From assembly GCF_001648175.1 (NCBI RefSeq), contig NZ_CP015243.1, forward strand, positions 2,418,001 through 2,482,000: 64,000 nucleotides of DNA. Direction: 5' to 3'. Under the pieces are notes generated by a model. It saw nothing but the letters and a program-made list of their open reading frames with translations. It made no database searches and had not been told where the DNA came from. The DNA comes from Halotalea alkalilenta. GTDB taxonomy: Bacteria; Pseudomonadota; Gammaproteobacteria; Pseudomonadales; Halomonadaceae. A program made the translations under genes and the position numbers. Shown here in pieces: positions 1 through 64,000 of this stretch; within the stretch, counting starts at the first letter, position 1; the number at the start of each line of letters is the position of its first letter.

Positions 1-915
1 CGCCTCGATCTTCGCCACCGAGGCGGCTGGAAGGCCATAGCGTTCGCCGTGCTTGGCGAGCATCTCGTAGGTGACCTGGGTCGGCACCACGAACGTCCCC
101 AGTTCGGCCATCCTCCGCGCGGTTTCGGCATCGGCCAGGTTGCCGTGCTCGATACTGCGTACTCCGCATTCGATCGCTCGGCGGATGGCGCGCGAGGTAT
201 AGGCGTGGGCCATGACGTAGGTGTTGGCCGCCTCGGCTTCATCCACGATGGCCCGGATCTCCGCTTCACTGTATTGGGTGTTGGCGATCGGGTCGGTGGG
301 CGAGGCGACACCGCCCGATGCCATGATCTTGATCTGGCTGGCGCCCTGCTGCAGCTCCTCGCGCACTGCCAGGCGCACCGCCTCGACTCCGTCGACCACC
401 CGGGCGATAGCGCCGGCGCGGAAGCAGCACGAGCAGGGTTCGGTCATCAACAGCTCGCCACGGGCACGGAAGTCGCCGTGTCCGCCGGTCTGCGACAGCG
501 CCTTGCCGGAGGCGAATATCCTTGGTCCTGCGATGAGGCCCTGCTCGACCGCCTGGGCCAGTGCCCAGTCGGCGCCCCCGGCGTCGCGGACGCTGGTGAA
601 CCCGCGCGCCAGCATCGCTGCGATGATCGGCACCGCGCGCAGGGTCACCAATGCATTGGGGACCCGGGCGTTGAGCCCGAGATTGGCATTGGCCGCCAGT
701 ACGTGGACATGGCAGTCGATCAGCCCCGGCATCAGCGTCTTGCCCTGGATGTCGATGATCCGGTCATGGGGTTCGGCGAGGGCGATCTGACCGGCGGACA
801 CAGCGATGATGCGATCGCCTTCGACCACCAGGTCGAGCCCGCTGCGATAGCGGCCGTCGTCGGGGTCGAGCAGCCGCGCGTTGGTGAAGATCAGCCGGGG
901 GAGGCGAGGGCTCAT
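1..915 (-). CDS. Amidohydrolase family metal-dependent hydrolase (C-terminus beyond window)
   Basis: I read this gene directly from the minus strand; it runs off the left edge, so about 305 N-terminal residues are visible. It starts at an ATG (complement of 913-915). The N-terminus has the small beta domain of amidohydrolases, followed by the DCHVHV metal-binding HxH motif on strand 1 of the TIM barrel. Further on come GADWALAQAVEQG, KIMASGGVASP and EHGNLAD segments, typical of the imidazolonepropionase/prolidase-like branch that hydrolyses C-N bonds in cyclic amides or dipeptides with a bound metal. The substrate cannot be told from sequence. No signal peptide is seen, so it is probably cytosolic. 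It is divergent from the NUDIX gene. Confidence 0.85.
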   Translation of the reverse strand, partial: MSPRLPRLIFTNARLLDPDDGRYRSGLDLVVEGDRIIAVSAGQIALAEPHDRIIDIQGKTLMPGLIDCHVHVLAANANLGLNARVPNALVTLRAVPIIAAMLARGFTSVRDAGGADWALAQAVEQGLIAGPRIFASGKALSQTGGHGDFRARGELLMTEPCSCCFRAGAIARVVDGVEAVRLAVREELQQGASQIKIMASGGVASPTDPIANTQYSEAEIRAIVDEAEAANTYVMAHAYTSRAIRRAIECGVRSIEHGNLADAETARRMAELGTFVVPTQVTYEMLAKHGERYGLPAASVAKIEA

Positions 916-1086
916 CAACAGGCTCCTTGGAAACGGATACGGTCATGGTAGAGGAATGCGCCGAGGGTGCTGGCCGCGGCGGCAGCGGTTCGATCTTCAT
1001 CCGGGTTCTTGCCACCGGTTTCATCCCGCGCTGGGGCGCGGGGCATGGATGGACTAGTCTAGTCGGGTGATTCAACCAGGATAGAG

Positions 1087-1716
1087 ATGATCATGTCCCA
1101 CGATTGGGTCGATTTCGCCAAGCGCCTGCGCGCCATTGCCCAGACCGGGCAGACCTACACCGACAATCGCTACGAGCTCGAGCGCTACCAGGAACTCGAG
1201 CGGCTCACCAACCAGATGTTCGCAGTGCTCGCCGAGACGCCGGTGGCGCGGGTCGAGCAGCTGTTCATCCCCGATCGAGGCTATGCCACGCCCAAGGTGG
1301 ACGTACGCGGGGCGGTGTTCCGCGATGACCGCGTGCTGCTGGTACGCGAGCAGCGCGACCGGCGCTGGACCCTGCCCGGCGGCTGGGCCGATGTATGCGA
1401 GCCGCCGTCGAGCTGCGTGCTGCGCGAGATCCACGAGGAGTCTGGCTACTTCGCGGTCAACCCGCGTCTCGCCCTGCTGCGCGATCGCAGCCTCCACCCC
1501 TATCTGCCGGTGACGCCTGAACACATCTACAAACTGTTCTACGTCTGCGATGAAGTGGAAGGTGGAGGTTTCGTGCCCAACAACGAGACCGACGCGGCCG
1601 ATTTCTTCGCCCTCAACGCGCTGCCCGAGCTTTCGCTCGGCCGCACGCTGGAGAAAGACATCCACCATCTCTGGGCCTTCGCCAGCGGCGAGGTCGACCG
1701 GGTGCATTCGGACTGA
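1087..1716 (+). CDS. NUDIX hydrolase with N-terminal NUDIX-associated domain
   Basis: A 209-residue protein. Residues 1-60 form a helical N-terminal extension like that of ADP-ribose/nucleoside-diphosphate NUDIX enzymes. The NUDIX box follows: GGWADVCEPPSSCVLREIHE then ESGY fits GX5EX7REUXEEXGU completely, with all metal-binding glutamates present. Such enzymes cleave nucleoside diphosphates linked to another moiety; the substrate here is unknown. An AGGATAGAG sequence precedes the first ATG; a second ATG lies two codons downstream (1093), so the start is uncertain by two residues. It stands alone, divergent from the amidohydrolase gene. Confidence 0.9.
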   Translation: MIMSHDWVDFAKRLRAIAQTGQTYTDNRYELERYQELERLTNQMFAVLAETPVARVEQLFIPDRGYATPKVDVRGAVFRDDRVLLVREQRDRRWTLPGGWADVCEPPSSCVLREIHEESGYFAVNPRLALLRDRSLHPYLPVTPEHIYKLFYVCDEVEGGGFVPNNETDAADFFALNALPELSLGRTLEKDIHHLWAFASGEVDRVHSD

Positions 1717-1864
1717 CCGCGATTGGCGCGAGGCCTACCGAGGGATCGTTGCTGAGCGCACTTTGGCGCGGCTTTCGGTAGCGCAGCGTATCGCCCAGTG
1801 GCGTTCGAGCTAGAGGGCCAGAAGCTTTACGAGCCAGGATGTCGCGGTCGCTTGACCCGTGAGA

Positions 1865-2332
1865 TCAGGCCTTAACGCCGAGCAGCCGGCGCCACGGCTG
1901 CATCGCCGAGGCGTTGAAGCCATGGCGGGCGTAGAAGCGCTGTGCGGTGAGGTTGTCGCCGTCGGTCAAAAGCGTCACCCGGCGGCAGCCCTCCCGCTCG
2001 GCCAGCGCAACGGCTGCCTCGAGCAGCCGGCCGCCGATGCCCTCGCCGCGGGCGGCGGGGGTGACCACCATGTCTTCGAGCATCGCCACTTTCGCGCCCA
2101 GCGCGGTGGAGAGGGTGAACAGCAGCCCGACCATGCCGAGCACCTCGTCACCTTGCCTTGCCACCAGGATCCGGCCGAGGGCCGGCGCATCGATGATCAT
2201 TTCCAGGCCGCGGAGCTGGGCGTCGGGGTCCGGCGCGAAGTCGCTCTCCTGGGCGAACAACAGCCCGAGCAGGGCGCTGAGCTCGGGCAGCATCCCGGGC
2301 GTGGCGGGAACGATCTCGATCGGTCGCGGCAT
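1865..2332 (-). CDS. GNAT family N-acetyltransferase
   Basis: 155 residues, a full-length single GNAT domain. The acetyl-CoA binding signature is visible in the middle: a hydrophobic strand ending VAMLEDMVV, then TPAARGEGIGGRLLEAA, which fits the R/Q-x-x-G-x-G/A pyrophosphate-binding loop. The C-terminal part (GDNLTAQRFYARHGF) matches the usual last helix and strand. The family moves an acetyl group from acetyl-CoA to an amine; the acceptor cannot be inferred. The gene lies downstream of mgsA-pyk on the same strand, 68 bp after mgsA, so it may be co-transcribed with them. Confidence 0.9.
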   Translation of the reverse strand: MPRPIEIVPATPGMLPELSALLGLLFAQESDFAPDPDAQLRGLEMIIDAPALGRILVARQGDEVLGMVGLLFTLSTALGAKVAMLEDMVVTPAARGEGIGGRLLEAAVALAEREGCRRVTLLTDGDNLTAQRFYARHGFNASAMQPWRRLLGVKA

Positions 2333-2400
2333 CGCGAGACCTCGTGCGAACAGGCGATGAGAGGATGAGAAATAGCGCGCTGCATATTGCTACGCGAGTT

Positions 2401-2883
2401 TCAGATACGGCTGGCGACCCACTCGGCTGCGTCGGGAATCGCGATCGGATAGTCCTTGGACATCGACGGGGCCTCGAACATGAAGTCGGCAGTGGCGACG
2501 TTGGTCGCCACCGGCACGTTCCACAGCGCGGCCAGGCGCAGCAGCGCCTTGACGTCGGGATCGTGCGGCTGGGGTGAGAACGGATCCCAGAAGAACACCA
2601 GCACGTCGAGGCGCTGCTCGCTGATTCGCGCGCCGATCTGCTGGTCTCCTCCGAGCGGTCCGCTCATCACCCCTTCGACTTCGAGTCCCAGTGCATCCGC
2701 GAGCCGCTTGGCGGTGGTGCCGGTGCCGAGCAGCGAGTGGCGCGAGAGCGTCTCGCGCCATTTGCCCGCCCAGCCGATCAGTTCGTCCTTCTTCGCATCG
2801 TGGGCGACCAGCGCAATGCGCTTGCGTGCCGGCAGCACTCTCGATGCGTGGCGGGTCGGGCGCTGGTCAGCCAATTTTCTCAC
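2401..2883 (-). CDS. mgsA: Methylglyoxal synthase
   Basis: 160 residues. MgsA converts dihydroxyacetone phosphate to methylglyoxal and phosphate, a bypass used when triose phosphates build up. Visible family features are [16 protein letters not shown] near the N-terminus, the phosphate-binding [11 protein letters not shown], the catalytic aspartate loop [11 protein letters not shown], and [20 protein letters not shown]. The start overlaps the 3' end of pyk by 17 bp, so the two are translationally linked and probably one transcript. Pairing with pyruvate kinase makes sense, as both act at lower glycolysis. A shorter N-terminus is possible, since the KKRIAL-type start lies about 20 residues in. 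Confidence 0.93.
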
Positions 2884-4336
2884 CGACCTGGACGATCTTC
2901 ATCACGTTGGTTCCGCCCTGAGCGGAGTGATGATCGCCGCGGGTGAGGATTACGAAGTCGCCCTTGTCGGCGAGCCCGCGCTTGCCGAGTTCATCGATCA
3001 CGCGGCTGTTGACCTCGGCGGAGGGCATGCTGTCGGCGTCGAACAGCACCGGCAGTACGCCGCGGAACAGCGCCATGCGACGCAGCGTGCTCGGGTTGCT
3101 CGAGAGTGCGACGATCGGCAGGCCCGAGCGGATCCGGGAGGCGATCAGCGGGGTGTGGCCGGTCTCGGTGAGACAGGCGATCACCGCGACCCCCTGCAGG
3201 TGGTTGGCGGCGTACATCGCCGACAGCGCCACGGTTTCGTCGATGCGATGGAAAGTGTCCTTGATCCGGTGCTTGGACTCCTGCGCGGCGCGCTCGCGCT
3301 CGGCGCCGAGGCAGCAGCGGTCCATCGCCTTGATCGTCTCGACCGGGAACTTGCCGGCCGCGGTCTCGGCCGAACACATCACCGCGTCGGTGCCGTCGAG
3401 TACCGCGTTGGCGACATCGAACACTTCGGCGCGGGTCGGCAGGGGCGACTCGATCATCGACTCCATCATCTGGGTGGCGGTGATCACCAGCCGATCGAGC
3501 GTGCGGGCGCGGGCGATCATCCGCTTCTGTACCCCGATCAGCTGGGCGTCGCCGATCTCGACGCCGAGATCGCCGCGAGCGACCATCACCGCGTCGGAGG
3601 CGAGGATGATGCCATCGAGGGTCTCGTCGTCGGCGACCGCCTCGGCGCGCTCGACCTTGGCCACCAGGCCGATGTTGCGTCCGGCGTCGCCGAGCAGGTC
3701 GCGGGCGAGACGCATGTCATCGCCCGAGCGTGGGAACGAGACCGCGAGGTAGTCGACCTCGAGGGCCACTGCGGTCAGCATGTCCTCCTTGTCCTTCTCG
3801 GTCAGCGCCGAGGCGGAGAGGCCGCCGCCCTGCTTGTTGATTCCCTTGTTGTTGGAAAGCTTGCCGCCGACCTGGACCTTGCATTCGATCCGCGGCGGCG
3901 CCACCTTGATCACCTCGAACACCACCCGACCGTCATCGAGCAGCAGCACGTCTCCAGGGACGACGTCGTCGGCGAGCGCTTTGTAGTCGCAGCCGACCTG
4001 GTACTGGTCGCCCTCGTCACGACCGAGGGAGACGTCGATCACGAAGTTGGCGCCGTCTTCCAGCTCCACCGGGCCGTCTTTGAAGCGGGCGATGCGGATC
4101 TTCGGGCCCTGCAGGTCGCCGAGGATGGCGACGTTGCGGGCGTAGCGCTCCGCAGCGGCGCGTACCGCGTCGACCCGCTTGCGATGATCGTCCGCGCTGC
4201 CATGGGAGAAGTTGAGCCGGACCACGTCGACCCCCGCCTTGATCATCGCATCGAGCACGCCGGGTCGATCGCTGGCCGGACCGAGGGTGGCGACGATTTT
4301 CGTGCGGCGAATCGGTACATGTTGGGATTGCGACAT
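2867..4336 (-). CDS. pyk: Pyruvate kinase
   Basis: 489 residues from the ATG at 4336. An in-frame TTG lies one codon upstream, but GGAG sits at the right distance from the ATG. It catalyses phosphoenolpyruvate + ADP to pyruvate + ATP in the cytosol. Seen: [11 protein letters not shown] at the N-terminus; [13 protein letters not shown]; the metal and PEP site [38 protein letters not shown]; and the C-terminal allosteric domain ending in an [15 protein letters not shown] segment. Length and order are normal for the PykA/PykF family. It is the first gene of pyk-mgsA. A large antisense open frame over it (2456-4393) is a codon-bias shadow. Confidence 0.97.
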
Positions 4337-4713
4337 CAAGTGGTCTCCTTGCGCATCTATGCGTCAGTCATGCGTCAGTGTAATTGTCCGTAATTTAACG
4401 GATTTGTGCGTGCCGGGCGACTCGACCAAAAGGGTGTGGCGGCGAATATGGTAGTTGGAATCCGTTCATTCTCTACTTTCGGCGCTGGGGCGTCACTGGT
4501 TTTCCGCGCTGCTTCGCGTGCGCAAAAGAGCAACTCGTGCTTCCTTTATTCAGCCGCACCGATCGAGCCGCAATGATCCTGCATACGGGTTCGCTCGAAG
4601 GGCGGCAGTTGGCGAAGCGTCCCAGGCTAGGTTAGGGTAGGCGCATTTTTCCCGGGCTGGTCGCGAACGACTTGAGCCCCGCCGCTGAACGCGGCGCAAC
4701 GAGATGGAGCGCT
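4337..4713. other. Intergenic region between divergent pyk and topA
   Basis: No gene is seen in these 377 bp. It must hold the promoters of pyk (leftward) and topA (rightward). In the pyk leader, the 10-mer ATGCGTCAGT occurs twice in direct orientation at 4359-4368 and 4370-4379, an 11-bp period. Just beyond is an AT-rich stretch (4380-4402), the likely pyk promoter core. Short open frames here have no recognisable content. Confidence 0.5.
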
Positions 4714-7335
4714 ATGGGTAAGTCACTGGTGATCGTCGAGTCGCCGGCCAAGGCCAAGACCATCAATAAATACCTCGGTAACGACTTCGTCGTGAAGTCG
4801 AGCGTCGGCCACATCCGCGACCTGCCCAGCGGTGGCAAGGGTGCGAGCGATCCGGCCGAGCGTGCGCGTCAGGCGGCCACCACCCGCAAGATGAGCGCGG
4901 AGGAGAAAGTCGAGTACCGGCGGCAGAAGTCGCGCGAGCAGCTGGTGCGGCGGATGGGGGTCGATCCCGAGCATGACTGGCGGGCGCATTACGAAGTGCT
5001 GCCGGGTAAGGAGAAAGTCGTCGAGGAGCTCAAGCGCCTGGCGGAGAAGGCCGACACCGTCTATCTCGCGACCGACTTGGACCGCGAAGGTGAGGCGATC
5101 GCCTGGCACCTGCGCGAGACCATCGGCGGCGATGAAACCCGCTACAAGCGGGTGGTGTTCAACGAGATCACCAAGAATGCGATTCGCCAGGCCTTCGAGG
5201 CGCCGGGCACGCTGCAGATGGACCGTGTCCAGGCGCAGCAGGCCCGGCGTTTCCTCGACCGGGTGGTCGGGTTCATGGTCTCGCCACTGCTGTGGGCGAA
5301 GGTCGCGCGCGGGCTCTCCGCGGGGCGAGTGCAGTCGGTGGCGGTACGGCTGATCGTCGATCGCGAGCGCGAGATTCGTGCCTTCGTCCCCGAAGAATAC
5401 TGGGACGTGCACGCCGATCTGGCCGCGCCGACCGGTGAGGCCATCCGCTTCGAGCTGGCACGCAAGGACGGCGAGGCGTTTCGCCCGACCAGCGAAGCCG
5501 AGACGCTCGCCGCGATCGAAGGGCTGCGCAAGGCACGGCTTGCGATCACCAATCGCGAAGACAAACCGACTTCCAGCAAGCCGGGCGCGCCCTACATCAC
5601 CTCGACGCTGCAGCAGGCGGCCAGCGGCCGGCTCGGCTTCTCGGTGAAAAAGACCATGACGCTGGCCCAGCGGCTTTATGAAGCGGGCTACATCACCTAC
5701 ATGCGTACCGATTCGACCAACCTGTCGAACGATGCGATCGAGATGGCGCGCGCCCACATCGAGGCGCAGTTCGGCGAGCGCTACCTGCCGGCGCAGCCCA
5801 ACCGCTACGCCAGCAAGGACGGCGCCCAGGAGGCGCACGAAGCGATTCGCCCCACCGAGGTCAAGCGTTCGGCGGGGGCGCTCGAAGGCATGGAGCGTGA
5901 CGCCGAGCGGCTCTACGAGCTGATCTGGCGCCAGTTCGTCGCTTGCCAGATGACCCCGGCGCAGTATCTCTCCAGCACCCTGAGCGTCGAGGTCGATGGT
6001 TTCGAGCTGCGCGCCAAGGGGCGGGTGCTCAAGTTCGACGGCTATACCCGGGTCTCGGTCCCGGCCGGACGCCAGGCCGAGGACCAGGCGCTGCCCGATC
6101 TCGATCCCGGCACGCCGCTGGAGCTGGTCCAGCTCGATCCCCAGCAGCACTTCACCAAGCCGAGCCCGCGCTACACTGAAGCGAGCCTGGTCAAGGAGCT
6201 CGAGAAGCGCGGCATCGGCCGGCCCTCGACCTATGCCTCGATCATTTCGACGATTCAGGAGCGCGGCTACGTGGTGCTCGAGAATCGGCGCTTCTATGCC
6301 GAGACCCTCGGTGAGATCGTCACCGACCGGCTGGTCGAGTCGTTCAACGACCTGCTCGACTACAGTTTCACCGCGCGGATGGAGGACGAACTCGATCGGG
6401 TGGCCGGCGGCGAGCGCCGTTGGATCGACCTGCTCGATAGTTTCTACGCCGACTTCAAAGGCCAGCTCGACCACGCCGAGGGCGAGGATGGGATGCGGCC
6501 CAACCTGCCGATTCCCACCGACATCGATTGCCCCACCTGCGGGCGCAAGATGCAGATTCGCATTGCCTCCACCGGTGTGTTCCTCGGCTGCTCGGGCTAC
6601 AACCTGCCGCCGAAGGAGCGCTGCAAGACCACCATCGACCTGATTCCAGGCGACGAGGTGGTGCCCGCCGACGCAGGCGATGAGGCCGAGACCGATGCGC
6701 TGCGGGCACGCCGGCGTAATCCCCGCACCGGCAACGCGATGGACAGCTATCTGATCGATGAGCATCGCAAGCTGCACCTGAGCAACGACGACGACGGCTA
6801 CTACGAGATCGAGGAAGGGCGATTCAAGCTCAAGGGCTATGAAGGGCCGACGCTCGAATGCGACAAGTGCGGCGCCGAGATGCAGCTGCGCTCGGGGCGT
6901 TTCGGCAAGTACTTCGCCTGCACCAACACGGCCTGTGGCAATACCCGCAAACTGCTCAAGAGCGGCGAGCCGGCACCGCCCAAGATGGAGCCGGTGCCGA
7001 TGCCCGAGCTGCGCTGCCAGAAGGTCGATGACCACTACGTGCTGCGCGACGGTGCCAGCGGCCTGTTCCTGGCCGCGAGCGGTTTTCCCAAGAACCGCGA
7101 GACACGTGCGCCGCTGGTCGCCGAGCTGGTGGCGCATCGCGACGAGCTGCCGGAGAAGTATCTTTTCCTGCTCGACGCCCCCAAGGCCGACCCCGATGGC
7201 CAGCCGGCGCAGATCCGCTTCTCGCGCAAGACCAAGAGCCAGTACGTGATGAGCGAGGTCGACGGCAAGCCGACCGGCTGGCGCGCGATGTACGAGGACG
7301 GGCGCTGGCGGGTAGAGGACAAGCGCAAGGGCTGA
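4714..7335 (+). CDS. topA: DNA topoisomerase I (type IA)
   Basis: 873 residues from the ATG at 4714, chosen because [17 protein letters not shown] is the standard TopA start; the upstream in-frame extension is not conserved in character. It relaxes negative supercoils through a 5'-phosphotyrosine intermediate. The Toprim domain (about 1-140) has VESPAKAKT and the [13 protein letters not shown] metal site. The catalytic tyrosine is in [11 protein letters not shown]. The C-terminus carries topoisomerase Cys4 zinc ribbons: [11 protein letters not shown] with a distant second pair, and [19 protein letters not shown] then ACTNTAC. The length is normal. A 1016-residue antisense frame is a shadow. 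Confidence 0.98.
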
Positions 7336-7348
7336 CGAGGAGGCCGGT

Positions 7349-7804
7349 GTGGAAGCACGTCGTCGTACCAACCAATTGCTGTATCGCGCCGATTTGCTGT
7401 TGGGGCAGCCAGCGGTGGGCGATGTCGAGCAGCAGCTCGTCGATGCCCGCCGGGCGGCGCTGGAGGAGGGGGCGCTGGCGCTGATCGACCTGGCACTCGA
7501 TGCCTTGGTGGCCGAGCTGCTCCGTCTTCCCACTTGGCCGCAAGGCGGGTGGCGCAGTGGACTGATCCAAGGCGCGGATGACAATGCCGAGCTCTCGCGG
7601 CTTTCGGCGGCGCTGCTGTCGCCTGAGGGTGAGCTGAGAGCGCTGGGAGAAAGCCTCGAGGCTTTGCGTGGTTTCGAGGTCAAGGCGCCGGTACGCCCGG
7701 GAATGATCGCGGTGGGCAACGCCCAGCGCCCGTCCGTCGAGATGAGCCTCGTACGACTCAAGGCGTTGACCAACGAGCTGCGCGAGAGCGCGCTGGAGTG
7801 GTGA
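7349..7804 (+). CDS. DUF6586-like conserved protein downstream of topA
   Basis: 151 residues starting with GTG at 7349; a strong GAGGAGG lies 5 bp upstream, which decides the start. The protein is helical and acidic with no membrane segment or signal. Its place directly after topA, 13 bp from the stop, matches the topA-DUF6586 arrangement of Pseudomonas and relatives, so it is probably transcribed with topA. No catalytic motif is visible and the function is unknown. The family call rests mainly on position and on the ARRRTNQLLYRADLLL N-terminus. Confidence 0.7.
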   Translation: MEARRRTNQLLYRADLLLGQPAVGDVEQQLVDARRAALEEGALALIDLALDALVAELLRLPTWPQGGWRSGLIQGADDNAELSRLSAALLSPEGELRALGESLEALRGFEVKAPVRPGMIAVGNAQRPSVEMSLVRLKALTNELRESALEW

Positions 7805-7817
7805 GTCTGTCACCCGG

Positions 7818-7845
7818 TTGACAGCGATGTTAGACTGGTCATAAG
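7818..7845 (+). promoter_or_regulatory. Putative sigma-70 promoter
   Basis: TTGACA (7818-7823), a perfect -35 box, is followed after 16 bp by CATAAG (7840-7845), a modest -10 box. It lies about 60 bp before the small gene at 7907 and gives it a promoter separate from topA. This is pattern-based only. Confidence 0.5.
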
Positions 7846-7906
7846 CAACGGCCACTGATCGTTTATCCAGTCGGTGGTCGTTTCACGTTTAGACCGAGGT
7901 GACTCA

Positions 7907-8149
7907 ATGTCCGATACCGCGATACTGGAAATCGTCGAGCTACCCGATGGAGAAGTCGTACTACGGCCCTCGGAGGGAGACGGCGAGGCGCTGGTCAGCG
8001 TGCGCTTTTCCGAGCAGGCCCTCGAACTGCTGCGCGACACCCGCTTCGAAGTGGCGCGTGAGATGATCGATCACGCCATCACCCGCACCAAGCTGTGGGA
8101 AGAGGGCGAGGTGATCGAGGAGCAGGGCGATCGGGTGACCATGCACTGA
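7907..8149 (+). CDS. Small conserved protein between topA and lexA
   Basis: 80 residues from MSDTAILEIVELPDG; the upstream in-frame start at 7874 lies in the leader, and GAGGTGACTC precedes the chosen ATG as a ribosome site. The protein is acidic and soluble, with no known motif. Pseudomonas has a small hypothetical gene at the same place between topA and lexA, which supports it as a real conserved gene of unknown function. It is convergent with lexA; the ICE now lies between the two. Confidence 0.75.
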   Translation: MSDTAILEIVELPDGEVVLRPSEGDGEALVSVRFSEQALELLRDTRFEVAREMIDHAITRTKLWEEGEVIEEQGDRVTMH

Positions 8150-8248
8150 CTGTGCGCTGAAAGGCGCTGGGCCGGCGGCCTGGCGGCGACGACCGTTGGA
8201 GTGGATGGCGCTCGAATCCTGAACGAACTACGAATCTTGAACGAACTA

Positions 8249-8272
8249 AAAGGGACGCCTCGGCGTCCCTTT
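8249..8272 (+). terminator. Hairpin downstream of the 7907 gene (probable terminator)
   Basis: An 11-bp perfect inverted repeat, AAAGGGACGCC and GGCGTCCCTTT, with a TC centre. It starts 100 bp after the gene stop. The T tract after it is short (TTT), so Rho-independent termination is plausible but not certain. A near-identical hairpin lies 50 kb away, next to lexA (58709-58736). Confidence 0.6.
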
Positions 8273-8896
8273 AGACTGCTGACAAAGTATTTGAAGACGC
8301 CACGATGGTTTCTAGCCGCCTCTGAGAGCGCGCTGGACGGCAATCGTTTGCACCGGGGTTTGCGACATGGATGTCGCAAAAGGCGCGCCCGGACAGGGAC
8401 GTCCATGCGCGCCGACCCGAGGGCAAACGATTGATCGGCCAGGGTTTCGCGATCTCGTGGCGGCGCGTCCCCTTTCGGGGGGAGCGCGAGGGGACCGCCC
8501 CTCGCATCTAAGCGAGCAAAAGGTGCGTCAGGCCCCAAACGGTTCTCGACTCGCCAGGATCGAGAGCGTCGCTGGGTCAAAAAATGGCCAGTGTCAAGCC
8601 CCTTGCATGCCAGTCACAAGGGGCAAAACCACAATTGAGACAGCAGGTTAGCGCTCCATCCGGGTGACTTTGGGACGAGCACCGGCATTCGCTGGGGGCC
8701 ACATAGGAGCTTCAGGAAAACCAGCTGGATCGTGCTGCATCGTCGAGAATGACGGTTGCACGAGTGGCCTAGCGTTCAATGATAGTGCAAAGCTTCGACA
8801 CGATCGATAGTGGCTCACGCCAAAGCCCCGAGCATTTGCAGAGGTCGCCGGCATCGCCATGATGATGAAAAAATCTAGCTGGGGACAGAGGACGAG
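8273..8896. repeat. Gene-free junction rich in nested inverted repeats
   Basis: No convincing gene in about 620 bp. An outer 11-bp perfect inverted repeat is CAATCGTTTGC (8341-8351) against GCAAACGATTG (8423-8433). Inside it, TTTGCGACAT (8359-8368) pairs with ATGTCGCAAA (8371-8380). Further on, GCCCCTTG (8598-8605) pairs with CAAGGGGC (8617-8624). The structure resembles REP/MITE-like intergenic elements or a structured RNA. The left boundary of the ICE should lie in this stretch, but I cannot place it. A minus-strand open frame at 8648-8850 has protein-like composition but no recognisable start or family. Confidence 0.5.
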
Positions 8897-9688
8897 ATGG
8901 CTACAGCAAGCAATGCGATTCCATGGGGGCCGGTCCGATCTACGCTGACCGAGAAGTTCAGTTTTGGCGACATCAAACAGATCGTCGGATACGGCGATCT
9001 GGACATGTCCCGTATCGCGCACCTCGAACAAAAGCCACAGAATGGCGCATCGAAGTCCCAGCTCCTGAGCGAGATCGACAAACAGGTCGGTGCGATGGAT
9101 GACAAGTGTCGTAACGCTTTTGTCTCCATCTGTTGCGAAGAAATGATGCGCCGCAAGTCCGATGTCATAGAGGAGCTGGATCGGGTCCTTTCGCGCGTGG
9201 GCTGGAAGTTCTCCGGTACGTCCCTGGTCCCTGTTGATATTTTCGATATCGCAGAACTGGCCGACATCCCCGAAGCGGCACATGCGGATATCCAGAAAGC
9301 GGCGAGCAGGCTGCGCGATGGCGACTTGAGTGGCGCTCTCTCGGCCGCCTGCGGAGCCCTGGATGCCGTTACCAGCGACATTTATGGTCGGTATCGCCTA
9401 GGCGATCCCGGAAAGGCATCGTTCCAGGAGCGTATCAAGAAGTCCATCGACGCCTTGGAGGTGAAAGACAGCTTGATGCGGGAACTGGCCGAGATCGGAT
9501 GGTCTGAATCTGACTACAAACCACTGTCCGCGAACATCGAAGGCTCATTGAATCAAGCAGCGTTCGTGATGCAGAAGCTGCGTTCCGATATGGGCGATGT
9601 CCACGGGACGAAGCCCGTCATCACAGCACTGGTGTATGACTCCATCAAATGGTCATCCCTGCTGCTGAGAGTCTTGGCGATCCGTTAG
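8897..9688 (+). CDS. Abortive-infection (Abi_C-like) protein
   Basis: 263 residues, ATG preceded by AGAGGA. The C-terminal third has the look of the Abi_C domain: a helix with ALSAACGALDAVTSDIYGRY, then SDMGDVHGTKPV followed by a long hydrophobic helix (TALVYDSIKWSSLLLRVL). The D-x-HG-x-x segment is the hallmark of this family. The N-terminus is not recognised. Abi_C proteins are linked to phage exclusion, but the biochemistry is poorly known. It is the last gene at this end of the ICE, in opposite orientation to the trb operon, and its 3' end overlaps the DUF2274 gene by 36 bp. This suggests a late insertion of a defence gene at the element border. Confidence 0.65.
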   Translation: MATASNAIPWGPVRSTLTEKFSFGDIKQIVGYGDLDMSRIAHLEQKPQNGASKSQLLSEIDKQVGAMDDKCRNAFVSICCEEMMRRKSDVIEELDRVLSRVGWKFSGTSLVPVDIFDIAELADIPEAAHADIQKAASRLRDGDLSGALSAACGALDAVTSDIYGRYRLGDPGKASFQERIKKSIDALEVKDSLMRELAEIGWSESDYKPLSANIEGSLNQAAFVMQKLRSDMGDVHGTKPVITALVYDSIKWSSLLLRVLAIR

Positions 9689-9934
9689 AGGGTGCCCGGG
9701 CGCTACACCCTTCCGCGCCACCGTGCCACGGCGAAACCCCCGATCCCCCGCCATGAAGGCTTCCAGCATGTGCGGGATCAGCGTCGCTGCATCGACAGCT
9801 TCGCCATAGGTTTGCGCATGGAGCTGTGCATAGCGGTCGAGGTCGGCTTTCAGGCTGGCAGGGCAGGCAAAGGTCAGCTTGACGCTGCTGCTGGACGGCA
9901 GCGGCCCCAAGCGCAACTTCTTGGTCGTGCTCAT
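9653..9934 (-). CDS. DUF2274 family protein, last gene of the trb operon
   Basis: 93 residues. The core KLTFACPASLKADLDRYAQLHAQTYGEAVDAATLIPHMLEAFM reads as a ribbon-helix-helix-like fold and matches the DUF2274 family regularly found just after trbI in Tn4371-type ICEs. The start overlaps the trbI stop by 4 bp (ATGA), so it is translationally coupled. The C-terminal tail (after DRGFRRG) overlaps the convergent abi gene and may have been replaced when that gene arrived. The role is unknown; a DNA-binding or accessory transfer role is inference. Confidence 0.8.
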   Translation of the reverse strand: MSTTKKLRLGPLPSSSSVKLTFACPASLKADLDRYAQLHAQTYGEAVDAATLIPHMLEAFMAGDRGFRRGTVARKGVAPGHPLTDRQDSQQQG

Positions 9935-11229
9935 CGTGATGTTCCTCGGTTGAACATGAGCGGCTGGTAGGGGCGAAGCGTCAAATCGCGCGCGACGATG
10001 ATCCGCACCGGCAGGCCCGGCCGACTGGTCAAGGTCGGCTGGATGTTCATGTTGCGCCGGGTCATCTCCTGGCCGACCTGATTGATACTGTCCTGCGCGC
10101 TGTCACGCCCGGCGATGATGATGCGATCGCCGTCCTGCCGGTTCTCCGGCGCGGCCAGTTCGGCACCGACGCCCAATAGCGTCGTCAGCGCCGCCCCGGC
10201 GAAGATGCGGCCCCAGTGGTAGTCCACGCCGTCTTCCAGGCCGGCATAGCCAGCCGGGTCGGTGCCGACCAGGTTGTCCAGTGTCAGCGAAGACGTGTCC
10301 GGCAGGATGATCCGGTTCCAGACGACTTGAACCCGGCTCTGGCCGTAGCTCACCTGGCTGTTGTAGCGGCCCAGGATGCGCGAACCCTGCGGGATCAGCA
10401 GGAAACGCCCAGTGGCCGTGTCATAGACCGGCTCCGTGACCGTGGCGATCACGTCGCCCGGCAAGTCCGACTTGATGCCCGTCACCAGCGCAGCGGCGAC
10501 CACCGTTCCGGCCATGACCTGATACGGCGAAGCCGGCAGGGTCAGGTTGCCGGAGTTACGGGTTTCCGTAGATGCGCCTTGCAGGAATGCCTCTTTCTGC
10601 TCCTGCCGGTTCTGTACGGCGGTCTGATCGGCGGGCTGGGCCGCCGTCGAGGCCGGCCCGGCCGCCATCGGATCGAAGGCCGCATTGGCAGAGAAGCCCG
10701 GCGCAGCGGCAACCTGCGACTGTGCCACCGGCGCGGCGCCTTGTGTGCCCGAGCGGAAGAACACGGACGAGGCGGCCGCTTCCTCGGCCTCCTTCAAGCG
10801 GGCCAGGCGCTCGGCCTCGGCCGGGTCGTGGCCGGGTGGCGCGTAGCCGACTGCCGGTTGCTGCTGCGCATTGACGATGGCCGGCCCAAGGTCGCCCGGC
10901 AGCGGCGGCCCCAGCTCGGGCACGTCGGGGGGCAAGGCGGGCGGCAGTTGGGAATAGTCGGTCGGCAGCCGCTCCAGCCCTTCGGAGCGCGACACGCGAT
11001 CGACGTTGTACAGCTCGGTGGATTCGCCAGCGCCGCGCCGCTGTGGTTGCAGCGACCACATCAGCGCGCCCAGCACGGCGACCGACAGGCTGCCGGCGAG
11101 GATCGCCAGCACGCGCCGGTTCAACCGTGTGACCGGGCGCGGCTGGGCGCGTAGCGTCACCGTTTCCGGGGCCACCTTGTCCGCCTGCGGGATGGCAAGG
11201 TCGGGAGTGTCGTCCTGGCTCATGCTCAA
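9931..11229 (-). CDS. trbI: TrbI, VirB10-like type IV secretion protein
   Basis: 432 residues. TrbI/VirB10 spans the periplasm and links the inner-membrane ATPases to the outer-membrane core of the mating channel. Seen: a basic cytosolic N-terminus; one membrane segment (about 41-60, RVLAILAGSLSVAVLGALMW); a proline-rich periplasmic linker (90-180); and the conserved C-terminal beta domain with LIPQGSRILGRYNSQVSYGQ, VQVVWNRIILPDT and DYHWGRIFAGAALTTLLG. Length is normal. ATGA overlaps join it to trbG upstream and DUF2274 downstream. Confidence 0.95.
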   Translation of the reverse strand: MSMSQDDTPDLAIPQADKVAPETVTLRAQPRPVTRLNRRVLAILAGSLSVAVLGALMWSLQPQRRGAGESTELYNVDRVSRSEGLERLPTDYSQLPPALPPDVPELGPPLPGDLGPAIVNAQQQPAVGYAPPGHDPAEAERLARLKEAEEAAASSVFFRSGTQGAAPVAQSQVAAAPGFSANAAFDPMAAGPASTAAQPADQTAVQNRQEQKEAFLQGASTETRNSGNLTLPASPYQVMAGTVVAAALVTGIKSDLPGDVIATVTEPVYDTATGRFLLIPQGSRILGRYNSQVSYGQSRVQVVWNRIILPDTSSLTLDNLVGTDPAGYAGLEDGVDYHWGRIFAGAALTTLLGVGAELAAPENRQDGDRIIIAGRDSAQDSINQVGQEMTRRNMNIQPTLTSRPGLPVRIIVARDLTLRPYQPLMFNRGTSR

Positions 11230-12218
11230 TTCCTCCGCGCCACGCCGTCGGTGCGCTCGATCCGCACCACGTCGCCCCTGTCCCCGCCCAGGCGCAGCTC
11301 GGCCGCGCCGAACAGCCGATCCACGATGTAATACGGCGAACGGAAACGGTAGTTCACCAGTTGTCCGTCACCTTGCGCGCCGATGACGAACAAGGGCGGC
11401 AGTTCGCCCTGGGCGATGCCGGCCGGGAACTGGATATAGACCTTCTCGCCGTCATCGAAGGCGCGCAGCGGTTTCCACGACGGATGGCTGCCGCTGATCG
11501 CGTAGCGGAAGCGGATGCGCTCCAGCGAAAGCCCGGTATCGACCGGCGCGGCCGTCTGTGCGGCCTGCACCTGGCGCTGCAAGGCCAGCATCCGGTCGCG
11601 CGGGTAGTCCCAGGAGACGGATGCCATCCATGCCCGCTCGGTCGAGGTCAGCTCCAGCAGATAGGTGCGGCGATTGGTGGTGATGACCAGATTCGTCTTG
11701 AGGCCCGAACGCACGGGCTTGACCAGCACATTGACGCGCAGCTCGCCGCCGCCGCCGCTGGACGTGTCGCCGACGATCCAGCGCACGGTATCGCCGGCGG
11801 CCACCGTCACCAGTTCCTCGCCGGGCTGGAGCGAAACCACGGTCACGCGCCCCGGCGCGGCATAGACTTGGTACAGCGCGCCGTCCGTGAACGGCCAGAC
11901 CTGGATCGCATTGACATAGCCCTCGCGTGTGGGCGCCACCCGCGCCTCCGTGTTGGCCTTGGACACGCGCACGGTTTCGTCGGCCGGTTCCGGTGCAGGC
12001 TCGGCGTCCTCGCCATCCGGCAGCGGTTTCAACTGCGCCGGCAGCGCCAACGGCTCGGGCAAGGCGACGACTTCCACCGGCGCCGGCGGCTCGGGGATGA
12101 ACTGCGCCTCCACCGGCTCGTCAAGGGGGATGACGGGCGGCGGCTTGCCCTGCGTGGCGCAGCCCGCCAGGGCCAGCAGCATCAAAGGGAAAGCGTAAAA
12201 ACGGACAAGCGATTTCAT
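11226..12218 (-). CDS. trbG: TrbG, VirB9-like type IV secretion protein
   Basis: 330 residues from the ATG at 12218; the longer open frame to 12842 is a shadow of trbF. The N-terminus is a lipoprotein signal, LMLLALAGC, followed by a proline-rich stretch. VirB9/TrbG forms part of the outer-membrane core complex with VirB10 and VirB7. Family features are the N-terminal VRVSKANTEARVAPTREGY and VQPGEELVTVAAGDT-like region, and the C-terminal YAISGSHPSWKPLRAFDDG then KVYIQFP and VDRLF. The start overlaps the trbF stop. Confidence 0.94.
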   Translation of the reverse strand: MKSLVRFYAFPLMLLALAGCATQGKPPPVIPLDEPVEAQFIPEPPAPVEVVALPEPLALPAQLKPLPDGEDAEPAPEPADETVRVSKANTEARVAPTREGYVNAIQVWPFTDGALYQVYAAPGRVTVVSLQPGEELVTVAAGDTVRWIVGDTSSGGGGELRVNVLVKPVRSGLKTNLVITTNRRTYLLELTSTERAWMASVSWDYPRDRMLALQRQVQAAQTAAPVDTGLSLERIRFRYAISGSHPSWKPLRAFDDGEKVYIQFPAGIAQGELPPLFVIGAQGDGQLVNYRFRSPYYIVDRLFGAAELRLGGDRGDVVRIERTDGVARRN

Positions 12219-12919
12219 GGTTTGGCTCCATCGGAAGAATCCAGCTCGCGGCTCCACGACAGACCATTGACGTAGATGCCCAGGGGATTGCGGCGCAGGC
12301 GTTCTTCGGTGCGCGGGGTTTGCAGCACGATGGACACCACGGCCGTCCACCGCTCCAGCCCGGCGGCCGCTCCGTTGACGTAGCGGCGTTCCGTCCAGCG
12401 CACGTTGAACGACGTGTCGCTGGCGCGCACGACGCTGGTGATCTGCACCGTCACCGTTTCCTTGCCGACGCGGGTGAAGGGGTCGTTGGTGCGGGCGTAG
12501 TCGTTGAGCACCGCCGCGCCCTTGTCGGTGCTGTAGTCGTAGGCATCGAGCCAGTTCTGCCGCACCACGATGGGGTCGATGGACAGCGAACGCACCAGCG
12601 TCACGAAGCGCGCCAGGTGGTGCGCGATCTGCGCGTCGGCGGGCCGGTACGGCGTGGCGGCCTCGCCCACGGCGCGCACCTGCCCGGCCTGATCGACCTC
12701 GATGACATAGGGGGTGACGATGGACTGCGCCGAGCGCCACACCAGGCCGGCGGCCATCAGCAGCGCGAGCACCAGGCAGCCGAAGGCCATCAGTCGCCAG
12801 TTCTTCGCCTGCACGCGCGCCGAGCCGATACGGTCGTCCCACACCTGCGCGGCGGCTTGATAGGGAGTGGCAGGCTGCGGCGTGTCGGCGTAGCGCACCT
12901 GCGGTCGTTTGAATCGCAT
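12215..12919 (-). CDS. trbF: TrbF, VirB8-like type IV secretion protein
   Basis: 234 residues. VirB8/TrbF proteins are bitopic inner-membrane proteins that nucleate assembly of the secretion channel. The sequence has a cytosolic N-terminus, one membrane segment at about 43-62 (LMAFGCLVLALLMAAGLVW), and a periplasmic NTF2-like domain with VTPYVIEVDQAGQVRAVG and FNVRWTERRYVNG. The order trbL-trbF-trbG is as in RP4 and Tn4371. Confidence 0.94.
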   Translation of the reverse strand: MRFKRPQVRYADTPQPATPYQAAAQVWDDRIGSARVQAKNWRLMAFGCLVLALLMAAGLVWRSAQSIVTPYVIEVDQAGQVRAVGEAATPYRPADAQIAHHLARFVTLVRSLSIDPIVVRQNWLDAYDYSTDKGAAVLNDYARTNDPFTRVGKETVTVQITSVVRASDTSFNVRWTERRYVNGAAAGLERWTAVVSIVLQTPRTEERLRRNPLGIYVNGLSWSRELDSSDGAKP

Positions 12920-12937
12920 GGGTGTTCTCCTTGAAGG

Positions 12938-14335
12938 TCAGGTGTCGGAATCACGCAGGCTCGGGCCTTGCCCGGAGCCGCCGCCGTTGCCACCGCGCAG
13001 CGTGTGGGCGGCGGTGGTGGCGGCATGGGTGATCTGCTGGCGGCGGTGCATCCGCTTGGCCCAGGCGGGTTGCTCCTGCTTCTGCGAGCTGGCGGCACCG
13101 TCGGCGGCCTGGCCGGGGCCATCAGTGCCACCAGATGTGGCCCCTGCGCCGCCGTCGGCCTCCGCGCCGTTCCATCCGGCGCGGAAAGGGCCGGCCATCT
13201 TCTGCCCAGCAGCGGAAGCGCCGGACGCGGCGCGGCGGCCCGCCGCCTGCGCGCCGGTCTTGGCGACGTTGCCCATACCAGCCATCGCCCCTTTGGCCCC
13301 GCCGCCCGCAGCGGCGGAACCGGCCCGGAATGCCGCACCGGCGCTGCCGGCAGCAGAAGTCGCGGCACGCGCGCCGCTGCCTGCGAGCTTGGCGGCGGCC
13401 GGCGCCATGCGTGCCCCGGCGGCTACGGCACCGCCTACGCCGGTCGCGGCGGCGCCGATGGCGACGGCCGTGCCGGCAGCGCCGACAGCGCCGACAGCGG
13501 CACCGGCCATCGCGCCCGCGCCGAGCTGCGGCGCACCGGACACCAGCCCCGTGGCGATGCCCGGCCCGAAGATCCCCAGCGCCAGCAGCGCGAGCGACGC
13601 CAGCATGATGACCAGCGCATGGTCGATGGATGGTTCGTCGGGATGCACCTGGAACTCGGCGAACAGTCCCGAACCGATGCCGACGATGACGGCGAGCACC
13701 AGCACCTTGATGCCCGACGACACCACGTTGCCGAGCACTTTTTCCGCCAGGAAGCTCGTCTTGTTCCAGAGCGCGAACGGCACCAGCACGAAGCCGGCCA
13801 GCGTTGTCAGCTTGAACTCGATCAGCGTGATGAAAAGCTGGATCGCCAGCACGAAGAAGCATAGGACGACCACCAGCCACGCCAGGAACATCACCGCGAT
13901 GGCATCAAGGTTCACGAACACTTCGGGAAAGCCCGCCATGTCGCCGACTTGCTCCAGGATCGGCGCGGCGGCGTCGATGCCGGTCTTGGCCAGCCGCCCA
14001 GGCTGAAGAAAGTTCTCCATCGTGATGGCCGAGCCGGTGGCCGTAATCCCCAGGCCGGCGAACGAGCGGAACACGATGCCCGCCAGCCAGTTGAAGTTGC
14101 CGATGATGTAGGCAAAGGCGCCGACGTAGAGCACCTTGCGCAGCAGCTTGGCGATCACGTCCTCGCCCTGGCCGGTGGCGTGGCTCATCGCCCAGTACAA
14201 ACCGGCGATGGTCATGTCGATGACGATCAGCGTGGCGGTCAGGAACGCCACTTCGCCTTGCAGCAGCCCGAACCCCGAGTCGATGTAGCGTGAGAACGTA
14301 TCGAGGAAGCGGTCGATGATGGTCACGTCGTTCAT
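12938..14335 (-). CDS. trbL: TrbL, VirB6-like polytopic membrane protein
   Basis: 465 residues. The N-terminal 300 residues hold several hydrophobic segments (for example around 31-50, 88-110, 165-190, 245-270), as in TrbL/VirB6, which forms part of the inner-membrane channel. From about residue 275 on the protein becomes an Ala/Gly-rich low-complexity tail, usual in TrbL. That tail, GC-rich on both strands, makes long spurious antisense frames. The start overlaps the TrbK-like gene by ATGA. Confidence 0.93.
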   Translation of the reverse strand: MNDVTIIDRFLDTFSRYIDSGFGLLQGEVAFLTATLIVIDMTIAGLYWAMSHATGQGEDVIAKLLRKVLYVGAFAYIIGNFNWLAGIVFRSFAGLGITATGSAITMENFLQPGRLAKTGIDAAAPILEQVGDMAGFPEVFVNLDAIAVMFLAWLVVVLCFFVLAIQLFITLIEFKLTTLAGFVLVPFALWNKTSFLAEKVLGNVVSSGIKVLVLAVIVGIGSGLFAEFQVHPDEPSIDHALVIMLASLALLALGIFGPGIATGLVSGAPQLGAGAMAGAAVGAVGAAGTAVAIGAAATGVGGAVAAGARMAPAAAKLAGSGARAATSAAGSAGAAFRAGSAAAGGGAKGAMAGMGNVAKTGAQAAGRRAASGASAAGQKMAGPFRAGWNGAEADGGAGATSGGTDGPGQAADGAASSQKQEQPAWAKRMHRRQQITHAATTAAHTLRGGNGGGSGQGPSLRDSDT

Positions 14336-14622
14336 GGCGTCTCCCCTCCGATGGGTTCATCGAAGGTGGGCGGAATGGGCGGCAGCTCGGCCAGCGTCCG
14401 GTACTCGTCAGGCCCGGTCTGGCCGGCGAAGAAGCGCCGGCGGAAGGCTTCGGCGGCCGCCTGGCAAGCGTCCTCGCCCACGGCTTGCCGGTCGGCCGCG
14501 CATTGCGCACGCAATGCCTTGAGCCGCACGGGATCGGCGGCCAAGGCGTCGGCCAGGCTCTCGGTGGGCCGCTGGCCGCAGGCAGCCAGCAGCACGGTCA
14601 GCAGGACGGAAGCGCATCGCAT
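14332..14622 (-). CDS. trbK: TrbK-like entry-exclusion lipoprotein
   Basis: 96 residues. The N-terminus is a lipoprotein signal ending in LLAAC. The mature part has LAADPVRLKALRAQCAADR and an AEAFRRRF segment shared with the small lipoprotein at 22304. It lies between trbJ and trbL, the place of trbK in RP4, whose product blocks entry of a related element into the same cell. Placement plus lipobox supports the call; exclusion activity is inferred. An ATGA overlap couples it to trbL. Confidence 0.8.
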   Translation of the reverse strand: MRCASVLLTVLLAACGQRPTESLADALAADPVRLKALRAQCAADRQAVGEDACQAAAEAFRRRFFAGQTGPDEYRTLAELPPIPPTFDEPIGGETP

Positions 14623-14634
14623 GGCCGCCTCCGG

Positions 14635-15363
14635 TCAGTTGCCGTAGAAATCCACGCGCTGCGGCGTGTACGGCGTTCCGGTGCCCAGGAAGCGCCGCCG
14701 CACTTCGCGGGCGCGCTCGGTGGCCGCCGCTTGGCGTGCCAGTTCAAGCGAGGTCGCACGGTCTTGCGTGATCTGGAGCTGCTGGGACTGGATCGACTGC
14801 TTGGCCTGGAGCGCGAGAAGCTGGTTCGTCGCCTGCATGGCTTGCAGCGCGCCGGTGGCCGACTGGCTCTGGCTCACGAGGTCGGCCAGCGCGCCTTCGT
14901 CTTCGCGCAAGTTCTGCGACACCTGCGCCTGCATCCGCATCGCCGTATGCAGGCCATCGAGCGTGTTCTTCCACCGCTCTCGGGCATCGCGGAACATCTG
15001 GTCGCCGCTGACGGTGGCGGCGTACTGCTCGGGGTGCAGCCGCGCGAAATCGCGGTCGAGATTCTGCACGTCGTAAGCCAGCCCCTGCGCCTCGGCGATC
15101 AGACGCTCGGTGGTGGCGAGCGTCGAGCGCAGCCGGTTGACGATGTTGAAGTCCAGATTCGCCAGGTTGCGCGCCTGGTTCATCAGCATCTGGGCTTCGT
15201 TCTGGAGTTGCTGAATCTGGTTGTTGATCTGCTCCAGCGTGCGGATGGCCGTCAGCGTGTTCTGCACGAGGTTCGTGGGATCGACCACGACCCATTGCGC
15301 ATGAACGGTGGAAGCGGTGCAAAGCATGGCCGCGACGGTCGCCGCGAGAAGACGCTTCTTCAT
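14635..15363 (-). CDS. trbJ: TrbJ, VirB5-like type IV secretion protein
   Basis: 242 residues from the ATG at 15363 (ATGA overlap with trbE). A cleavable signal peptide is clear (KKRLLAATVAAMLCTASTVHA). The mature protein starts QWVVVDPTNLVQNTLTAIRT, the TrbJ hallmark, and is almost wholly helical, with heptad-like coiled-coil stretches (NQIQQLQNEAQMLMNQ). VirB5/TrbJ proteins are minor pilus-tip components that contact the recipient. Confidence 0.94.
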   Translation of the reverse strand: MKKRLLAATVAAMLCTASTVHAQWVVVDPTNLVQNTLTAIRTLEQINNQIQQLQNEAQMLMNQARNLANLDFNIVNRLRSTLATTERLIAEAQGLAYDVQNLDRDFARLHPEQYAATVSGDQMFRDARERWKNTLDGLHTAMRMQAQVSQNLREDEGALADLVSQSQSATGALQAMQATNQLLALQAKQSIQSQQLQITQDRATSLELARQAAATERAREVRRRFLGTGTPYTPQRVDFYGN

Positions 15364-17849
15364 GGCAGGTTCTCCTGTGGTTGGGAAAGGAACGAAGCGG
15401 CCGCCGGTGCGGACGGCAGCAGGCTGGCGGCCCAGTCGAGGCCGCGATGGCGCAGCCACGCGCCAGCGAAGCCGGGTGCGCCGGCCTGTGTCAGCACGCG
15501 GTCGATGTCGCGTTGGTCTTGCGGAGTGGATGCGCCGGCGAACGCAAGCGCGGCCGGCCCCAGGTCGAGGTCGAACAGGCGATTGCCCAAGCGCGATTGG
15601 TAGTAGTAATCGCGCTTGGGTTCGGCGGTGGCGACGATCTCGATCTGCCGGCTGTTGAGGCCGAAACCCTCGTAGATCGTGCGAATCTGCGGTTCTGTCG
15701 CCTGCGGATTAGGTAAGAAAATCCGACTGGCGCAGCTCTCGATGATCGCGGGTGCGATGGTCGAATCCTTGATGTCCGCCAGCGATTGCGTGGCGAAGAT
15801 GACGCTGACGTTCCTTTTCCTGAGCGTCTTAAGCCACTGGCGGATGCGTGCGGCGAAGGCTGGTTCATCGAGGAACAGCCACGCTTCATCCAGAATCAGC
15901 AGCGTGGGCGTACCGTTGAAACGCTCGTCGAAGCGGGCGAACAGGTAGTGCAGCACCGCCTGCACGGCGGCGGGGCTGTGCATCAGTTCTTCCATCTCGA
16001 AGCCCTGCACGTCGGCCATGCCCAGCCGATCGCGGTCGGCATCCAGCAGCTTGCCGTGGGCACCGCCCAGCACATACGGCGACAGCGCCTGCCGCAGCGC
16101 GTTCGATTGCAGCAACACGGAAAGCCCGGTCAGCGTGCGCTGCTCCGGCGGCGCACCCGCGAGGCTGCCCAGGGCCGACCAGATGGCCACCTTCTCGTCG
16201 GGGCCGACGGTCACGCCTTCGTGCAGCAGGCGGCCTTCCACCCATTCGGCCGCCCAGGTGCGATAGCCTTCGCCGTCGATGCGGGCCAGCGGCTGGAAGG
16301 CAATGCCGCCATCGGCGCCGAGGTCGTAGTGCTCGCCGCCCAAGCCCAACACAGTCGCCCGCATGGAGCGGCCCATGTCGAAAGCGAAGATCCGCGAGCC
16401 GGGATAGCGCCGGAACTGCATCGCCAGGATGGCAAGCAGTACCGACTTGCCCATGCCGGTCGGCCCGGCGACCAGTGTGTGGCCCACGTCGCCGATGTGA
16501 GTGACCAAGCGAAAAGGCGTCGCGCCATCGGTGCGGGTGACGATCAGCGGCGGGCCGTCGAGGTGGTCGTTCTTCTCCGGCCCAGCCCATACCGCCGACA
16601 GCGGCATCATGTGCGCCAGATTCAGCGTCGAGACGATGGGCTGGCGCACGTTCGCATAGGCATTGCCGGGAATGGACGACAGCCACGCATCGACGGCATT
16701 GAGGGTTTCGGGGATGGTCACGAAACCCCGGCCCTGGATGACGCGCTCCACCATGCGCAGCTTCTCGTCGGCCGCGGCCGGGTCGGCATCGAGCACCGTC
16801 ACCGTGGCGGTGAGATAGCCGAAGGCCACCTGATCGCCGCCCAGCTCCTGCAAGGCGGCATCGGCGTCGGCCGCCTTGTTGCTGGCGTCGGTATCGACCA
16901 GCGGGCTTTCCTGCTGGAAGATCGTTTCGCGTAGCAGCGCGACGACGTTCTTCCGTTTCGCAAACCACTGGCGGCGCAGGCGGCCGAGTTCTTTTTCCGC
17001 CTCGGCTTTGTCCATGCAGAGGAAGCGCGTACTCCAGCGGTAGCCAAAGCCCAGGCGGTTGAGGTCGTCCAGAATCCCGGGCCACGTCGAAGTCGGAAAG
17101 CCTCGCACCGACACCACGCGCAGGTGTTGGTCGCCCAGCGTGGGCGCGAGGCCGCCGACCAAGGCGGAATCGGTCAGCAGCGCGTCGATGTGGAACGGCA
17201 CTTCGGGAACCGCCAACCGATAGCGCCGCGTTGAAACCGTGGCGTGCAGGTAGGTCAACGTCTCTGCATCATCGAGCCAGGCGATTTCCGGCATCACGCC
17301 ATCGAGCAGGTCGAACACGCGATCGGTTTCCGCCACGAAGGTATCGAGCCGGCCACGCCAGTCCACGCCGTCGCCGGGCGTGTTCTCGTAGAGCAGCCTG
17401 GCGGCGCGGGCGCGGGATTCCTCCGGCGGCAGGTACGCGAGCGTCAGGTGATAGGCGCTCTCGAAGTGATGCCCGTTCGGCCGCGAAACGCTCCCCCGGA
17501 GCGTTTCGTCCTCGGCCTCACCCTCGAAGGCCGCGCGGCGTTCTTCATCGATCAGCCAAGACAGCGGCTCGGGAAAGTCGGAGTGCGGGTAGTCCGCCGC
17601 CGGCCGGCGCTCGGCCTCGATGAACAAGGCCCAGCCCGAGCCCAGCCGGCGTAGCGCGTTGTTCAACCGCGCCGTGGTGGCGATCAGCTCGCCTTGCGTG
17701 GCGCTATCGAGGTCGGGTCCACGGAAACGGGCTGAGCGCTGAAAGCTACCGTCCTTGTTCAAGACAACACCCGGCGCGATCAGCCCGGCCCAGGGCAGCC
17801 AGTCGGCCAGCAGCGCAGGCCGCTGGCGGTATTCGGCAAGGTTCAGCAT
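15360..17849 (-). CDS. trbE: TrbE, VirB4-like conjugation ATPase
   Basis: 829 residues from MLNLAEYRQRPALLADWL at 17849; the longer frame upstream is a shadow of trbD. VirB4/TrbE is the large cytosolic-face ATPase that drives pilus assembly and substrate transfer. Walker A is LVAGPTGMGKSVLLAILA and Walker B is LLILDEAWLFL, with the downstream SVIFATQSLADIKDST segment typical of VirB4. The full N-terminal CagE/TrbE domain is present. Confidence 0.97.
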   Translation of the reverse strand: MLNLAEYRQRPALLADWLPWAGLIAPGVVLNKDGSFQRSARFRGPDLDSATQGELIATTARLNNALRRLGSGWALFIEAERRPAADYPHSDFPEPLSWLIDEERRAAFEGEAEDETLRGSVSRPNGHHFESAYHLTLAYLPPEESRARAARLLYENTPGDGVDWRGRLDTFVAETDRVFDLLDGVMPEIAWLDDAETLTYLHATVSTRRYRLAVPEVPFHIDALLTDSALVGGLAPTLGDQHLRVVSVRGFPTSTWPGILDDLNRLGFGYRWSTRFLCMDKAEAEKELGRLRRQWFAKRKNVVALLRETIFQQESPLVDTDASNKAADADAALQELGGDQVAFGYLTATVTVLDADPAAADEKLRMVERVIQGRGFVTIPETLNAVDAWLSSIPGNAYANVRQPIVSTLNLAHMMPLSAVWAGPEKNDHLDGPPLIVTRTDGATPFRLVTHIGDVGHTLVAGPTGMGKSVLLAILAMQFRRYPGSRIFAFDMGRSMRATVLGLGGEHYDLGADGGIAFQPLARIDGEGYRTWAAEWVEGRLLHEGVTVGPDEKVAIWSALGSLAGAPPEQRTLTGLSVLLQSNALRQALSPYVLGGAHGKLLDADRDRLGMADVQGFEMEELMHSPAAVQAVLHYLFARFDERFNGTPTLLILDEAWLFLDEPAFAARIRQWLKTLRKRNVSVIFATQSLADIKDSTIAPAIIESCASRIFLPNPQATEPQIRTIYEGFGLNSRQIEIVATAEPKRDYYYQSRLGNRLFDLDLGPAALAFAGASTPQDQRDIDRVLTQAGAPGFAGAWLRHRGLDWAASLLPSAPAAASFLSQPQENLP

Positions 17850-17859
17850 GGCATCCCCC

Positions 17860-18144
17860 TCACACGTCCAGCAGCGGCTTGTGCTTGATGTGCCGGGCGA
17901 AGACCTGCATGAACTGCGGATCGACGCGAGCGCCCCAGACCGCCAGCGAATGGCCGACGATCCAGAGCACCACGCCGGGAATCCACAGTTGCAGGCCCAG
18001 CCCGACGGCGGCGGCCAGCGTGCCGTTGGCGATCGCCACGGTGCGCGGCGCACCGCCCAGCAGGATCGGCTCGGTCAGCGAGCGATGCAGCGGAATCTCG
18101 AAACCGGACGCGAAAGCCGGTGCGCCTTCGTTGGCGGCACTCAT
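17860..18144 (-). CDS. trbD: TrbD, VirB3-like membrane protein
   Basis: 94 residues, starting at the ATG at 18144, which overlaps the trbC stop (ATGA). FEIPLHRSLTEPILLGGAPR is the TrbD/VirB3 signature; a hydrophobic region follows (about 37-68). VirB3 sits in the inner membrane with VirB4. The stop is 10 bp before the trbE start. Confidence 0.93.
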   Translation of the reverse strand: MSAANEGAPAFASGFEIPLHRSLTEPILLGGAPRTVAIANGTLAAAVGLGLQLWIPGVVLWIVGHSLAVWGARVDPQFMQVFARHIKHKPLLDV

Positions 18145-18518
18145 ACGACCGCCCCGCCGGAGAAGCTGAAGAAGGACAGGAAGAACGACGACGCGGCGAA
18201 CGCGATGGATAGGCCGAAGACGATCTGGATCAGCTTGCGGAAGCCGCCCGACGTGTCGCCGAAGGCGAGCGCCAGGCCCGTGGCAATGATGATGATGACG
18301 GCGACGATGCGCGCGACCGGCCCCTGGATCGACTCCAGGATGGATTGCAGCGGCCCTTCCCACGGCATCGAGGAACCGGCGGCCTGTGCCGTGCCGGCCA
18401 GGAACAGCAGCAGCGCGGCCAGCAGTAGCCCCTGCCCCGCAGGGCGGGCGACGCTGCCCAGCCGTGCGAGGTTGGGAAGCGGTTTTACGGAAAAGCGGAA
18501 AGCATGGACGTGCGTCAT
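18141..18518 (-). CDS. trbC: TrbC, VirB2-like pilin precursor
   Basis: 125 residues. A long signal region ends at about residue 47 (LLLAALLLFLAGTAQA). The mature part has two hydrophobic helices (VARIVAVIIIIATGLALAF and IVFGLSIAFAASSFFLSF), as expected for the major subunit of the conjugative pilus. RP4 TrbC is cyclised by TraF; a TraF-like peptidase gene is present at 34144, which fits. Confidence 0.93.
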   Translation of the reverse strand: MTHVHAFRFSVKPLPNLARLGSVARPAGQGLLLAALLLFLAGTAQAAGSSMPWEGPLQSILESIQGPVARIVAVIIIIATGLALAFGDTSGGFRKLIQIVFGLSIAFAASSFFLSFFSFSGGAVV

Positions 18519-19585
18519 GGCAGTTCTCCAGGTTGGTCAGGGGACGGGAAAAGCGCAGCAGCATCGGCTGCGAGAGGAACCGGCGGCAGCTCGGGAAACG
18601 GCGTTTCCAGCGCGTCCGCCAGGCGATAGCCCGTGCCGTCGAAGCCGGCGACACGGGAAATGGTTTCGACGTGGCGCTTGCGGCCACGGCCAGCGATGTG
18701 GATCACCACGTTGACCGCTTCGGCGATCAGGGCGCGGGGCGGATTCACCGCCACTTCGAGGATCAGTTGCTCCAACCGCAGCAACGCGCCCAGCGCGGAA
18801 CCGGCGTGGATGGTGGCGATGCCGCCAGGGTGGCCGGTGCCCCATACCTTGATGAGGTCGAGGGCTTCGCCGCCGCGCACTTCGCCGACGATCACGCGAT
18901 CCGGGCGCAGGCGCATCGTGGCGCGCACCAGCTCCTGCATCGACACCACGCCCGCGCGGGTGCGCAGCGGTACATGGTCGCGGGCCGCGCATTGCAGCTC
19001 GATGGTGTCTTCGAGCACCAGCACGCGGTCGCCGGTAGCGGCGATCTCGGCCAGCAGCGCGTTCGCCAGCGTGGTCTTGCCTGTGCTGGTGCCGCCTGCG
19101 ATCAGGATGTTCTGCCGCTCGCGCACCGCGCGGCGCAAGAAGTCCGCTTGGCCGGCGGTGAGGATGCCGTCGGCCACATAGCGATCCAGGCCAATGATGC
19201 TCACGGCGCGCTTGCGCAGCGCGAACGCCGGGCCGGGCGCGGCCGGCGGCAGAATGCCCTCGAAGCGTTCGCCCGTCTCGGGCAACTCGGCGGTCAGCAG
19301 CGGCTGGCCGCGATGCACTTCCGCGCCGACGTGGGCAGCGACCAGGCGGATGATGCGTTCGCCATCGGCTTCGGGCAGTTCCACGCCCAACGGCGCGCGG
19401 CCCGACGACAACCGATCCACCCACAGGGTGTGATCGGGATTAAGCATGATTTCCACCACGTCCGAGTCTTCCAGCGCGGCGGCGATCAGCGGCCCCATTG
19501 CGGTGCGCAGCATCTGGATGCGGCGATCCAGCGAAGTCGCGGCCGACGAACGCGGCTCGGGCGGCATCTGCGGAACGGCGCTCAT
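18515..19585 (-). CDS. trbB: TrbB, VirB11-like ATPase
   Basis: 356 residues. Hexameric ATPase of type IV secretion. Walker A is GGTSTGKT (164-171). The Asp-box region and Walker B lead into GEVRGGEALDLIKVWGTGHP, followed by the His-box segment GGIATIHAGSALGAL. Length and motifs are normal. It opens the trb operon after the CopG-type gene and overlaps trbC by ATGA. Confidence 0.96.
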   Translation of the reverse strand: MSAVPQMPPEPRSSAATSLDRRIQMLRTAMGPLIAAALEDSDVVEIMLNPDHTLWVDRLSSGRAPLGVELPEADGERIIRLVAAHVGAEVHRGQPLLTAELPETGERFEGILPPAAPGPAFALRKRAVSIIGLDRYVADGILTAGQADFLRRAVRERQNILIAGGTSTGKTTLANALLAEIAATGDRVLVLEDTIELQCAARDHVPLRTRAGVVSMQELVRATMRLRPDRVIVGEVRGGEALDLIKVWGTGHPGGIATIHAGSALGALLRLEQLILEVAVNPPRALIAEAVNVVIHIAGRGRKRHVETISRVAGFDGTGYRLADALETPFPELPPVPLAADAAALFPSPDQPGELP

Positions 19586-20058
19586 GAGGCACGCACCGCA
19601 GCACGTTCATGGGCTTCGGCCAACGCCGCCGCGTCGCCCATCCGCATCGGGTCGGGATGCAGTTCCTCCACCACGTCCCGCACCAGGCTGCGGCCGCGCA
19701 GCAGGTGGCGGCCGAGTTGTTCGACGAACTGCTCGAAGCGGGCCTTGCCTTGGGCGCGGACCGCGTCCTGATGGGCTTCGGGAACCGGCGTGCTGACGGT
19801 CAGGAAGTAGCGGATGAACAGCGCCAGCGTCTCGATCTGGATGTTCTGGTCGCGCTCCATGCGTTCGGCCTGACGCGACAGGCGATCCAGCCGCTTGGCA
19901 ATGGCAGCCTCGCGCTGATCGCCCGCGTCGGGAGACAGCCAGGACGCCAGGGCAGCGGCAACGATGCTGGACTTCGACACGCCTTTCTTGGCGGCCAGTT
20001 CATCGAGGCGCTTGGCGTGCTCGGGCTGGATGAACAGATTGAGGCGGTATTGGCTCAT
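19582..20058 (-). CDS. CopG/ribbon-helix-helix-type protein between traG and trbB
   Basis: 158 residues. The N-terminus MSQYRLNLFIQPEHAKRLDELAAKKGVSKSSIVAAAL has the beta-helix-helix layout of CopG/Arc proteins, the strand being RLNLFI. The rest is helical. Tn4371-type ICEs carry such a gene here. It may regulate the trb operon, but no operator is identified. ATGA overlaps link it to traG and trbB. Confidence 0.8.
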   Translation of the reverse strand: MSQYRLNLFIQPEHAKRLDELAAKKGVSKSSIVAAALASWLSPDAGDQREAAIAKRLDRLSRQAERMERDQNIQIETLALFIRYFLTVSTPVPEAHQDAVRAQGKARFEQFVEQLGRHLLRGRSLVRDVVEELHPDPMRMGDAAALAEAHERAAVRAS

Positions 20059-22067
20059 AAGTCGATTCCGTCGTTGGGGTCGAGGGAAGCCAGCCGGGCC
20101 GTGCGCTGCATGGCCGGATCGAGCTGGCCGGGAAGCGCGGCAAAGGCAGGCAGCGGCAAGTCGTCGTCGTCATCGAGCAGCCCCAGGTCATTGCCTGCGG
20201 ACAGCGGTTCGGGGCTGTATTCGGTGACTTCGGTTAGCTCCGGCTGCCGACGCGGGCCGCCGTCATCGGTGCCGCCCAGGTCGTCGGCGGATGTCCTGGC
20301 CGGTGCGACGGGGACGGTGGGAATCGCCAGGCCGCTCCAGTCGTCGGGGCGAGCCGGCGGCGCGTCGGCGTAGCGCCCGGCCGCGAGCGCGGGCGGGGAC
20401 AAGACACGCTGCTTGAAGTTGGCGTCGGCGTAGTAGCGCAGCTTCTTCGCCTTGATCGGCGCGACGCTGGACACCATCACCACGGATTCATCGGGCGGAA
20501 GCTGCATCACTTCGCCAGGCGTCAGCAGCGGCCGCGCGGTTTCCTGCCGCGACACCATCAGGTGCCCCAGCCACGGTGCCAGCCGGTGGCCGGCGTAGTT
20601 GCGCTGCGCGCGCAGTTCGGTCGCGGTACCGAGCGTCTCGGAGATCCGTTTCGCCGTGCGTTCGTCGTTCGTGGCGAACGTCACCCGGACGTGGCAGTTG
20701 TCGAGGATGGAATGGTTCTGGCCGTAGGCTTTGTCGATCTGGTTCAGGCTTTGGGCGATGAGGAAGCTGCGGATGCCGTAGCCGGCCATGAAGGCCAGCG
20801 CCGTCTCGAAGAAGTCCAGGCGCCCCAGCGCCGGAAACTCATCGAGCATCAGCAGCAGCTTGTGCCGGCGCTCAATGCCGTCGCTGCCATCCAGCGATTC
20901 AGTAAGCCGCCGTCCGATCTGGTTGAGGATCAACCGGATCAGCGGCTTGGTGCGGCTAATGTCCGAAGGTGGCACCACCAGGTACAGCGACACCGGATAC
21001 TCGGATGCAATCAGGTCGGCGATGCGCCAGTCGCAGCGTGACGTGACTTCGGCCACCGTGGGATCGCGGTACAAGCCGAGGAACGACATGGCCGTGCTCA
21101 AGACGCCCGACCGCTCGTTGTCCGACTTGTTGAGCACTTCGCGCGCAGCGGATGCGACAACCGGATGCGGTGCATCTCCAAGATGCCGCGTGGTCATCAT
21201 CCGATGCAGCGTCAGCTCGAACGGGCAAGCCGGGTCGCTGAGGAAGTTGGCGACACCGCGCAGCGTTTTGTCCTCGCCCGCGTAGAGCACATGCAGGATG
21301 GCGCCGACCAGCAGCGCGTGACTGGTCTTCTCCCAGTGGTTGCGCTTCTCCAACGCGCCTTCGGGATCGACCAGGATATCGGCGATGTTCTGCACGTCGC
21401 GCACTTCATGCGCGCCGCGCCGTACCTCCAGCAGCGGGTTGTAGGCCGCCGACTGGGCATCGGTCGGGTTGAACAGCAGGCAATGCGAGAAACGCGAACG
21501 CCAGCCGGCCGTGATCTGCCAGTTCTCGCCCTTGATGTCGTGGATGACGGCGGATGCGGGCCAGGACAGCAGCGTCGGCACCACCAGGCCGACACCTTTG
21601 CCCGAGCGCGTGGGCGCGAAGGTCAGGACGTGTTCCGGGCCTTCGTGCCGCAGGTACTGGCCGCGATGCAGGCCGAGGAACACGCCGGCGGGCTGTATCA
21701 GCCCGGCCTTGCGAATGTCATCCGCATCGGCCCAGCGTGCCGAGCCGTAGGTCGTGACCAGCTTGGCCTGTCGCGAGCGCCACACCGACATGGCGATGGC
21801 GACGACAACGGCCACCAGGCCGCTGCCGCCCGCGATAGCCCCGCCAATGTCGAAGACATGCGGCGCATAGGCATCGAAGAAGAACCACCACTCGAACAGC
21901 TTCCACGGGTAGTAAACCGGCGTGCCGAAGAAATCAAACCAGGGCGAGCCAAGGCGTAGCTGATAGCCCAATGCGGCGGCTGTCCATTGCGTGGCACCCC
22001 ACACACCGGCGATCACGATGCCGAAGACGGCGGCGATCTGCCCGAACAGCACGCCCTGACCTTGCAT
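20055..22067 (-). CDS. traG: TraG, VirD4-like coupling protein
   Basis: 670 residues. This coupling protein brings the relaxase-DNA complex to the secretion channel. Two to three N-terminal membrane segments (about 8-30, 55-68, 78-97) are followed by the ATPase domain: Walker A APTRSGKG (151-158) and Walker B LLLMLDEFPALGRLDFFE. The C-terminus is an acidic disordered tail with DDDDD. It is the promoter-proximal gene of the traG-CopG-trb operon; 236 bp of gene-free DNA separate it from the upstream lipoprotein gene. Confidence 0.96.
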   Translation of the reverse strand: MQGQGVLFGQIAAVFGIVIAGVWGATQWTAAALGYQLRLGSPWFDFFGTPVYYPWKLFEWWFFFDAYAPHVFDIGGAIAGGSGLVAVVVAIAMSVWRSRQAKLVTTYGSARWADADDIRKAGLIQPAGVFLGLHRGQYLRHEGPEHVLTFAPTRSGKGVGLVVPTLLSWPASAVIHDIKGENWQITAGWRSRFSHCLLFNPTDAQSAAYNPLLEVRRGAHEVRDVQNIADILVDPEGALEKRNHWEKTSHALLVGAILHVLYAGEDKTLRGVANFLSDPACPFELTLHRMMTTRHLGDAPHPVVASAAREVLNKSDNERSGVLSTAMSFLGLYRDPTVAEVTSRCDWRIADLIASEYPVSLYLVVPPSDISRTKPLIRLILNQIGRRLTESLDGSDGIERRHKLLLMLDEFPALGRLDFFETALAFMAGYGIRSFLIAQSLNQIDKAYGQNHSILDNCHVRVTFATNDERTAKRISETLGTATELRAQRNYAGHRLAPWLGHLMVSRQETARPLLTPGEVMQLPPDESVVMVSSVAPIKAKKLRYYADANFKQRVLSPPALAAGRYADAPPARPDDWSGLAIPTVPVAPARTSADDLGGTDDGGPRRQPELTEVTEYSPEPLSAGNDLGLLDDDDDLPLPAFAALPGQLDPAMQRTARLASLDPNDGIDL

Positions 22068-22303
22068 AGACTGGCCTCCGATATTTCCTGCGCTGATTCC
22101 TCGTTCGAGAACGGCACAAGGACGTGCCGCATAGCGCGAGGATCAGTGCCGGGCCGGTGCCAGTCAAAGACCGTTATCGGAAGAAAGGTCGAGTAAAAAG
22201 CAAGATTTCGCGCAGGAGCGCAGGCAGAAAAAACGCCGCAAGCGATGGCGCGTTGCGGCGTGTCGAGCAAGAAATCGGAAGATTCTTAGCGAAGCGCCTA
22301 CGA

Positions 22304-22567
22304 TCAGAACTTGGGCGGATTCTCCGGTGGTGTATAGGGCACCGTGCCGTCGCCGTAGAACCGCTTGCGTGTGGCTTCGGCGACCCGGTTGCATAGCACG
22401 TCACCCAATCTGGGCCGATCTGTTCTGCATTGCTGGCGAAGCTCTTTCAGCCGTTCGGGGTCGGCGGCCAGTTCCTCAACCGTCGGAATGTCTGTCTGTT
22501 GGGGTGTCTCTGACTGGTGGCAGGCCGTCAGCGCTACGGCCAGCAGAAACGGGATGGTCTTCTTCAT
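22304..22567 (-). CDS. EexN-like entry-exclusion lipoprotein
   Basis: 87 residues. A signal peptide ends in the lipobox LTAC (about residues 13-16). The mature part repeats the pattern of the TrbK-like protein at 14332: LAADPERLKELRQQCRTDR, then a Cys and AEATRKRF. It resembles EexN-type exclusion lipoproteins. It lies upstream of traG on the same strand, possibly within the same transcript. Having two paralogues in one ICE is notable. Confidence 0.75.
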   Translation of the reverse strand: MKKTIPFLLAVALTACHQSETPQQTDIPTVEELAADPERLKELRQQCRTDRPRLGDVLCNRVAEATRKRFYGDGTVPYTPPENPPKF

Positions 22568-22575
22568 GGCTTGGG

Positions 22576-23508
22576 TTACTCCGCACGATGGGAATGGCGG
22601 CCCGGCACGGGCCTGCTGGCCTTGGGAGATTCGATGACCTGCACCCGCTCGATGAAGTGAGCCAGCGTCTCCGACGGTTCGCCAGCCGGACGCAGTAAAT
22701 AGGTGGTGAGCACGGGCGAGCGGCCGGTCAAAGGCCGCGCCACGACGCCGGACTCCCGACTGGCTTCAATGTGTGCGGCACCTGTCAGACCCAGGCCGAA
22801 GCCTGCTGATACCAGAGCCATCATCAAGTCGCAGGAAGCCACCCGCTCTGCCACCAGCGGTTCCATGTCCACGCGGCGCAGAACGCGCTCGATTTGCCGC
22901 GCGTGACCTTCGCACGCTTGCGGGTCGCACAGCACCAGTGGATAGCGCAGCAATTCTTCCAAGGGGATGTGCTTGTGTGCCAGCAAGGGATGCCGCGCCG
23001 GCACCGCCACCATCAGCGCATCACTCCAAACCGCCTCGGCCGCAATGCCATCGCCGACCTCATCGGACTGGGCGAACCCCACGTCGTACAGGTCGTCATG
23101 CAGCCCCTTGATCTGCTGCGACAGCGGCACCTCGAACAGACGGATTTCGACTTCCGGTTCTTCCTGCCGGCACAGCGCCAGCATAGCCGGCAGGCGTGAA
23201 GGCGTGATGCCGTCGGATAATGCGACGCGCAACTGGCCGTGGAAACCGTTGGCTGCCGCTTTCACGCTATCTCGTGCCTGCTGCAAGGCGGTAAACACGC
23301 GCGGCACGTGTTCCAGGAACAGCTTGCCCGCGCGGGTAAGCCGTGTGCTGCGAGTGGTGCGGGCAAACAGCACCACGCCCAGTTCTTCCTCCAGTTCCTT
23401 GATGGCGCGCGACAGCGGCGACTGTTCGATGTGCAGTTTCTCCGCCGCGCGGGCGAAGTGGAGTTCTTCGGCAACGGCTAGGAAACAGCGCAGGTGGCGT
23501 AGTTCCAT
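22576..23508 (-). CDS. LysR-family transcriptional regulator
   Basis: 310 residues from [20 protein letters not shown] at 23508; the upstream extension is a shadow of the MFS frame. An N-terminal winged HTH (about 1-60, with [19 protein letters not shown]) precedes a periplasmic-binding-protein-like effector domain. The sequence resembles the BenM/CatM-like branch. It lies 9 bp downstream of the frameshifted MFS gene on the same strand, so it is probably part of the efflux/reductase cluster. Its N-terminus is nearly duplicated in the fragment at 28221. Confidence 0.9.
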   Translation of the reverse strand: MELRHLRCFLAVAEELHFARAAEKLHIEQSPLSRAIKELEEELGVVLFARTTRSTRLTRAGKLFLEHVPRVFTALQQARDSVKAAANGFHGQLRVALSDGITPSRLPAMLALCRQEEPEVEIRLFEVPLSQQIKGLHDDLYDVGFAQSDEVGDGIAAEAVWSDALMVAVPARHPLLAHKHIPLEELLRYPLVLCDPQACEGHARQIERVLRRVDMEPLVAERVASCDLMMALVSAGFGLGLTGAAHIEASRESGVVARPLTGRSPVLTTYLLRPAGEPSETLAHFIERVQVIESPKASRPVPGRHSHRAE

Positions 23509-23516
23509 TTCTGCTC

Positions 23517-24715
23517 CTATGCCTGCGTCGTTCGTGCTGCCGGAGCGGCTTTCGATTTCGCGATGAGCCACGCGAGGGGCCATTGCGCGATCAATGCCAG
23601 GCCCACGCCTGCCCAGGGCGTCAACGCCATGTCGTCCTGCGCCACCAACGCGCTGCCCAGCGTTTCTCCCAGCGCGATGCCAAGATTGAATGCGGAGATG
23701 TTCAGTGCGGAAGCAAAGCCCACCGCATGGGGCGTCCAGCGTTCTGCTGTCTCCAGCATGCCGGCCTGAAAGCCCGGCGACATGCCAAAGGCCAGGAATC
23801 CCCAAACGAACAGTAGCGCCAACATCGGTATCCGATATGGCATCAGCAGTACCAGCGCGATGAGTGTCAGCGATAGCCCGGTCAGCATCCATCGCAGCGT
23901 CGCTGTCCAGCCCCAGTGAGCCGCCCAACGGCCGCCTATGAGATTGCCCGCGAGGGTCGCAGCACCGAATGCAACCAGCAGCATACTGGCCGCGCGGATC
24001 GAAAAGCCGGTGATGTCTGTCAGGATGGGCGTGATGAACGTGAAGGCCGAAAAGCTGGAGCCAAAGCCCAAAACAGTAATGCTCATCATCGCCAGGATTT
24101 CAGGGCGCGTCAGCGCCGCCAGTTGGGTGCTGGTGCGTCCTGCCCCCGCGCAGGCAAGTCGGGCACCCAGCGTAAGGTCGCCAGCCAGCCCAATGCCGCC
24201 AGCAATGCGACGGCAAAGAAAGGCAGCCTCCAGCCCAGGCCGTTACCGATCAGGCTGCCCAGCGGCACGCCAATCACCATTGCCAGCGTCAGCCCGGCGA
24301 ACATCAGCGCGATGGCCCGGCTGGCCTGTCCCTCGGGAACCAGTCGCGCCGCCACGGTCGCGCCAATGGCGAAGAAGCTGCCGTGCGCGACCGCCGTCAC
24401 GATGCGTCCGGCCAGCAGCATGGCGTAGCTGTGTGAAAGCGCCGACACCAGGTTGCCTAGCAGGAATACTGCAACCAATCCGAGCAGGACAGGCTTGCTT
24501 GGCTGTCGCGCCAATCCCAGCACCACGAGGGGCGTTCCGATGGCCAGGGCCAGCGCATAGAACCCGACCAGCCCTCCTGCCTGCGCCAATGGCACGCCCA
24601 AATCGGCAGCGATCGCGGGCAGCACGCCCACGACGATGAACTCGGCCACGCCGATGGCAAACGCCGTGACGGCCAGTGCCCAGATGCCGGGATGACGCTG
24701 GCGGGAGAGGATCAT
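23517..24715 (-). pseudogene. MFS drug-efflux transporter, frameshifted
   Basis: Two reading frames together make one 12-helix DHA1-type transporter of about 400 residues. The 5' half (24110-24715) starts MILSRQRHPGIWALAVTAFA and ends early after DLPARGQDAPAP. The 3' half, in another frame, continues GRTSTQLAALTRPEILAMM and then SITVLGFG to 23517. The break lies near 24141-24150, around a run of five Gs on the coding strand, and is explained by loss of one base. It overlaps the alkene reductase stop region by ATGA. It may be a true pseudogene or a homopolymer read error. Confidence 0.8.
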
Positions 24716-25830
24716 CGCTCACCGTTTCCCGCTGCTGCGAATGGATAGTCCGTGTAGCCCGCCGCATCACCGCCGAAGAAACGGCTGGCATCGGGCTCGT
24801 TCAGCGGCAGTCCCTGGCGCAGGCGTTCGGGCAGATCGGGATTGGCGAGGAAGGAACGGCCGAAGCCGATCAGGTCGGCCCAGCCGTTGCGCAGCGCGGC
24901 TTCGGCACGCTCGACCGTGTACTTGCCGGCGTAGATCAGCGTGCCGCCGTAGACGAGCCGCAGCGCTTCCTTGAACGCAGCCGGCATCTCCGGCGCATCC
25001 TCCCAATCGGCTTCGGCGATGTGGATGTAGGCCACGCCAATGCCGTCAAGCACCTTGGCCGCACCCAGGTAGGTAGCCTGCGGTGTGTCGTCCACCGCGC
25101 CCTGCAATGTCGTCAGCGGCGCCAGCCGCACGCCGACACGCTCGCGCCCAACCACCGCTACCACAGCTTCGGTGACTTCGCGCAGAAAGCGCAGCCGATT
25201 GGACAGCGAGCCACCGTAGCCGTCGGTGCGCGTGTTGGCCTGCGAGTCGATGAACTGATTGATGAGATAGCCGTTGGCACCGTGCAGCTCCACGCCATCG
25301 AAGCCGGCCGCCATCGCATTGCGTACGGCGGCAGCGAAATCCTGCACCACTTGCGCGATCCCGGCTTCGGACAATGCCTGCGGTGCGGAGTGCTGCACCA
25401 TTTCGCCGATACCGGCTTTCGGCCCCTTGCCCTCTGGGTCGATGAAAACCTTGACGCCTTCGGCCACCAGCGACGACGACGAAACCGGCGCCAAGCCGCC
25501 CGGTTGCAGCGAGACGTGCGAGACGCGGCCGACATGCCACAACTGCGTGAAGATGCGGCCGCCAGCGGCATGCACGGCGTCGGTCACGCCGCGCCAGCCG
25601 GCCACCTGCTCAGGGCTGTGGATGCCCGGCGTCCAGGCATAGCCCTGACCTTGCTGGCTGATCTGCGTGCCTTCGGTGACGATCAACCCCGCGGATGCAC
25701 GCTGGGCGTAATACTCGGCCATCAGCGCGGTGGGCACGTTCCCGCTGGCGGCACGCGAACGGGTCATCGGCGGCATGACGATGCGGTTGGGCAGTTCAAG
25801 ATCGCCCAGGCGATAAGGTGTGAACAGCAT
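24712..25830 (-). CDS. Old Yellow Enzyme family alkene reductase (NemA-like)
   Basis: 372 residues, the normal length for FMN-dependent, NAD(P)H-using alkene reductases. Seen: N-terminal LFTPYRLGDLELPNRIVMPP then MTRSRA; the substrate-binding HGANGYLINQFID; and C-terminal LIYAGKYTVERAEAALRNGWADLIGFGRSF then LANPDLPERL. Such enzymes reduce activated C=C bonds and nitro compounds. It is upstream of an MFS gene (4-bp overlap) and downstream of a hydrolase gene (3 bp), so they form one operon. The physiological substrate is unknown. Confidence 0.95.
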   Translation of the reverse strand: MLFTPYRLGDLELPNRIVMPPMTRSRAASGNVPTALMAEYYAQRASAGLIVTEGTQISQQGQGYAWTPGIHSPEQVAGWRGVTDAVHAAGGRIFTQLWHVGRVSHVSLQPGGLAPVSSSSLVAEGVKVFIDPEGKGPKAGIGEMVQHSAPQALSEAGIAQVVQDFAAAVRNAMAAGFDGVELHGANGYLINQFIDSQANTRTDGYGGSLSNRLRFLREVTEAVVAVVGRERVGVRLAPLTTLQGAVDDTPQATYLGAAKVLDGIGVAYIHIAEADWEDAPEMPAAFKEALRLVYGGTLIYAGKYTVERAEAALRNGWADLIGFGRSFLANPDLPERLRQGLPLNEPDASRFFGGDAAGYTDYPFAAAGNGER

Positions 25831-25833
25831 GGC

Positions 25834-27165
25834 TCAAGGCTCCTGTGGCGAAATGGCGGCGGGTGTTGCGGCCGTCGCAGGCGTTGCGCCAAGACCGGGC
25901 AACAAAGCATCGAGATCGACGGCATCGGCCATTGCCCGGTTGCCTTCGTCGCCGGGATGGAGCCGGTCGCCCGAGTCGAAGCGCGCGGCCATGCGTGCCG
26001 GATGTGTGGAATCGCGTAGGACCGCATCGAAGTCGATGACGGCATCGAATGCGCCACTGTTGCGAATCCAGTCGTTCACCTGCCGGCGCAGGGCGTCCTT
26101 GTCGGGGTGGTAGTAGTCCTCCAGTGGCGTACCGGGCAGCGCCCCCTCGAACGGCGCGAGCGTCGTGCCGATGACGCGAAGCCCCCGGCTGCGGGCCTGC
26201 TCGATCAACTGGCGGTAGCCTGCCGTCAGGGCATCCAACGTGGGACGCGGCGTATCGCGTGCGAAGGCGGTGCCGGGCCAGGCGATGTCGTTGATACCGA
26301 GCATCACGATGACGCTGCGCGCGCCTGGCTGCGCCAGCACGTCACGCTCCAGCCGTGCCAGCGCGTTGACGCCCATGCCGTCGGACAGCAGGCGCGCGCC
26401 GGAGATGCCGGCATTGACGACGGCCACGCCATGCGGCGCCAGACGCGCGGCCAGGAAGTCCGGCCAACGGCTGTCCTGGTCCAGACTGGCCGTGGCGCCG
26501 TCGGTGATGGAGTCGCCGATGACCACGACGGCATGTGCCGCTTGTGCGGTCTCAACCTGAATGCCTGCCAGCAGCGGACGGGCCGTGGTGCTCTGGTGAA
26601 CACGATCCGTCATCCGCAGCGTGGATGCTCCGGTCTGATCCCCGGCAACGATCCAGCCCGTCTGGCGGCCATCCCAGTGAAACGTCGTGACCGGCGTGGC
26701 CTGCGGCACATGCAGGCTGACGACCACCTGCGCCAGCGCAGGAACCGACAAGGCCACGGGGTCGCTGATCAGCGACGCGCCCGGAAGAATCGTCGCCGCC
26801 TCCTGCCCGCCGAACGTCATCAGGCGCAGGCTGTCAGCGGCAACGGCGCCGTTTTCGGTTGGCCAGGCGATGGTGGCCTTGCCCACGACGACTGGCTCGC
26901 GACCGTAGGTGTTGGACAACACGAGGCGCAGGCGTTGTCCGCCCAGGCTGATGCGCGCGATCTGGCGCACGGTCTGGTCATGCAGTACCGCCGGGACATT
27001 GGTGGGAAACAGAAAGTCTGAATCCCAGATGGGTTGCGGGCTTGCCTGCCAAGTCGCCACCCAGGCTGGCGCGGCAGCCATCGCAGGTGTGGCGGACATG
27101 GCTCCGCCTGCCGCAACCGCCAAGGTCAGCATGGCCGAAGCAGAAGCCCTGGAAAGCGATTTCAT
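25834..27165 (-). CDS. Exported SGNH/GDSL-type esterase
   Basis: 443 residues with a clear signal peptide ([20 protein letters not shown] then [10 protein letters not shown]), so periplasmic or secreted. An N-terminal beta domain (about 30-200) precedes the SGNH hydrolase domain: block [12 protein letters not shown] (Ser nucleophile), block [12 protein letters not shown] (Gly), block [11 protein letters not shown] (Asn), block [10 protein letters not shown] (Asp and His). All four catalytic positions are present. The substrate could be an ester of a xenobiotic or polysaccharide. It is the first gene of the SGNH-OYE-MFS-LysR cluster, divergent from the LysR gene at 27288. Confidence 0.9.
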
Positions 27166-27287
27166 GATTTTTCCCTTTTGGTGAACTCAACGCCTATTGA
27201 TGTAAAAATCATGAACTCAAAGACCGAATTGGAATAGACTGACCCAAGGAACATCATTTGTGAATTAAAATCACCCAAGAGGCACAT

Positions 27288-28199
27288 ATGGCACGAGTGG
27301 AAGCCAACCGATCCGGCGAACTGGAAGTGTTCGTGCGCGTCATCGAGCTGGGCGGTTTCTCCGCCGCCGCCCGCGCCTGTGGCATGACGCCTTCGGCTGT
27401 CAGCAAGTTGGTCGCGCGCCTGGAGCAGCGCCTGGGCACACGGCTGGTGAACCGCTCCACCCGGCAACTCCAACTGACGCCCGAAGGCTGCGCGTTCTAC
27501 GAACGCGGCGTGCGCATCCTGGCCGACCTGGAAGAAGCCGAGCGCTGCGCCAGCGAGCACACCGCGCCGCGCGGCCGGCTGCGGGTCAATGCCAACGTGC
27601 CTTTCGGGCATCACTTCCTGCTGCCGCTGGCCCCCGAGTTCCTGGCGCGCCATCCCGATGTGACGCTGGACATCGTGCTGACCGATGAAGTCATCGACAT
27701 CCTGGAGCAGCGCACCGACGTAGCCGTGCGTGCCGGCCCGCTGAAAAGCTCGAATCTGGTAGCGCGCAAGCTCGGCGCCACGCGCATGGTGATCGTCGGC
27801 ACGCCCGACTACCTGGCGCGCCATGGCACGCCGGCCACGCCGGCCGAACTGCTGGCCCACAACCGCCTGGGCGCGAACTACGTGCGGGCGCAGCCTGGCT
27901 GGCCGCTGCGACAAGGCGGCGAGGACATCGTGGTGCCCGTGACCGGCAACGCGCAGGCCAGCGATGGCGAGGCGCTGCGTCGGCTGGCCCTGGCCGGCCT
28001 GGGGTTGGCGCGCCTGGCCGCCTTCCAGGTGCGCGAGGACATCCTCGCCGGTCGATTGCTGCCGGTACTCGAAGACTGCAATCCCGGCGACGTCGAGGAA
28101 GTGCATGCCGTGTACGTCGGCCAGGGCGGCTATCTGCCGCTGCGCGTGCGTGCCTTCCTGGACTTTCTGGCCGAGAAGGTTGATGTCGGTACGCATTGA
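27288..28199 (+). CDS. LysR-family transcriptional regulator
   Basis: 303 residues. Winged HTH at the N-terminus ([21 protein letters not shown] then [15 protein letters not shown]), followed by a LysR substrate-binding domain. The subtype is that of the many regulators of short-chain reductases and quinone reductases. It is divergent from the SGNH-OYE-MFS operon, separated by a 122-bp AT-rich gap, the classical place for a LysR regulator acting on its divergent target. Control of that operon is inferred. Confidence 0.92.
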
Positions 28200-28220
28200 T
28201 CGAATTCGGCGACACCGCAC

Positions 28221-28442
28221 GTCCTGCAAAACAGAGAACACGCGCGACACATGATCGAAGAACAGTTTGCCCGCGCGTGTCAGCCGCGTGGTGCGGGCGA
28301 ACAGCGCCACACCCATTTCTTCTTCCAGTTCCTTGATGGCGCGCGACAAGGGCGACTGCTCGATATGCAGTCGCTCTGCCGCGCGGGCGAAGTGCAGTCC
28401 TTCGGCGACGGCCAGGAAGCAGCGCAGATGGCGAAATTCCAT
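28221..28442 (-). pseudogene. Truncated LysR gene (N-terminal HTH only)
   Basis: The minus-strand start [20 protein letters not shown] and about 74 residues match the N-terminus of the LysR at 22576 almost residue for residue, lacking only a three-residue segment after TTR. Similarity stops at about FSVLQD (28221), next to the 3' end of the LysR at 27288. The effector domain is missing, so it is a remnant created by recombination or insertion. It lies directly downstream of the MFS gene at 28465. Confidence 0.8.
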
Positions 28443-28464
28443 ATGCCTTTCCTCCGTCGATGCT

Positions 28465-29637
28465 TCAGTTGCCTGCTTGCCGCATGGCCCAGGTGCCGCC
28501 GACAAGCGCGGTGACCGTCAGCACCAGCGCGAACAGCGTGGCCCCCGACGCCAATCCCACCGCATCCATCAGGAAGCCCGTCGCGACCGGCAGCAAGCCG
28601 GCCGGAATGTAGCCACCGATGTTGAGCACAGCATTGGCCTGGGCGCGATGGCTGTCCGGGACATGCAGGCCGATCAGGGTCAATCCACCCAATTGGCCCA
28701 GCCCTTGGCCGGCGCCGGCGAGCAGCGCTGATGCGATTAACGCCGGCACCAGGGAAGCGTGAATCGCCAATACCAATGCCGCCATCGACAGCACCGTCGC
28801 CGTAGCGCTGGCGGCGAAGATGCGCCGTATCGGCCACTGGCGCACCGCGAACTGCACGCCGGTGGCGGTCAGGAACATCGCACATGCCATTCCGCCGGCC
28901 AGCAGTGGGCTGCGCACATCGAGCAGATGCGACAGCAGCGAAGGCCCCAGCGCCAATACAAAAGACGTGGCGGTGATGCCGGGGCCGAAGGTGGCAATAC
29001 CACAGGCGACCTGCCGGCGGTTGGCCTGCGGCACCGTGGGCAGGCGCAGCCGTGCGGGGCCGGACGCGACCGGACGGCGCAGCGGCAGCCACCACACGAT
29101 GCCCAGCGCACTGAGCAATACCAGCGCCTCGATGCCGAAGATCGGCAGCACCGGCTGCGCCAGGCTTTGTGCAAGGCCCCCAGCCAGCAAAGGCCCAAGC
29201 CCGGCGCCCAGCACCATCGCCACCGAAGCCAGGAGCGCCGCCCGTCGCTTGTGTTCGGCGCCGCCCATATCGACCACCGCCGCCATGCCCGCCGAGACGA
29301 TCACGCCCACCGCGATACCGGCCAAGAGCCTGCCGATCGCCAGCATCGTGATCGAGGTGGCCGAAGCGAACAGCAGACACGCCACCAAGGCAGCCAACAG
29401 CCCTGGAATGAGGACGAGCTTGCGGCCGTAACGATCGGATAGCTGGCCGGCGATCAGCAGCGTCCCCAGCAAACCCGCGATGTAGAGCGCGAAGATGACC
29501 GTCAGCACGCCTGATGAGAACCCAAGCTGCTGCTGCCAATGCACATACAGCGGCGTGGGCGAGTTGGACAGCATGAACACGGCCGTCACCACCCAGGCGG
29601 CGGCCCAAAGGCCGGATGGCGCAGGCGTGGCTTTCAT
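28465..29637 (-). CDS. MFS transporter
   Basis: 390 residues from [20 protein letters not shown] at 29637; 12 hydrophobic segments. The conserved inter-helix loop [13 protein letters not shown] (motif A) is present, and the second half begins with [14 protein letters not shown]. The likely function is efflux of small organic compounds; the substrate is unknown. Its start overlaps the stop of the upstream flavoprotein gene by ATGA, so both are one operon, likely under the palindromes at 30186-30228. Confidence 0.9.
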
Positions 29638-30173
29638 CGGGAAGCCCTCTCGCCTTGCTGCACATGAGCGCGATACGCCAGGGCATTGGCAGCCAGTTGC
29701 TGGTCGTCGATATCGCCCACGCCATTGAGAAAAAAGCCCGGCAGATAACGCATGCCCACGCGCAGGGCGGTGACCTCGAACGGGCTGGTCAGCTCGTCCA
29801 TCGTCCGTCCGTAGCGGCCATCCTTCCGATAGTCCTCTGGCTTCGACCAAGTGGACACCGCGATGCCCAGTTGCTTGCCCTTGAGCGCATCCCCACCGTG
29901 GCCGTAGGCCCAGCCGTGTTCGAGGACAACATCCAGCCACTTCTTCAACAGCGGCGGGCAGTTGTACCAGTGGAAAGGGAACTGCAAGACGATGCGCTCA
30001 TGCGATGCCAGCCGTTGCTGTTCGGCCTGCACGTCGATCACCTCGTCGGGATAGCGACCATACAGGTCATCCACTGCAATGCTCGGCTCCTGCCGCAGCG
30101 CGGCAATCCACTTTGCATTGATACGCGACTGCGAAAGGTCGGGGTGGGCGACGATCACCAAGGGGTTGGACAC
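29634..30173 (-). CDS. NAD(P)H-dependent flavodoxin-fold oxidoreductase (quinone reductase-like)
   Basis: 179 residues with the Flavodoxin_2 fold: N-terminal LVIVAHPDLSQSRINAKW, then LQFPFHWYNCPPLLKKWLDV and LEHGWAYGHGGDALKGKQLG, which bind FMN/FAD and the quinone. Relatives include KefF, MdaB and YwrO, which reduce quinones by two electrons. It is the first gene of the operon with the MFS pump and is divergent from the YdjM-like gene. The intergenic DNA carries two 16-bp palindromes (30186-30201, 30213-30228). Confidence 0.92.
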   Translation of the reverse strand: MSNPLVIVAHPDLSQSRINAKWIAALRQEPSIAVDDLYGRYPDEVIDVQAEQQRLASHERIVLQFPFHWYNCPPLLKKWLDVVLEHGWAYGHGGDALKGKQLGIAVSTWSKPEDYRKDGRYGRTMDELTSPFEVTALRVGMRYLPGFFLNGVGDIDDQQLAANALAYRAHVQQGERASR

Positions 30174-30185
30174 AATAGGCTCCTA

Positions 30186-30201
30186 TACGAGTTTTATCGT
30201 A
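30186..30201. promoter_or_regulatory. Putative ArsR-type operator, copy 1
   Basis: TACGAGTTTTATCGTA: inverted arms TACGA and TCGTA around a 6-bp centre. It lies 12 bp upstream of the flavoprotein start codon. Its reverse complement matches copies 2 and 3 at most positions (consensus TWCGATAAAWSTCGTA, where W is A/T and S is C/G). Confidence 0.6.
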
Positions 30202-30212
30202 CTATACTCTAG

Positions 30213-30228
30213 TTCGATAAATCTCGTA
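30213..30228. promoter_or_regulatory. Putative ArsR-type operator, copy 2
   Basis: TTCGATAAATCTCGTA, 23 bp before the ATG of the YdjM-like gene. The start is 27 bp from that of copy 1, between two divergent genes. AT-rich promoter sequence lies between the two copies (ACTATACTCTAG). Confidence 0.6.
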
Positions 30229-30251
30229 CAGCAACAAGGTTCGGCACTGAC

Positions 30252-31265
30252 ATGGATTCACTGACCCAGATCGCTCTTGGAAGCACCGTCGCGGCGCTTG
30301 CCGTACCTGCCAGACATCGACGGGCAGCATTGCTGGTCGGAGCGTTGCTGGGAACGCTGCCAGACCTCGATACGCTGCCGCTGATGCTGATCGACGATCC
30401 GGTCACGCGCATGACCTGGCACCGCGCGCCCTCCCACTCGCTGCTGGTGCTGCCGTTCGTGGGATGGTTGATCTGGGCCGTGCTGCGGTGGCGCTGGCTT
30501 CCCGTGCAGCAAGCGCCGCAACGCTGGATGTGGGCGACCCAACTGGCTTTGTTGACGCACCCGCTGCTGGACAGCTTCACCGCTTACGGCACGCAGTTGA
30601 TATGGCCGTTGCCCATTGGCCCGATGTCACTGTCGAGCATGTTCATCGTCGATCCCGGCTATACCGTGCCGCTGCTCCTTGGCGTGCTGCTTGCCGCTTG
30701 GGTCGGCGCGCGGCGGGTCGGTGCCGCCTGCCTGCTGGTCGGCCTGCTGTTGAGTTCGGGCTACCTTGGATGGTCGCTGCTCGCAAAGGGCATGGTCGAA
30801 CGGGACGCCGTTGCGGCCTTGTCCGTTACAGGCCAGCAGCATGCACCGCGATTCTCGATACCGATGCCGCTCACGACGCTGGTGTGGCGCATCGTTGTGA
30901 TGACGCCTGATGGTTATCTGGTCGGTGAACGGTCGCTATTGGCCGGCCGTGAACCGATGCAGTTTCACGCCTATGTCTCCGACACCGAAGCACTGGCCGC
31001 AGTGCGGAACTTGCCGGTGGTCGAGCGTCTGACATGGTTCAATGGTGGATATATGCGTGCAAGGGTGGATGATGATCGTCGCCTAGTGTTGTCTGACCTT
31101 CGCATGGGACAAGAGCCGGGCTACCTTTTCAACTTCGTGGTCGCGGAACGCACTGGGGATCAGTGGGGCGCAGTCTCGCCGCCACAGCAATTGCCCTCCG
31201 AAATGGATCTCCGAAGTACCCTGTCAGGACTCTGGACACGACTGTGGAACAAACCTGTTCGATAA
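30252..31265 (+). CDS. YdjM-like membrane-bound metal-dependent hydrolase (DUF457 family)
   Basis: 337 residues. The N-terminus MDSLTQIALGSTVAALAVPA and the motifs GTLPDLDTL, WHRAPSHSLL and LLTHPLLDSFTAYGTQL are the conserved metal-ligand pattern of the YdjM/DUF457 family. Several hydrophobic helices (about 70-95, 140-165) place it in the inner membrane. Relatives are tied to LexA/SOS control in E. coli, but here the promoter carries the ArsR-type palindrome instead. The stop codon TAA lies inside the third operator copy. Confidence 0.88.
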   Translation: MDSLTQIALGSTVAALAVPARHRRAALLVGALLGTLPDLDTLPLMLIDDPVTRMTWHRAPSHSLLVLPFVGWLIWAVLRWRWLPVQQAPQRWMWATQLALLTHPLLDSFTAYGTQLIWPLPIGPMSLSSMFIVDPGYTVPLLLGVLLAAWVGARRVGAACLLVGLLLSSGYLGWSLLAKGMVERDAVAALSVTGQQHAPRFSIPMPLTTLVWRIVVMTPDGYLVGERSLLAGREPMQFHAYVSDTEALAAVRNLPVVERLTWFNGGYMRARVDDDRRLVLSDLRMGQEPGYLFNFVVAERTGDQWGAVSPPQQLPSEMDLRSTLSGLWTRLWNKPVR

Positions 31266-31273
31266 ATGTCGTA
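31258..31273. promoter_or_regulatory. Putative ArsR-type operator, copy 3
   Basis: TTCGATAAATGTCGTA, 19 bp before the ATG of the ArsR-type regulator, so autoregulation is likely. It differs from copy 2 by one base. It also contains the stop codon of the preceding gene. Confidence 0.6.
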
Positions 31274-31292
31274 CAGTTGCTACAATCAGCCG

Positions 31293-31682
31293 ATGAGCAC
31301 CGTCAGAAAAACCGAATCGGTTGCGGTTGGCGGCGAACCCGCTGACCTGCCAGACCCGTTGCCGGAACCGGCTATCGCAGACCTGCGCCTTGAGGCCATC
31401 CTGGGCGCACTGGCTGATCCCCTGCGCCTGACCATCGTGCGCAAGCTGATGCTGGAAGCGCAGGCATACGATCATCCATGCGGTTGGTTCGGGTTCGACC
31501 GCCCCAAGTCGTCGCTGACTCACCACTTCAAGGCGCTGCGCGAGGCGGGGGTGATCCGCCAGCGGCAGTATGGGCTGGAGCGGCGCAGTCGGCTGCGCAG
31601 CGAAGACCTCGAAGCGCGCTTTCCGGGATTGCTTGCCCTCGTCGCCAATTGGCGACCGCCATCTGGCAAGAAGCAAGGTTAG
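31293..31682 (+). CDS. ArsR-family transcriptional regulator
   Basis: 129 residues from the ATG at 31293; an alternative upstream start at 31266 lies inside the operator and is rejected. The winged HTH is clear: LGALADPLRLTIVRKLM, then KSSLTHHFKALREAGVIRQR and a basic wing with RRSRLRSEDLE. No metal-binding CxC cluster is seen, so it is probably not a metalloregulator; a single Cys (HPCGWF) lies just before the recognition helix and could be redox- or electrophile-sensitive. It probably represses the flanking flavoprotein-MFS and YdjM genes through the three palindromes. Confidence 0.88.
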   Translation: MSTVRKTESVAVGGEPADLPDPLPEPAIADLRLEAILGALADPLRLTIVRKLMLEAQAYDHPCGWFGFDRPKSSLTHHFKALREAGVIRQRQYGLERRSRLRSEDLEARFPGLLALVANWRPPSGKKQG

Positions 31683-31712
31683 TCCTTGCCCTTGCCCTTG
31701 CACCGGCACCCG

Positions 31713-33707
31713 CTAACCGATAGATGGGCCGCGCGCTCGTCCAACCTCCCACGATACCCCGCCACCGCGCACCGTTGCGGCGAGCTGCTGCCCCAGCCGC
31801 TGTTCGATCACCGGCCGCCACGGCACCAGGCTGAATCCCATGCCGTCATCCAGCATCGCGTAGCGACCGCTGGCGAGCATGACGGAGCGCCGGTAGATGC
31901 CGGCCACGCGCTGCCCGTCCGTTACTGGGCGATGTTCCAGGCCGGTTTCAGCGGCAATGTCCTTCGCCGCCTGCGCCAGTTCCCGGTTGCGCAGCGTCCC
32001 CAGCAGGTTCCGGGCGAGGATCACGCGCTGACCGCGCAGTTGGGCCAGCCCCTGTTCGGCCAAGAAGTCGGCGCGCTGTTGCAGAGCGTTCTTGACCTCG
32101 CGGCCAAAGCCTAGGTCGCCCAGTCCACGGCCGCCGCCGATCAGTTGCTGGTCGAGCCAAGTGGCGCCGATCACGCGGGTCTGCCGCTCAATGGGCAGGT
32201 GCGATTTCAGTTCCACCGCCACACCGCCCAGGCGCTGGGCATCGTACTGGCGGCCACGTTCCGGCAGGTCGTCCTGCACCTTCCATAGCCCTTCGGCCAC
32301 GCGCTCCACGATGCCGGCCCGGCGCAGGGCTTCCAGCCGGCGGACGTGCGCCGCGACGACTTCCTGCGGATCGCCGCCGGGCTTGGCCCGGCCCTGTTCG
32401 ATCGCCAGGTGATAATCGGCGCGGTATAGGCCATCGCTCGCCAGCGCGCCGATGTTCTTGTCGGCGGCGCGAACTTCGGCGGAACCGCGTACCTCCACTA
32501 CGGCGCCGGTCGGATAGTTCGCCAGCTCGTCACGGGCGTTCAACGCGACGTAGTGGGCCTTGCCGTCCACGCCGTCGATGACCAGATAGCCGCGGTCATG
32601 CAACTCGTCGGCCAGCCCCTTGGCAGCGACGCGGCCGACGATGGTACGGCCGTCGTCGCCCGGCTCGAACACCCCCAGCTCGCGCGGCTGGCCGCTCATG
32701 GCGCGCTGCATGGTGCGGATGATGTCGCCGCGCTCACCCAAGGCGCGCAACGTCTTCTCGGTATCGGCGTGAACCGCCCAGGTGCCGGGCTGCGTCTCGT
32801 CGGCCAGGCCCAGGCGCTGCAAGCGTTGCAGCCGGCCGATAAGCAGCAGGCGCTGGCGTTGCAGCCGGGGTTCGTTGAAGCGTTCGATCTGCACCCAGCC
32901 ATCCTCGTCGGCCCCGCGTTGCAGCGTGCGGTCGAGGCTCGTCCACCGCTCTCGCTCCACTTCGCGCTGCAAGGTCTGCTGGATCTCCAGTTCGGTACGC
33001 GGCCCCAGCCATTCCGTCGCCAGTTCGGCGGCACGATGGCGGAAGCCGTGGGCGATGTAGTCGCCCGCGATGATGAGGTCTTTGCCGGTGTCGTCGCGTC
33101 CGCGCACGATCAAATGCGTGTGCGGGTTGTCGGTGTTCCAGTGATCGACCGCCACCCAATCCAGCCGCGTCCCCAGGTCGGCTTCCATCCGATTCACCAG
33201 ATGCCGGGTGTAGGTGCGCAGGTCGTCCAGCTCGGCGCCGTCCTCCGGGGAGACGATGAAGCGGAAATGGTGCCGGTCGTCGGCGGCCCGCTCCTTGAAG
33301 GCATCAAGGTCGGCTTCGTCGGTCTGCGGCCCGTAGGCCCGGCCAGGTTCGCCATCGCGGCCCGCGCCGTCGCGCTCGATGTAGCGCAGGTGCTTGGCGA
33401 GCGACTGCGGGCTGGCGTTGCGCTGGTTGACCAGCAGGGTCTTGATGGTCACGCGCCGCGACATGGGCGTCAGCTTCGCGCCCGCGAAACGCGCCGCCGT
33501 GTGGCCGCGCCCAAGCCGTGAACCGGGGCGCTGGCCGGCGTGTGCGCCGCTGCCGCCGGCTGCGGAATGGCGCACCGCCGACTTGCCGCTGCTGGCCTTG
33601 CCAGCCTGCTTGAGCACCTTGGAAACGAAGCTCTGGCCCTGGCCCTTGCCCCGGTTCTTCGGGGCGCTGGGACGCACGCGGAAATCGTCGTCGCGGCGGT
33701 CGGTCAT
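31713..33707 (-). CDS. Conjugative relaxase (VirD2/TraI-like, DUF3363)
   Basis: 664 residues from MTDRRDDDFRVRPSAPKNRG at 33707; the frame continues upstream without coding character. The N-terminal 80 residues are basic. The relaxase core has LLVNQRNASPQSLAKHLRYI then ERDG, HFRFIVSPEDG, and the HUH-type motif DHWNTDNPHTHLIVRG with metal-binding His residues. The C-terminus matches DUF3363, common in relaxases of Tn4371-type ICEs. It nicks at oriT and leads the strand into the recipient. It is followed downstream by the cargo block and preceded by 436 bp without a gene. Confidence 0.95.
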   Translation of the reverse strand: MTDRRDDDFRVRPSAPKNRGKGQGQSFVSKVLKQAGKASSGKSAVRHSAAGGSGAHAGQRPGSRLGRGHTAARFAGAKLTPMSRRVTIKTLLVNQRNASPQSLAKHLRYIERDGAGRDGEPGRAYGPQTDEADLDAFKERAADDRHHFRFIVSPEDGAELDDLRTYTRHLVNRMEADLGTRLDWVAVDHWNTDNPHTHLIVRGRDDTGKDLIIAGDYIAHGFRHRAAELATEWLGPRTELEIQQTLQREVERERWTSLDRTLQRGADEDGWVQIERFNEPRLQRQRLLLIGRLQRLQRLGLADETQPGTWAVHADTEKTLRALGERGDIIRTMQRAMSGQPRELGVFEPGDDGRTIVGRVAAKGLADELHDRGYLVIDGVDGKAHYVALNARDELANYPTGAVVEVRGSAEVRAADKNIGALASDGLYRADYHLAIEQGRAKPGGDPQEVVAAHVRRLEALRRAGIVERVAEGLWKVQDDLPERGRQYDAQRLGGVAVELKSHLPIERQTRVIGATWLDQQLIGGGRGLGDLGFGREVKNALQQRADFLAEQGLAQLRGQRVILARNLLGTLRNRELAQAAKDIAAETGLEHRPVTDGQRVAGIYRRSVMLASGRYAMLDDGMGFSLVPWRPVIEQRLGQQLAATVRGGGVSWEVGRARGPSIG

Positions 33708-34143
33708 GGCTGCGCTCTCCGCAAGCCACGGCGTGTCCTGTCGTGCGAAGCACGCGGAGATGCCTGCATTGGCGCGGGCCTCGCGCCCCACGCGGCACGG
33801 CGGCGAAGCCGCTGCGTGCCGCGCCACCCCCATGTGCAGACAGGCTTTCGACGCGGCCCAGTGCCGCGTCCTTTTGTCTTGCCTTCCGCCTGTGCCCTTC
33901 GCTGTCGCTCCGGGCGTCGGCGGCCCGGCGGCGCTGTGCTGCTTGCAGCCAGCCCGCCGGCGAACGCGCCAATGGCCGCAGGCCGGGCGCGTTCGAGGCA
34001 AGACGCCTGCACGGTGGACGGCTGCGCCGGATGTTGCGCGAAGTGCGGCGCGGATGCGCTCGCACTGCACGCGCGACGACACGGCGGCGGCCAGGGGGAC
34101 GACACGCCTGATGGCACGATGAAGCGCAGCGAATCGGCAGCCA
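33708..34143. other. Gene-free region upstream of the relaxase
   Basis: 436 bp without a convincing gene; open frames here lack start signals and family content. It is GC-rich with several short inverted words. A transfer origin next to the relaxase gene is possible, but I cannot identify a nick-site consensus. Confidence 0.4.
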
Positions 34144-34743
34144 TCATGGGCGTGTCTCCAGCCAGACCGGATGCGCGACGCCGATCACGGCGGATGCGCT
34201 GACCGGCCCGAAATAGCGGCTGTCGAACGACGCCGGATTGGTCACGCTCAACAGGAACAGTTCGCCAGGTTCGAGGCGGCGGCATTGCCGCCAGGATGGC
34301 AGCGGGCGGCCCAGCCGATCGGCAGGCAGCACGGTGGCCGCAGGCGCGCCGTCGATGTGGACGATGCCGCCAGCGATGCACACTTCCTGCGACGCGACCG
34401 CGCCCACACGTTTGAGCAGCGGAACGCGGGTCGGCAGGTAGCCGCGCTGCGCAGCCAGCATGGCGGCCCTGTCGGGCAGCGGCACCAGCACGATGCTGTC
34501 CACGGACAGCGGACGTGGCAGCGAGGCGGTGCGCGGGTCGAACGGTTCGATGCGATACCAGCCGACCGCCACGCTGTCGGACGGGTTGTAGGTCAGACGC
34601 GGCAGCGGCGACACGAAAGCCGCCCAGGCCAGCGCAGCGAGGCCGACGGCGGCGAAGCCCGCCAGCACGATGCGAACGCGCAGGCGCGAGCGAGGATGCG
34701 GCGCGGCTTCGTGCGTGCATGTGGTGTTGGATTGGGTCGTCAT
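34144..34743 (-). CDS. traF: TraF-like S26 signal peptidase
   Basis: 199 residues. One N-terminal membrane segment (about 22-42, VRIVLAGFAAVGLAALAWA) precedes the S26 domain: Ser nucleophile in YNPSDSVAVGWY, general-base Lys in RVPLLKRVGA, and the C-terminal DSRYFGPVSASAVIG. In RP4, TraF matures and cyclises the TrbC pilin; both partners are present here. It overlaps the DUF2840 gene by ATGA. Confidence 0.93.
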   Translation of the reverse strand: MTTQSNTTCTHEAAPHPRSRLRVRIVLAGFAAVGLAALAWAAFVSPLPRLTYNPSDSVAVGWYRIEPFDPRTASLPRPLSVDSIVLVPLPDRAAMLAAQRGYLPTRVPLLKRVGAVASQEVCIAGGIVHIDGAPAATVLPADRLGRPLPSWRQCRRLEPGELFLLSVTNPASFDSRYFGPVSASAVIGVAHPVWLETRP

Positions 34744-35297
34744 GGCAGCGCCCTTCCGGCCAGCCAGGCGGCGTGCCGCTCGGCGGTGTATTCGGGCAGC
34801 GCCAGGCGGGCCGCCAGACGGTTGCCCAGCGTGCGCCAGTACGCAGGCGACACGTCGATGGCGGCGATGCCTTGCGCGTCGATGTCGTCGATGCGTTCCA
34901 GCACGGCACGCACCGCGTTTTCGCCTTCGGCGTGCAGCAGCAGGCGTGCGCCCGGCCGCACGCCAGGGATGCGCTGCATGTCGTCCAGCGGCGTGGCGGC
35001 TTGCATCACCATGAGTTGCCAGCGGATCGTGCCGTAGTCGTTTGCTTCCCAGCGCACGCGGCAGAACATTGCACGCGGCAGGAACACCGCGCAGCGCCGC
35101 CAGCGGTCGAGCCGCAGCGTGCGCGCCGGCTCGCCGAAACGCAGGTAGAGCTTGAATCGCGGTTCGATGTAGGCGAGGGATACGCGAGTCAGCGGCACGC
35201 TGCCAGCCTGGCCGGCGAGCGTCGAAAGCGAAGGCGGCGGCGCAGCAGCCGGTGCAGCCGTCGCCGCGTGAGCGGCAGGCAAGGCGGATGCGTTCAT
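34740..35297 (-). CDS. DUF2840 family protein
   Basis: 185 residues from MNASALPAAHAATAA at 35297. After an Ala/Pro-rich N-terminus, the core has VSLAYIEPRFKLYLRFGEPA, RTLRLDRWRRCAVFLPRAMF and RVRWEANDYGTIRWQL, which I associate with DUF2840, a family found between parA and traF in Tn4371-type ICEs. Function unknown. It is coupled to traF and to the small gene upstream by 4-bp overlaps. Confidence 0.85.
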   Translation of the reverse strand: MNASALPAAHAATAAPAAAPPPSLSTLAGQAGSVPLTRVSLAYIEPRFKLYLRFGEPARTLRLDRWRRCAVFLPRAMFCRVRWEANDYGTIRWQLMVMQAATPLDDMQRIPGVRPGARLLLHAEGENAVRAVLERIDDIDAQGIAAIDVSPAYWRTLGNRLAARLALPEYTAERHAAWLAGRALP

Positions 35298-35557
35298 GGC
35301 AGGTTCTCCATGCGGTTCTCGGGAAACTCCCGCTCCAGCAAGCCGCGCAGCAGTTCGGCCACGGTCACGCCCTGGCCGAAGGCGGCGATCTTGATGCGCG
35401 CGCGCAGCGCGGGCGTCACGTCGAGTGTCAGGCGAGCCGTGTAAAGGTCGCCTTTGTTGAGCGCATCGGCATCGCCCTGGCGAATCCATGCCTCGGCGTG
35501 CGGATTCGCGGGCGGACGTGCGCCGATGCCGACGCGCTTGCTGCGCGGGCCGCTCAT
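35294..35557 (-). CDS. Small DNA-binding-type partner of ParA
   Basis: 87 residues from the ATG at 35557, chosen because it forms an ATGA overlap with the parA stop; another ATG is three codons upstream. The centre, YTARLTLDVTPALRARIKIA then AFGQGVTVAELLRGLL, has ribbon-helix-helix character. Small proteins next to ParA often bind the centromere (ParG, ParR type). The nearby inverted repeat at 36228-36260 is a candidate site. Inferred, not shown. Confidence 0.65.
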   Translation of the reverse strand: MSGPRSKRVGIGARPPANPHAEAWIRQGDADALNKGDLYTARLTLDVTPALRARIKIAAFGQGVTVAELLRGLLEREFPENRMENLP

Positions 35558-36192
35558 GTCGGCCACCGCAGCAGTTCATCGGTAAGCGCGGCGATCTCGC
35601 GTGCGGCGGCGCTGTCCGGCGCGGTTTCGCGTGCAAGCCGGCCAGCGGCCACGCTGTCGGCGAAGACGATGCGCTGGCGCACCTCGGTGCGCAGCGCCGG
35701 CAGCGGCTGTTCAGCCAGCGATTGCCGCGCTTCTCGGCCGATGATGGTGGTACTGACGCGCCGGTTGATGACGAAGGCCGCGCGCAGCGCAGGCCGAAAG
35801 ACTTGTGCCTCGCGGATCAGTGCCACCATCTCGGAGCTGGCCCACAGGTCATACGGGCTGGGCTGCACGGGAATCAGCACGCGCTCGGCCGCCAGCAGCG
35901 CGGAGCGCGCCAGGGCGGCGATGCGCGGGGGGCCATCGATGATGACGTGATCGGCGCGGCGCGCCAGCTCGGGCGCTTCCTGGTGCAGAGTTTCGCGGGC
36001 GAGGCCCACGGCGCTGAACAGCCGTGGCAAGCCTTGCTGGCTTCTGCGCTGCGTCCAGTCCAGCGAGGAACCCTGCGGGTCGGCGTCCAGCAGGATGACG
36101 TGCAGACCGCGCATCGCCAGCTCGCCAGCGATGTGGGTGGCGAGCGTGGTCTTGCCGACACCGCCTTTCTGGTTGAGAAACGCGAAGATCAT
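35554..36192 (-). CDS. parA: ParA-family partition ATPase
   Basis: 212 residues from the ATG at 36192 (MIFAFLNQKGGVGKTTLATH); the longer frame upstream crosses the regulatory inverted repeat. It has the deviant Walker A KGGVGKT at 9-15, Walker A' LLDADPQGSSLDW, and Walker B VIIDGPPR. It lacks an N-terminal HTH, as in small ParA/Soj-like and plasmid type Ib proteins. It drives segregation of the circular form of the ICE. The RHH-type gene follows directly. Confidence 0.94.
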   Translation of the reverse strand: MIFAFLNQKGGVGKTTLATHIAGELAMRGLHVILLDADPQGSSLDWTQRRSQQGLPRLFSAVGLARETLHQEAPELARRADHVIIDGPPRIAALARSALLAAERVLIPVQPSPYDLWASSEMVALIREAQVFRPALRAAFVINRRVSTTIIGREARQSLAEQPLPALRTEVRQRIVFADSVAAGRLARETAPDSAAAREIAALTDELLRWPT

Positions 36193-36227
36193 GGCGCGGC
36201 CCTCCCTGCTGGAAAGCCGGCCTGGCC

Positions 36228-36260
36228 GTGCCGTTTCGTGGTTGTCCACCGAAACGGCAC
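36228..36260. promoter_or_regulatory. Inverted repeat upstream of parA (candidate operator or centromere)
   Basis: GTGCCGTTTCG (36228-36238) and CGAAACGGCAC (36250-36260) form a perfect 11-bp inverted repeat with an 11-bp spacer, 35 bp before the parA ATG. Upstream lies an AT-rich stretch with AGTTAG three times (36273, 36287, 36296), the likely promoter region. Confidence 0.55.
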
Positions 36261-36345
36261 GCTTCTACTAAAAGTTAGAGATTTATAGTTAGGTAAGTTA
36301 GAGGGGACGCAAACCCTCGCCGTTACTGGCTTTGCGGCGTTTTCG

Positions 36346-36409
36346 TACTCCTGATAGCACGATAGGCGTACTCCCGATAGCACGATACCCGGTACTCCTG
36401 ATAGCACGA
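36346..36409. repeat. Three iteron-like direct repeats next to repA (candidate replication origin)
   Basis: TACTCCTGATAGCACGA (36346-36362), TACTCCCGATAGCACGA (36369-36385) and TACTCCTGATAGCACGA (36393-36409): 17 bp each, one mismatch, with a period of 23-24 bp. They start 24 bp beyond the repA stop, between parA and repA. Period and place are as for RepA-binding iterons. TTATCCCC, a poor DnaA-box match, overlaps the repA stop. Confidence 0.65.
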
Positions 36410-36433
36410 GGCCGTCCACACCTTTTCCCGCAG

Positions 36434-37303
36434 TTATCCCCGTGCCGTGAACGGCACGGGCCGGAAGGTCAGCAGTTCCAGCCTTTCGCCCGGCATCGGC
36501 TCGATGCCCAGGACGTAGCCGGGCAGCGACTGACGCGCGACCAGCACGCGCAGGTCGTAGGCGAAGTCCGAGAAGCGCGCCGCGCTGCCGGACTTGCGGT
36601 GCAGATGCCGGAAGTCGAATTGCCAGCCGTGTTCCTGCCGCCCGCCGTGCTTGCGCACCAGGCGGTACAGCCAGCGTTCGATGCCGCCCTTCAAGCGGAA
36701 ATAGGCCGGGTCGATGGTCAGCACCAGGGCGGCATCGAGCACGCCGGCATAGAACCAGTCCGGCAGGATCAGCTCGATGCCCAGCGGCGTGCCGCTGGCG
36801 TCGGCCAGCTCGCGCCATTCGTTCACCCAGGAGAAGCGATGCAGGCGCCGGCCGGTGGTTTCGCGGATGGAAGTCGCCACGCTGGTCGATTGCAGCCGGT
36901 CGAGCGCGGCTTTCAGGCGCTGGTAGTCGTTGAGGGACGTGCCGCGCCCGATGAAGCGCAGGATTTCGTAGGGCGTGGCGTGTATCAAGCGCGACGGGCG
37001 AATGCCTGCGTCGCGCGCCTCCACGATCTGCGACGCGGCCCATATCAGCACGTCGGCATCCCATATCGTGGCGATGCCGTGCTCGGCCGTGCCTTCCACG
37101 CGGATGGTGATGTTCCCGCTGCGGAAGTCGATCGGCGCCGTGCGCCGCGACTTCGCCAGCGAGAAGAACGGAAAGGCCATCAAGTCCTGGCTGTCGCGCG
37201 GCGCCATGCCGTCGCCCGGCAGCGCGCGGAACAGGTCGAGCTGTTCCCGCTGCTGCGATCGCTGCCCCGACGGCAGCGATGGGCTGGACATGACGATGGC
37301 CAC
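36434..37303 (-). CDS. repA: Replication initiator RepA-like protein
   Basis: 289 residues. Conserved parts are QLDLFRALPGDGMAPRDSQD then LMAFPFFSLAKSRRT, ITIRVEGTAEHGIATIWDAD, and PYEILRFIGRGTSLNDYQRL; the last reads as the winged-helix DNA-binding region of plasmid RepA proteins found in Tn4371-like ICEs and broad-host-range plasmids. The C-terminus ends in RPVPFTARG. It probably binds the iterons just downstream of its own gene and starts replication of the excised circle. Confidence 0.9.
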   Translation of the reverse strand: MAIVMSSPSLPSGQRSQQREQLDLFRALPGDGMAPRDSQDLMAFPFFSLAKSRRTAPIDFRSGNITIRVEGTAEHGIATIWDADVLIWAASQIVEARDAGIRPSRLIHATPYEILRFIGRGTSLNDYQRLKAALDRLQSTSVATSIRETTGRRLHRFSWVNEWRELADASGTPLGIELILPDWFYAGVLDAALVLTIDPAYFRLKGGIERWLYRLVRKHGGRQEHGWQFDFRHLHRKSGSAARFSDFAYDLRVLVARQSLPGYVLGIEPMPGERLELLTFRPVPFTARG

Positions 37304-37317
37304 CGGCGAGCCGACGA

Positions 37318-37602
37318 TCAGCGGCCATCACGGTAGTCGCCCGCGTGACGCTCGGCATATTCCGGGTCGGACGTGGCCTCGTAGCTGCGTTGGTCGGCCC
37401 AGGCATCGAGGTCGGACACCGCGTACATGACGCGGCGGCCGAACTTGCGGAACTTCGGGCCGCCGCCGATCACGCGCTGTTTCTCTAACGTGCGCGGCGA
37501 CAGCCGCAGGTACTCGGCGGCTTCGTCGTTGGTCAGATAGCGTTGGGGCTGCACGGGCGCAGCGACAGCAGCGGCGGCAGGCCGCAAGGGAGCGGGTCGC
37601 AT
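37318..37602 (-). CDS. AlpA/excisionase-like HTH protein
   Basis: 94 residues from the ATG at 37602, preceded by GGAGGT at 12 bp. The HTH is YLTNDEAAEYLRLSPRTLEK followed by GGGPKFRKFGRRVMYAVSDL and DAWADQR, typical of MerR-like winged helices of the HTH_17/AlpA family. In Tn4371-type ICEs this gene precedes repA. It could act as recombination directionality factor or as repressor. Its stop is 14 bp upstream of repA. Confidence 0.85.
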   Translation of the reverse strand: MRPAPLRPAAAAVAAPVQPQRYLTNDEAAEYLRLSPRTLEKQRVIGGGPKFRKFGRRVMYAVSDLDAWADQRSYEATSDPEYAERHAGDYRDGR

Positions 37603-37677
37603 GGGATGTACCTCCATCAAGCCCGGCCACACCACGCGGCCGGATAGAGGCACTTTCAAGAAAGCAAGGCTTCTTGC

Positions 37678-38475
37678 TCAGGGACGTTTTGCAGGGGATG
37701 CAGAACGTCCCTGTGCAACGGGCGGAAGCTGTGCAAGGCGACGATAGCCGCCGCGCATCAGCGCATCGCCCCGGCGCACCAGCCGGCGAACGCGGGCGCG
37801 CAAGGCACTGTCGGCGTACCAGTCGTCGGCGACGGCATCGACGCCGAACAGCCCTTCGGCCACGTCGCGCAGGGACGCGCCCGCGAGGGTGCCGTCGAGC
37901 GCCTGGAGCGTGTTCAACTCCAGCAATGTGGCGAGTGTCGGTCGTGGCCGTGCCATTCCCGCGGGTAAGGCGTCGCCAGCGATGGCCAGCTTGTCCAGCT
38001 CGGCCGCCAGTGCCTGATAGCGGACGCACGGTGTGGCGCAGGCGCGGATGGCATAGGCGTAGGCCATGCCATCGCTCAGGTCGGGTGCCAGTGCGAAGCG
38101 CAGGCAGCAGCCCGGCCAACATGTCAGCAGCACCAGGCGCTTGCCATCGTGGATCAGATGCTTCTGGCCGGGAATGCGCCAGAACGCGAAGGCCACCGCG
38201 TCGGGTGGCGGGTCGGCGTCCGGGTAGAGCTGCACCACCGCATCGTGATCGGGGAACCAGGCCGGATGCGCGTCGCGCGCATCCAGGGCGGGATCTTCCA
38301 GCAGGCGCAGTCCCCAGCGCCCGGCGGCCTCTGGCCGGCGGCGCCGACGCAGCCAGTCGCGGCGGTAGTCGGGGTGGCGCCGCAGGTATTCCCAGGCCAG
38401 CGCGGGGCCGTCGAGGTGCAGCGTGTAGAGATACGCGGCGGTCGGATACCAGTGTTCGGCGCTCGGGTCAGCCAT
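37678..38475 (-). CDS. DUF2285 family protein
   Basis: 265 residues from MADPSAEHWYPTAAYL at 38475, with AGGAGG just upstream deciding the start. The N-terminus (DGPALAWEYLRRHPDYRRDW) and the C-terminal helical region (LNTLQALDGTLAGASLRDVA then EGLFG) match the DUF6499/DUF2285 arrangement conserved in Tn4371-type ICEs. The C-terminal part looks like a DNA-binding helical domain. Function unknown. Confidence 0.85.
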   Translation of the reverse strand: MADPSAEHWYPTAAYLYTLHLDGPALAWEYLRRHPDYRRDWLRRRRRPEAAGRWGLRLLEDPALDARDAHPAWFPDHDAVVQLYPDADPPPDAVAFAFWRIPGQKHLIHDGKRLVLLTCWPGCCLRFALAPDLSDGMAYAYAIRACATPCVRYQALAAELDKLAIAGDALPAGMARPRPTLATLLELNTLQALDGTLAGASLRDVAEGLFGVDAVADDWYADSALRARVRRLVRRGDALMRGGYRRLAQLPPVAQGRSASPAKRP

Positions 38476-38811
38476 GACGCAGCCTCCTGTCATTCAGCAG
38501 GAACGTCGCCACGGATTCCGCCGTGCGGGAGCTATCGAGTCGCCATCAAGTCGTCATCGAAATCGGGATAAGCTGTAACTGCTGGTGTCAAGACTGATTC
38601 GCTCCAGGGCATTGCGGAAATCGTCTGAATGCGACGGCTGCGGGGCCACGAAAATGGCGCGCAGCATGAAGCACCGTGCAGCAGCCCGCACCAAAGATCA
38701 TGACTGTTTGCAACAGAACGCACCGCTTCGGTGCAAGAGTGTGGATTCAGACCGCCCAAGTCTTGGGTAAGACTGAAATAGTCAGAATGCGCTGCCGTTG
38801 GCTGGGACTGC
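38476..38811. other. Gene-free region between DUF2285 and DUF2958 genes
   Basis: 336 bp; no gene seen. It should contain the promoter for the DUF2285-HTH-repA direction. A small palindrome, CCCAA-GTC-TTGGG, lies at 38755-38767. Confidence 0.4.
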
Positions 38812-39162
38812 TCAGTCGGTGATCGAGCCGTTTTCCTCGGCCAGCCGCAGGTACTCCGACAGCTGCCGCACGGGCTGGAAGTAGCGATCGCGCATCACAG
38901 GTTGCTTATGCGGCCCGACGATGGACGCCAGATCGGACAGCTTCACATGGCCCAGACCGGGCATGCCTATTCCCAGGTCGATCAGCCCCCATGCCGTATC
39001 GCCATCAGCCGGGTCGAGCGCGGCCAGCAGCCAGGTGGCGTGCGCGTCAGGGGTGAACAGTCGCACCGTCGGCATCGGGTCGATGCCCCGATCAGCGGCG
39101 CGTGCCGCGCCGACGGCGAGCAGTTGCGCCCGCTGTTCAGCGGTGACGAGCGGCTGGGTCAT
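38812..39162 (-). CDS. DUF2958 family protein
   Basis: 116 residues from MTQPLVTAEQRAQLLAVGAA at 39162. The pattern PMPTVRLFTPDAHATWLLAA, DTAWGLIDLGIGMPGLGHVK and the C-terminal RDRYFQPVRQLSEYL fits DUF2958, a small protein of unknown function common on plasmids and ICEs. The longer frame upstream is not coding-like. Confidence 0.85.
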   Translation of the reverse strand: MTQPLVTAEQRAQLLAVGAARAADRGIDPMPTVRLFTPDAHATWLLAALDPADGDTAWGLIDLGIGMPGLGHVKLSDLASIVGPHKQPVMRDRYFQPVRQLSEYLRLAEENGSITD

Positions 39163-39410
39163 GGCCCGAATCCCCACGCATCCGAGGATGCACGGATACG
39201 ATTTTCCACCGAAGCGCGGAACCGCCGAAGCGGATGCGTGCTTTGGCGGAAAAGCACGAAAGCACAAGCCATTGAATCCGTACATGCACGGAAACGAAGA
39301 AGCGGAATTGCGCAGGCCAGGAAAGACACGGATGCGGTTCCCCGATTCTGTCGGAATCCGCCCATGCGGATTTCTGCAAAGGCACGAATACGGAAATCAA
39401 CGACACCAAA
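39163..39410. other. Gene-free region upstream of the XRE regulator
   Basis: No gene seen. The stretch carries repeated short words (AAGCGGA, GCACGAA, GGAAT), which give low-complexity open frames on both strands. It leads into the palindromic operator at 39411. Confidence 0.4.
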
Positions 39411-39443
39411 TGCGCACTATAGTTTGTAGCCCTATAGTGCGCA
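39411..39443. promoter_or_regulatory. Long perfect palindrome, candidate operator of the XRE regulator
   Basis: TGCGCACTATAG (39411-39422) and CTATAGTGCGCA (39432-39443): 12-bp perfect arms, 9-bp spacer, 37 bp before the regulator's GTG start. CTATAG may overlap a -10 box, so binding would block transcription. Autorepression is the simplest reading. Confidence 0.65.
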
Positions 39444-39480
39444 ATCGGCTGTCATCTTGGTTTTCTAAGGAAAACCATAG

Positions 39481-39774
39481 GTGGCGGCGAAAAACTCTTT
39501 GGCGACGGCAATACGGACGGTCAGGAAAGCGCGCGGCTTGAGCCAGGAAGCGTTCTCCGACGTGTCCAGCCGTACCTATCTGAGTTTGCTGGAGCGCGAC
39601 CTGAAAAGCCCGACCATGCACAAGCTGACCGAGCTGTGCGAGGTCATGGACGTGCATCCGCTCACGTTGCTGACGCTGGCCTATGCCGGCGACAGCACGC
39701 GCAAGGCCGATCAGCTTCTGGCGCAGGTGCGCCAGGAGCTTGAGGCGGTGTTGAAGGAACGCGACACGCCGTAG
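39481..39774 (+). CDS. XRE-family HTH regulator
   Basis: 97 residues with a GTG start; TAAGGAAA upstream is the ribosome site. A single helix-turn-helix: LATAIRTVRKARGLSQEAF then SDVSSRTYLSLLERDLKSPT. The last 25 residues form a helix that may dimerise. It is the only plus-strand gene in the repA-parB backbone, placed between minus-strand genes, and is preceded by a strong palindrome. A role in controlling ICE backbone transcription is likely. Confidence 0.88.
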   Translation: MAAKNSLATAIRTVRKARGLSQEAFSDVSSRTYLSLLERDLKSPTMHKLTELCEVMDVHPLTLLTLAYAGDSTRKADQLLAQVRQELEAVLKERDTP

Positions 39775-39844
39775 GCGCGTGCGTGAGGTGCTGCGCCAGC
39801 AGCACGGCGCCCCGCCGCAATGGGCGGGGCACGGTGGGCGGCCG

Positions 39845-40159
39845 TCAGGCCGCCTTGGGCTTGCTGCGCGACCAGATCAGGTCGTGCGTGCCGTCCTCGT
39901 TCTCGATCAGGCGGGCATAGACCGTCGCCGGGAACGAAGGATCGTCGAGGGATACGGACACGTAGGGCCGCCCGGCTTCGCTGGTCTTCTTCCACGCCGC
40001 GCCGATGTCGTGGCCGGCCGCCTGAAGGCGGAAGTCGGGGGCGTTCTCGGTGTCGCCCTTGTCGTTGGGAATCAGCTTGACCTTGACGTTGAGGGTCAGG
40101 GTGCGGAGCTGGCCGGTGAAGCCGTCTTTCTCTGCGGTGAAGGTGCCGATATTAGCCAT
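39845..40159 (-). CDS. DUF736 family protein
   Basis: 104 residues from [20 protein letters not shown] at 40159, preceded by AGGAGAAA. The DUF736 family is a small beta-rich protein found on nearly all Tn4371-type ICEs and many plasmids, often abundant in the cell; its job is unknown. It ends [20 protein letters not shown] then [11 protein letters not shown], as in relatives. Confidence 0.9.
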
Positions 40160-40942
40160 GATGTTTCTCCTTTCGGGTTGAACAAGGTCGCGCCAGTGCG
40201 TCCTTGTTGTGATCCGGCCGGCGGGGGATGGGCTGGCCGCACCGCGCAGCGGTCGCAACACCGTGGAGAGCCTGGAAGCGAAAAGAATTTGTCCCGCGAG
40301 GAATGCGCGCAGCGCAGGGGAAATTGTTTTCGCTGGAAGGTTGCGGCCATGAAGCCCAAGGCACAGCCGTTCCCTCGCCAGGATTCACGACAAGCCAAGG
40401 ACGCACCGGCCGCCCGCTCCCGAATGGAGACGTGGCCGACTCGGCATCCCCGCATGACGGCTTCACTGGCTTGCGCCCTGCCGCGGGCAAGGCCAATACC
40501 CCAACGACGAGCGAGAACGCTCCTTGCCGCAGATTGCGGCGACGGGCTTGAGGCGTGGCGTGGATGCTCCATAGCGAAGCCGGGCGGCGTGTCGGTGAAC
40601 CGTCCTTCGTGACGTACAGGCGCGAACTGCCAGCGTCGAGGACGGCACGCTTTGGCACAACCTGCCGCAGCAAGCCGGGGCGTAGCCCCACAAGCCCCGC
40701 CCATTGCGGCGGGGCGCCATCGAAACCTTGCCCACGTCAGCGGGAGCCGATGGCTGTACCGCGTGCAAGGCACTTGCACGTCCGCCATGTCGCCGCCTGG
40801 TCGAAGGCGGCGACGTGGCGATTTTGCTTTGGACGCTGGAACCGGGCGCGGCCACCGCTGCGCCCGGATCTTCGACCACCGGCCCAAAGGCGGAACGGCT
40901 TGGGGCCGGTGCTGCTCGTTATTCCTTGATTTCGATGATCCA
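40160..40942. other. Long gene-free stretch in the ICE backbone
   Basis: 783 bp. Open frames exist on both strands, but none has a clear ribosome site, family content or consistent codon bias. The minus-strand frame at 40152-40691 has the repetitive Ser/Pro/Arg composition of spurious translations. It could hold a long leader for DUF736, a noncoding RNA or a cis site. Confidence 0.4.
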
Positions 40943-41128
40943 CTACACCGAACGCGGCAAGAGCTGGCCGCTGATGGGGTGAATGTCGGTGAGGTCGGCG
41001 CAGGCCGTCCAGCCGGGGGGCGGACGGTAGCCGCGCACGTCGCCTTCGCCGTGCCAGCGGCGGGCGCGCACCGTGCCAGGTGCATAGATCGCCGCCATGC
41101 GCGGGCGGCTGGTGGGGGTGCGGGTCAT
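40943..41128 (-). CDS. Small conserved-looking protein upstream of DUF736
   Basis: 61 residues from MTRTPTSRPRMAAIYAPGTV at 41128, preceded by GGAGAAGCCCCC. The composition (WHGEGDVRGYRPPPGW, then ADLTDIHPISGQLLP) looks like a real folded peptide, not a shadow. No family recognised. It lies 62 bp after parB on the same strand and is probably in its operon. Confidence 0.6.
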   Translation of the reverse strand: MTRTPTSRPRMAAIYAPGTVRARRWHGEGDVRGYRPPPGWTACADLTDIHPISGQLLPRSV

Positions 41129-41190
41129 GGGGGCTTCTCCTTCAAGCGAAGCGCCCCGGTCGAGGCCGGGGCGCTTGCCTTCGGCGCGGG

Positions 41191-43239
41191 TCAAGCGGCC
41201 AGTGCCTCGGCGGGTTCATCCGCCATTGCCTCGGCTTCCTCCGGGGCTTCCTGCGCCTGCGTTTCCTCCGGCGCAGCTTCCGGGCCTTCGGCCTTGAAGA
41301 TGGCGGGCATCCAGCCCGTGCCATCGGCCAGCCGTTCCGCCTCGCTGGCAATGTCGGCCTTCTTCAACTTCGCCAACCGGGTAGCGTGCGACGGCGCGAA
41401 CTCGCCCACGGCTTCCAGAATCACCGCCTTGGAAACGTGCTTGAAGTAGCCGTCGGCGGTGGGCTGCCACCATGCGGCCATATCCAGCCCCACGGCCTGC
41501 GCCAGTTCCGCGCCCGGCTGGTGCGCCGTGGCGCGAGGCGTCACCACGTCCACGGTCGCCGCCACGCATACCGCCAGCAGCCGCACCAGTTCGCCTTGCC
41601 CCATCGCCAGCAGCGCGGCGAACAGTTCGGCGCTGTCCTGCGGCAGCGCTTCGCCCGCGACCTGCTGCAATTCGCGCAGGGCCACGGCAGCGGGCGACTC
41701 GGGCCAATCGGGGGCCATGCCTTCCAGCCGGCCTTGCACTTTCAGGCTCACGCCTAGCGGCAAATCGTGGCCGTAATGGTTGTCCTGCAAGACGGTCTGC
41801 ACCATGCCATGCACCAGCGCGGCCAGCGCGACGTGCGGATGCCGGGCGACTTCGATTTGCAGCGCGGCAGTGCGATGCGCGCTCAAGCGCTGCGCCAGCC
41901 GGTCGGACAGGCTCGCGGCCTGGGGCTGCTCGGTGTCCTCGCCTTCGTCGTCGTTCCCGGCTTCGCCTTCCGCGCTGCCGAACCCCTGCCGCAAGCGTTC
42001 CAGCGTGCGCAGCGCCTTGGCTTCGGCTTCGCGCAGCAGCCCGCGATGAATCACGGCTTCGCCGCTGCGGTCGAGGGTGACGATGGCACCGGCCACGGCG
42101 CGTACGTCCGGGGCGTAACCCTGCAAGGCTTCCTCCACGGCTTGCAGTTCTCCGGCGACCTGTTCGCGGCGCGGTTCCAGCGCTTCGGTCTTGTCCTCGT
42201 CCTCGGCGTCGTAGGCTTCTTCCAGTTCGGCGTCGATCTTGTCGAGGCGGGTTTGCAGCGAGGCGAGGCGGCGGGCTTCGCGGGCGTTCGGTTCGCGGCG
42301 CTGGCGTGGCGCGTTCTGGAACGCCTGCCGCTCGGCGTAGCTCATGTGCGGCACGGCTTCCACCCACGCCCAACCCTCGACGCGCACGTCCCCGGCCAGC
42401 GCATCCAGCTTGCCGCGCACCAGCGTTTCCAGCAGCGCGGCGTCGGTCAGGTAGGTTCCGGCGTCGCCTTCCGCGAACAGGTCGCGGCGGATGCCGCCGC
42501 CCGCTGCCGTGTAGGCGTCCAGCCCGGCGAAGCGCACCAGCGGATGCGTGGCGTCGATTTCGCGTTCGGTCAGGCGTTCGCGCAGCGCGGACGCGCCACG
42601 CTGCCATTCGGGCGCACCGTAGAACGCGGCTTCCTGCGCGGCGTGGTCGTCGGTGATGGTCAGGGCCATCAACTGTTCCAGGGTGACGGCTCCGGCCCGG
42701 TAGTCGGCCAGCAGGCGCGGCGAGACGTTGGCCAGCTTCAAGCGGCGCTGCACCACCAGCGGGGACACGCCGAAGTCGGCGGCAATGTCTTCGATGGGGC
42801 GGCGTTCCTTGACCAGTGCGGCGAACGCCTCGAACTGGTCGGCCGGGTGCATCTGCTCGCGCAGCAGGTTTTCCGCGAGGCTGACGGTACGGGCCGAAGC
42901 GTCCGGCACCAGCAGGCACGGCACCTCAAAGTCGGCGGCGACGCGCTTCTTCTTCGCCAGCAGCTTCAATGCGGTCAGGCGGCGGTCGCCGGCCACGACT
43001 TCATATTGTTCGCCATCGGCGGTGAGAATGACGACGAGATTTTGCAGCAGGCCAATGCGGGCGATGCTCGCGGCCAGTTCGGGAATGGACAGGCGCGGGG
43101 TCTTGCGTGCGTTGCGCTTGGAGCGGCGCGGCAGCAACTGCGAGAGCGGAACCAAAATCAGGTTCTTGGTCGGGTCGGCCACCTCCAACGGCGCGGCGGT
43201 TTCGATGGCGCGGGTTTCGGTTTGGGTAACGGCGTTCAT
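41191..43239 (-). CDS. parB: ParB/RepB/Spo0J-family partition protein (large)
   Basis: 682 residues, much longer than typical ParB (about 300). N-terminal ParB domain: RRSKRNARKTPRLSIPELAA then SIARIG, VVAGDRRLTALKLL and SLAENLLREQMHPADQFEAF, followed by the HTH with IAADFGVSPLVVQRRLKLA. The C-terminal half is a plasmid-type extension with an acidic coiled-coil-like stretch (DKIDAELEEAYDAEDEDKT) and a Glu/Ala-rich tail. Such large ParBs occur on Tn4371-type ICEs and may also bind or cleave DNA. It is apart from parA (5 kb away), as usual in this family. Confidence 0.94.
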   Translation of the reverse strand: MNAVTQTETRAIETAAPLEVADPTKNLILVPLSQLLPRRSKRNARKTPRLSIPELAASIARIGLLQNLVVILTADGEQYEVVAGDRRLTALKLLAKKKRVAADFEVPCLLVPDASARTVSLAENLLREQMHPADQFEAFAALVKERRPIEDIAADFGVSPLVVQRRLKLANVSPRLLADYRAGAVTLEQLMALTITDDHAAQEAAFYGAPEWQRGASALRERLTEREIDATHPLVRFAGLDAYTAAGGGIRRDLFAEGDAGTYLTDAALLETLVRGKLDALAGDVRVEGWAWVEAVPHMSYAERQAFQNAPRQRREPNAREARRLASLQTRLDKIDAELEEAYDAEDEDKTEALEPRREQVAGELQAVEEALQGYAPDVRAVAGAIVTLDRSGEAVIHRGLLREAEAKALRTLERLRQGFGSAEGEAGNDDEGEDTEQPQAASLSDRLAQRLSAHRTAALQIEVARHPHVALAALVHGMVQTVLQDNHYGHDLPLGVSLKVQGRLEGMAPDWPESPAAVALRELQQVAGEALPQDSAELFAALLAMGQGELVRLLAVCVAATVDVVTPRATAHQPGAELAQAVGLDMAAWWQPTADGYFKHVSKAVILEAVGEFAPSHATRLAKLKKADIASEAERLADGTGWMPAIFKAEGPEAAPEETQAQEAPEEAEAMADEPAEALAA

Positions 43240-43317
43240 GGTGATAACTCCTAGCGGTTGGGATGCAGCAGCGAGAGAAGCGGCAAGGGCTGCTGCCTGC
43301 CCCTGCCGCGTGGGGAT

Positions 43318-44145
43318 TCAGGCTTTCAACTGGCGCATGCCGTCGGCCAGCAGCCAAAGCGCACGGTTGAGGCGGATGTTCTGGTCGATGCCCTGCACCG
43401 GGCGGGTTTGCTGGCGGCGTCCGTTGGCGCTGCGCCCGCGCAGGCCGCCTTGGGTCAGGTTCTCTTGCGTGCGGTTGAACACGCTCCACAAGTCCGGGCG
43501 GCGGTCATCAAAGCGGCGCGGCATCAGGATTTGCGATTCCGTGATGGGCGCGGGCTTGTCGGGGTCGTCGTACTTGAGGGCCAGCGCGGCGCGGGCGAAC
43601 ACTTCGGATTCGCCATCGTTCAAGGTGATGGCGCGCATGGAATCGCGGGATTCCTTCACCCGGTCGAAGCCGCTCAACACTTCGTAAGCGCCTTCGATGA
43701 CGTGCCCGGCCACGTCGCCTTTGTGGGGTACGCGCACATCGGCCACGGTGTCCCCGAATACCAATCCGTTCTGGCAGACAAAGCGCAGCAAGCCAGCCAA
43801 CAATTGATAGCTGCTGGTGCCGTCGTGCGAGTTCAGCAGGACGATTTCATTGGCTTCTGCATCGTTGATCTGATTGGCATGGCGCAGTCGGATCATGTGC
43901 TTGGTGAAGTCGCGGCGGTCTTCGCTGCGGACGCGGGTCTGCGCCACCATGAAGGGCTGGAACCCTTCCTTGCGAAGCTCCGTCAGCACGGCGGCGGTGG
44001 GGATATAGGCGTACCGCTCGGAACGGCTTTCGTGCGGCGCGTCCGCGAAGATGGACGGGGCCACACGGCGGATTTGGTCATCGGACAGCGGGTAATCGCT
44101 GCGCAGCGACGGGGAACGGGAAGCGAATCGGGATGCGAGTTGCAT
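43318..44145 (-). CDS. DUF932 family protein
   Basis: 275 residues from MQLASRFASRSPSLRSDYPL at 44145, preceded by AGGAGAAATGCA. DUF932 features: RYAYIPTAAVLTELRKEGFQ, then VRSEDRRDFTKHMIRLRHAN and the central IVLLNSHDGTSSYQLLAGL. The family is common on plasmids and phages; function unknown, sometimes proposed as a DNA metabolism or anti-restriction factor. It precedes parB on the same strand by 78 bp. Confidence 0.9.
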   Translation of the reverse strand: MQLASRFASRSPSLRSDYPLSDDQIRRVAPSIFADAPHESRSERYAYIPTAAVLTELRKEGFQPFMVAQTRVRSEDRRDFTKHMIRLRHANQINDAEANEIVLLNSHDGTSSYQLLAGLLRFVCQNGLVFGDTVADVRVPHKGDVAGHVIEGAYEVLSGFDRVKESRDSMRAITLNDGESEVFARAALALKYDDPDKPAPITESQILMPRRFDDRRPDLWSVFNRTQENLTQGGLRGRSANGRRQQTRPVQGIDQNIRLNRALWLLADGMRQLKA

Positions 44146-44682
44146 TGCATTTCTCCTGACGAAAAGGGTTTGCTGTTCAAACCGCACACCGGATTCCTAG
44201 ATTCGGAGCCCAGCCTTTCGGCTGTTCGGTGCGGTCGGCACGAGGAACCCGGTTGGCCCTGTTGCCACCGTCTTTCCTGAGTTCATCGCCCGCGACGGTC
44301 AGGAGCGCGCGGACGGGGGCCGTCAAGGAGACAAGCGCAGGGTTGGTGCGGCCCGCAGGCGCAGCCGAGGACACGGCCCTGCGCGCCTTGACGGCACACG
44401 GGAGCGGGCTACGGTCGCGGGTAAGGTGATGAAGTCAGGGGAGACGGCTGGACAAGGCAACGGCCATCCCTGTGTGCCGACCGCACGCAAGCGAAGCGCG
44501 CAGGCCCGAAGCTGGAAGCCGGGCCGAAGGCGTCAGCCGAGCGGAGCGAGGAAACGATGGAAGCCCGACAAGGGCGAGACTCGCGCAGCGAGGCTCGATG
44601 CGCTACGCGCACGACAGCGCGACCGGCCATTGCTCAGATGGCCGGGGACGCCCGAACGCAAAGAGGCCTTTACGATGACGCC
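44146..44682. other. Gene-free region before the accessory island
   Basis: 537 bp without a supported gene. It must contain the promoter for DUF932-parB. It is rich in GC words such as GCGCAGCG and GGCCGAAGG. It forms the boundary between ICE backbone and accessory island. Confidence 0.4.
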
Positions 44683-45354
44683 ATGCCCGAGACAGAACAC
44701 GCCGATTCCAACGATCCCCTGGAACACATGCTCCAGCGCTCGGAGGCCTTGCACGAACGGTTCAACGAACTGCTCGACGACGCCGAGTTCGACGGCTCTC
44801 CACGCGGCGCGACAGCTCTGGGCATGTGCCTAGTCGTCAACGAACACGCAACAGCCGTGCATGCTATTGATGGCGCTGGGCATGCCGACATCAGCCGTCG
44901 GCCTGATGCGGCTGCAGTTCAAAGCGCTGACCCGCGCGATGTGGCTCATCTATGCGGCCCCCGAGACAGCGATCGAGAAACGGTCGGCCCCGCTCACACG
45001 GGAAGCCGAACAGGCCGCCAAGAATTTGCCCAGCGCAAAGGGCATGATCGATCAGATCGGCAAGCGCGTCGGACAGGATGCGCCGGCAGCAGCCCATCAG
45101 ACGCAGGTCCACTTCAAGGGCATCTCCTGGAACGCCATGAACTCGTTTATGCACGGTGGCATCCATCCCCTGCGATGCAATGCCGATGGCTTCCCCGTGC
45201 ATCTGGCCTGGAGGTGCTGCGCAACTCGAACGGCCTGAGGACCATGATCGCCATGATGATGGCCATCCTCACCGGCGATGAAGCCATCACCATTCCGATG
45301 AGCAAGGCCCAGCCGGCGTTCGCCGACTGCCCGCCGGACTTGCTCAAGCCCTGA
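44683..45354 (+). pseudogene. DUF6988-like gene broken by two frameshifts
   Basis: The first frame starts MPETEHADSNDPLEHMLQRS and reads to about 44857. The next frame continues with LLMALGMPTSAVGLMRLQFK to about 45207, and a third with LEVLRNSNGLRTMIAMM to the stop at 45354. Joined, they give one helical protein of about 220 residues with LTREAEQAAKNLPSAKGMID and NAMNSFMHGGIHPL segments, which I associate with the DUF6988 family. One base was gained near 44858 and one lost near 45208. Such genes often sit beside defence systems. Intact copies elsewhere would confirm decay. Confidence 0.7.
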
Positions 45355-45551
45355 TGGCCGGTCATACGACACCACGCCCGACCAGGCGCGCCTCGCGCGC
45401 ATAGGCGCTCAGGCGCTCAGGCGCTTCTCAGCGTGGAATTGCAGATCACGCTAGACGGCAAACCTGCCAGTCGACGACCGCGCTGTGACCGCCACTGCCG
45501 CAGCCTCTCTTACCACTTGACCTCGCTTTATGAGATAATTACTTTAGTCCA

Positions 45552-45579
45552 TTGAAGAATTTTTATTTTTCAATATAAA
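45552..45579 (+). promoter_or_regulatory. Putative promoter of the accessory operon
   Basis: TTGAAG (45552-45557), a 16-bp spacer, then TATAAA (45574-45579). The surrounding 70 bp are strikingly AT-rich compared with the rest of the window. The start codon of the ATPase gene lies 28 bp further on, so the leader would be short. Confidence 0.6.
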
Positions 45580-45607
45580 TCAATGAGTTATCAAGGTTGC
45601 GGGCGAA

Positions 45608-46762
45608 ATGAGAGAAGAGCAGTCAGATTTAGCCCAGATGGTCCGCCTGGCTTTGGCCGAGCAGAGTGAGGATGTGCGCCTGTTCACGGCGCGGCTGGTC
45701 CGCAAGTACCGAGGGACGGCGCCCGACTTGGCCGAGCAGCTCGAACTGTTCCTGAAGTCGAAGCCAGTACGCAGTGTCTCTCCCATGCGCAAGCTGTCGC
45801 CTCAGCCGCCAACGGCCCACGCCTTGCCGGTTGACGACGAATCCCGTCTCTCTCTCCTGAAGGTGTTCAAGGACGAACCGACGAGAGATGCGCCGCTGCT
45901 GTCCAGCGATGTCGAGGATTCACTGGGGCAACTCATCGCCGAGCGCCGGCAGAGCGATCGACTTCAGGCCATGGGGCTGACGCCGACCCGCTCGGCCATC
46001 TTTGTGGGGCCGCCCGGGGTCGGCAAGACACTCACGGCCCGCTGGCTGGCCGCGCAATTGAAGGTGCCGCTGTACGTGCTCGACCTGACAGCCGTGATGA
46101 GCAGCCTGCTGGGCAAGAGCGGCACCAACCTGCGGACGGCCATCGATTTCGCCAAGCGCGAGCCTTGCGTGCTGCTGCTGGACGAAATCGACGCTATCGC
46201 CAAGCGACGCAGCGATGACAGCGACGTAGGCGAACTCAAGCGCCTGGTCACGGTGATCCTGCAAGAAGTCGACGAATGGCCTGCCAGCAGTGTATTGCTG
46301 GCGGCCACCAACCACCCGGAACTGATCGATCCGGCGCTGTGGCGACGCTTCGACCTGGTGGTCCAGTTCAAGACGCCCGATGAACAGGCGGTCAAGGAAG
46401 CCATCAAGCGATTCCTGGGGCCGGACTACGCCCTTTTTGCCCGTTGGATCGACATCCTGGTGTTTGCATTCGCCGGCCATTCGTTCAGCGACATCGAGCG
46501 CGACGTGCAGCGCTTCCGGCGTGCCGTGGCGCTGGGCACGACCACCGACGCTGATCTGGTCGAAGACTTCATGAAGGCGCGTGCTTTGGCGCTCGATAGG
46601 CAGGGCCGCATCGACCTGGCAGTGATGCTGGCTAAGCAGACCCGCCTGTCCCAGCACACTGTTTCCGACATCACCGGGGTGAGCCGGGACACGATCCGAA
46701 AGTACACCAATGAGACGTCTGCGGTACGAAAGGCCGCACAACGGAGAAAGGCTGACGCATGA
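45608..46762 (+). CDS. AAA+ ATPase with C-terminal HTH, paired with S8 protease
   Basis: 384 residues. Walker A GPPGVGKT (134-141), Walker B LLLDEID (189-195), sensor-1 Asn in AATNHP (235) and arginine-finger-like RRFD (246-249) make a complete classical AAA module of the FtsH/spastin type. Residues 1-125 are helical and unassigned. Near the C-terminus, LSQHTVSDITGVSRDTIRKY looks like a helix-turn-helix. Its stop overlaps the start of the S8 peptidase gene (ATGA), so the two proteins are made together and probably interact: the ATPase could remodel substrates for, or regulate, the protease. Such ATPase-subtilase pairs recur in defence islands. Confidence 0.9.
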   Translation: MREEQSDLAQMVRLALAEQSEDVRLFTARLVRKYRGTAPDLAEQLELFLKSKPVRSVSPMRKLSPQPPTAHALPVDDESRLSLLKVFKDEPTRDAPLLSSDVEDSLGQLIAERRQSDRLQAMGLTPTRSAIFVGPPGVGKTLTARWLAAQLKVPLYVLDLTAVMSSLLGKSGTNLRTAIDFAKREPCVLLLDEIDAIAKRRSDDSDVGELKRLVTVILQEVDEWPASSVLLAATNHPELIDPALWRRFDLVVQFKTPDEQAVKEAIKRFLGPDYALFARWIDILVFAFAGHSFSDIERDVQRFRRAVALGTTTDADLVEDFMKARALALDRQGRIDLAVMLAKQTRLSQHTVSDITGVSRDTIRKYTNETSAVRKAAQRRKADA

Positions 46763-48984
46763 GCCAAACCAATTTCCTGATCGGTCGTGGCGAGCTGCTG
46801 ACCCATGACATCGTCGGCCCGAAGCGCATGCCAGGCAAGGCCGAGGTCTACACGTTCGCGCAGGCGCGGGAGCGAATGGTTCCTCAGTTCCGCAGTGCAA
46901 GCAAGGCGCTGGACGAGCTATCTGCTGACGCTTGCCCGGGCGACTTCGCGGTAGCCCGGCTGATGATGAATCCCAGCTTCATCGCGCGCTCGTATTTTCC
47001 GACAGGACTGCTGCGTAGTACGGGACTGGAGTCCATCGGGAGCCGTACCGTCAAGGTCAAGCCGCAGGCCTGGACCCGCAAGGGGCAGCCGCATGAAACC
47101 ACAACGACCGAACTGTTTGTCGCCGGCAAGCGCCAGGCTTTCCGCAACCTCTCCCGATGGACGGAAACCATTGAGGCGGAATCCGACGAGGGCGAAGATC
47201 TTGCCCACATCGAACAGTTTGCCGCCTTTGCGCCAGCAGAGCGAATCGTGGGCCTCGGCGGCCCGAAGGATCGCTTTTTCGAAGTAGGCCTACATCTGCT
47301 ACCGGATGAAGACCCGGGCCTAATCCAGAAGGCTTTCGTGAAGTTCGCGCAGCGGGAAGGCGTGAAGGTCCACAGTGAAGTCGATTTCATCGCCGGCAAT
47401 CTGTGGTTCGTGCCGGTCGAGGGCAAGCCGCGCGACATTGAGCGGTTGGCCAGCTTCGCCTTCGTGCGGGTGATCCGTCCCGTGCCAAAGCTGCGTGGTA
47501 TCCGTCCCTTGCAACGCAGCGGTGGGCCCTCAGTGGGATGCAGCCTCCCCACCGAACAGGCCCTTTCATCCGAACCTCGTGTCGCCATCCTGGACGGTGG
47601 CCTGCCCAAGCACCATCCGATCGGCCCCTGGCTGCGCTCGTACCGCAAGCTCGACGAAGACGCCGACGATGATCCGGACGGTCCGGAGCATGGCTTGGGC
47701 GTGACCTCGGCCGTGCTGTTCGGTCCGATCCAGCCCAACGGTACGGCCGGCAGGCCGTTCGCCCCGGTGGACCATCTGCGCGTGCTGGACCAGGAGGCGG
47801 GCGGCGAAGATCCATTGGAGTTGTATCGCACACTCGGTCTCATCGAGCAGGTTCTGCTGTCGAGGTCCTACGAGTTCATCAACCTGAGCCTGGGCCCCGA
47901 TCTCGAAGTGGAGGACCGGGAAGTCCACGCTTGGACGTCCGTTATCGACGAGTTGCTCAGCGACGGCGACACGCTCATGACGGTGGCCGTTGGCAATAAC
48001 GGAGACCGGGACCGCGAGCTCGGCTACAACCGCGTGCAGGTTCCATCGGATTGCGTGAATGCGCTCGCGGTCGGCGCGGCCGACGACACCGATGCTGGCT
48101 GGGCACGCGCGCCCTACAGCGCGATCGGGCCGGGCCGCAGCCCTGGCGTTATCAAGCCAGACCTGATGGCGTTCGGTGGCAACCCAGCAGCCAAATACTT
48201 TCATGTGTTGGCGCCGAACGTGAAGCCGGTGCTGACGCCGCAGTTGGGTACCAGCTTCGCGGCTCCGTACCTGCTGCGTAGCGCGGTCGGCGTACGCGCG
48301 ATCCTGGGCGGAGATCTGACGCCACTCGCCATCAAGGCCCTTCTGGTTCACGCCGCCGATCCTGGCGAGCATGATCCGGTCGAAGTGGGTTGGGGCAAGA
48401 TTCCTGAGGACACCCTCGACATTATCACCTGCCCGGATGGTGTGGCCCGCGTGGTCTACCAGGGCGAGCTCAAGCCCAGTAAGTACTTGCGTGCCAGCCT
48501 GCCGCTGCCCAAGGAAGGACTGCTCGGCAATGTGCGTCTGAAGGCGACGTTCTGCTATGCCTCACCCACCGATCCGCAGGATGCCGCGGCCTACACCAAG
48601 GCCGGCCTCGAAGTCGTCTTCCGGCCCAACGACGAGAAGATCAAGGACGGCAAGAGCAACGCGGATACCAAGGGCTTCTTCGACTTGAAGAAGTTCGCCA
48701 CCGAGCAGGAGCGGCGTTCGGATCAGGGCAAATGGGAAACTGTGCTGCACGGGGCCAAGACCTTCCGTGGCTCCAGCCTCAAGAACCCCGTTTTCGACAT
48801 CCACTACAACGCCCGCGACGGCGGCGGCCGGGCCACCACTGGTGCCGAGAAGATCCGCTATGCACTGATCCTCTCGGTCGAGGCCCCGAAGCATGCTGAT
48901 CTCTACAACGACATCTTGCGTGCCTATGCCAAAACCCTCGTGCCGATCCAGCCGCAGGTGTCCTTGCCGATTCGTGTTCGGTGA
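46759..48984 (+). CDS. Subtilisin-like S8 family peptidase
   Basis: 741 residues. The catalytic triad is visible: Asp in AILDGGLP (279), His in EHGLGVTSA (311), Ser in GTSFAAP (499), plus the oxyanion Asn in AVGNNGD (about 413). No signal peptide is seen, so it is probably cytosolic, unlike most subtilases. Residues 1-270 form an N-terminal domain with no known fold; residues 560-741 form a C-terminal beta-rich part. It is translationally coupled to the AAA+ ATPase. It may act as a toxic protease unleashed by infection; this is inference. Confidence 0.93.
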   Translation: MSQTNFLIGRGELLTHDIVGPKRMPGKAEVYTFAQARERMVPQFRSASKALDELSADACPGDFAVARLMMNPSFIARSYFPTGLLRSTGLESIGSRTVKVKPQAWTRKGQPHETTTTELFVAGKRQAFRNLSRWTETIEAESDEGEDLAHIEQFAAFAPAERIVGLGGPKDRFFEVGLHLLPDEDPGLIQKAFVKFAQREGVKVHSEVDFIAGNLWFVPVEGKPRDIERLASFAFVRVIRPVPKLRGIRPLQRSGGPSVGCSLPTEQALSSEPRVAILDGGLPKHHPIGPWLRSYRKLDEDADDDPDGPEHGLGVTSAVLFGPIQPNGTAGRPFAPVDHLRVLDQEAGGEDPLELYRTLGLIEQVLLSRSYEFINLSLGPDLEVEDREVHAWTSVIDELLSDGDTLMTVAVGNNGDRDRELGYNRVQVPSDCVNALAVGAADDTDAGWARAPYSAIGPGRSPGVIKPDLMAFGGNPAAKYFHVLAPNVKPVLTPQLGTSFAAPYLLRSAVGVRAILGGDLTPLAIKALLVHAADPGEHDPVEVGWGKIPEDTLDIITCPDGVARVVYQGELKPSKYLRASLPLPKEGLLGNVRLKATFCYASPTDPQDAAAYTKAGLEVVFRPNDEKIKDGKSNADTKGFFDLKKFATEQERRSDQGKWETVLHGAKTFRGSSLKNPVFDIHYNARDGGGRATTGAEKIRYALILSVEAPKHADLYNDILRAYAKTLVPIQPQVSLPIRVR

Positions 48985-49038
48985 CGGTGGAAAAGAAAAC
49001 GCATGTATAGAGCGGGCTGACGGGCAAGGAGAAGATCG

Positions 49039-49818
49039 ATGCCGAAACCCTTGAGAAGCAAGGACAAAAACGGGGAGCCGTTCGCGCGACCACCGGAGAT
49101 CGACGCCTGTTTGCAGAGGCTGGAGTCGATCGATGCCGCGACACGCCTGCAGGCCTTCACCGTCGCGTCGAGGAAGAGCGACGGCTATGTGCCATCGGAA
49201 GCACTGACGTATTTCCTGCGGCGCGCCCATGCGACGGGCGCAAAGGACGAGTTCAAGCAGCTTTTCGGACTGCTCATAAAGCGCGTCGGGCAGTCTCTGT
49301 TTGCATCGATCCCGGACTCTCGTATGGCCGGGGCACAAGACATCCGAGAAGAGGTCATGAGCCGATTCGCTGAGCGAATTGCCAAGGACTGCAGCGGCCG
49401 CTTCGCTATGCTGGATTTCTTTGAAGTGCGGTTCGACCTAGCATTCGCCCGGTTCCGCAAGACCGTGTTGAGGCAGATTGGTCCGGCCTCGGTCCTTACA
49501 GTGCCGCTGTCCACGGATGACGATGAGGGTCAGGACATTTCACCGGAGGTCGAGGCAGCAGCGGCCGACTTCCTCGGAGGCGACCCTCAAAAAATTGACG
49601 ACCCGGCTTTCCGGTTGGAGTTGGACGCTGCGATTGACGCATTACCAGACGATCAGAGACGGGTCGTTGGCTTGCTACGGCAAGGCTTCCAGATCGACTC
49701 GAAGGACCCGAACATCATGACTATCGCGAAAATGCTCCAGTGCGATGAGAGAACCGTGCGCAATCGCCGCGACCGTGCCTACAAGACCCTCAGGTCTGTT
49801 CTGCAGGAGGACGCATGA
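49039..49818 (+). CDS. Sigma-70-like (region 4) protein
   Basis: 259 residues. The C-terminus is a clear sigma region 4 HTH: LDAAIDALPDDQRRVVGLLR, then MTIAKMLQCDERTVRNRRDR and AYKTLRSVL. Residues 85-150 (DIREEVMSRFAERIAKDCSG, LDFFEVRFDLAFARFRKTVL) look like a diverged region 2. The first 80 residues are unassigned. It could direct RNA polymerase to a special promoter set or act as a sigma-like DNA-binding regulator. Its stop overlaps the next gene by ATGA, the usual layout of sigma/anti-sigma pairs. Confidence 0.8.
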   Translation: MPKPLRSKDKNGEPFARPPEIDACLQRLESIDAATRLQAFTVASRKSDGYVPSEALTYFLRRAHATGAKDEFKQLFGLLIKRVGQSLFASIPDSRMAGAQDIREEVMSRFAERIAKDCSGRFAMLDFFEVRFDLAFARFRKTVLRQIGPASVLTVPLSTDDDEGQDISPEVEAAAADFLGGDPQKIDDPAFRLELDAAIDALPDDQRRVVGLLRQGFQIDSKDPNIMTIAKMLQCDERTVRNRRDRAYKTLRSVLQEDA

Positions 49819-50408
49819 GTACGTCAAAGCCTTTCGCTGCAGACGAGGAATCTGTGCTGATGGCGTTCTCCATGGAGCCCAACCATGGCCGGGAAACGCT
49901 TGAACGCTACATTAGGGAGTACCCGCAGCATGCGACCGCGCTGATCGACTGTTCGATCGATCTGCTTTATGAGGCGCCAGAAGGCGATGTTCCGGCGACC
50001 GAAGTGCCGGACAGCGCGGTTGATAAGGCCTGGCAGCGATTCGAGCGGGCTGTCCAGCAGCCCGATGCGGAGGTTGCGAATCCGTTCACCAAGCTCAATA
50101 CGAGCAGCTTCAAGTCGCTCGCACGCAGCCTGGACGTCAGTAATCTCTTCCTCATGCGGGTGCGCGATCGGGCCATTCGTACTGCCACCATTCCTGCCCG
50201 ATTCGTCGAGAAGCTTGCGTCAGAACTGGGTGTCACCGTTCAAGCTGTGAACGCATACCTGCTGGGGCCACCGGGCATGGTTTCCGGACACGCTTTTCGG
50301 TCAAATGTGAAGCCGAGTGTGGGCGAGCAGATCACGTTCGACCAAGCTGTCGCGACTTCACAACTCACGCCGGAACAGCAGGCGACGCTAAAGGCACTGT
50401 CGGACTGA
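49815..50408 (+). CDS. Small putative regulator coupled to the sigma-like protein
   Basis: 197 residues. No family recognised with certainty. The middle (FKSLARSLDVSNLFLMRVRD then RAIRTATIPARFVEKLASEL) has the look of an XRE-type helix-turn-helix region, followed by GVTVQAVNAYLLGPPG. No membrane segment. Position between a sigma-like gene (4-bp overlap) and an ImmA/IrrE-helicase gene (3 bp gap) makes it a candidate antagonist of the sigma-like protein and substrate of the ImmA-type protease, as in the ImmR/ImmA pair of ICEBs1. Confidence 0.7.
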   Translation: MSTSKPFAADEESVLMAFSMEPNHGRETLERYIREYPQHATALIDCSIDLLYEAPEGDVPATEVPDSAVDKAWQRFERAVQQPDAEVANPFTKLNTSSFKSLARSLDVSNLFLMRVRDRAIRTATIPARFVEKLASELGVTVQAVNAYLLGPPGMVSGHAFRSNVKPSVGEQITFDQAVATSQLTPEQQATLKALSD

Positions 50409-50411
50409 ACG

Positions 50412-53400
50412 ATGGACGCCACCGAGGCCGCTCGACTGGAAGCAGAACGCCTGCACCGTGCGAACGTCGCGGCCGGCGGAGATCCGACCCGGCCTTTAGT
50501 GTTTGCGCTTCAGGAAGCCTCAAATCGCGGCTTGGATGTGTACGCGCTGCGAGAAGGAGACCCACAGCTTAAGGGAGGCAAAGCCACGTTCGACTGTCAG
50601 GCTGGAGGCATCCTCTACGAGGATCGTGGATCGGACTTCGAGCGTGCGTTTTTGATTGCACACGAACTCGGCCATGTCGTGCTGGAAGGTGGCACACTCG
50701 ACGTGGTAACGGTGTATGTCGAGTCCGACCGATCGCTGGAGGACGCGCCGGTGGGCGTCGATCGTGTCCTTGACTACGGGGCGCGCGAGCGACGTGAAGT
50801 GAAGATGGACCTCTTCGCGCGCGAGTTCCTGCTGCCGCGCTCCGTGTTGCGCGACTTGCATATCTACGACGGGCTGGGATCCGACGCGATCGCGACGCGC
50901 TTCGGCGCACCGCTCGCTGTGGTGCAGCAGCAGCTCCTGGATGCACTGCTGCTGCCACCCGTCGGGGAGCCGCACCCCGCGGGCGTCCGCGCGGCGGCGG
51001 GTCCGCTCACCCCAGACCACACGCAGGCTCAGGCGGCCGCACATAGGGGCTTGGCATTCCAGCTGCAGGCAGGGCCGGGCACCGGCAAGACGCGGACGCT
51101 TGTTCGCCGCATCGAAGTGTTGCTTGCGGATGGCGTCGATCCCACCACGATCCTGGTACTCACTTTCTCCAACAAGGCGGCCAATGAACTGTGCGAGAGG
51201 ATTGCTGCGAGAAACCCTGTTGCGGCGGCAGCGATGTGGATTGGCACATTCCACGCATTCGGCCTGGACATCGTTCGCCGTTTCCATGACCGACTCGGAC
51301 TGCCCGCAGACCCGCGTCTGATTGACCGGACGGAGGCCATTGAACTCCTGGAGGACGAGTTTCCGCGGCTCGACCTGAAGCACTATCGCAATCTCTGGGA
51401 CCCAGCCCTGGATTTGAGCGACATGCTGAGCGCGATCTCACGCGCCAAGGATGAGGTCATCGATGCTGCGGGTTATCGCGCCCTCGCGCAGTCTATGGCG
51501 ATCCAGGTGGGGGCCGACCAGGACGCCGCGGTCCGCGCGCAGAAGTGCCAGGAGGTCGCCATGCTCTTCGAGGCGTACGAACGGCTGCTGACCGCGCGCC
51601 ACCTACTGGACTTCGGTGACCTGGTAGCGCTGCCGGTGCGTCTTGTCGAGGGTAGCGCCGAGGTCAGGGACGCACTACGTGCTCGCCATGAGCATGTGCT
51701 GGTAGATGAATACCAAGATGTCAACCGCGCCTCGGTCCGGCTCCTGAAGGCCATCGTCGACGGCGGCCGCAACCTGTGGGTTGTCGGCGATGCACGCCAG
51801 TCCATCTACCGCTTCCGCGGCGCCTCCGCGACAAACATCGCACGCTTTGCGATCGATTTTCCCGGCGCGCAGGCCGCGCAGCTTGGCATTAACTATCGCT
51901 CCGACGAGCGGATCGTCAATGTGTTCACCGAGTTCGCGCGCGGCATGCAAGCATCCGCCGGTGCGTTGCCGCTGAACCTGCAGGCCGAACGTGGCTCTAC
52001 AGGAGCAGGGGTTGAGCTTCGCGTTGCCGGATCGCCTAGCGATGAAGTCTCCGCGATTGCAGCGTCGATCACGGCCCTGCACGAGCAGGGTATTGCCTAT
52101 GGTGACCAAGCGGTGCTGTGCGCATCCAACGCGCGCCTGAACGCCATTGCCGAAGGCCTTGAGGCCAGGGGCATTCCCGCGCTGCACTTGGGTAGCTTGT
52201 TTGAGAGGCCGGAAATCAAGGATCTGCTGGCGTTGCTCTCGCTGGTGACCGACCCGCGGGCGGCCGCGATGGTGCGCGTGGCAACCATGGCTCGGCACCA
52301 AATGCCCTTGAAGGATGTCATGCGGGTCATTGAGCGGCTGCGGACGACGAATCCAGCTTCGCTGGATTGGTTGGCAATACACGCCGGAGTGGATGGCCTG
52401 GCAGACGGCAGTCGAGAAGCGCTCTCTCGCCTGTCCGCGCTCTTTGCAGGTGTGAACGCATCGACCGACCCCTGGCTCTTACTTGCTGGATGGACGATCG
52501 ATGGTCTCGGACTCGCGAAGACGCTTTATTTGGCTGGTGATCCGCAGAGTCGCATGCAATGTCTGGCTGTCTGGCAGTTCTTGAACTTCTGTCGCCGGCA
52601 GCCAAGAGGCCAAGGCATGCCAGTGGTTCGCCTGCTTGATCGCGTCAGGCGGTTAGTTCTGCTCTCTGAGGATCGTGGATTGAGCCAGTTGCCCCGCAGT
52701 GCCGAGAACATCGAAGCAGTGCGCCTGATGACCATCCACGGAAGCAAGGGGCTGGAGTTCGATGTCGTTCATTTACCTGGCATGGTAACGTCCGGCCTAC
52801 CGCGCAACAACGTGCCGCCGCGTTGTCTTCCGCCGGACGGTCTGATCCATGGTTCGGAGGGACTGACCGGCATCGAGGCGGTGAAGGCCGGCCACGACGA
52901 GGAAGAAGAGTGCTTGTTCTTCGTAGCGCTTTCGCGAGCGCGCGATAGGCTGCAGCTGTATGCCTACGCCAGGCAGGCAGATGGTCGTACGCGTAGCGCC
53001 TCCAAGTTTATCGCCCCGATCGACCGACTCCTTGTTCGTCCGGTACCGGTGCCGTTGCAAGCCGGCTCGACATCGACGGGCACGCCGCTCGCCATCACAT
53101 GGCAAGGGCGTCCCCAATGGACCGACATCCAGGTCAACCTCTTCGAGCGGTGCCCGCGCCGCTTCTTGTACACGCACGTGCTGAGGCTTGGAGGTCGGCG
53201 AACTGAAACCGCATTCATGAAGATGCACAACGTCGTGAGCGACGTGTTCGATTGGTTGAAACGGGAGCACGAGACGACAAGTCCCACGGTCGACGAGCTG
53301 GCAGCACGCTTCGAGGAGGCCTGGTGCTCCAAGGGTGCGACAGAGCATGGATATGCGGAGGACTACCGCCGCATCGGCAAGCGGCTCGTCGATTTCCTCA

Positions 53401-53840
53401 TCGAGAGCCGGAATCGTGACGTGGCCGCGCCGGCGCCACCGATCTCGCTGGGTTGGGCCGAGGGCGAGATCCTCGTAACCCCGGATGGTGTAGCTCACGG
53501 AGCCGGTGGCCGGGTCACGGTGCGGCGCGTCATGACGGGCAAGCAGCGCTCGAACGCCTTCGATGATATTGAGTACACAATTCTCCAACTCGCCGCTGTC
53601 CAGGCTTATGGACCACATGCGCAGGTCGAGGTGACCTACCTCACCAGCGAAACCATCCAGCCGATGGAAATCACGTCGCGCAAGCTGGAATCCAGGCGCG
53701 AGAAGCTGCAGACCTTCCTTCAGGCAATGCAGGCCGGGCAGTTCCCCTCTAAGCCCGAGGCTCGTAGCTGTCCGCGCTGCCCGCACTTCTTCCTCTGCGG
53801 CGAGTTGCCCGGAGGGGGGTGGGTACAAGAAAAACTTTGA
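50412..53840 (+). CDS. ImmA/IrrE metalloprotease - UvrD helicase - AddB/Cas4-like C-terminal domain fusion
   Basis: 1142 residues. Residues 1-190: ImmA/IrrE peptidase, with zinc motif HELGH (84-88) and the KMDLFAREFLLPRSVL helix. From about 198: superfamily 1A helicase, with Walker A AGPGTGKT (220-227), motif Ia VLTFSNKAANEL, motif II VDEYQD, motif III VVGDARQSIYRFRG, motif IV INYRS, motif V TIHGSKGLEF, motif VI VALSRARDRL, all complete. C-terminus (about 900-1142): one Cys in FERCPRRF and three in SCPRCPHFFLC, the iron-sulfur cluster layout of AddB/Cas4-type PD-(D/E)XK nucleases. The usual catalytic Asp is not obvious (VRRVMTGK where an acidic residue is expected), so the nuclease may be inactive. 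A DNA-damage- or phage-sensing protease-helicase is a reasonable hypothesis. Confidence 0.9.
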   Translation: MDATEAARLEAERLHRANVAAGGDPTRPLVFALQEASNRGLDVYALREGDPQLKGGKATFDCQAGGILYEDRGSDFERAFLIAHELGHVVLEGGTLDVVTVYVESDRSLEDAPVGVDRVLDYGARERREVKMDLFAREFLLPRSVLRDLHIYDGLGSDAIATRFGAPLAVVQQQLLDALLLPPVGEPHPAGVRAAAGPLTPDHTQAQAAAHRGLAFQLQAGPGTGKTRTLVRRIEVLLADGVDPTTILVLTFSNKAANELCERIAARNPVAAAAMWIGTFHAFGLDIVRRFHDRLGLPADPRLIDRTEAIELLEDEFPRLDLKHYRNLWDPALDLSDMLSAISRAKDEVIDAAGYRALAQSMAIQVGADQDAAVRAQKCQEVAMLFEAYERLLTARHLLDFGDLVALPVRLVEGSAEVRDALRARHEHVLVDEYQDVNRASVRLLKAIVDGGRNLWVVGDARQSIYRFRGASATNIARFAIDFPGAQAAQLGINYRSDERIVNVFTEFARGMQASAGALPLNLQAERGSTGAGVELRVAGSPSDEVSAIAASITALHEQGIAYGDQAVLCASNARLNAIAEGLEARGIPALHLGSLFERPEIKDLLALLSLVTDPRAAAMVRVATMARHQMPLKDVMRVIERLRTTNPASLDWLAIHAGVDGLADGSREALSRLSALFAGVNASTDPWLLLAGWTIDGLGLAKTLYLAGDPQSRMQCLAVWQFLNFCRRQPRGQGMPVVRLLDRVRRLVLLSEDRGLSQLPRSAENIEAVRLMTIHGSKGLEFDVVHLPGMVTSGLPRNNVPPRCLPPDGLIHGSEGLTGIEAVKAGHDEEEECLFFVALSRARDRLQLYAYARQADGRTRSASKFIAPIDRLLVRPVPVPLQAGSTSTGTPLAITWQGRPQWTDIQVNLFERCPRRFLYTHVLRLGGRRTETAFMKMHNVVSDVFDWLKREHETTSPTVDELAARFEEAWCSKGATEHGYAEDYRRIGKRLVDFLIESRNRDVAAPAPPISLGWAEGEILVTPDGVAHGAGGRVTVRRVMTGKQRSNAFDDIEYTILQLAAVQAYGPHAQVEVTYLTSETIQPMEITSRKLESRREKLQTFLQAMQAGQFPSKPEARSCPRCPHFFLCGELPGGGWVQEKL

Positions 53841-53936
53841 TCGACCTTTCCGGTCTGGCGCTGGGCTGCGATTGACCAAGTAAGGGGCTAGAAAACCTGC
53901 AATCCCGCAGATGACGGCTCCCTATGAGGCAATCAA

Positions 53937-54866
53937 ATGCAAACCAAAACCACCAGCGGTGATGACCGCTTCGATGTCGAAGATGTTGCTGCGGCGATCC
54001 GCGAAGGCCGCAGCCTGCGGCCAGCGGCGCTCTACCGGATCGTCGTCCTGGACGACCAGCTCCACGAACGTCACGTCGATCTCTCCGATCCGGTGCCGAC
54101 CGGGCGCCAGATCCTCCAGGCCGCCGGATCGCGCCCGGCCGATGAGTACAGCGTTTATGCGATTTTGACCTCTGGCGAGTTCGAGGACCTGCGTCTGGAC
54201 GAAACCTACGATCTGCGCGGCCGCGGTGCGGAACGTTTCGTCATCTTCCAGACCGATCGCGCGTTCAAGTTCACGATCGATGACCGGCAACTGGAGTGGG
54301 GCAAGCCCAGCATCAGCGGCCGCGTGCTCAAGGCGCTGGCCGGTGTCCCGCCAGAGACCTACGACGTCTATCTCGAAGTGCGTGGCGGGGGCCAGGACAT
54401 TCTGATCCGCGACGGCGACCTGATCGATCTGGGTAAGCCGGGCATCGAGCGCTTCATCACGCTGATCCGTGACACCACTGAGGGGCTGCTCACGCTGCCC
54501 GAAGCGGACCAGCGCTATCTGAGCAGCCATGGCGTGGCTTTCGAGATGGTGAGCGACGGTGCGCACACGGGCGTCATCTTCAAGCAGTTGCCGCTGCCCT
54601 CCGGAAAGCTCAACCACGCCACGGCCGATGTGCTCGTTCTCCTGCCGCCGGGCTATCCCGATGTTGCGCCGGACATGTTCTATTGCGACCCGTGGCTGAC
54701 GCTGCAAAGCGTTGGGCGCTACCCGACCTGCGCTGACCAGGCCCACGCGTTCCAGGGCCGCAGCTGGCAGCGCTGGTCGCGCCACAACACAGCGTGGCGC
54801 CCGGGCATCGACGGCCTGCACACTATGCTCAAGCGCATCGAGCACGCCCTGGCGGAGGCGAAGTGA
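53937..54866 (+). CDS. Tandem ubiquitin-like domains fused to a prokaryotic E2-like domain
   Basis: 309 residues. Residues about 31-106 and 109-180 are two ubiquitin-like beta-grasp repeats of the multiubiquitin type (YRIVVLDDQLHERHVDLSDP; FKFTIDDRQLEWGKPSISGR). Residues about 185-309 match the prokaryotic E2 family E: LPLPSGKLNHATADVLVLLP then PGYPDVAPDMFYC and the C-terminal WQRWSRHNTAWRPGIDGLHT. Candidate catalytic cysteines are C250 and C265; which is active is unclear. No terminal GG tail is present. The TGATG stop-start overlap with the E1-JAB gene shows one operon. Confidence 0.88.
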   Translation: MQTKTTSGDDRFDVEDVAAAIREGRSLRPAALYRIVVLDDQLHERHVDLSDPVPTGRQILQAAGSRPADEYSVYAILTSGEFEDLRLDETYDLRGRGAERFVIFQTDRAFKFTIDDRQLEWGKPSISGRVLKALAGVPPETYDVYLEVRGGGQDILIRDGDLIDLGKPGIERFITLIRDTTEGLLTLPEADQRYLSSHGVAFEMVSDGAHTGVIFKQLPLPSGKLNHATADVLVLLPPGYPDVAPDMFYCDPWLTLQSVGRYPTCADQAHAFQGRSWQRWSRHNTAWRPGIDGLHTMLKRIEHALAEAK

Positions 54867-56272
54867 TGTCGCCGGCCGCTCTGGACATCGTCCTGCTGGA
54901 GCCGCACGAGGCGGCCCTGCGCTTGCTGCTGCAAAGGGAAAACGGTGCCGAGGCGTCCGCCTACGTGCTGTTCGGCAAGGCTGACGTCTCGGCAGACCCC
55001 TGGTCGGGAGTGCCTCGCACCAGATTGATCTCGCACGAAGTCATCCCCGTCGCGGCCGATGAAATGGTCTCCGCATCGCCTGTCCATGTCACATGGTCCA
55101 CCCGAGGCTTCATGCGCATTCTCGGCATCGCGAAAGAACGGGGCTTGGTTGCGGGCCTGGTACACACGCATCCGAACGCGGCAGCGTTCTTCTCCGACCA
55201 GGATGACCGAAACGAGTCGGAGCTGGCCCGGACGACGTTCAACAAGGGCGTTTCCGGCCTAGCCAGCATGGTGTTCGGCCGCGATGACGCCATCGCGGGC
55301 AGGCTCTGGACTGCACCCGGCAAGACGGTCATGGCATCCTCGATCTCGCTGGTAGGAAGCCAGATCAAGATCGCGCGCACGGTGGCTGCGGCTGACGAAG
55401 ATCAATTCCTGGCGCGGCAGGCCGCGCTCTTCGGCCAAGGGTTCAATCCAGTCGTGCGCGGGCTGCGGGTGGGTGTCGTAGGGGGCGGCGGCACGGGCAG
55501 TGCTGTCGCGATGCTATTGGCGCGGCTGGGCGTCGGCTTTCTGGGGCTGGTGGACAAAGACACCATTGATGTCACCAATCTCAACCGCGTGCATGGCTCG
55601 CGCACCGCAGATGTGGACGCCGGCTTGGCCAAGGTGGACATCCTCGCGCGCGAGATTCGCGCCGCGGGTCTCGGCACCCAGGTCGTCACCAAAGAGGAGT
55701 GGGTCGGCCATCCTGATCTGCGCGATCTGCTGCGCTCCTGCGACGTGCTGTTCGGCTGTACCGACGACCATCAGGGGCGGCTGACGCTCAACCGCCTGGC
55801 GCACTACTACGGCATCCCGCTGATCGATGTGGGCCTGCGCATGCGCGCGGCACGCAGCGGCGCGGACTACGACATGACGGGGCGCGTGTCGACGATTGGG
55901 CCCGGCAAACCTTGTCTCATGTGTCTGGGAGTAGCCGATCCGCGCCGCGCTGCGGCCGAAGGACTCCGGCGCAGCGACCCGGCCGAGTTCGAGCGGCGTA
56001 AGGCGGAAGCCTATGTGGACGGCGGCGGCGACCCGGCGCCTGCGGTGGTCACGTTCACCACGGCCATCGCCTGCGCGGCCGTCGATGAACTCATTCAGGG
56101 ACTGACCGGTTTTCGCGGTCCTGCGGGCATGTCGCACAACAGGATTCGCCGCTTTGACCGCGTAGAGGATCGCACCATGACCTGCCGACCCTTGGCGTCT
56201 TGCCCGGTTTGTGCCAGCCAGGCGAGCTGGGGACGCGGCGATGTCAACCCATTTCTTGGCGTTATCGGATGA
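54866..56272 (+). CDS. JAB deubiquitinase-like peptidase fused to ThiF/E1-like enzyme
   Basis: 468 residues from the ATG at 54866 that shares bases with the previous stop. Residues about 5-150: JAB/JAMM metalloprotease, with HTHPNAAAFFSDQD giving the zinc motif H-x-H-P-x6-S-x-x-D (100-113). From about 195: E1-like adenylation domain, with GVVGGGGTGSAVAMLLARLG (nucleotide loop), DKDTIDVTNLNR, FGCTDD, and zinc cysteines in KPCLMCLG and SCPVCAS. The fusion would activate the ubiquitin-like partner and trim or remove it. It belongs to the bacterial ubiquitin-like (Bub-type) operons. Confidence 0.92.
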   Translation: MSPAALDIVLLEPHEAALRLLLQRENGAEASAYVLFGKADVSADPWSGVPRTRLISHEVIPVAADEMVSASPVHVTWSTRGFMRILGIAKERGLVAGLVHTHPNAAAFFSDQDDRNESELARTTFNKGVSGLASMVFGRDDAIAGRLWTAPGKTVMASSISLVGSQIKIARTVAAADEDQFLARQAALFGQGFNPVVRGLRVGVVGGGGTGSAVAMLLARLGVGFLGLVDKDTIDVTNLNRVHGSRTADVDAGLAKVDILAREIRAAGLGTQVVTKEEWVGHPDLRDLLRSCDVLFGCTDDHQGRLTLNRLAHYYGIPLIDVGLRMRAARSGADYDMTGRVSTIGPGKPCLMCLGVADPRRAAAEGLRRSDPAEFERRKAEAYVDGGGDPAPAVVTFTTAIACAAVDELIQGLTGFRGPAGMSHNRIRRFDRVEDRTMTCRPLASCPVCASQASWGRGDVNPFLGVIG

Positions 56273-56610
56273 CCATGAAGCGACTTATCGCGCGAGCGCT
56301 GCACCGGCTCGGGTGGCTGCAGTACAACCTGCTCGTTTACCCGGTCGCGCAGCATCCGGGCAATAATGCCGTGCCGCCGGGAGAGCTGTGGCTGGTCATC
56401 GACACCGGCGTCAAGAAGTGGGCTTGCATGAGCTGCCCCGGCGGTTGTGGCGTGCAGATATCACTTTCCCTTAACCCGGATCGACGACCCCGGTGGTCTG
56501 TCGAAACAGACTTCTGGGGGCGACCAACCATGTCCCCCTCCATCCACCAGCATCGGGCATGTTCCTGTCACTTCTGGGTAAAGAAGGGTTTGATCGAGTG
56601 GTGCCGGTAG
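56269..56610 (+). CDS. DUF6527-like Cys-rich protein of the ubiquitin-like operon
   Basis: 113 residues from the ATG at 56269, which overlaps the previous stop (ATGA). Eight cysteines or histidines cluster as ACMSCPGGCG and ACSCHFWVKKGLIEWC, suggesting a zinc-binding fold; the NPDRRPRWSVETDFWGRPTM segment is characteristic of what I know as DUF6527. This family travels with the multiubiquitin-E2 and E1-JAB genes. It may be the target or an adaptor; function unknown. Confidence 0.8.
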   Translation: MTMKRLIARALHRLGWLQYNLLVYPVAQHPGNNAVPPGELWLVIDTGVKKWACMSCPGGCGVQISLSLNPDRRPRWSVETDFWGRPTMSPSIHQHRACSCHFWVKKGLIEWCR

Positions 56611-56619
56611 AGACCCACC

Positions 56620-57317
56620 CGGCACCATGTCTGGCCGATACGCAATCGACGCTGTCGTCGGCAAAGGTGCAGCCTTTGCCAAGCTCCGGGAGAAATCCAC
56701 CATCCGCTGGTCGACTGCTGTTTAAGATCAGATTCCGAATATTCGTCCTTGAGGTTCAGTGACTCCAACTCATACGAGCTCTTGATTGCATCGTCAGGCT
56801 TTGGCGGTGCGCTCATAGAAGTGGCTTGCCGATCTGCCATTCGAGCTGGCGCACCGCGCAGCGCCTCGGCCTCGTAAAACCGACGGGTATGGTCATCCTT
56901 GACCGCCAGCAGCCGGACATAGGCCGACCACAGCAACGTGAAGACCAGGGCCAGTTCGGAGAGGTCAAATTTCCGAGACAGCGTCTCGGAAATTGCCTCA
57001 AGGGGGTAAGCGGCAAAGAAGCGCCGCATGTTTTCCAGGTTGTCCGGGTTGAACCCGCGCCCAAAGCGCGCCGTCAGACCGGCGGACAACCGCGCCATCA
57101 ACTGCTCGCCGTAACCGGCCCGCCGCCTGCCTTCTGCTCGGCTTCGACGATCCGGCGGCCAATCTCTCAATAGCTGGTCGTCATCAGCGCATTGACACTG
57201 CCCGCCGCTGCTTGGCGCGCGGCATCCAGCAGTTCCACGATGCCGCCGTGGATGCCAGCATAGCCAGCCCCGGTAAGGCGGCGGGTTCCCTACTGCTGCG
57301 GGCGTCTTCCTTGTCAT
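56620..57317 (-). pseudogene. Decayed DUF1016/YhcG-type nuclease gene
   Basis: The start MTRKTPAAVGNP at 57317 overlaps the integrase stop (ATGA). The frame is then broken. Recognisable YhcG pieces are AGYGEQLMARLSAGLTARFG, then NPDNLENMRRFFAAYP, SAYVRLLAVKDDHTRRFYEA in one frame, RQLEWQIGKPLL in another, and SLNLKDEYSESDLKQ near 56740. The C-terminal nuclease domain is missing. Several frameshifts and a deletion make it nonfunctional. Intact YhcG genes commonly follow integrases in ICEs and islands. Confidence 0.75.
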
Positions 57318-58513
57318 GCTGTCACCTCCATAGAACGGGACGCCCCGGTAATCGCCAGCCGCCGATTCGCCACCAGCTCGGCGGCATCCCGCACCGGCTT
57401 GTCCTCGGTATGTACGTAGTGCATAAACATCGCCACGGTCTTGTGACCTGTGAGCTTCATGCCCACTTTGGTTGGCACGCCTGAGTTGGCAATGTCGGTC
57501 GTCGCTCGATGGCGGATGCCGTGCGTGCCGACGTGCGGCACGCCGGCGGCCTTGAGTACGCGCTTCCAACCGCCGTAGTGTTCTCCATGCGTCAAATGCC
57601 GGGCCGGGTCGTTGGGCGATGGCAGGACGTAGGGGCAGCCTTCCCGGCGCGGCGCCGTCGAAAGCAGCCGATAGGCTTCCTCGCTCATGGGTTTGGAAAT
57701 GCCGCCGGTCTTGCTGTCGGGCCAGACGACGCGGCGCTTCTCCAGATCAACCCAGTCCCATTCGAGCGGGCAGATTTCGGAGCGGCGGGCGGCAAACTCG
57801 AATTGCAGGCGGATCGCCAGCGGGATGACGTAGTTCTCCAGCCCTTCTGCCTCCAGATGCTCCAGATGCCGGAAGATCCGCACCAGTTCATCGTCCACGA
57901 TGAGCCGGGTTTCCTTGCCGGGCGGGAACATCGGGACGTGGCGGCACGGATTGGTGCCGTCCGGGCGCAGCCCCCACACTTCGGCTAGGTTGAACATCTT
58001 GCGCAGCACGCCGAAGGTGCGGTTGGCCTCTGCCGGCTTGTGGGCCAGCTTCTTCATCAGCGCCGCCACGTCCGGGCGCTTCACATCCTGCACCTTCATC
58101 CGGCCCATGATCGGGATGATGCAACGGTCGATAACGCCCTGGTAGCCGCGCTGCGTGCTGGGCTTGTTGCGCTGCTTGGAGTAGTCCTCCATGAAGGTGC
58201 TGCAATACTCCTTCATGGTCGGTGCCTTGCGGGCGGCATTCTTGGCCGCGCTGGGATCGCCGCCCCGGCGAACCTCGGCCAACCACTCCTGCGCCATGAA
58301 GCGGGCCTGATCGACCGTCAGTTCCCCGTACTGGCCCAGGGCGGGCTTGCGGCGCTCGCCGGCGTTCGTGCGGTACTGGAGCATGAACACCTTGCGGCCT
58401 GCCGGGGTGATCTTGCACAGGAAGCCGGGCACCACGGTGTCCCGGAGTTCGACGGCCTGCGCCTGGGGCTTGGCGGCATCGACGGCGGACTTGGTGAGTT
58501 TGATTCTTGCCAT
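57314..58513 (-). CDS. int: Tyrosine recombinase/integrase of the ICE
   Basis: 399 residues from MARIKLTKSAVDAAKPQ at 58513; a TTG start 22 codons upstream is less likely. N-terminal DUF4102-type arm-binding domain (about 1-95), core-binding domain (100-190), then the catalytic domain with Arg in AARRSEI (243), HGIR (H331, R334), GHKTV (H357) and the nucleophile Tyr in FMHYVH (366). All catalytic residues are intact. It inserts and excises the ICE by site-specific recombination. It lies at the lexA-side end with its promoter facing the junction, as usual. Confidence 0.95.
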   Translation of the reverse strand: MARIKLTKSAVDAAKPQAQAVELRDTVVPGFLCKITPAGRKVFMLQYRTNAGERRKPALGQYGELTVDQARFMAQEWLAEVRRGGDPSAAKNAARKAPTMKEYCSTFMEDYSKQRNKPSTQRGYQGVIDRCIIPIMGRMKVQDVKRPDVAALMKKLAHKPAEANRTFGVLRKMFNLAEVWGLRPDGTNPCRHVPMFPPGKETRLIVDDELVRIFRHLEHLEAEGLENYVIPLAIRLQFEFAARRSEICPLEWDWVDLEKRRVVWPDSKTGGISKPMSEEAYRLLSTAPRREGCPYVLPSPNDPARHLTHGEHYGGWKRVLKAAGVPHVGTHGIRHRATTDIANSGVPTKVGMKLTGHKTVAMFMHYVHTEDKPVRDAAELVANRRLAITGASRSMEVTA

Positions 58514-58708
58514 GATGACTCCTCGGAACCCCGGTTTCCAAGAGCCACATGGGAGCCACGCGACCGGAAGCCGGGTCAAGTTTCGGAAAGCACCGGCATA
58601 TGATGGACGCGCCTAAGTCCTTGATAAACCTTCCATAGCGGGCTTGGGCGTAGTCCAGCGAAGTGCCGGGCTGGAGTCATCGTCAAACAAAAAAGGTTTG
58701 TCATTAAT

Positions 58709-58736
58709 CTGAAGGGACGCCACGGCGTCCCTTCAG
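58709..58736 (-). terminator. Hairpin downstream of lexA (probable terminator)
   Basis: A 13-bp perfect inverted repeat: CTGAAGGGACGCC (58709-58721) and GGCGTCCCTTCAG (58724-58736) with an AC centre, beginning 28 bp after the lexA stop. On the lexA strand a T-rich run follows about 10 bp further (CCTTTTTTG). It is almost the same as the hairpin at 8249-8272, so the two flank the ICE. Confidence 0.65.
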
Positions 58737-58764
58737 CATGCTGGTCGCTCGAGAACCGGAGCGC

Positions 58765-59394
58765 TCAGTGCAGCCCTTGGCCGCTGTCGCCGCGAATGAT
58801 ACCGACGCCGATACCCTCGATCTCGAGCTGCTCACGCTGCCCGTCAACCTCGATCGGCGCGAAGTCGGGATTCTCGGCGATCAGCCGAATACGGCCAGCG
58901 CTGCGCTCGAAGCGCTTCACCGTGACCTCTTCGCCGAGCCTCGCGACCACGATCTGTCCGTTACGCACCTCGCTGGTGCGATGGACCGCGAGCAGGTCGC
59001 CGTCGAGGATGCCGGCGTCGCGCATCGAAAGCCCCCGCACTCGCAGCAGGTAGTCGGCGCGAGGAGTGAAGTAGTCCGCCGGCAGCGGGCAGTAGCGATC
59101 GACGTGCTCGGCGGCGAGGATCGGGCTGCCGGCCGCGACCTGGCCGATCACCGCGAGCCCGCGCTCTTCCGCGGGCAGGGCGGAGAGCACGCGGATACCG
59201 CGAGAGGCGCCGGGAATCATCTCGATCACCCCCTTGCGCTTGAGCGCCTTGAGATGCTCTTCCGCGGCGTTGGCCGAGCGGAACCCCAGCGCGCGGGCGA
59301 TCTCGGCGCGGGTCGGCGGGTAGCCATGGCTGGCCAGGGTCTCGTTGATGAAATCGAGCACGTCTTGCTGACGCTGGGTGAGGGGCTTGGTCAT
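58765..59394 (-). CDS. lexA: LexA repressor
   Basis: 209 residues from [20 protein letters not shown] at 59394; the open frame extends far upstream antisense to nagZ and is not coding there. N-terminal winged HTH (1-70, [20 protein letters not shown]), cleavage site Ala-Gly in QVAAGSP, catalytic Ser in [14 protein letters not shown] and Lys in EEVTVKRF. It represses the SOS regulon and self-cleaves with RecA. An SOS box is in its promoter. The ICE is inserted just downstream, where pseudomonads carry sulA. Confidence 0.98.
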
Positions 59395-59423
59395 TGCATC
59401 GGGCCTGTGATGGCGTCTATAGA

Positions 59424-59439
59424 CTGTGATTGTATCCAG
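59424..59439 (-). promoter_or_regulatory. SOS box (LexA operator) upstream of lexA
   Basis: CTGGATACAATCACAG on the lexA strand fits the CTG-N10-CAG consensus exactly. It is 29 bp before the start codon and allows autorepression. An AT-rich stretch (AATATACTGGAT) suggests overlap with the lexA promoter. Confidence 0.85.
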
Positions 59440-59661
59440 TATATTCGCCGGCGCAAGCGAGAGGGCGATAATTTTGTGTCGCCACAAGCGCTTAGCGCTG
59501 TTTTCCTGGCCGTTGGGGGGCAGGCAGCCGGCCGGGACGGGGGGAGTGGGCAGGGACGTGCCGCTTCGATGTACGTCGCCGGTGGCAGCACCTAGAATGG
59601 ATAAGGTCCTCGCCGCGACCTGCAAGTCAATCCTTCTCGCGGCCCCGACCCGGAGAAACGC

Positions 59662-60690
59662 ATGTCCGCCCAACTTGGCCCAGTGATGCTCGATCTCGCC
59701 TCGATGGCGCTCGACGACGAGGAGCGCGAGTTGCTCATGCACCCCGCCGTCGGCGGGGTGATCCTTTTCACCCGCAACCTGGAGTCGCCCGCCCAGGCGC
59801 GCGGTCTGTGCGAGTCGATTCGCGAGCTGCGCCCGCAGCTTTTGATCGCGGTGGATCACGAGGGAGGACGCGTCCAACGGCTGCGCACCGGGGTCACCCG
59901 GCTGCCGCCGATGGCGGCGTTCGACCGCCTGCATGCCGAGGCGCCCGAGTCGACGCTCGCGCTGTTGCGCGATACCGGCTGGCTGATGGGGCTCGAACTC
60001 GCGGCCTGCGGGTTCGATTTCTCCTTCGCGCCGGTGCTCGATGTCGATGACGATCGCTGCCCGGCGATCGGTGACCGCGCCTTCTCCGCCGACCCTGAGC
60101 GTGTCGCGCTGCTGGCCGGGGCGCTGATCGATGGGCTCGATGAAGCCGGTATGGTGGCACTCGGCAAGCACTACCCTGGCCATGGCGGGGTCGACGTCGA
60201 CTCGCACCATGAGTTGCCGATCGATCCGCGGCCGTTCGAAGCGCTGCGCGCTCACGACCTGGTACCGTTCGAACGGCTATCCCCACGACTCGGTGGCGTG
60301 ATGCCGTCGCATGTCCGCTATATCGCGTTCGACGATCAGCCGGCGGGCTTTTCGGTCCGCTGGCTCGAGTATCTGCGCAGCGAGATCGGCTTCCGCGGCG
60401 CGGTGCTTTCGGACGATCTCGGCATGCAGGGCGCGCATTTCGCCGGCTCTCCCGCCGATCGCGCGCAGCGTGCGCTGGAAGCCGGCTGTGACATGGTGCT
60501 GATCTGCAATGACCGCGCCGCCGCGCTGGCGGTGCTCGAAGCGGTCAGCTACGATCCGGTGCGCTCGCGGCGACTCAACGCTCTGCGTTACGATCATCCC
60601 CGCCCCGATCTAGGCTCCGTCGACGCGCTCGGCCGCTGGCGTACCACCCACGTGCAGCTCGAACAGCTCGCCGAAGAGCATGGCTACTGA
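59662..60690 (+). CDS. nagZ: Beta-N-acetylhexosaminidase (cell-wall recycling)
   Basis: 342 residues. NagZ, glycoside hydrolase family 3, removes N-acetylglucosamine from anhydromuropeptides in the cytosol during peptidoglycan recycling; its products influence AmpC beta-lactamase induction. Key parts: [20 protein letters not shown], the catalytic loop [19 protein letters not shown] with the His-Asp pair, and the nucleophile Asp in [10 protein letters not shown]. It is followed by hpt on the same strand and divergent from lexA, with about 270 bp shared for promoters. Confidence 0.97.
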
Positions 60691-60734
60691 GCCAGCCACT
60701 CAATCGACAACCCAGTAGACACCCATTGAACAAG

Positions 60735-61316
60735 ATGCCTGACACTGCCCCTTTCGATCCTCAACGTCATCGTCTCGACATGCAGGCCTTGATGGACCAG
60801 GCCGATTGTCTGGTCACCCTCGATGAGATCGAGCGCGCGCTCGATCAGATGGCCGCCGAGATAGGCGAACGCCTCGGCGACGAGCTGCCGCTGTTCTTCT
60901 GCATCATGAACGGCGGCTTGATCACCACCGGGCATCTGCTCACCCGGCTCGGCTTCCCGCTCGAGATAGACTACATGCACGCCACCCGCTATCGCGGCGG
61001 CCTGCGCGGTGGCGAGCTGTTCTGGCGGGTATCGCCGGAGCGGCCGATGGTCGGTCGTCATGTAGTGATCGTCGACGACATCCTCGACGAGGGCGCGACG
61101 CTGGCGGCGATCATCAACCATTGCGAGAAGGCCGGCGCCGCCAGTGTCTCCACCGCGGTGCTGGTCGAAAAGCGCCACGACCGCAAGGCGGTGCCGGGGC
61201 TGCGGGCCGATTTCTGCGGCCTCGAGGTCGAGGATCGCTACGTGTTCGGCTTCGGTATGGACTACCAGGGGTACTGGCGCAACGCACCGGGTATCTTCGC
61301 GCCCAAGGGGCTCTAG
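60735..61316 (+). CDS. hpt: Hypoxanthine-guanine phosphoribosyltransferase
   Basis: 193 residues from the ATG at 60735; a TTG three codons upstream (60726) is an alternative. It salvages hypoxanthine and guanine with PRPP. The PRPP loop is VVIVDDILDEGATLAAI (canonical VDDIxDxGxT). CIMNGGLITTGHL and DYMHATRYRG match the purine-PRTase family, and VEDRYVFGFGMDYQGYWRN the purine-binding C-terminus. It lies 44 bp after nagZ, in a likely operon. Confidence 0.95.
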   Translation: MPDTAPFDPQRHRLDMQALMDQADCLVTLDEIERALDQMAAEIGERLGDELPLFFCIMNGGLITTGHLLTRLGFPLEIDYMHATRYRGGLRGGELFWRVSPERPMVGRHVVIVDDILDEGATLAAIINHCEKAGAASVSTAVLVEKRHDRKAVPGLRADFCGLEVEDRYVFGFGMDYQGYWRNAPGIFAPKGL

Positions 61317-61657
61317 CCCAAGGGCCGGCCAAGCCGGGGTCGGCCTGGCGAGGAGAGCGGCTGATCGCTGCCCGTTGCCAGCCTGCGGCGAGCTCGTCGG
61401 ATAGCCCCGGGTGGACGGATGGGCTGAAGTTGCGCTCGACACCGGGGCGGGGTTCGCTGGTGGGTGACGCCTTATAATCGCGCCGACGGCGAACTTCTGA
61501 TCTTTCCCCGCGTCTACATTAGCGCTATCGTCTGGCCCCGCCGGGGGCGCCTCCTCGCTCGCACCTCGGCAGGCATCGAGGAGATCATGTTGCTACCGAG
61601 TTCGTCCTGGCTTCGACGCGCATCCTCGCGCGCCTGCGGCGATGGAAACATCTGCGA
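61317..61657. other. Intergenic region hpt-mprF
   Basis: 341 bp with no gene. A perfect -10 box, TATAAT, lies at 61473-61478, and its -35 is weak. A long leader of about 170 bp would precede mprF. No riboswitch-like pattern is recognised. Confidence 0.45.
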
Positions 61658-64000
61658 ATGACTGATCAGATCGAGCGTGATGGATCGCCGCGCACCGCGG
61701 GCGATCCTGCGTCATCCCCTGTCGCCAGACGGGCCCATGCAGTCCTCCCATGGCGTCTTATCGAGCGAATCACCGCCTACCGGCAGTCGATCGGAATCTT
61801 CTTCACTTTGCTGGTCTTCGTCGTCGCGCTGGCGGTTTGCTGGCACATGCTCGAAGAAGTCAATCCCGAGCTCTTGAGAGGCGCGATCTACAGCGTGCCG
61901 ATCAGCGCCGTGCTGCTTTCGCTGATCGCCGCCTCGGCCAGCTACGTGATGCTGCTCGGCTACGAATGGTCGGCGGCGCGCTATGCGGGCGTGCGCCTGC
62001 CGCCCGCGGCGTTGGTCGCAGGTGGAGCCTGCGCCTCGGCGATCGGCAATGCGATCGGGCTATCGATGCTCTCCGGTGGCGCGGTGCGTTGCCGGCTCTA
62101 CTTTCGCCATGGCCTCGGCACCGTCGAGGTGGCGAGGATGTCGGTATTCGTAAGCCTGGCGCTCGGTTTCGCCTTGCCGCCGCTGGCCGCGGCGGCGGCG
62201 CTGCTCGACCTGAACGCGGCCTCTCGGGCGCTGCGGCTGCCGACGCCGATGGTGGTGGCGATCGCCTCTGGGGTGTTCGCGCTCTATGCGCTGGTGATCG
62301 CGATCCTCTGGTGGCAGCGCCTGCCGGAGCGGCCGACGCCGGATTCGCGGCTGTTTCGCCTCGGACGTTGGTCGTGGCGGCTGCCCGGGGTCAGGCTCTC
62401 GCTCCTGCAGCTGGTGATCACCCTGCTGGATGTGATCTTCGCCGCGACCGTACTCTACCTGCTGCTGCCCAGCTCTCCGCCATTCAGCACCTTTTTGCTG
62501 GTCTACCTGCTCGCGCTCGCCGCTGGCGTGCTCAGCCACGTGCCCGGCGGCATCGGGGTGTTCGAGGCGATCATCCTCGCGGCCTTCGCCAGCGAAGTGG
62601 GCGCGGCACCCCTGACCGCGGCGCTACTGCTCTACCGGGCGATCTACGTGCTGCTGCCGCTGATCCTTGCTTGTCTCACCCTGCTGCTCAGTGAAGGGCG
62701 CCGCTACCTGCCGGCACGCTCGACCATGCGCACAGCCTCGGGGCTGGCGGCACCGGTGCTTTCGCTGATGGTGTTCTTCTCCGGCGTGGTGCTGCTGTTC
62801 TCGGGGGTCACGCCTGAGTTCGGCTCGCGGCTCGAGACGCTCGGCTTCTTCCTGCCGCATCGGCTGATCGATGCTTCGCACTTCGCCGCCAGTCTGATCG
62901 GGGTGCTCTGCCTGCTGCTGGCGCGCGGGCTGCGCCGTCGGCTCTCGGCCGCCTGGGCGCTGACGCTGGCGCTGCTGGTGATCTCCAGTGCGCTGTCGCT
63001 GCTCAAAGGACTCGCCTTCGCCGAGTCGGCGGTGACGATGGGCACCGCGCTGCTGCTGCTGGTGTTTCGTGACGCTTTCTATCGTCGCAGCCGGCTCTTG
63101 GCGCTGCCGATTTCGGCACGCTATCTCGCCGCGAGCTTTTGCGTGGTGCTCGCCTCGGTGTGGCTGATGTTCTTCGTCTACCAGGACGTACCCTATCGCA
63201 ACGAGCTTTGGTGGCAGTTCGCGCTGGATGCTGAGGTGCCGCGGGCGCTGCGCGCGGTGCTCGGCAGCAGCCTGCTGCTCGGGGTGATTGCGCTGGGCTG
63301 GCTGATGCGTCCGCATCCTCAGGCGCTGAGCATGCCGACCAAGGGCGAGCTGGAGGAGGCGCTGGAGATCGTCAAGCGCTCCTCCCAGCCCGAAGGTGGG
63401 CTGGTGATGAGTGGCGACAAGGCGCTGATGTTCAACGACGCACGCAGCGCGTTTTTGATGTATGGCCGCCGCGGGCGCAGCATGGTCGCGCTGTTCGATC
63501 CGATCGGTGAGCCCCTCGATCGCGCCGGGCTGATCTGGACCTTTCGCGATCTTTGCGACGAGCACGGCTCGCGTCCGGTGTTCTATCAGGTCCGGGCGGA
63601 GAACTTGCCCTACTACATGGACATCGGGCTGACCGCGGTCAAGCTCGGTGAGGAGGCGCTGGTCGATCTCGATGGATTCGATCTCGATGCCAAGCAGAAG
63701 AAGGACCTGCGCTATACCTGGAACCGCGCTCAGCGAGATGGGCTCGCGCTCGAGGTGTTCGAGGCCGGGGAAGCACCGCTCGACCAGCTGGCATCGATTT
63801 CAACCGCCTGGCTCGAAACCCGGCGCGTGCGCGAGAAGGGATTTTCGCTGGGCTGCTTCGACCCCGAGTACCTGCGCCATTTCCGCATCGCGGTGATCCG
63901 CCACGACGGCCGCATCGTCGCCTTCGCCAACCTGCTCGAGACCGAGCGCGGCGAGACCGCGAGCATCGACCTGATGCGCTCGCTGCCCGAGGCGCCGAAG
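61658..64000 (+). CDS. mprF: MprF: lysylphosphatidylglycerol synthase/flippase (3' end beyond window)
   Basis: The frame is open from the ATG at 61658 to the right edge, 781 residues visible. N-terminal basic segment, then many hydrophobic helices (for example GIFFTLLVFVVALAVCW, YVMLLGYEWSAARYAG, VLSHVPGGIGVFEAIILAAF) forming the flippase part, followed by the cytosolic synthase domain of the DUF2156/GNAT-like fold (from about 570; EGGLVMSGDKALMFNDARS, FDPIGEPLDRAGLIWTF, AQKKDLR-like TWNRA). It modifies phosphatidylglycerol with an amino acid and exports it, lowering surface charge and giving resistance to cationic peptides. Whether Lys or Ala is added cannot be told. The long overlapping frame at 61750-62694 is a shadow. 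Confidence 0.95.
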   Translation, partial: MTDQIERDGSPRTAGDPASSPVARRAHAVLPWRLIERITAYRQSIGIFFTLLVFVVALAVCWHMLEEVNPELLRGAIYSVPISAVLLSLIAASASYVMLLGYEWSAARYAGVRLPPAALVAGGACASAIGNAIGLSMLSGGAVRCRLYFRHGLGTVEVARMSVFVSLALGFALPPLAAAAALLDLNAASRALRLPTPMVVAIASGVFALYALVIAILWWQRLPERPTPDSRLFRLGRWSWRLPGVRLSLLQLVITLLDVIFAATVLYLLLPSSPPFSTFLLVYLLALAAGVLSHVPGGIGVFEAIILAAFASEVGAAPLTAALLLYRAIYVLLPLILACLTLLLSEGRRYLPARSTMRTASGLAAPVLSLMVFFSGVVLLFSGVTPEFGSRLETLGFFLPHRLIDASHFAASLIGVLCLLLARGLRRRLSAAWALTLALLVISSALSLLKGLAFAESAVTMGTALLLLVFRDAFYRRSRLLALPISARYLAASFCVVLASVWLMFFVYQDVPYRNELWWQFALDAEVPRALRAVLGSSLLLGVIALGWLMRPHPQALSMPTKGELEEALEIVKRSSQPEGGLVMSGDKALMFNDARSAFLMYGRRGRSMVALFDPIGEPLDRAGLIWTFRDLCDEHGSRPVFYQVRAENLPYYMDIGLTAVKLGEEALVDLDGFDLDAKQKKDLRYTWNRAQRDGLALEVFEAGEAPLDQLASISTAWLETRRVREKGFSLGCFDPEYLRHFRIAVIRHDGRIVAFANLLETERGETASIDLMRSLPEAPK

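Follow-up and report, generated by a model that had tools for sequence, protein, structure and literature searches.

A candidate sigma-based control module with a protease-helicase fusion beside ubiquitin-like immune operons

Results

Gene Content of the Locus

The window, meaning the whole 64,000-nt stretch of Halotalea alkalilenta DNA that was analyzed, carries a trio of genes followed by a ubiquitin-like cassette, and contains the following features:

45608..48984, + strand: IetA and IetS anti-phage pair, directly upstream of the trio
49039..49818, + strand: ECF-like sigma factor gene, 259 aa (from profile matches and the RefSeq name of an Acinetobacter plasmid homolog)
49608..49635, + strand: P1, two-box promoter-like element TTTCCGGT-N15-CGATT, lying within the sigma gene, 180 bp ahead of the small gene
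49815..50408, + strand: small regulator gene, 197 aa (modelled as all-helical; XRE-type HTH around residues 85–153)
50412..53840, + strand: fusion of an M78 (ImmA/IrrE) peptidase, a UvrD helicase and a four-Cys PD-(D/E)XK-like domain, 1142 aa
50661..50675, + strand: HELGH zinc-protease motif, residues 84–88 of the fusion
53847..53873, + strand: P2, two-box promoter-like element TTTCCGGT-N14-CGATT, ahead of the ubiquitin-like cassette
53874..53936, + strand: leader that follows P2 and precedes the cassette, with a predicted fold (z = −1.22)
53937..54866, + strand: fusion gene of Multi_ubiq (two matched stretches) and Prok-E2_E
54794..56272, + strand: fusion gene of JAB (JAMM-like motif HTHPNAAAFFSDQD) and ThiF/E1; the start codon is uncertain and the frame as listed overlaps the preceding one

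The open reading frames bore out the layout given in a preliminary description of this DNA, in which the sigma-like and small genes share an ATGA overlap and the fusion gene starts 3 bp past the small gene. That description had stopped at these three genes; the set is real, but the system so delimited was too short, as the Multi_ubiq-E2 and E1-JAB genes come next.

Just beyond the cassette lies a tyrosine integrase gene (57314–58579, minus strand), and no tRNA was found in the window; the island may be mobile. IetAS-like genes also lie upstream of the trio in seven loci (L036, L037, L038, L040, L079, L092, and L098), with ietS in two pieces in L037, and the pairing recurs on two branches that are far apart in the tree of fusions. 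IetAS is probably a separate system that repeatedly adjoins the trio system.

Co-occurrence and Distribution of the Trio

Recurrence of the three genes together in other genomes had been set beforehand as a test of the grouping, and its outcome was favorable. Eighty loci were retrieved; 68 (L036–L103) were kept, and 12 (L104–L115), in which only the helicase part aligned, were set aside. The small gene accompanied the fusion in 65 of these 68; no match came from L058 or L063, where the contig starts within the fusion gene, or from L095, the sole locus with upstream sequence yet without the small gene. Profile searches placed a sigma gene in 61 of the 68, and neither small nor sigma gene was found in the 12 helicase-only loci. 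The distance from small gene to fusion frame was at most 120 bp in 64 of 65 cases (L103, with 266 bp, being the exception), and all 61 sigma frames lay no more than 60 bp from the small gene. In a tree of 62 fusions, loci from Planctomycetota, Verrucomicrobiota, and Myxococcota fall among those of Pseudomonadota, and since the set is conserved in several phyla, chance can be excluded as its origin.

Among 398 sampled genomes of the phylum, at least six encode an ImmA-helicase fusion among the matches listed, from which a diverged fusion may be absent; the small family (E ≤ 1e-4) occurs in six, exactly those in which the fusion was found. A small-gene homolog is also present in 75 plasmid records, and on an Acinetobacter plasmid the RefSeq names run, in order, sigma-70 factor, hypothetical protein, UvrD-helicase, multiubiquitin, ThiF, and DUF6527.

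Ubiquitin-Like Cassettes and Other Neighbors

Excluding six loci whose contigs end beside the fusion (L043, L052, L065, L068, L079, and L084), a ubiquitin-like cassette adjoins the fusion in 56 of the 62 loci with flanking sequence, 38 being of the Multi_ubiq type and 18 of the Bil type, and the five other fusion-bearing genomes of the 398-genome sample have a cassette too. Multi_ubiq/E1-type cassettes, which thus occur in 38 of the 68 loci, include those of L069 and L090, with a Bil-like E1, and those of L044 and L086, which lie divergently upstream of the trio. The Bil-type cassettes comprise four genes and were assigned by direct matches in L100, from Caulobacter sp. RHG1 (BilB, 4.5e-64; BilD, 1.5e-170), and by profile in the other 17. 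Two Methylobacteriaceae loci have instead a divergent CBASS-like operon (cyclase, E2, and phospholipase/patatin) beside the trio, tested on L055 and assigned in L071 by identical ORF sizes and order for these genes. These stretches (L055:2115–6593 and L071:2253–6656, from Methylobacterium/Methylorubrum) hold a diverged sigma gene, the CBASS-like operon, and a Tle1-like gene. No recognizable cassette was found near the fusion in L074, L076, L095, and L103 (4 of 62).

The tree of 62 fusions clusters the cassette types, with at least three changes for the Multi_ubiq label and at least six for the Bil label when rows with no or unseen cassette are taken as a separate label. We regard it as almost certain that trio and cassette form one system.

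The Protease-Helicase Fusion

Domain searches of the fusion returned Peptidase_M78 (9.4e-12), the UvrD N- (4.1e-60) and C-terminal (3.3e-34) helicase parts, and PDDEXK_1 (1.3e-12). The HExxH motif is complete in 73 of the 75 aligned rows with residues at that site; the protease motif is thus intact, where an inactive ImmA domain would have counted against the original proposal. Walker A and DE(Y/F)QD motifs are intact in 77 of 77 rows, and the four cysteines of the nuclease-like domain are kept in every row that reaches them (63–64 rows). The catalytic (D/E)xK site of that domain has an acidic residue in none of the 64 rows reaching it, and 44 of the 64 have arginine at the acid position; the window protein is counted four times in this alignment, twice among the 64, and the nuclease part of the L093 row is out of frame. 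In RecB/AddB-type nucleases, four such cysteines are the ligands of an Fe-S cluster.

Because the (D/E)xK acid is missing from 64 of 64 rows, the nuclease-like domain is most likely dead. The protein first described as a protease joined to a UvrD helicase and a Cys-rich nuclease-like domain thus keeps its protease, helicase, and four cysteines, but its nuclease part is degenerate. From this pattern of conservation we conclude that the fusion is a helicase with a protease in front and, behind, a C-terminal domain that is probably DNA-binding and non-cutting and perhaps carries an Fe-S cluster.

Two loci depart from this architecture. In L095 (7854–11234), the fusion has HHxxH replacing HExxH, and no sigma gene, small gene or cassette was found nearby, possibly reflecting decay following loss of the system. 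In L103 (7902–14050), from an Armatimonadaceae MAG, ImmA and UvrD seem to be encoded by two separate genes, and a WGR-PARP protein and an HHH protein take the place of the ubiquitin-like cassette.

Sigma-Like Protein and Small Regulator

The sigma-like protein matched Sigma70_r4_2 at 1.4e-5 (25.0 bits, cut-off 25.7 bits) and TIGR02937 at 3.5e-7 (30 bits, cut-off 42.9 bits), and its Acinetobacter plasmid homolog is named "sigma-70 family RNA polymerase sigma factor" in RefSeq. Against solved sigma factors, a profile built from 55 relatives scored about 1e-5, chiefly over region 4, and its top match was GerE, a different HTH protein (6.5e-6). Region 4 is matched and region 2 weakly so, the latter counting against the sigma-switch model.

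The sigma slot of L044, L055, L071, and L086 is filled by an ORF of 187–226 aa. The one in L055 matched TIGR02937 (1.7e-4), that in L044 matched a different sigma model (0.044), and that in L086 matched no sigma model; an hhalign profile comparison of A4 against the L044 and L055 slot ORFs gave no match. We treat these four as diverged or unproven sigma factors.

The small protein is predicted to be all-helical, with an XRE-type HTH in the middle that is a weak match by sequence and, when the model was compared with the PDB, resembled the HTHs of DdrO, CapH, and ImmR. We propose the small protein as a candidate anti-sigma factor or repressor and as the substrate of the protease; the model supports the substrate idea, and equally a DNA-binding role.

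Matching Two-Box Elements Before the Cassette and at the Sigma Gene

A two-box element with the consensus TT[A/T]CCGGT-N15-CGATT precedes the cassette (P2) and recurs inside, or before, the sigma gene (P1). Counting both strands of 2.46 Mb of window and locus DNA, we found 57 strict matches: 28 in the P2 gap (one of them in L091, whose fusion frame is broken), 23 within the sigma frame, five at most 400 bp before the sigma gene, and a single one elsewhere, in L039, on the opposite strand and with a 20-base spacer. The 12 set-aside loci gave two further strict matches, both in L106. In twelve loci, P1 (score above 12) lies upstream of the sigma gene instead of within it.

Where P1 overlaps codons F191–I199, codon choice departs from expectation, taken as the codon use of the fusion gene in the same loci: CGG encodes 35 of 42 arginines (10.3 expected), GCG 39 of 42 alanines (14.7 expected), and ATT 30 of 40 isoleucines (10.9 expected), and the codons preceding P1 end in T in 39 of 61 cases (11.2 expected). 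With the 61 sigma genes thinned to 43 (<60% identity), the codon tails were 4e-9, 7e-10, and 1.4e-5. At the level of codon usage, this shows selection on P1 as DNA inside the sigma gene.

The two sites also resemble each other. With a matrix trained on P2, the P1 site scored above the 99% quantile of controls in 33 of 58 loci (25 below); with one trained on P1, the P2 site did so in 42 of 58 (16 below). The controls above the quantile numbered 1 of 232 and 3 of 232, and in some sub-threshold loci the boxes are visibly different. The third base agrees between P1 and P2 in 39 of the 40 loci where both sites score above 12; since related loci are not independent, the p-value for this agreement is optimistic. 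Of eight loci added later, seven had P2 and six had P1, in each case two of them by a looser pattern only, which also matches elsewhere by chance. Three of the eight (L132, L133, and L141) have fusions 94–99.9% identical to loci already used; the other five (41–74% identical) had P2 in four and P1 in four, L135 having neither. In six loci with a ubiquitin-like cassette but no trio, a search at the cassette did not find the element.

A two-box element before its own operon and before a target is how promoters of the encoded sigma factor would be expected to look, and we consider it very likely that P1 and P2 are such promoters.

Between P2 and the cassette, the leaders of 28 loci (the window and 27 others) folded more stably than shuffles (mean z −2.55, with 25 below −1). 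By eye, the outer stem seems in several loci to include the ribosome-binding region, so that translation of the cassette may be gated too.

Discussion

Proposed Mechanism and Alternatives

The best model is still a protease-regulator switch patterned on ImmA/ImmR or CapP/CapH, in which the trio would control a ubiquitin-like immune operon. In the resting state, the ECF-like sigma factor would be silenced by the small HTH protein, acting as an anti-sigma factor or blocking the promoters that the sigma factor uses. Once the UvrD motor and the four-Cys dead-nuclease domain engaged abnormal or single-stranded DNA, as in phage replication or after DNA damage, the M78 protease fused to them would become active and destroy the small protein. 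The freed sigma factor would then direct RNA polymerase to P2 (53847), switching on the conjugation cassette, and at P1 (49608) would yield more small protein and sensor-protease, resetting or amplifying the switch. We give this reading, release of a dedicated sigma factor once a helicase-coupled protease has removed its inhibitor, a probability of roughly two in three. Sigma binding at P1 and P2, inhibition by and cleavage of the small protein, and the DNA trigger are steps that we infer; that the small protein is both inhibitor and substrate seems probable, and abnormal or single-stranded DNA is, a little less firmly, the trigger we favor.

The same module could work with the small protein as a DNA-binding repressor, like CapH, DdrO or ImmR, the element being or overlapping its operator and the sigma factor serving basal transcription only. 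The modelled HTH, resembling those of DNA-binding repressors, would fit this equally well. Yet the element is asymmetric, 56 of the 57 strict matches being on the coding strand, and its spacer is 15 bp in 43 of 46 P1 and 34 of 42 P2 sites (score above 12), as for sigma promoters. A search of the control regions of L044, L055, L071, and L086, in which the sigma gene is replaced but a small-family gene is kept, did not find it. We hold this main alternative to be unlikely, at well under half the weight of the sigma-release model. The divergent intergenic regions of two of these loci (L044:2363–2518 and L086:4233–4375) have in common, by eye, an inverted repeat TTGCCA...TGGCAA in place of the two-box element.

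Alternatively, the ImmA-UvrD fusion might itself be a defense effector, a GajB-like anti-phage helicase whose protease targets phage or host proteins, with the sigma and small genes controlling its expression. UvrD-like defense helicases exist and match the helicase part (RTasHel, 1.8e-71; GajB, 1e-65), and the trio adjoins IetAS. Against an effector stand the loss of the (D/E)xK acid from every row reaching the site, the one-to-one tracking of fusion and small gene in the 398 genomes (among the matches listed), and the WYL or HTH/M78 regulators that hold the slot in some genomes. Of six related cassettes without the trio, in L138–L140 and L147–L149, four had other regulators nearby, one of these by weak matches. 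L138 has a WYL protein as neighbor (PF13280, 1.4e-12), and L139 has separate genes for an HTH protein (3e-11) and an M78 peptidase (2.4e-24); in L148 HTH and M78 are joined in one protein, at a distance of one ORF, and L149 has an ATPase with a protein weakly matching MarR. Those of L138, L139, and L148 resemble CapW and CapH+CapP, and those of L149 possibly CapK+CapS. The trio thus adjoins diverse immune operons and occupies a slot that interchanges with other controllers, as the Cap functional class does, and an effector role for the fusion appears improbable.

That the trio regulates a housekeeping stress or protein-quality response, with the cassette tagging damaged proteins after DNA damage, is very improbable: phage protection by Bub operons had, in passages of PMC13373217, not been shown, but Bil-type cassettes in 18 of 62 loci, two loci beside a CBASS-like operon, and the patchy occurrence of the trio (at least 6 of 398 genomes, among the matches listed) and its presence on plasmids speak against it.

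Comparison With Known Systems

Searches of open-licence papers found no description of the trio, and papers defining Bub operons may list it. With active RecB/AddB-type nucleases the fusion shares the four cysteines, but it has lost the (D/E)xK acid. Some ECF sigma/anti-sigma pairs are opened by regulated proteolysis and use two-box promoters. The trio would resemble these in its adjacent sigma factor and proposed inhibitor, proposed proteolytic release, and two-box promoters, and differs in having no membrane anti-sigma protein and a protease fused to a DNA motor.

With its PolyUbl-E2 fusion and JAB-E1, the window cassette resembles class 6e polyUbl operons and Bub operons, and it fits row 6e of the table in Iyer 2006 (PMC1779556), in whose main text the words "helicase" and "sigma" are absent. 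BilABCD, listed in PMC13373217 as an anti-phage pathway, corresponds to the Bil-type cassettes of the trio loci, whereas three clear Bil operons in genomes without the trio have other neighbors.

Passages of PMC13373217 describe CapW, CapH+CapP, and CapK+CapS as controllers that link DNA damage to immune operons, among them Bub, Bil, and CBASS. CapW (WYL) and CapK+CapS are like the trio in their slot before ubiquitin-like and CBASS operons and, according to the same passages, respond to DNA damage. They are set apart by their domains, as a domain profile search found no WYL, STAS or GHKL domain in the three trio proteins. Closest are CapH+CapP, together with ImmR/ImmA and DdrO/PprI, with which the trio has in common an M78-type metallopeptidase, here with an intact HExxH, next to an HTH regulator, here of similar modelled fold. 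CapH+CapP also stand in front of immune operons, and PprI and CapP are described in PMC10904395 as proteases activated by ssDNA, so that ssDNA-activated cleavage may serve as a model by analogy. CapH+CapP are, however, two genes with a stand-alone peptidase, whereas the trio has three, with the peptidase fused to UvrD and an apparently dead four-Cys domain, and adds a sigma factor with a matching promoter pair, so that its output would be activation and not plain derepression.

The controllers of costly immune operons described in the passages cited above derepress. If our reading is true, the trio, which occurs in several phyla and on plasmids, would instead activate such operons through a sigma factor and have a DNA motor built in, and its two promoter elements would predict the targets of the switch from sequence alone, directly testable by reporter. 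We see even odds that it constitutes a fourth family of immune controllers and the first with its own sigma factor: a helicase carrying the protease that clears the sigma inhibitor would turn its motion on abnormal DNA into transcription of Ubl and Bil operons, and a sigma-dependent promoter inside the sigma gene would serve to rebuild the switch.
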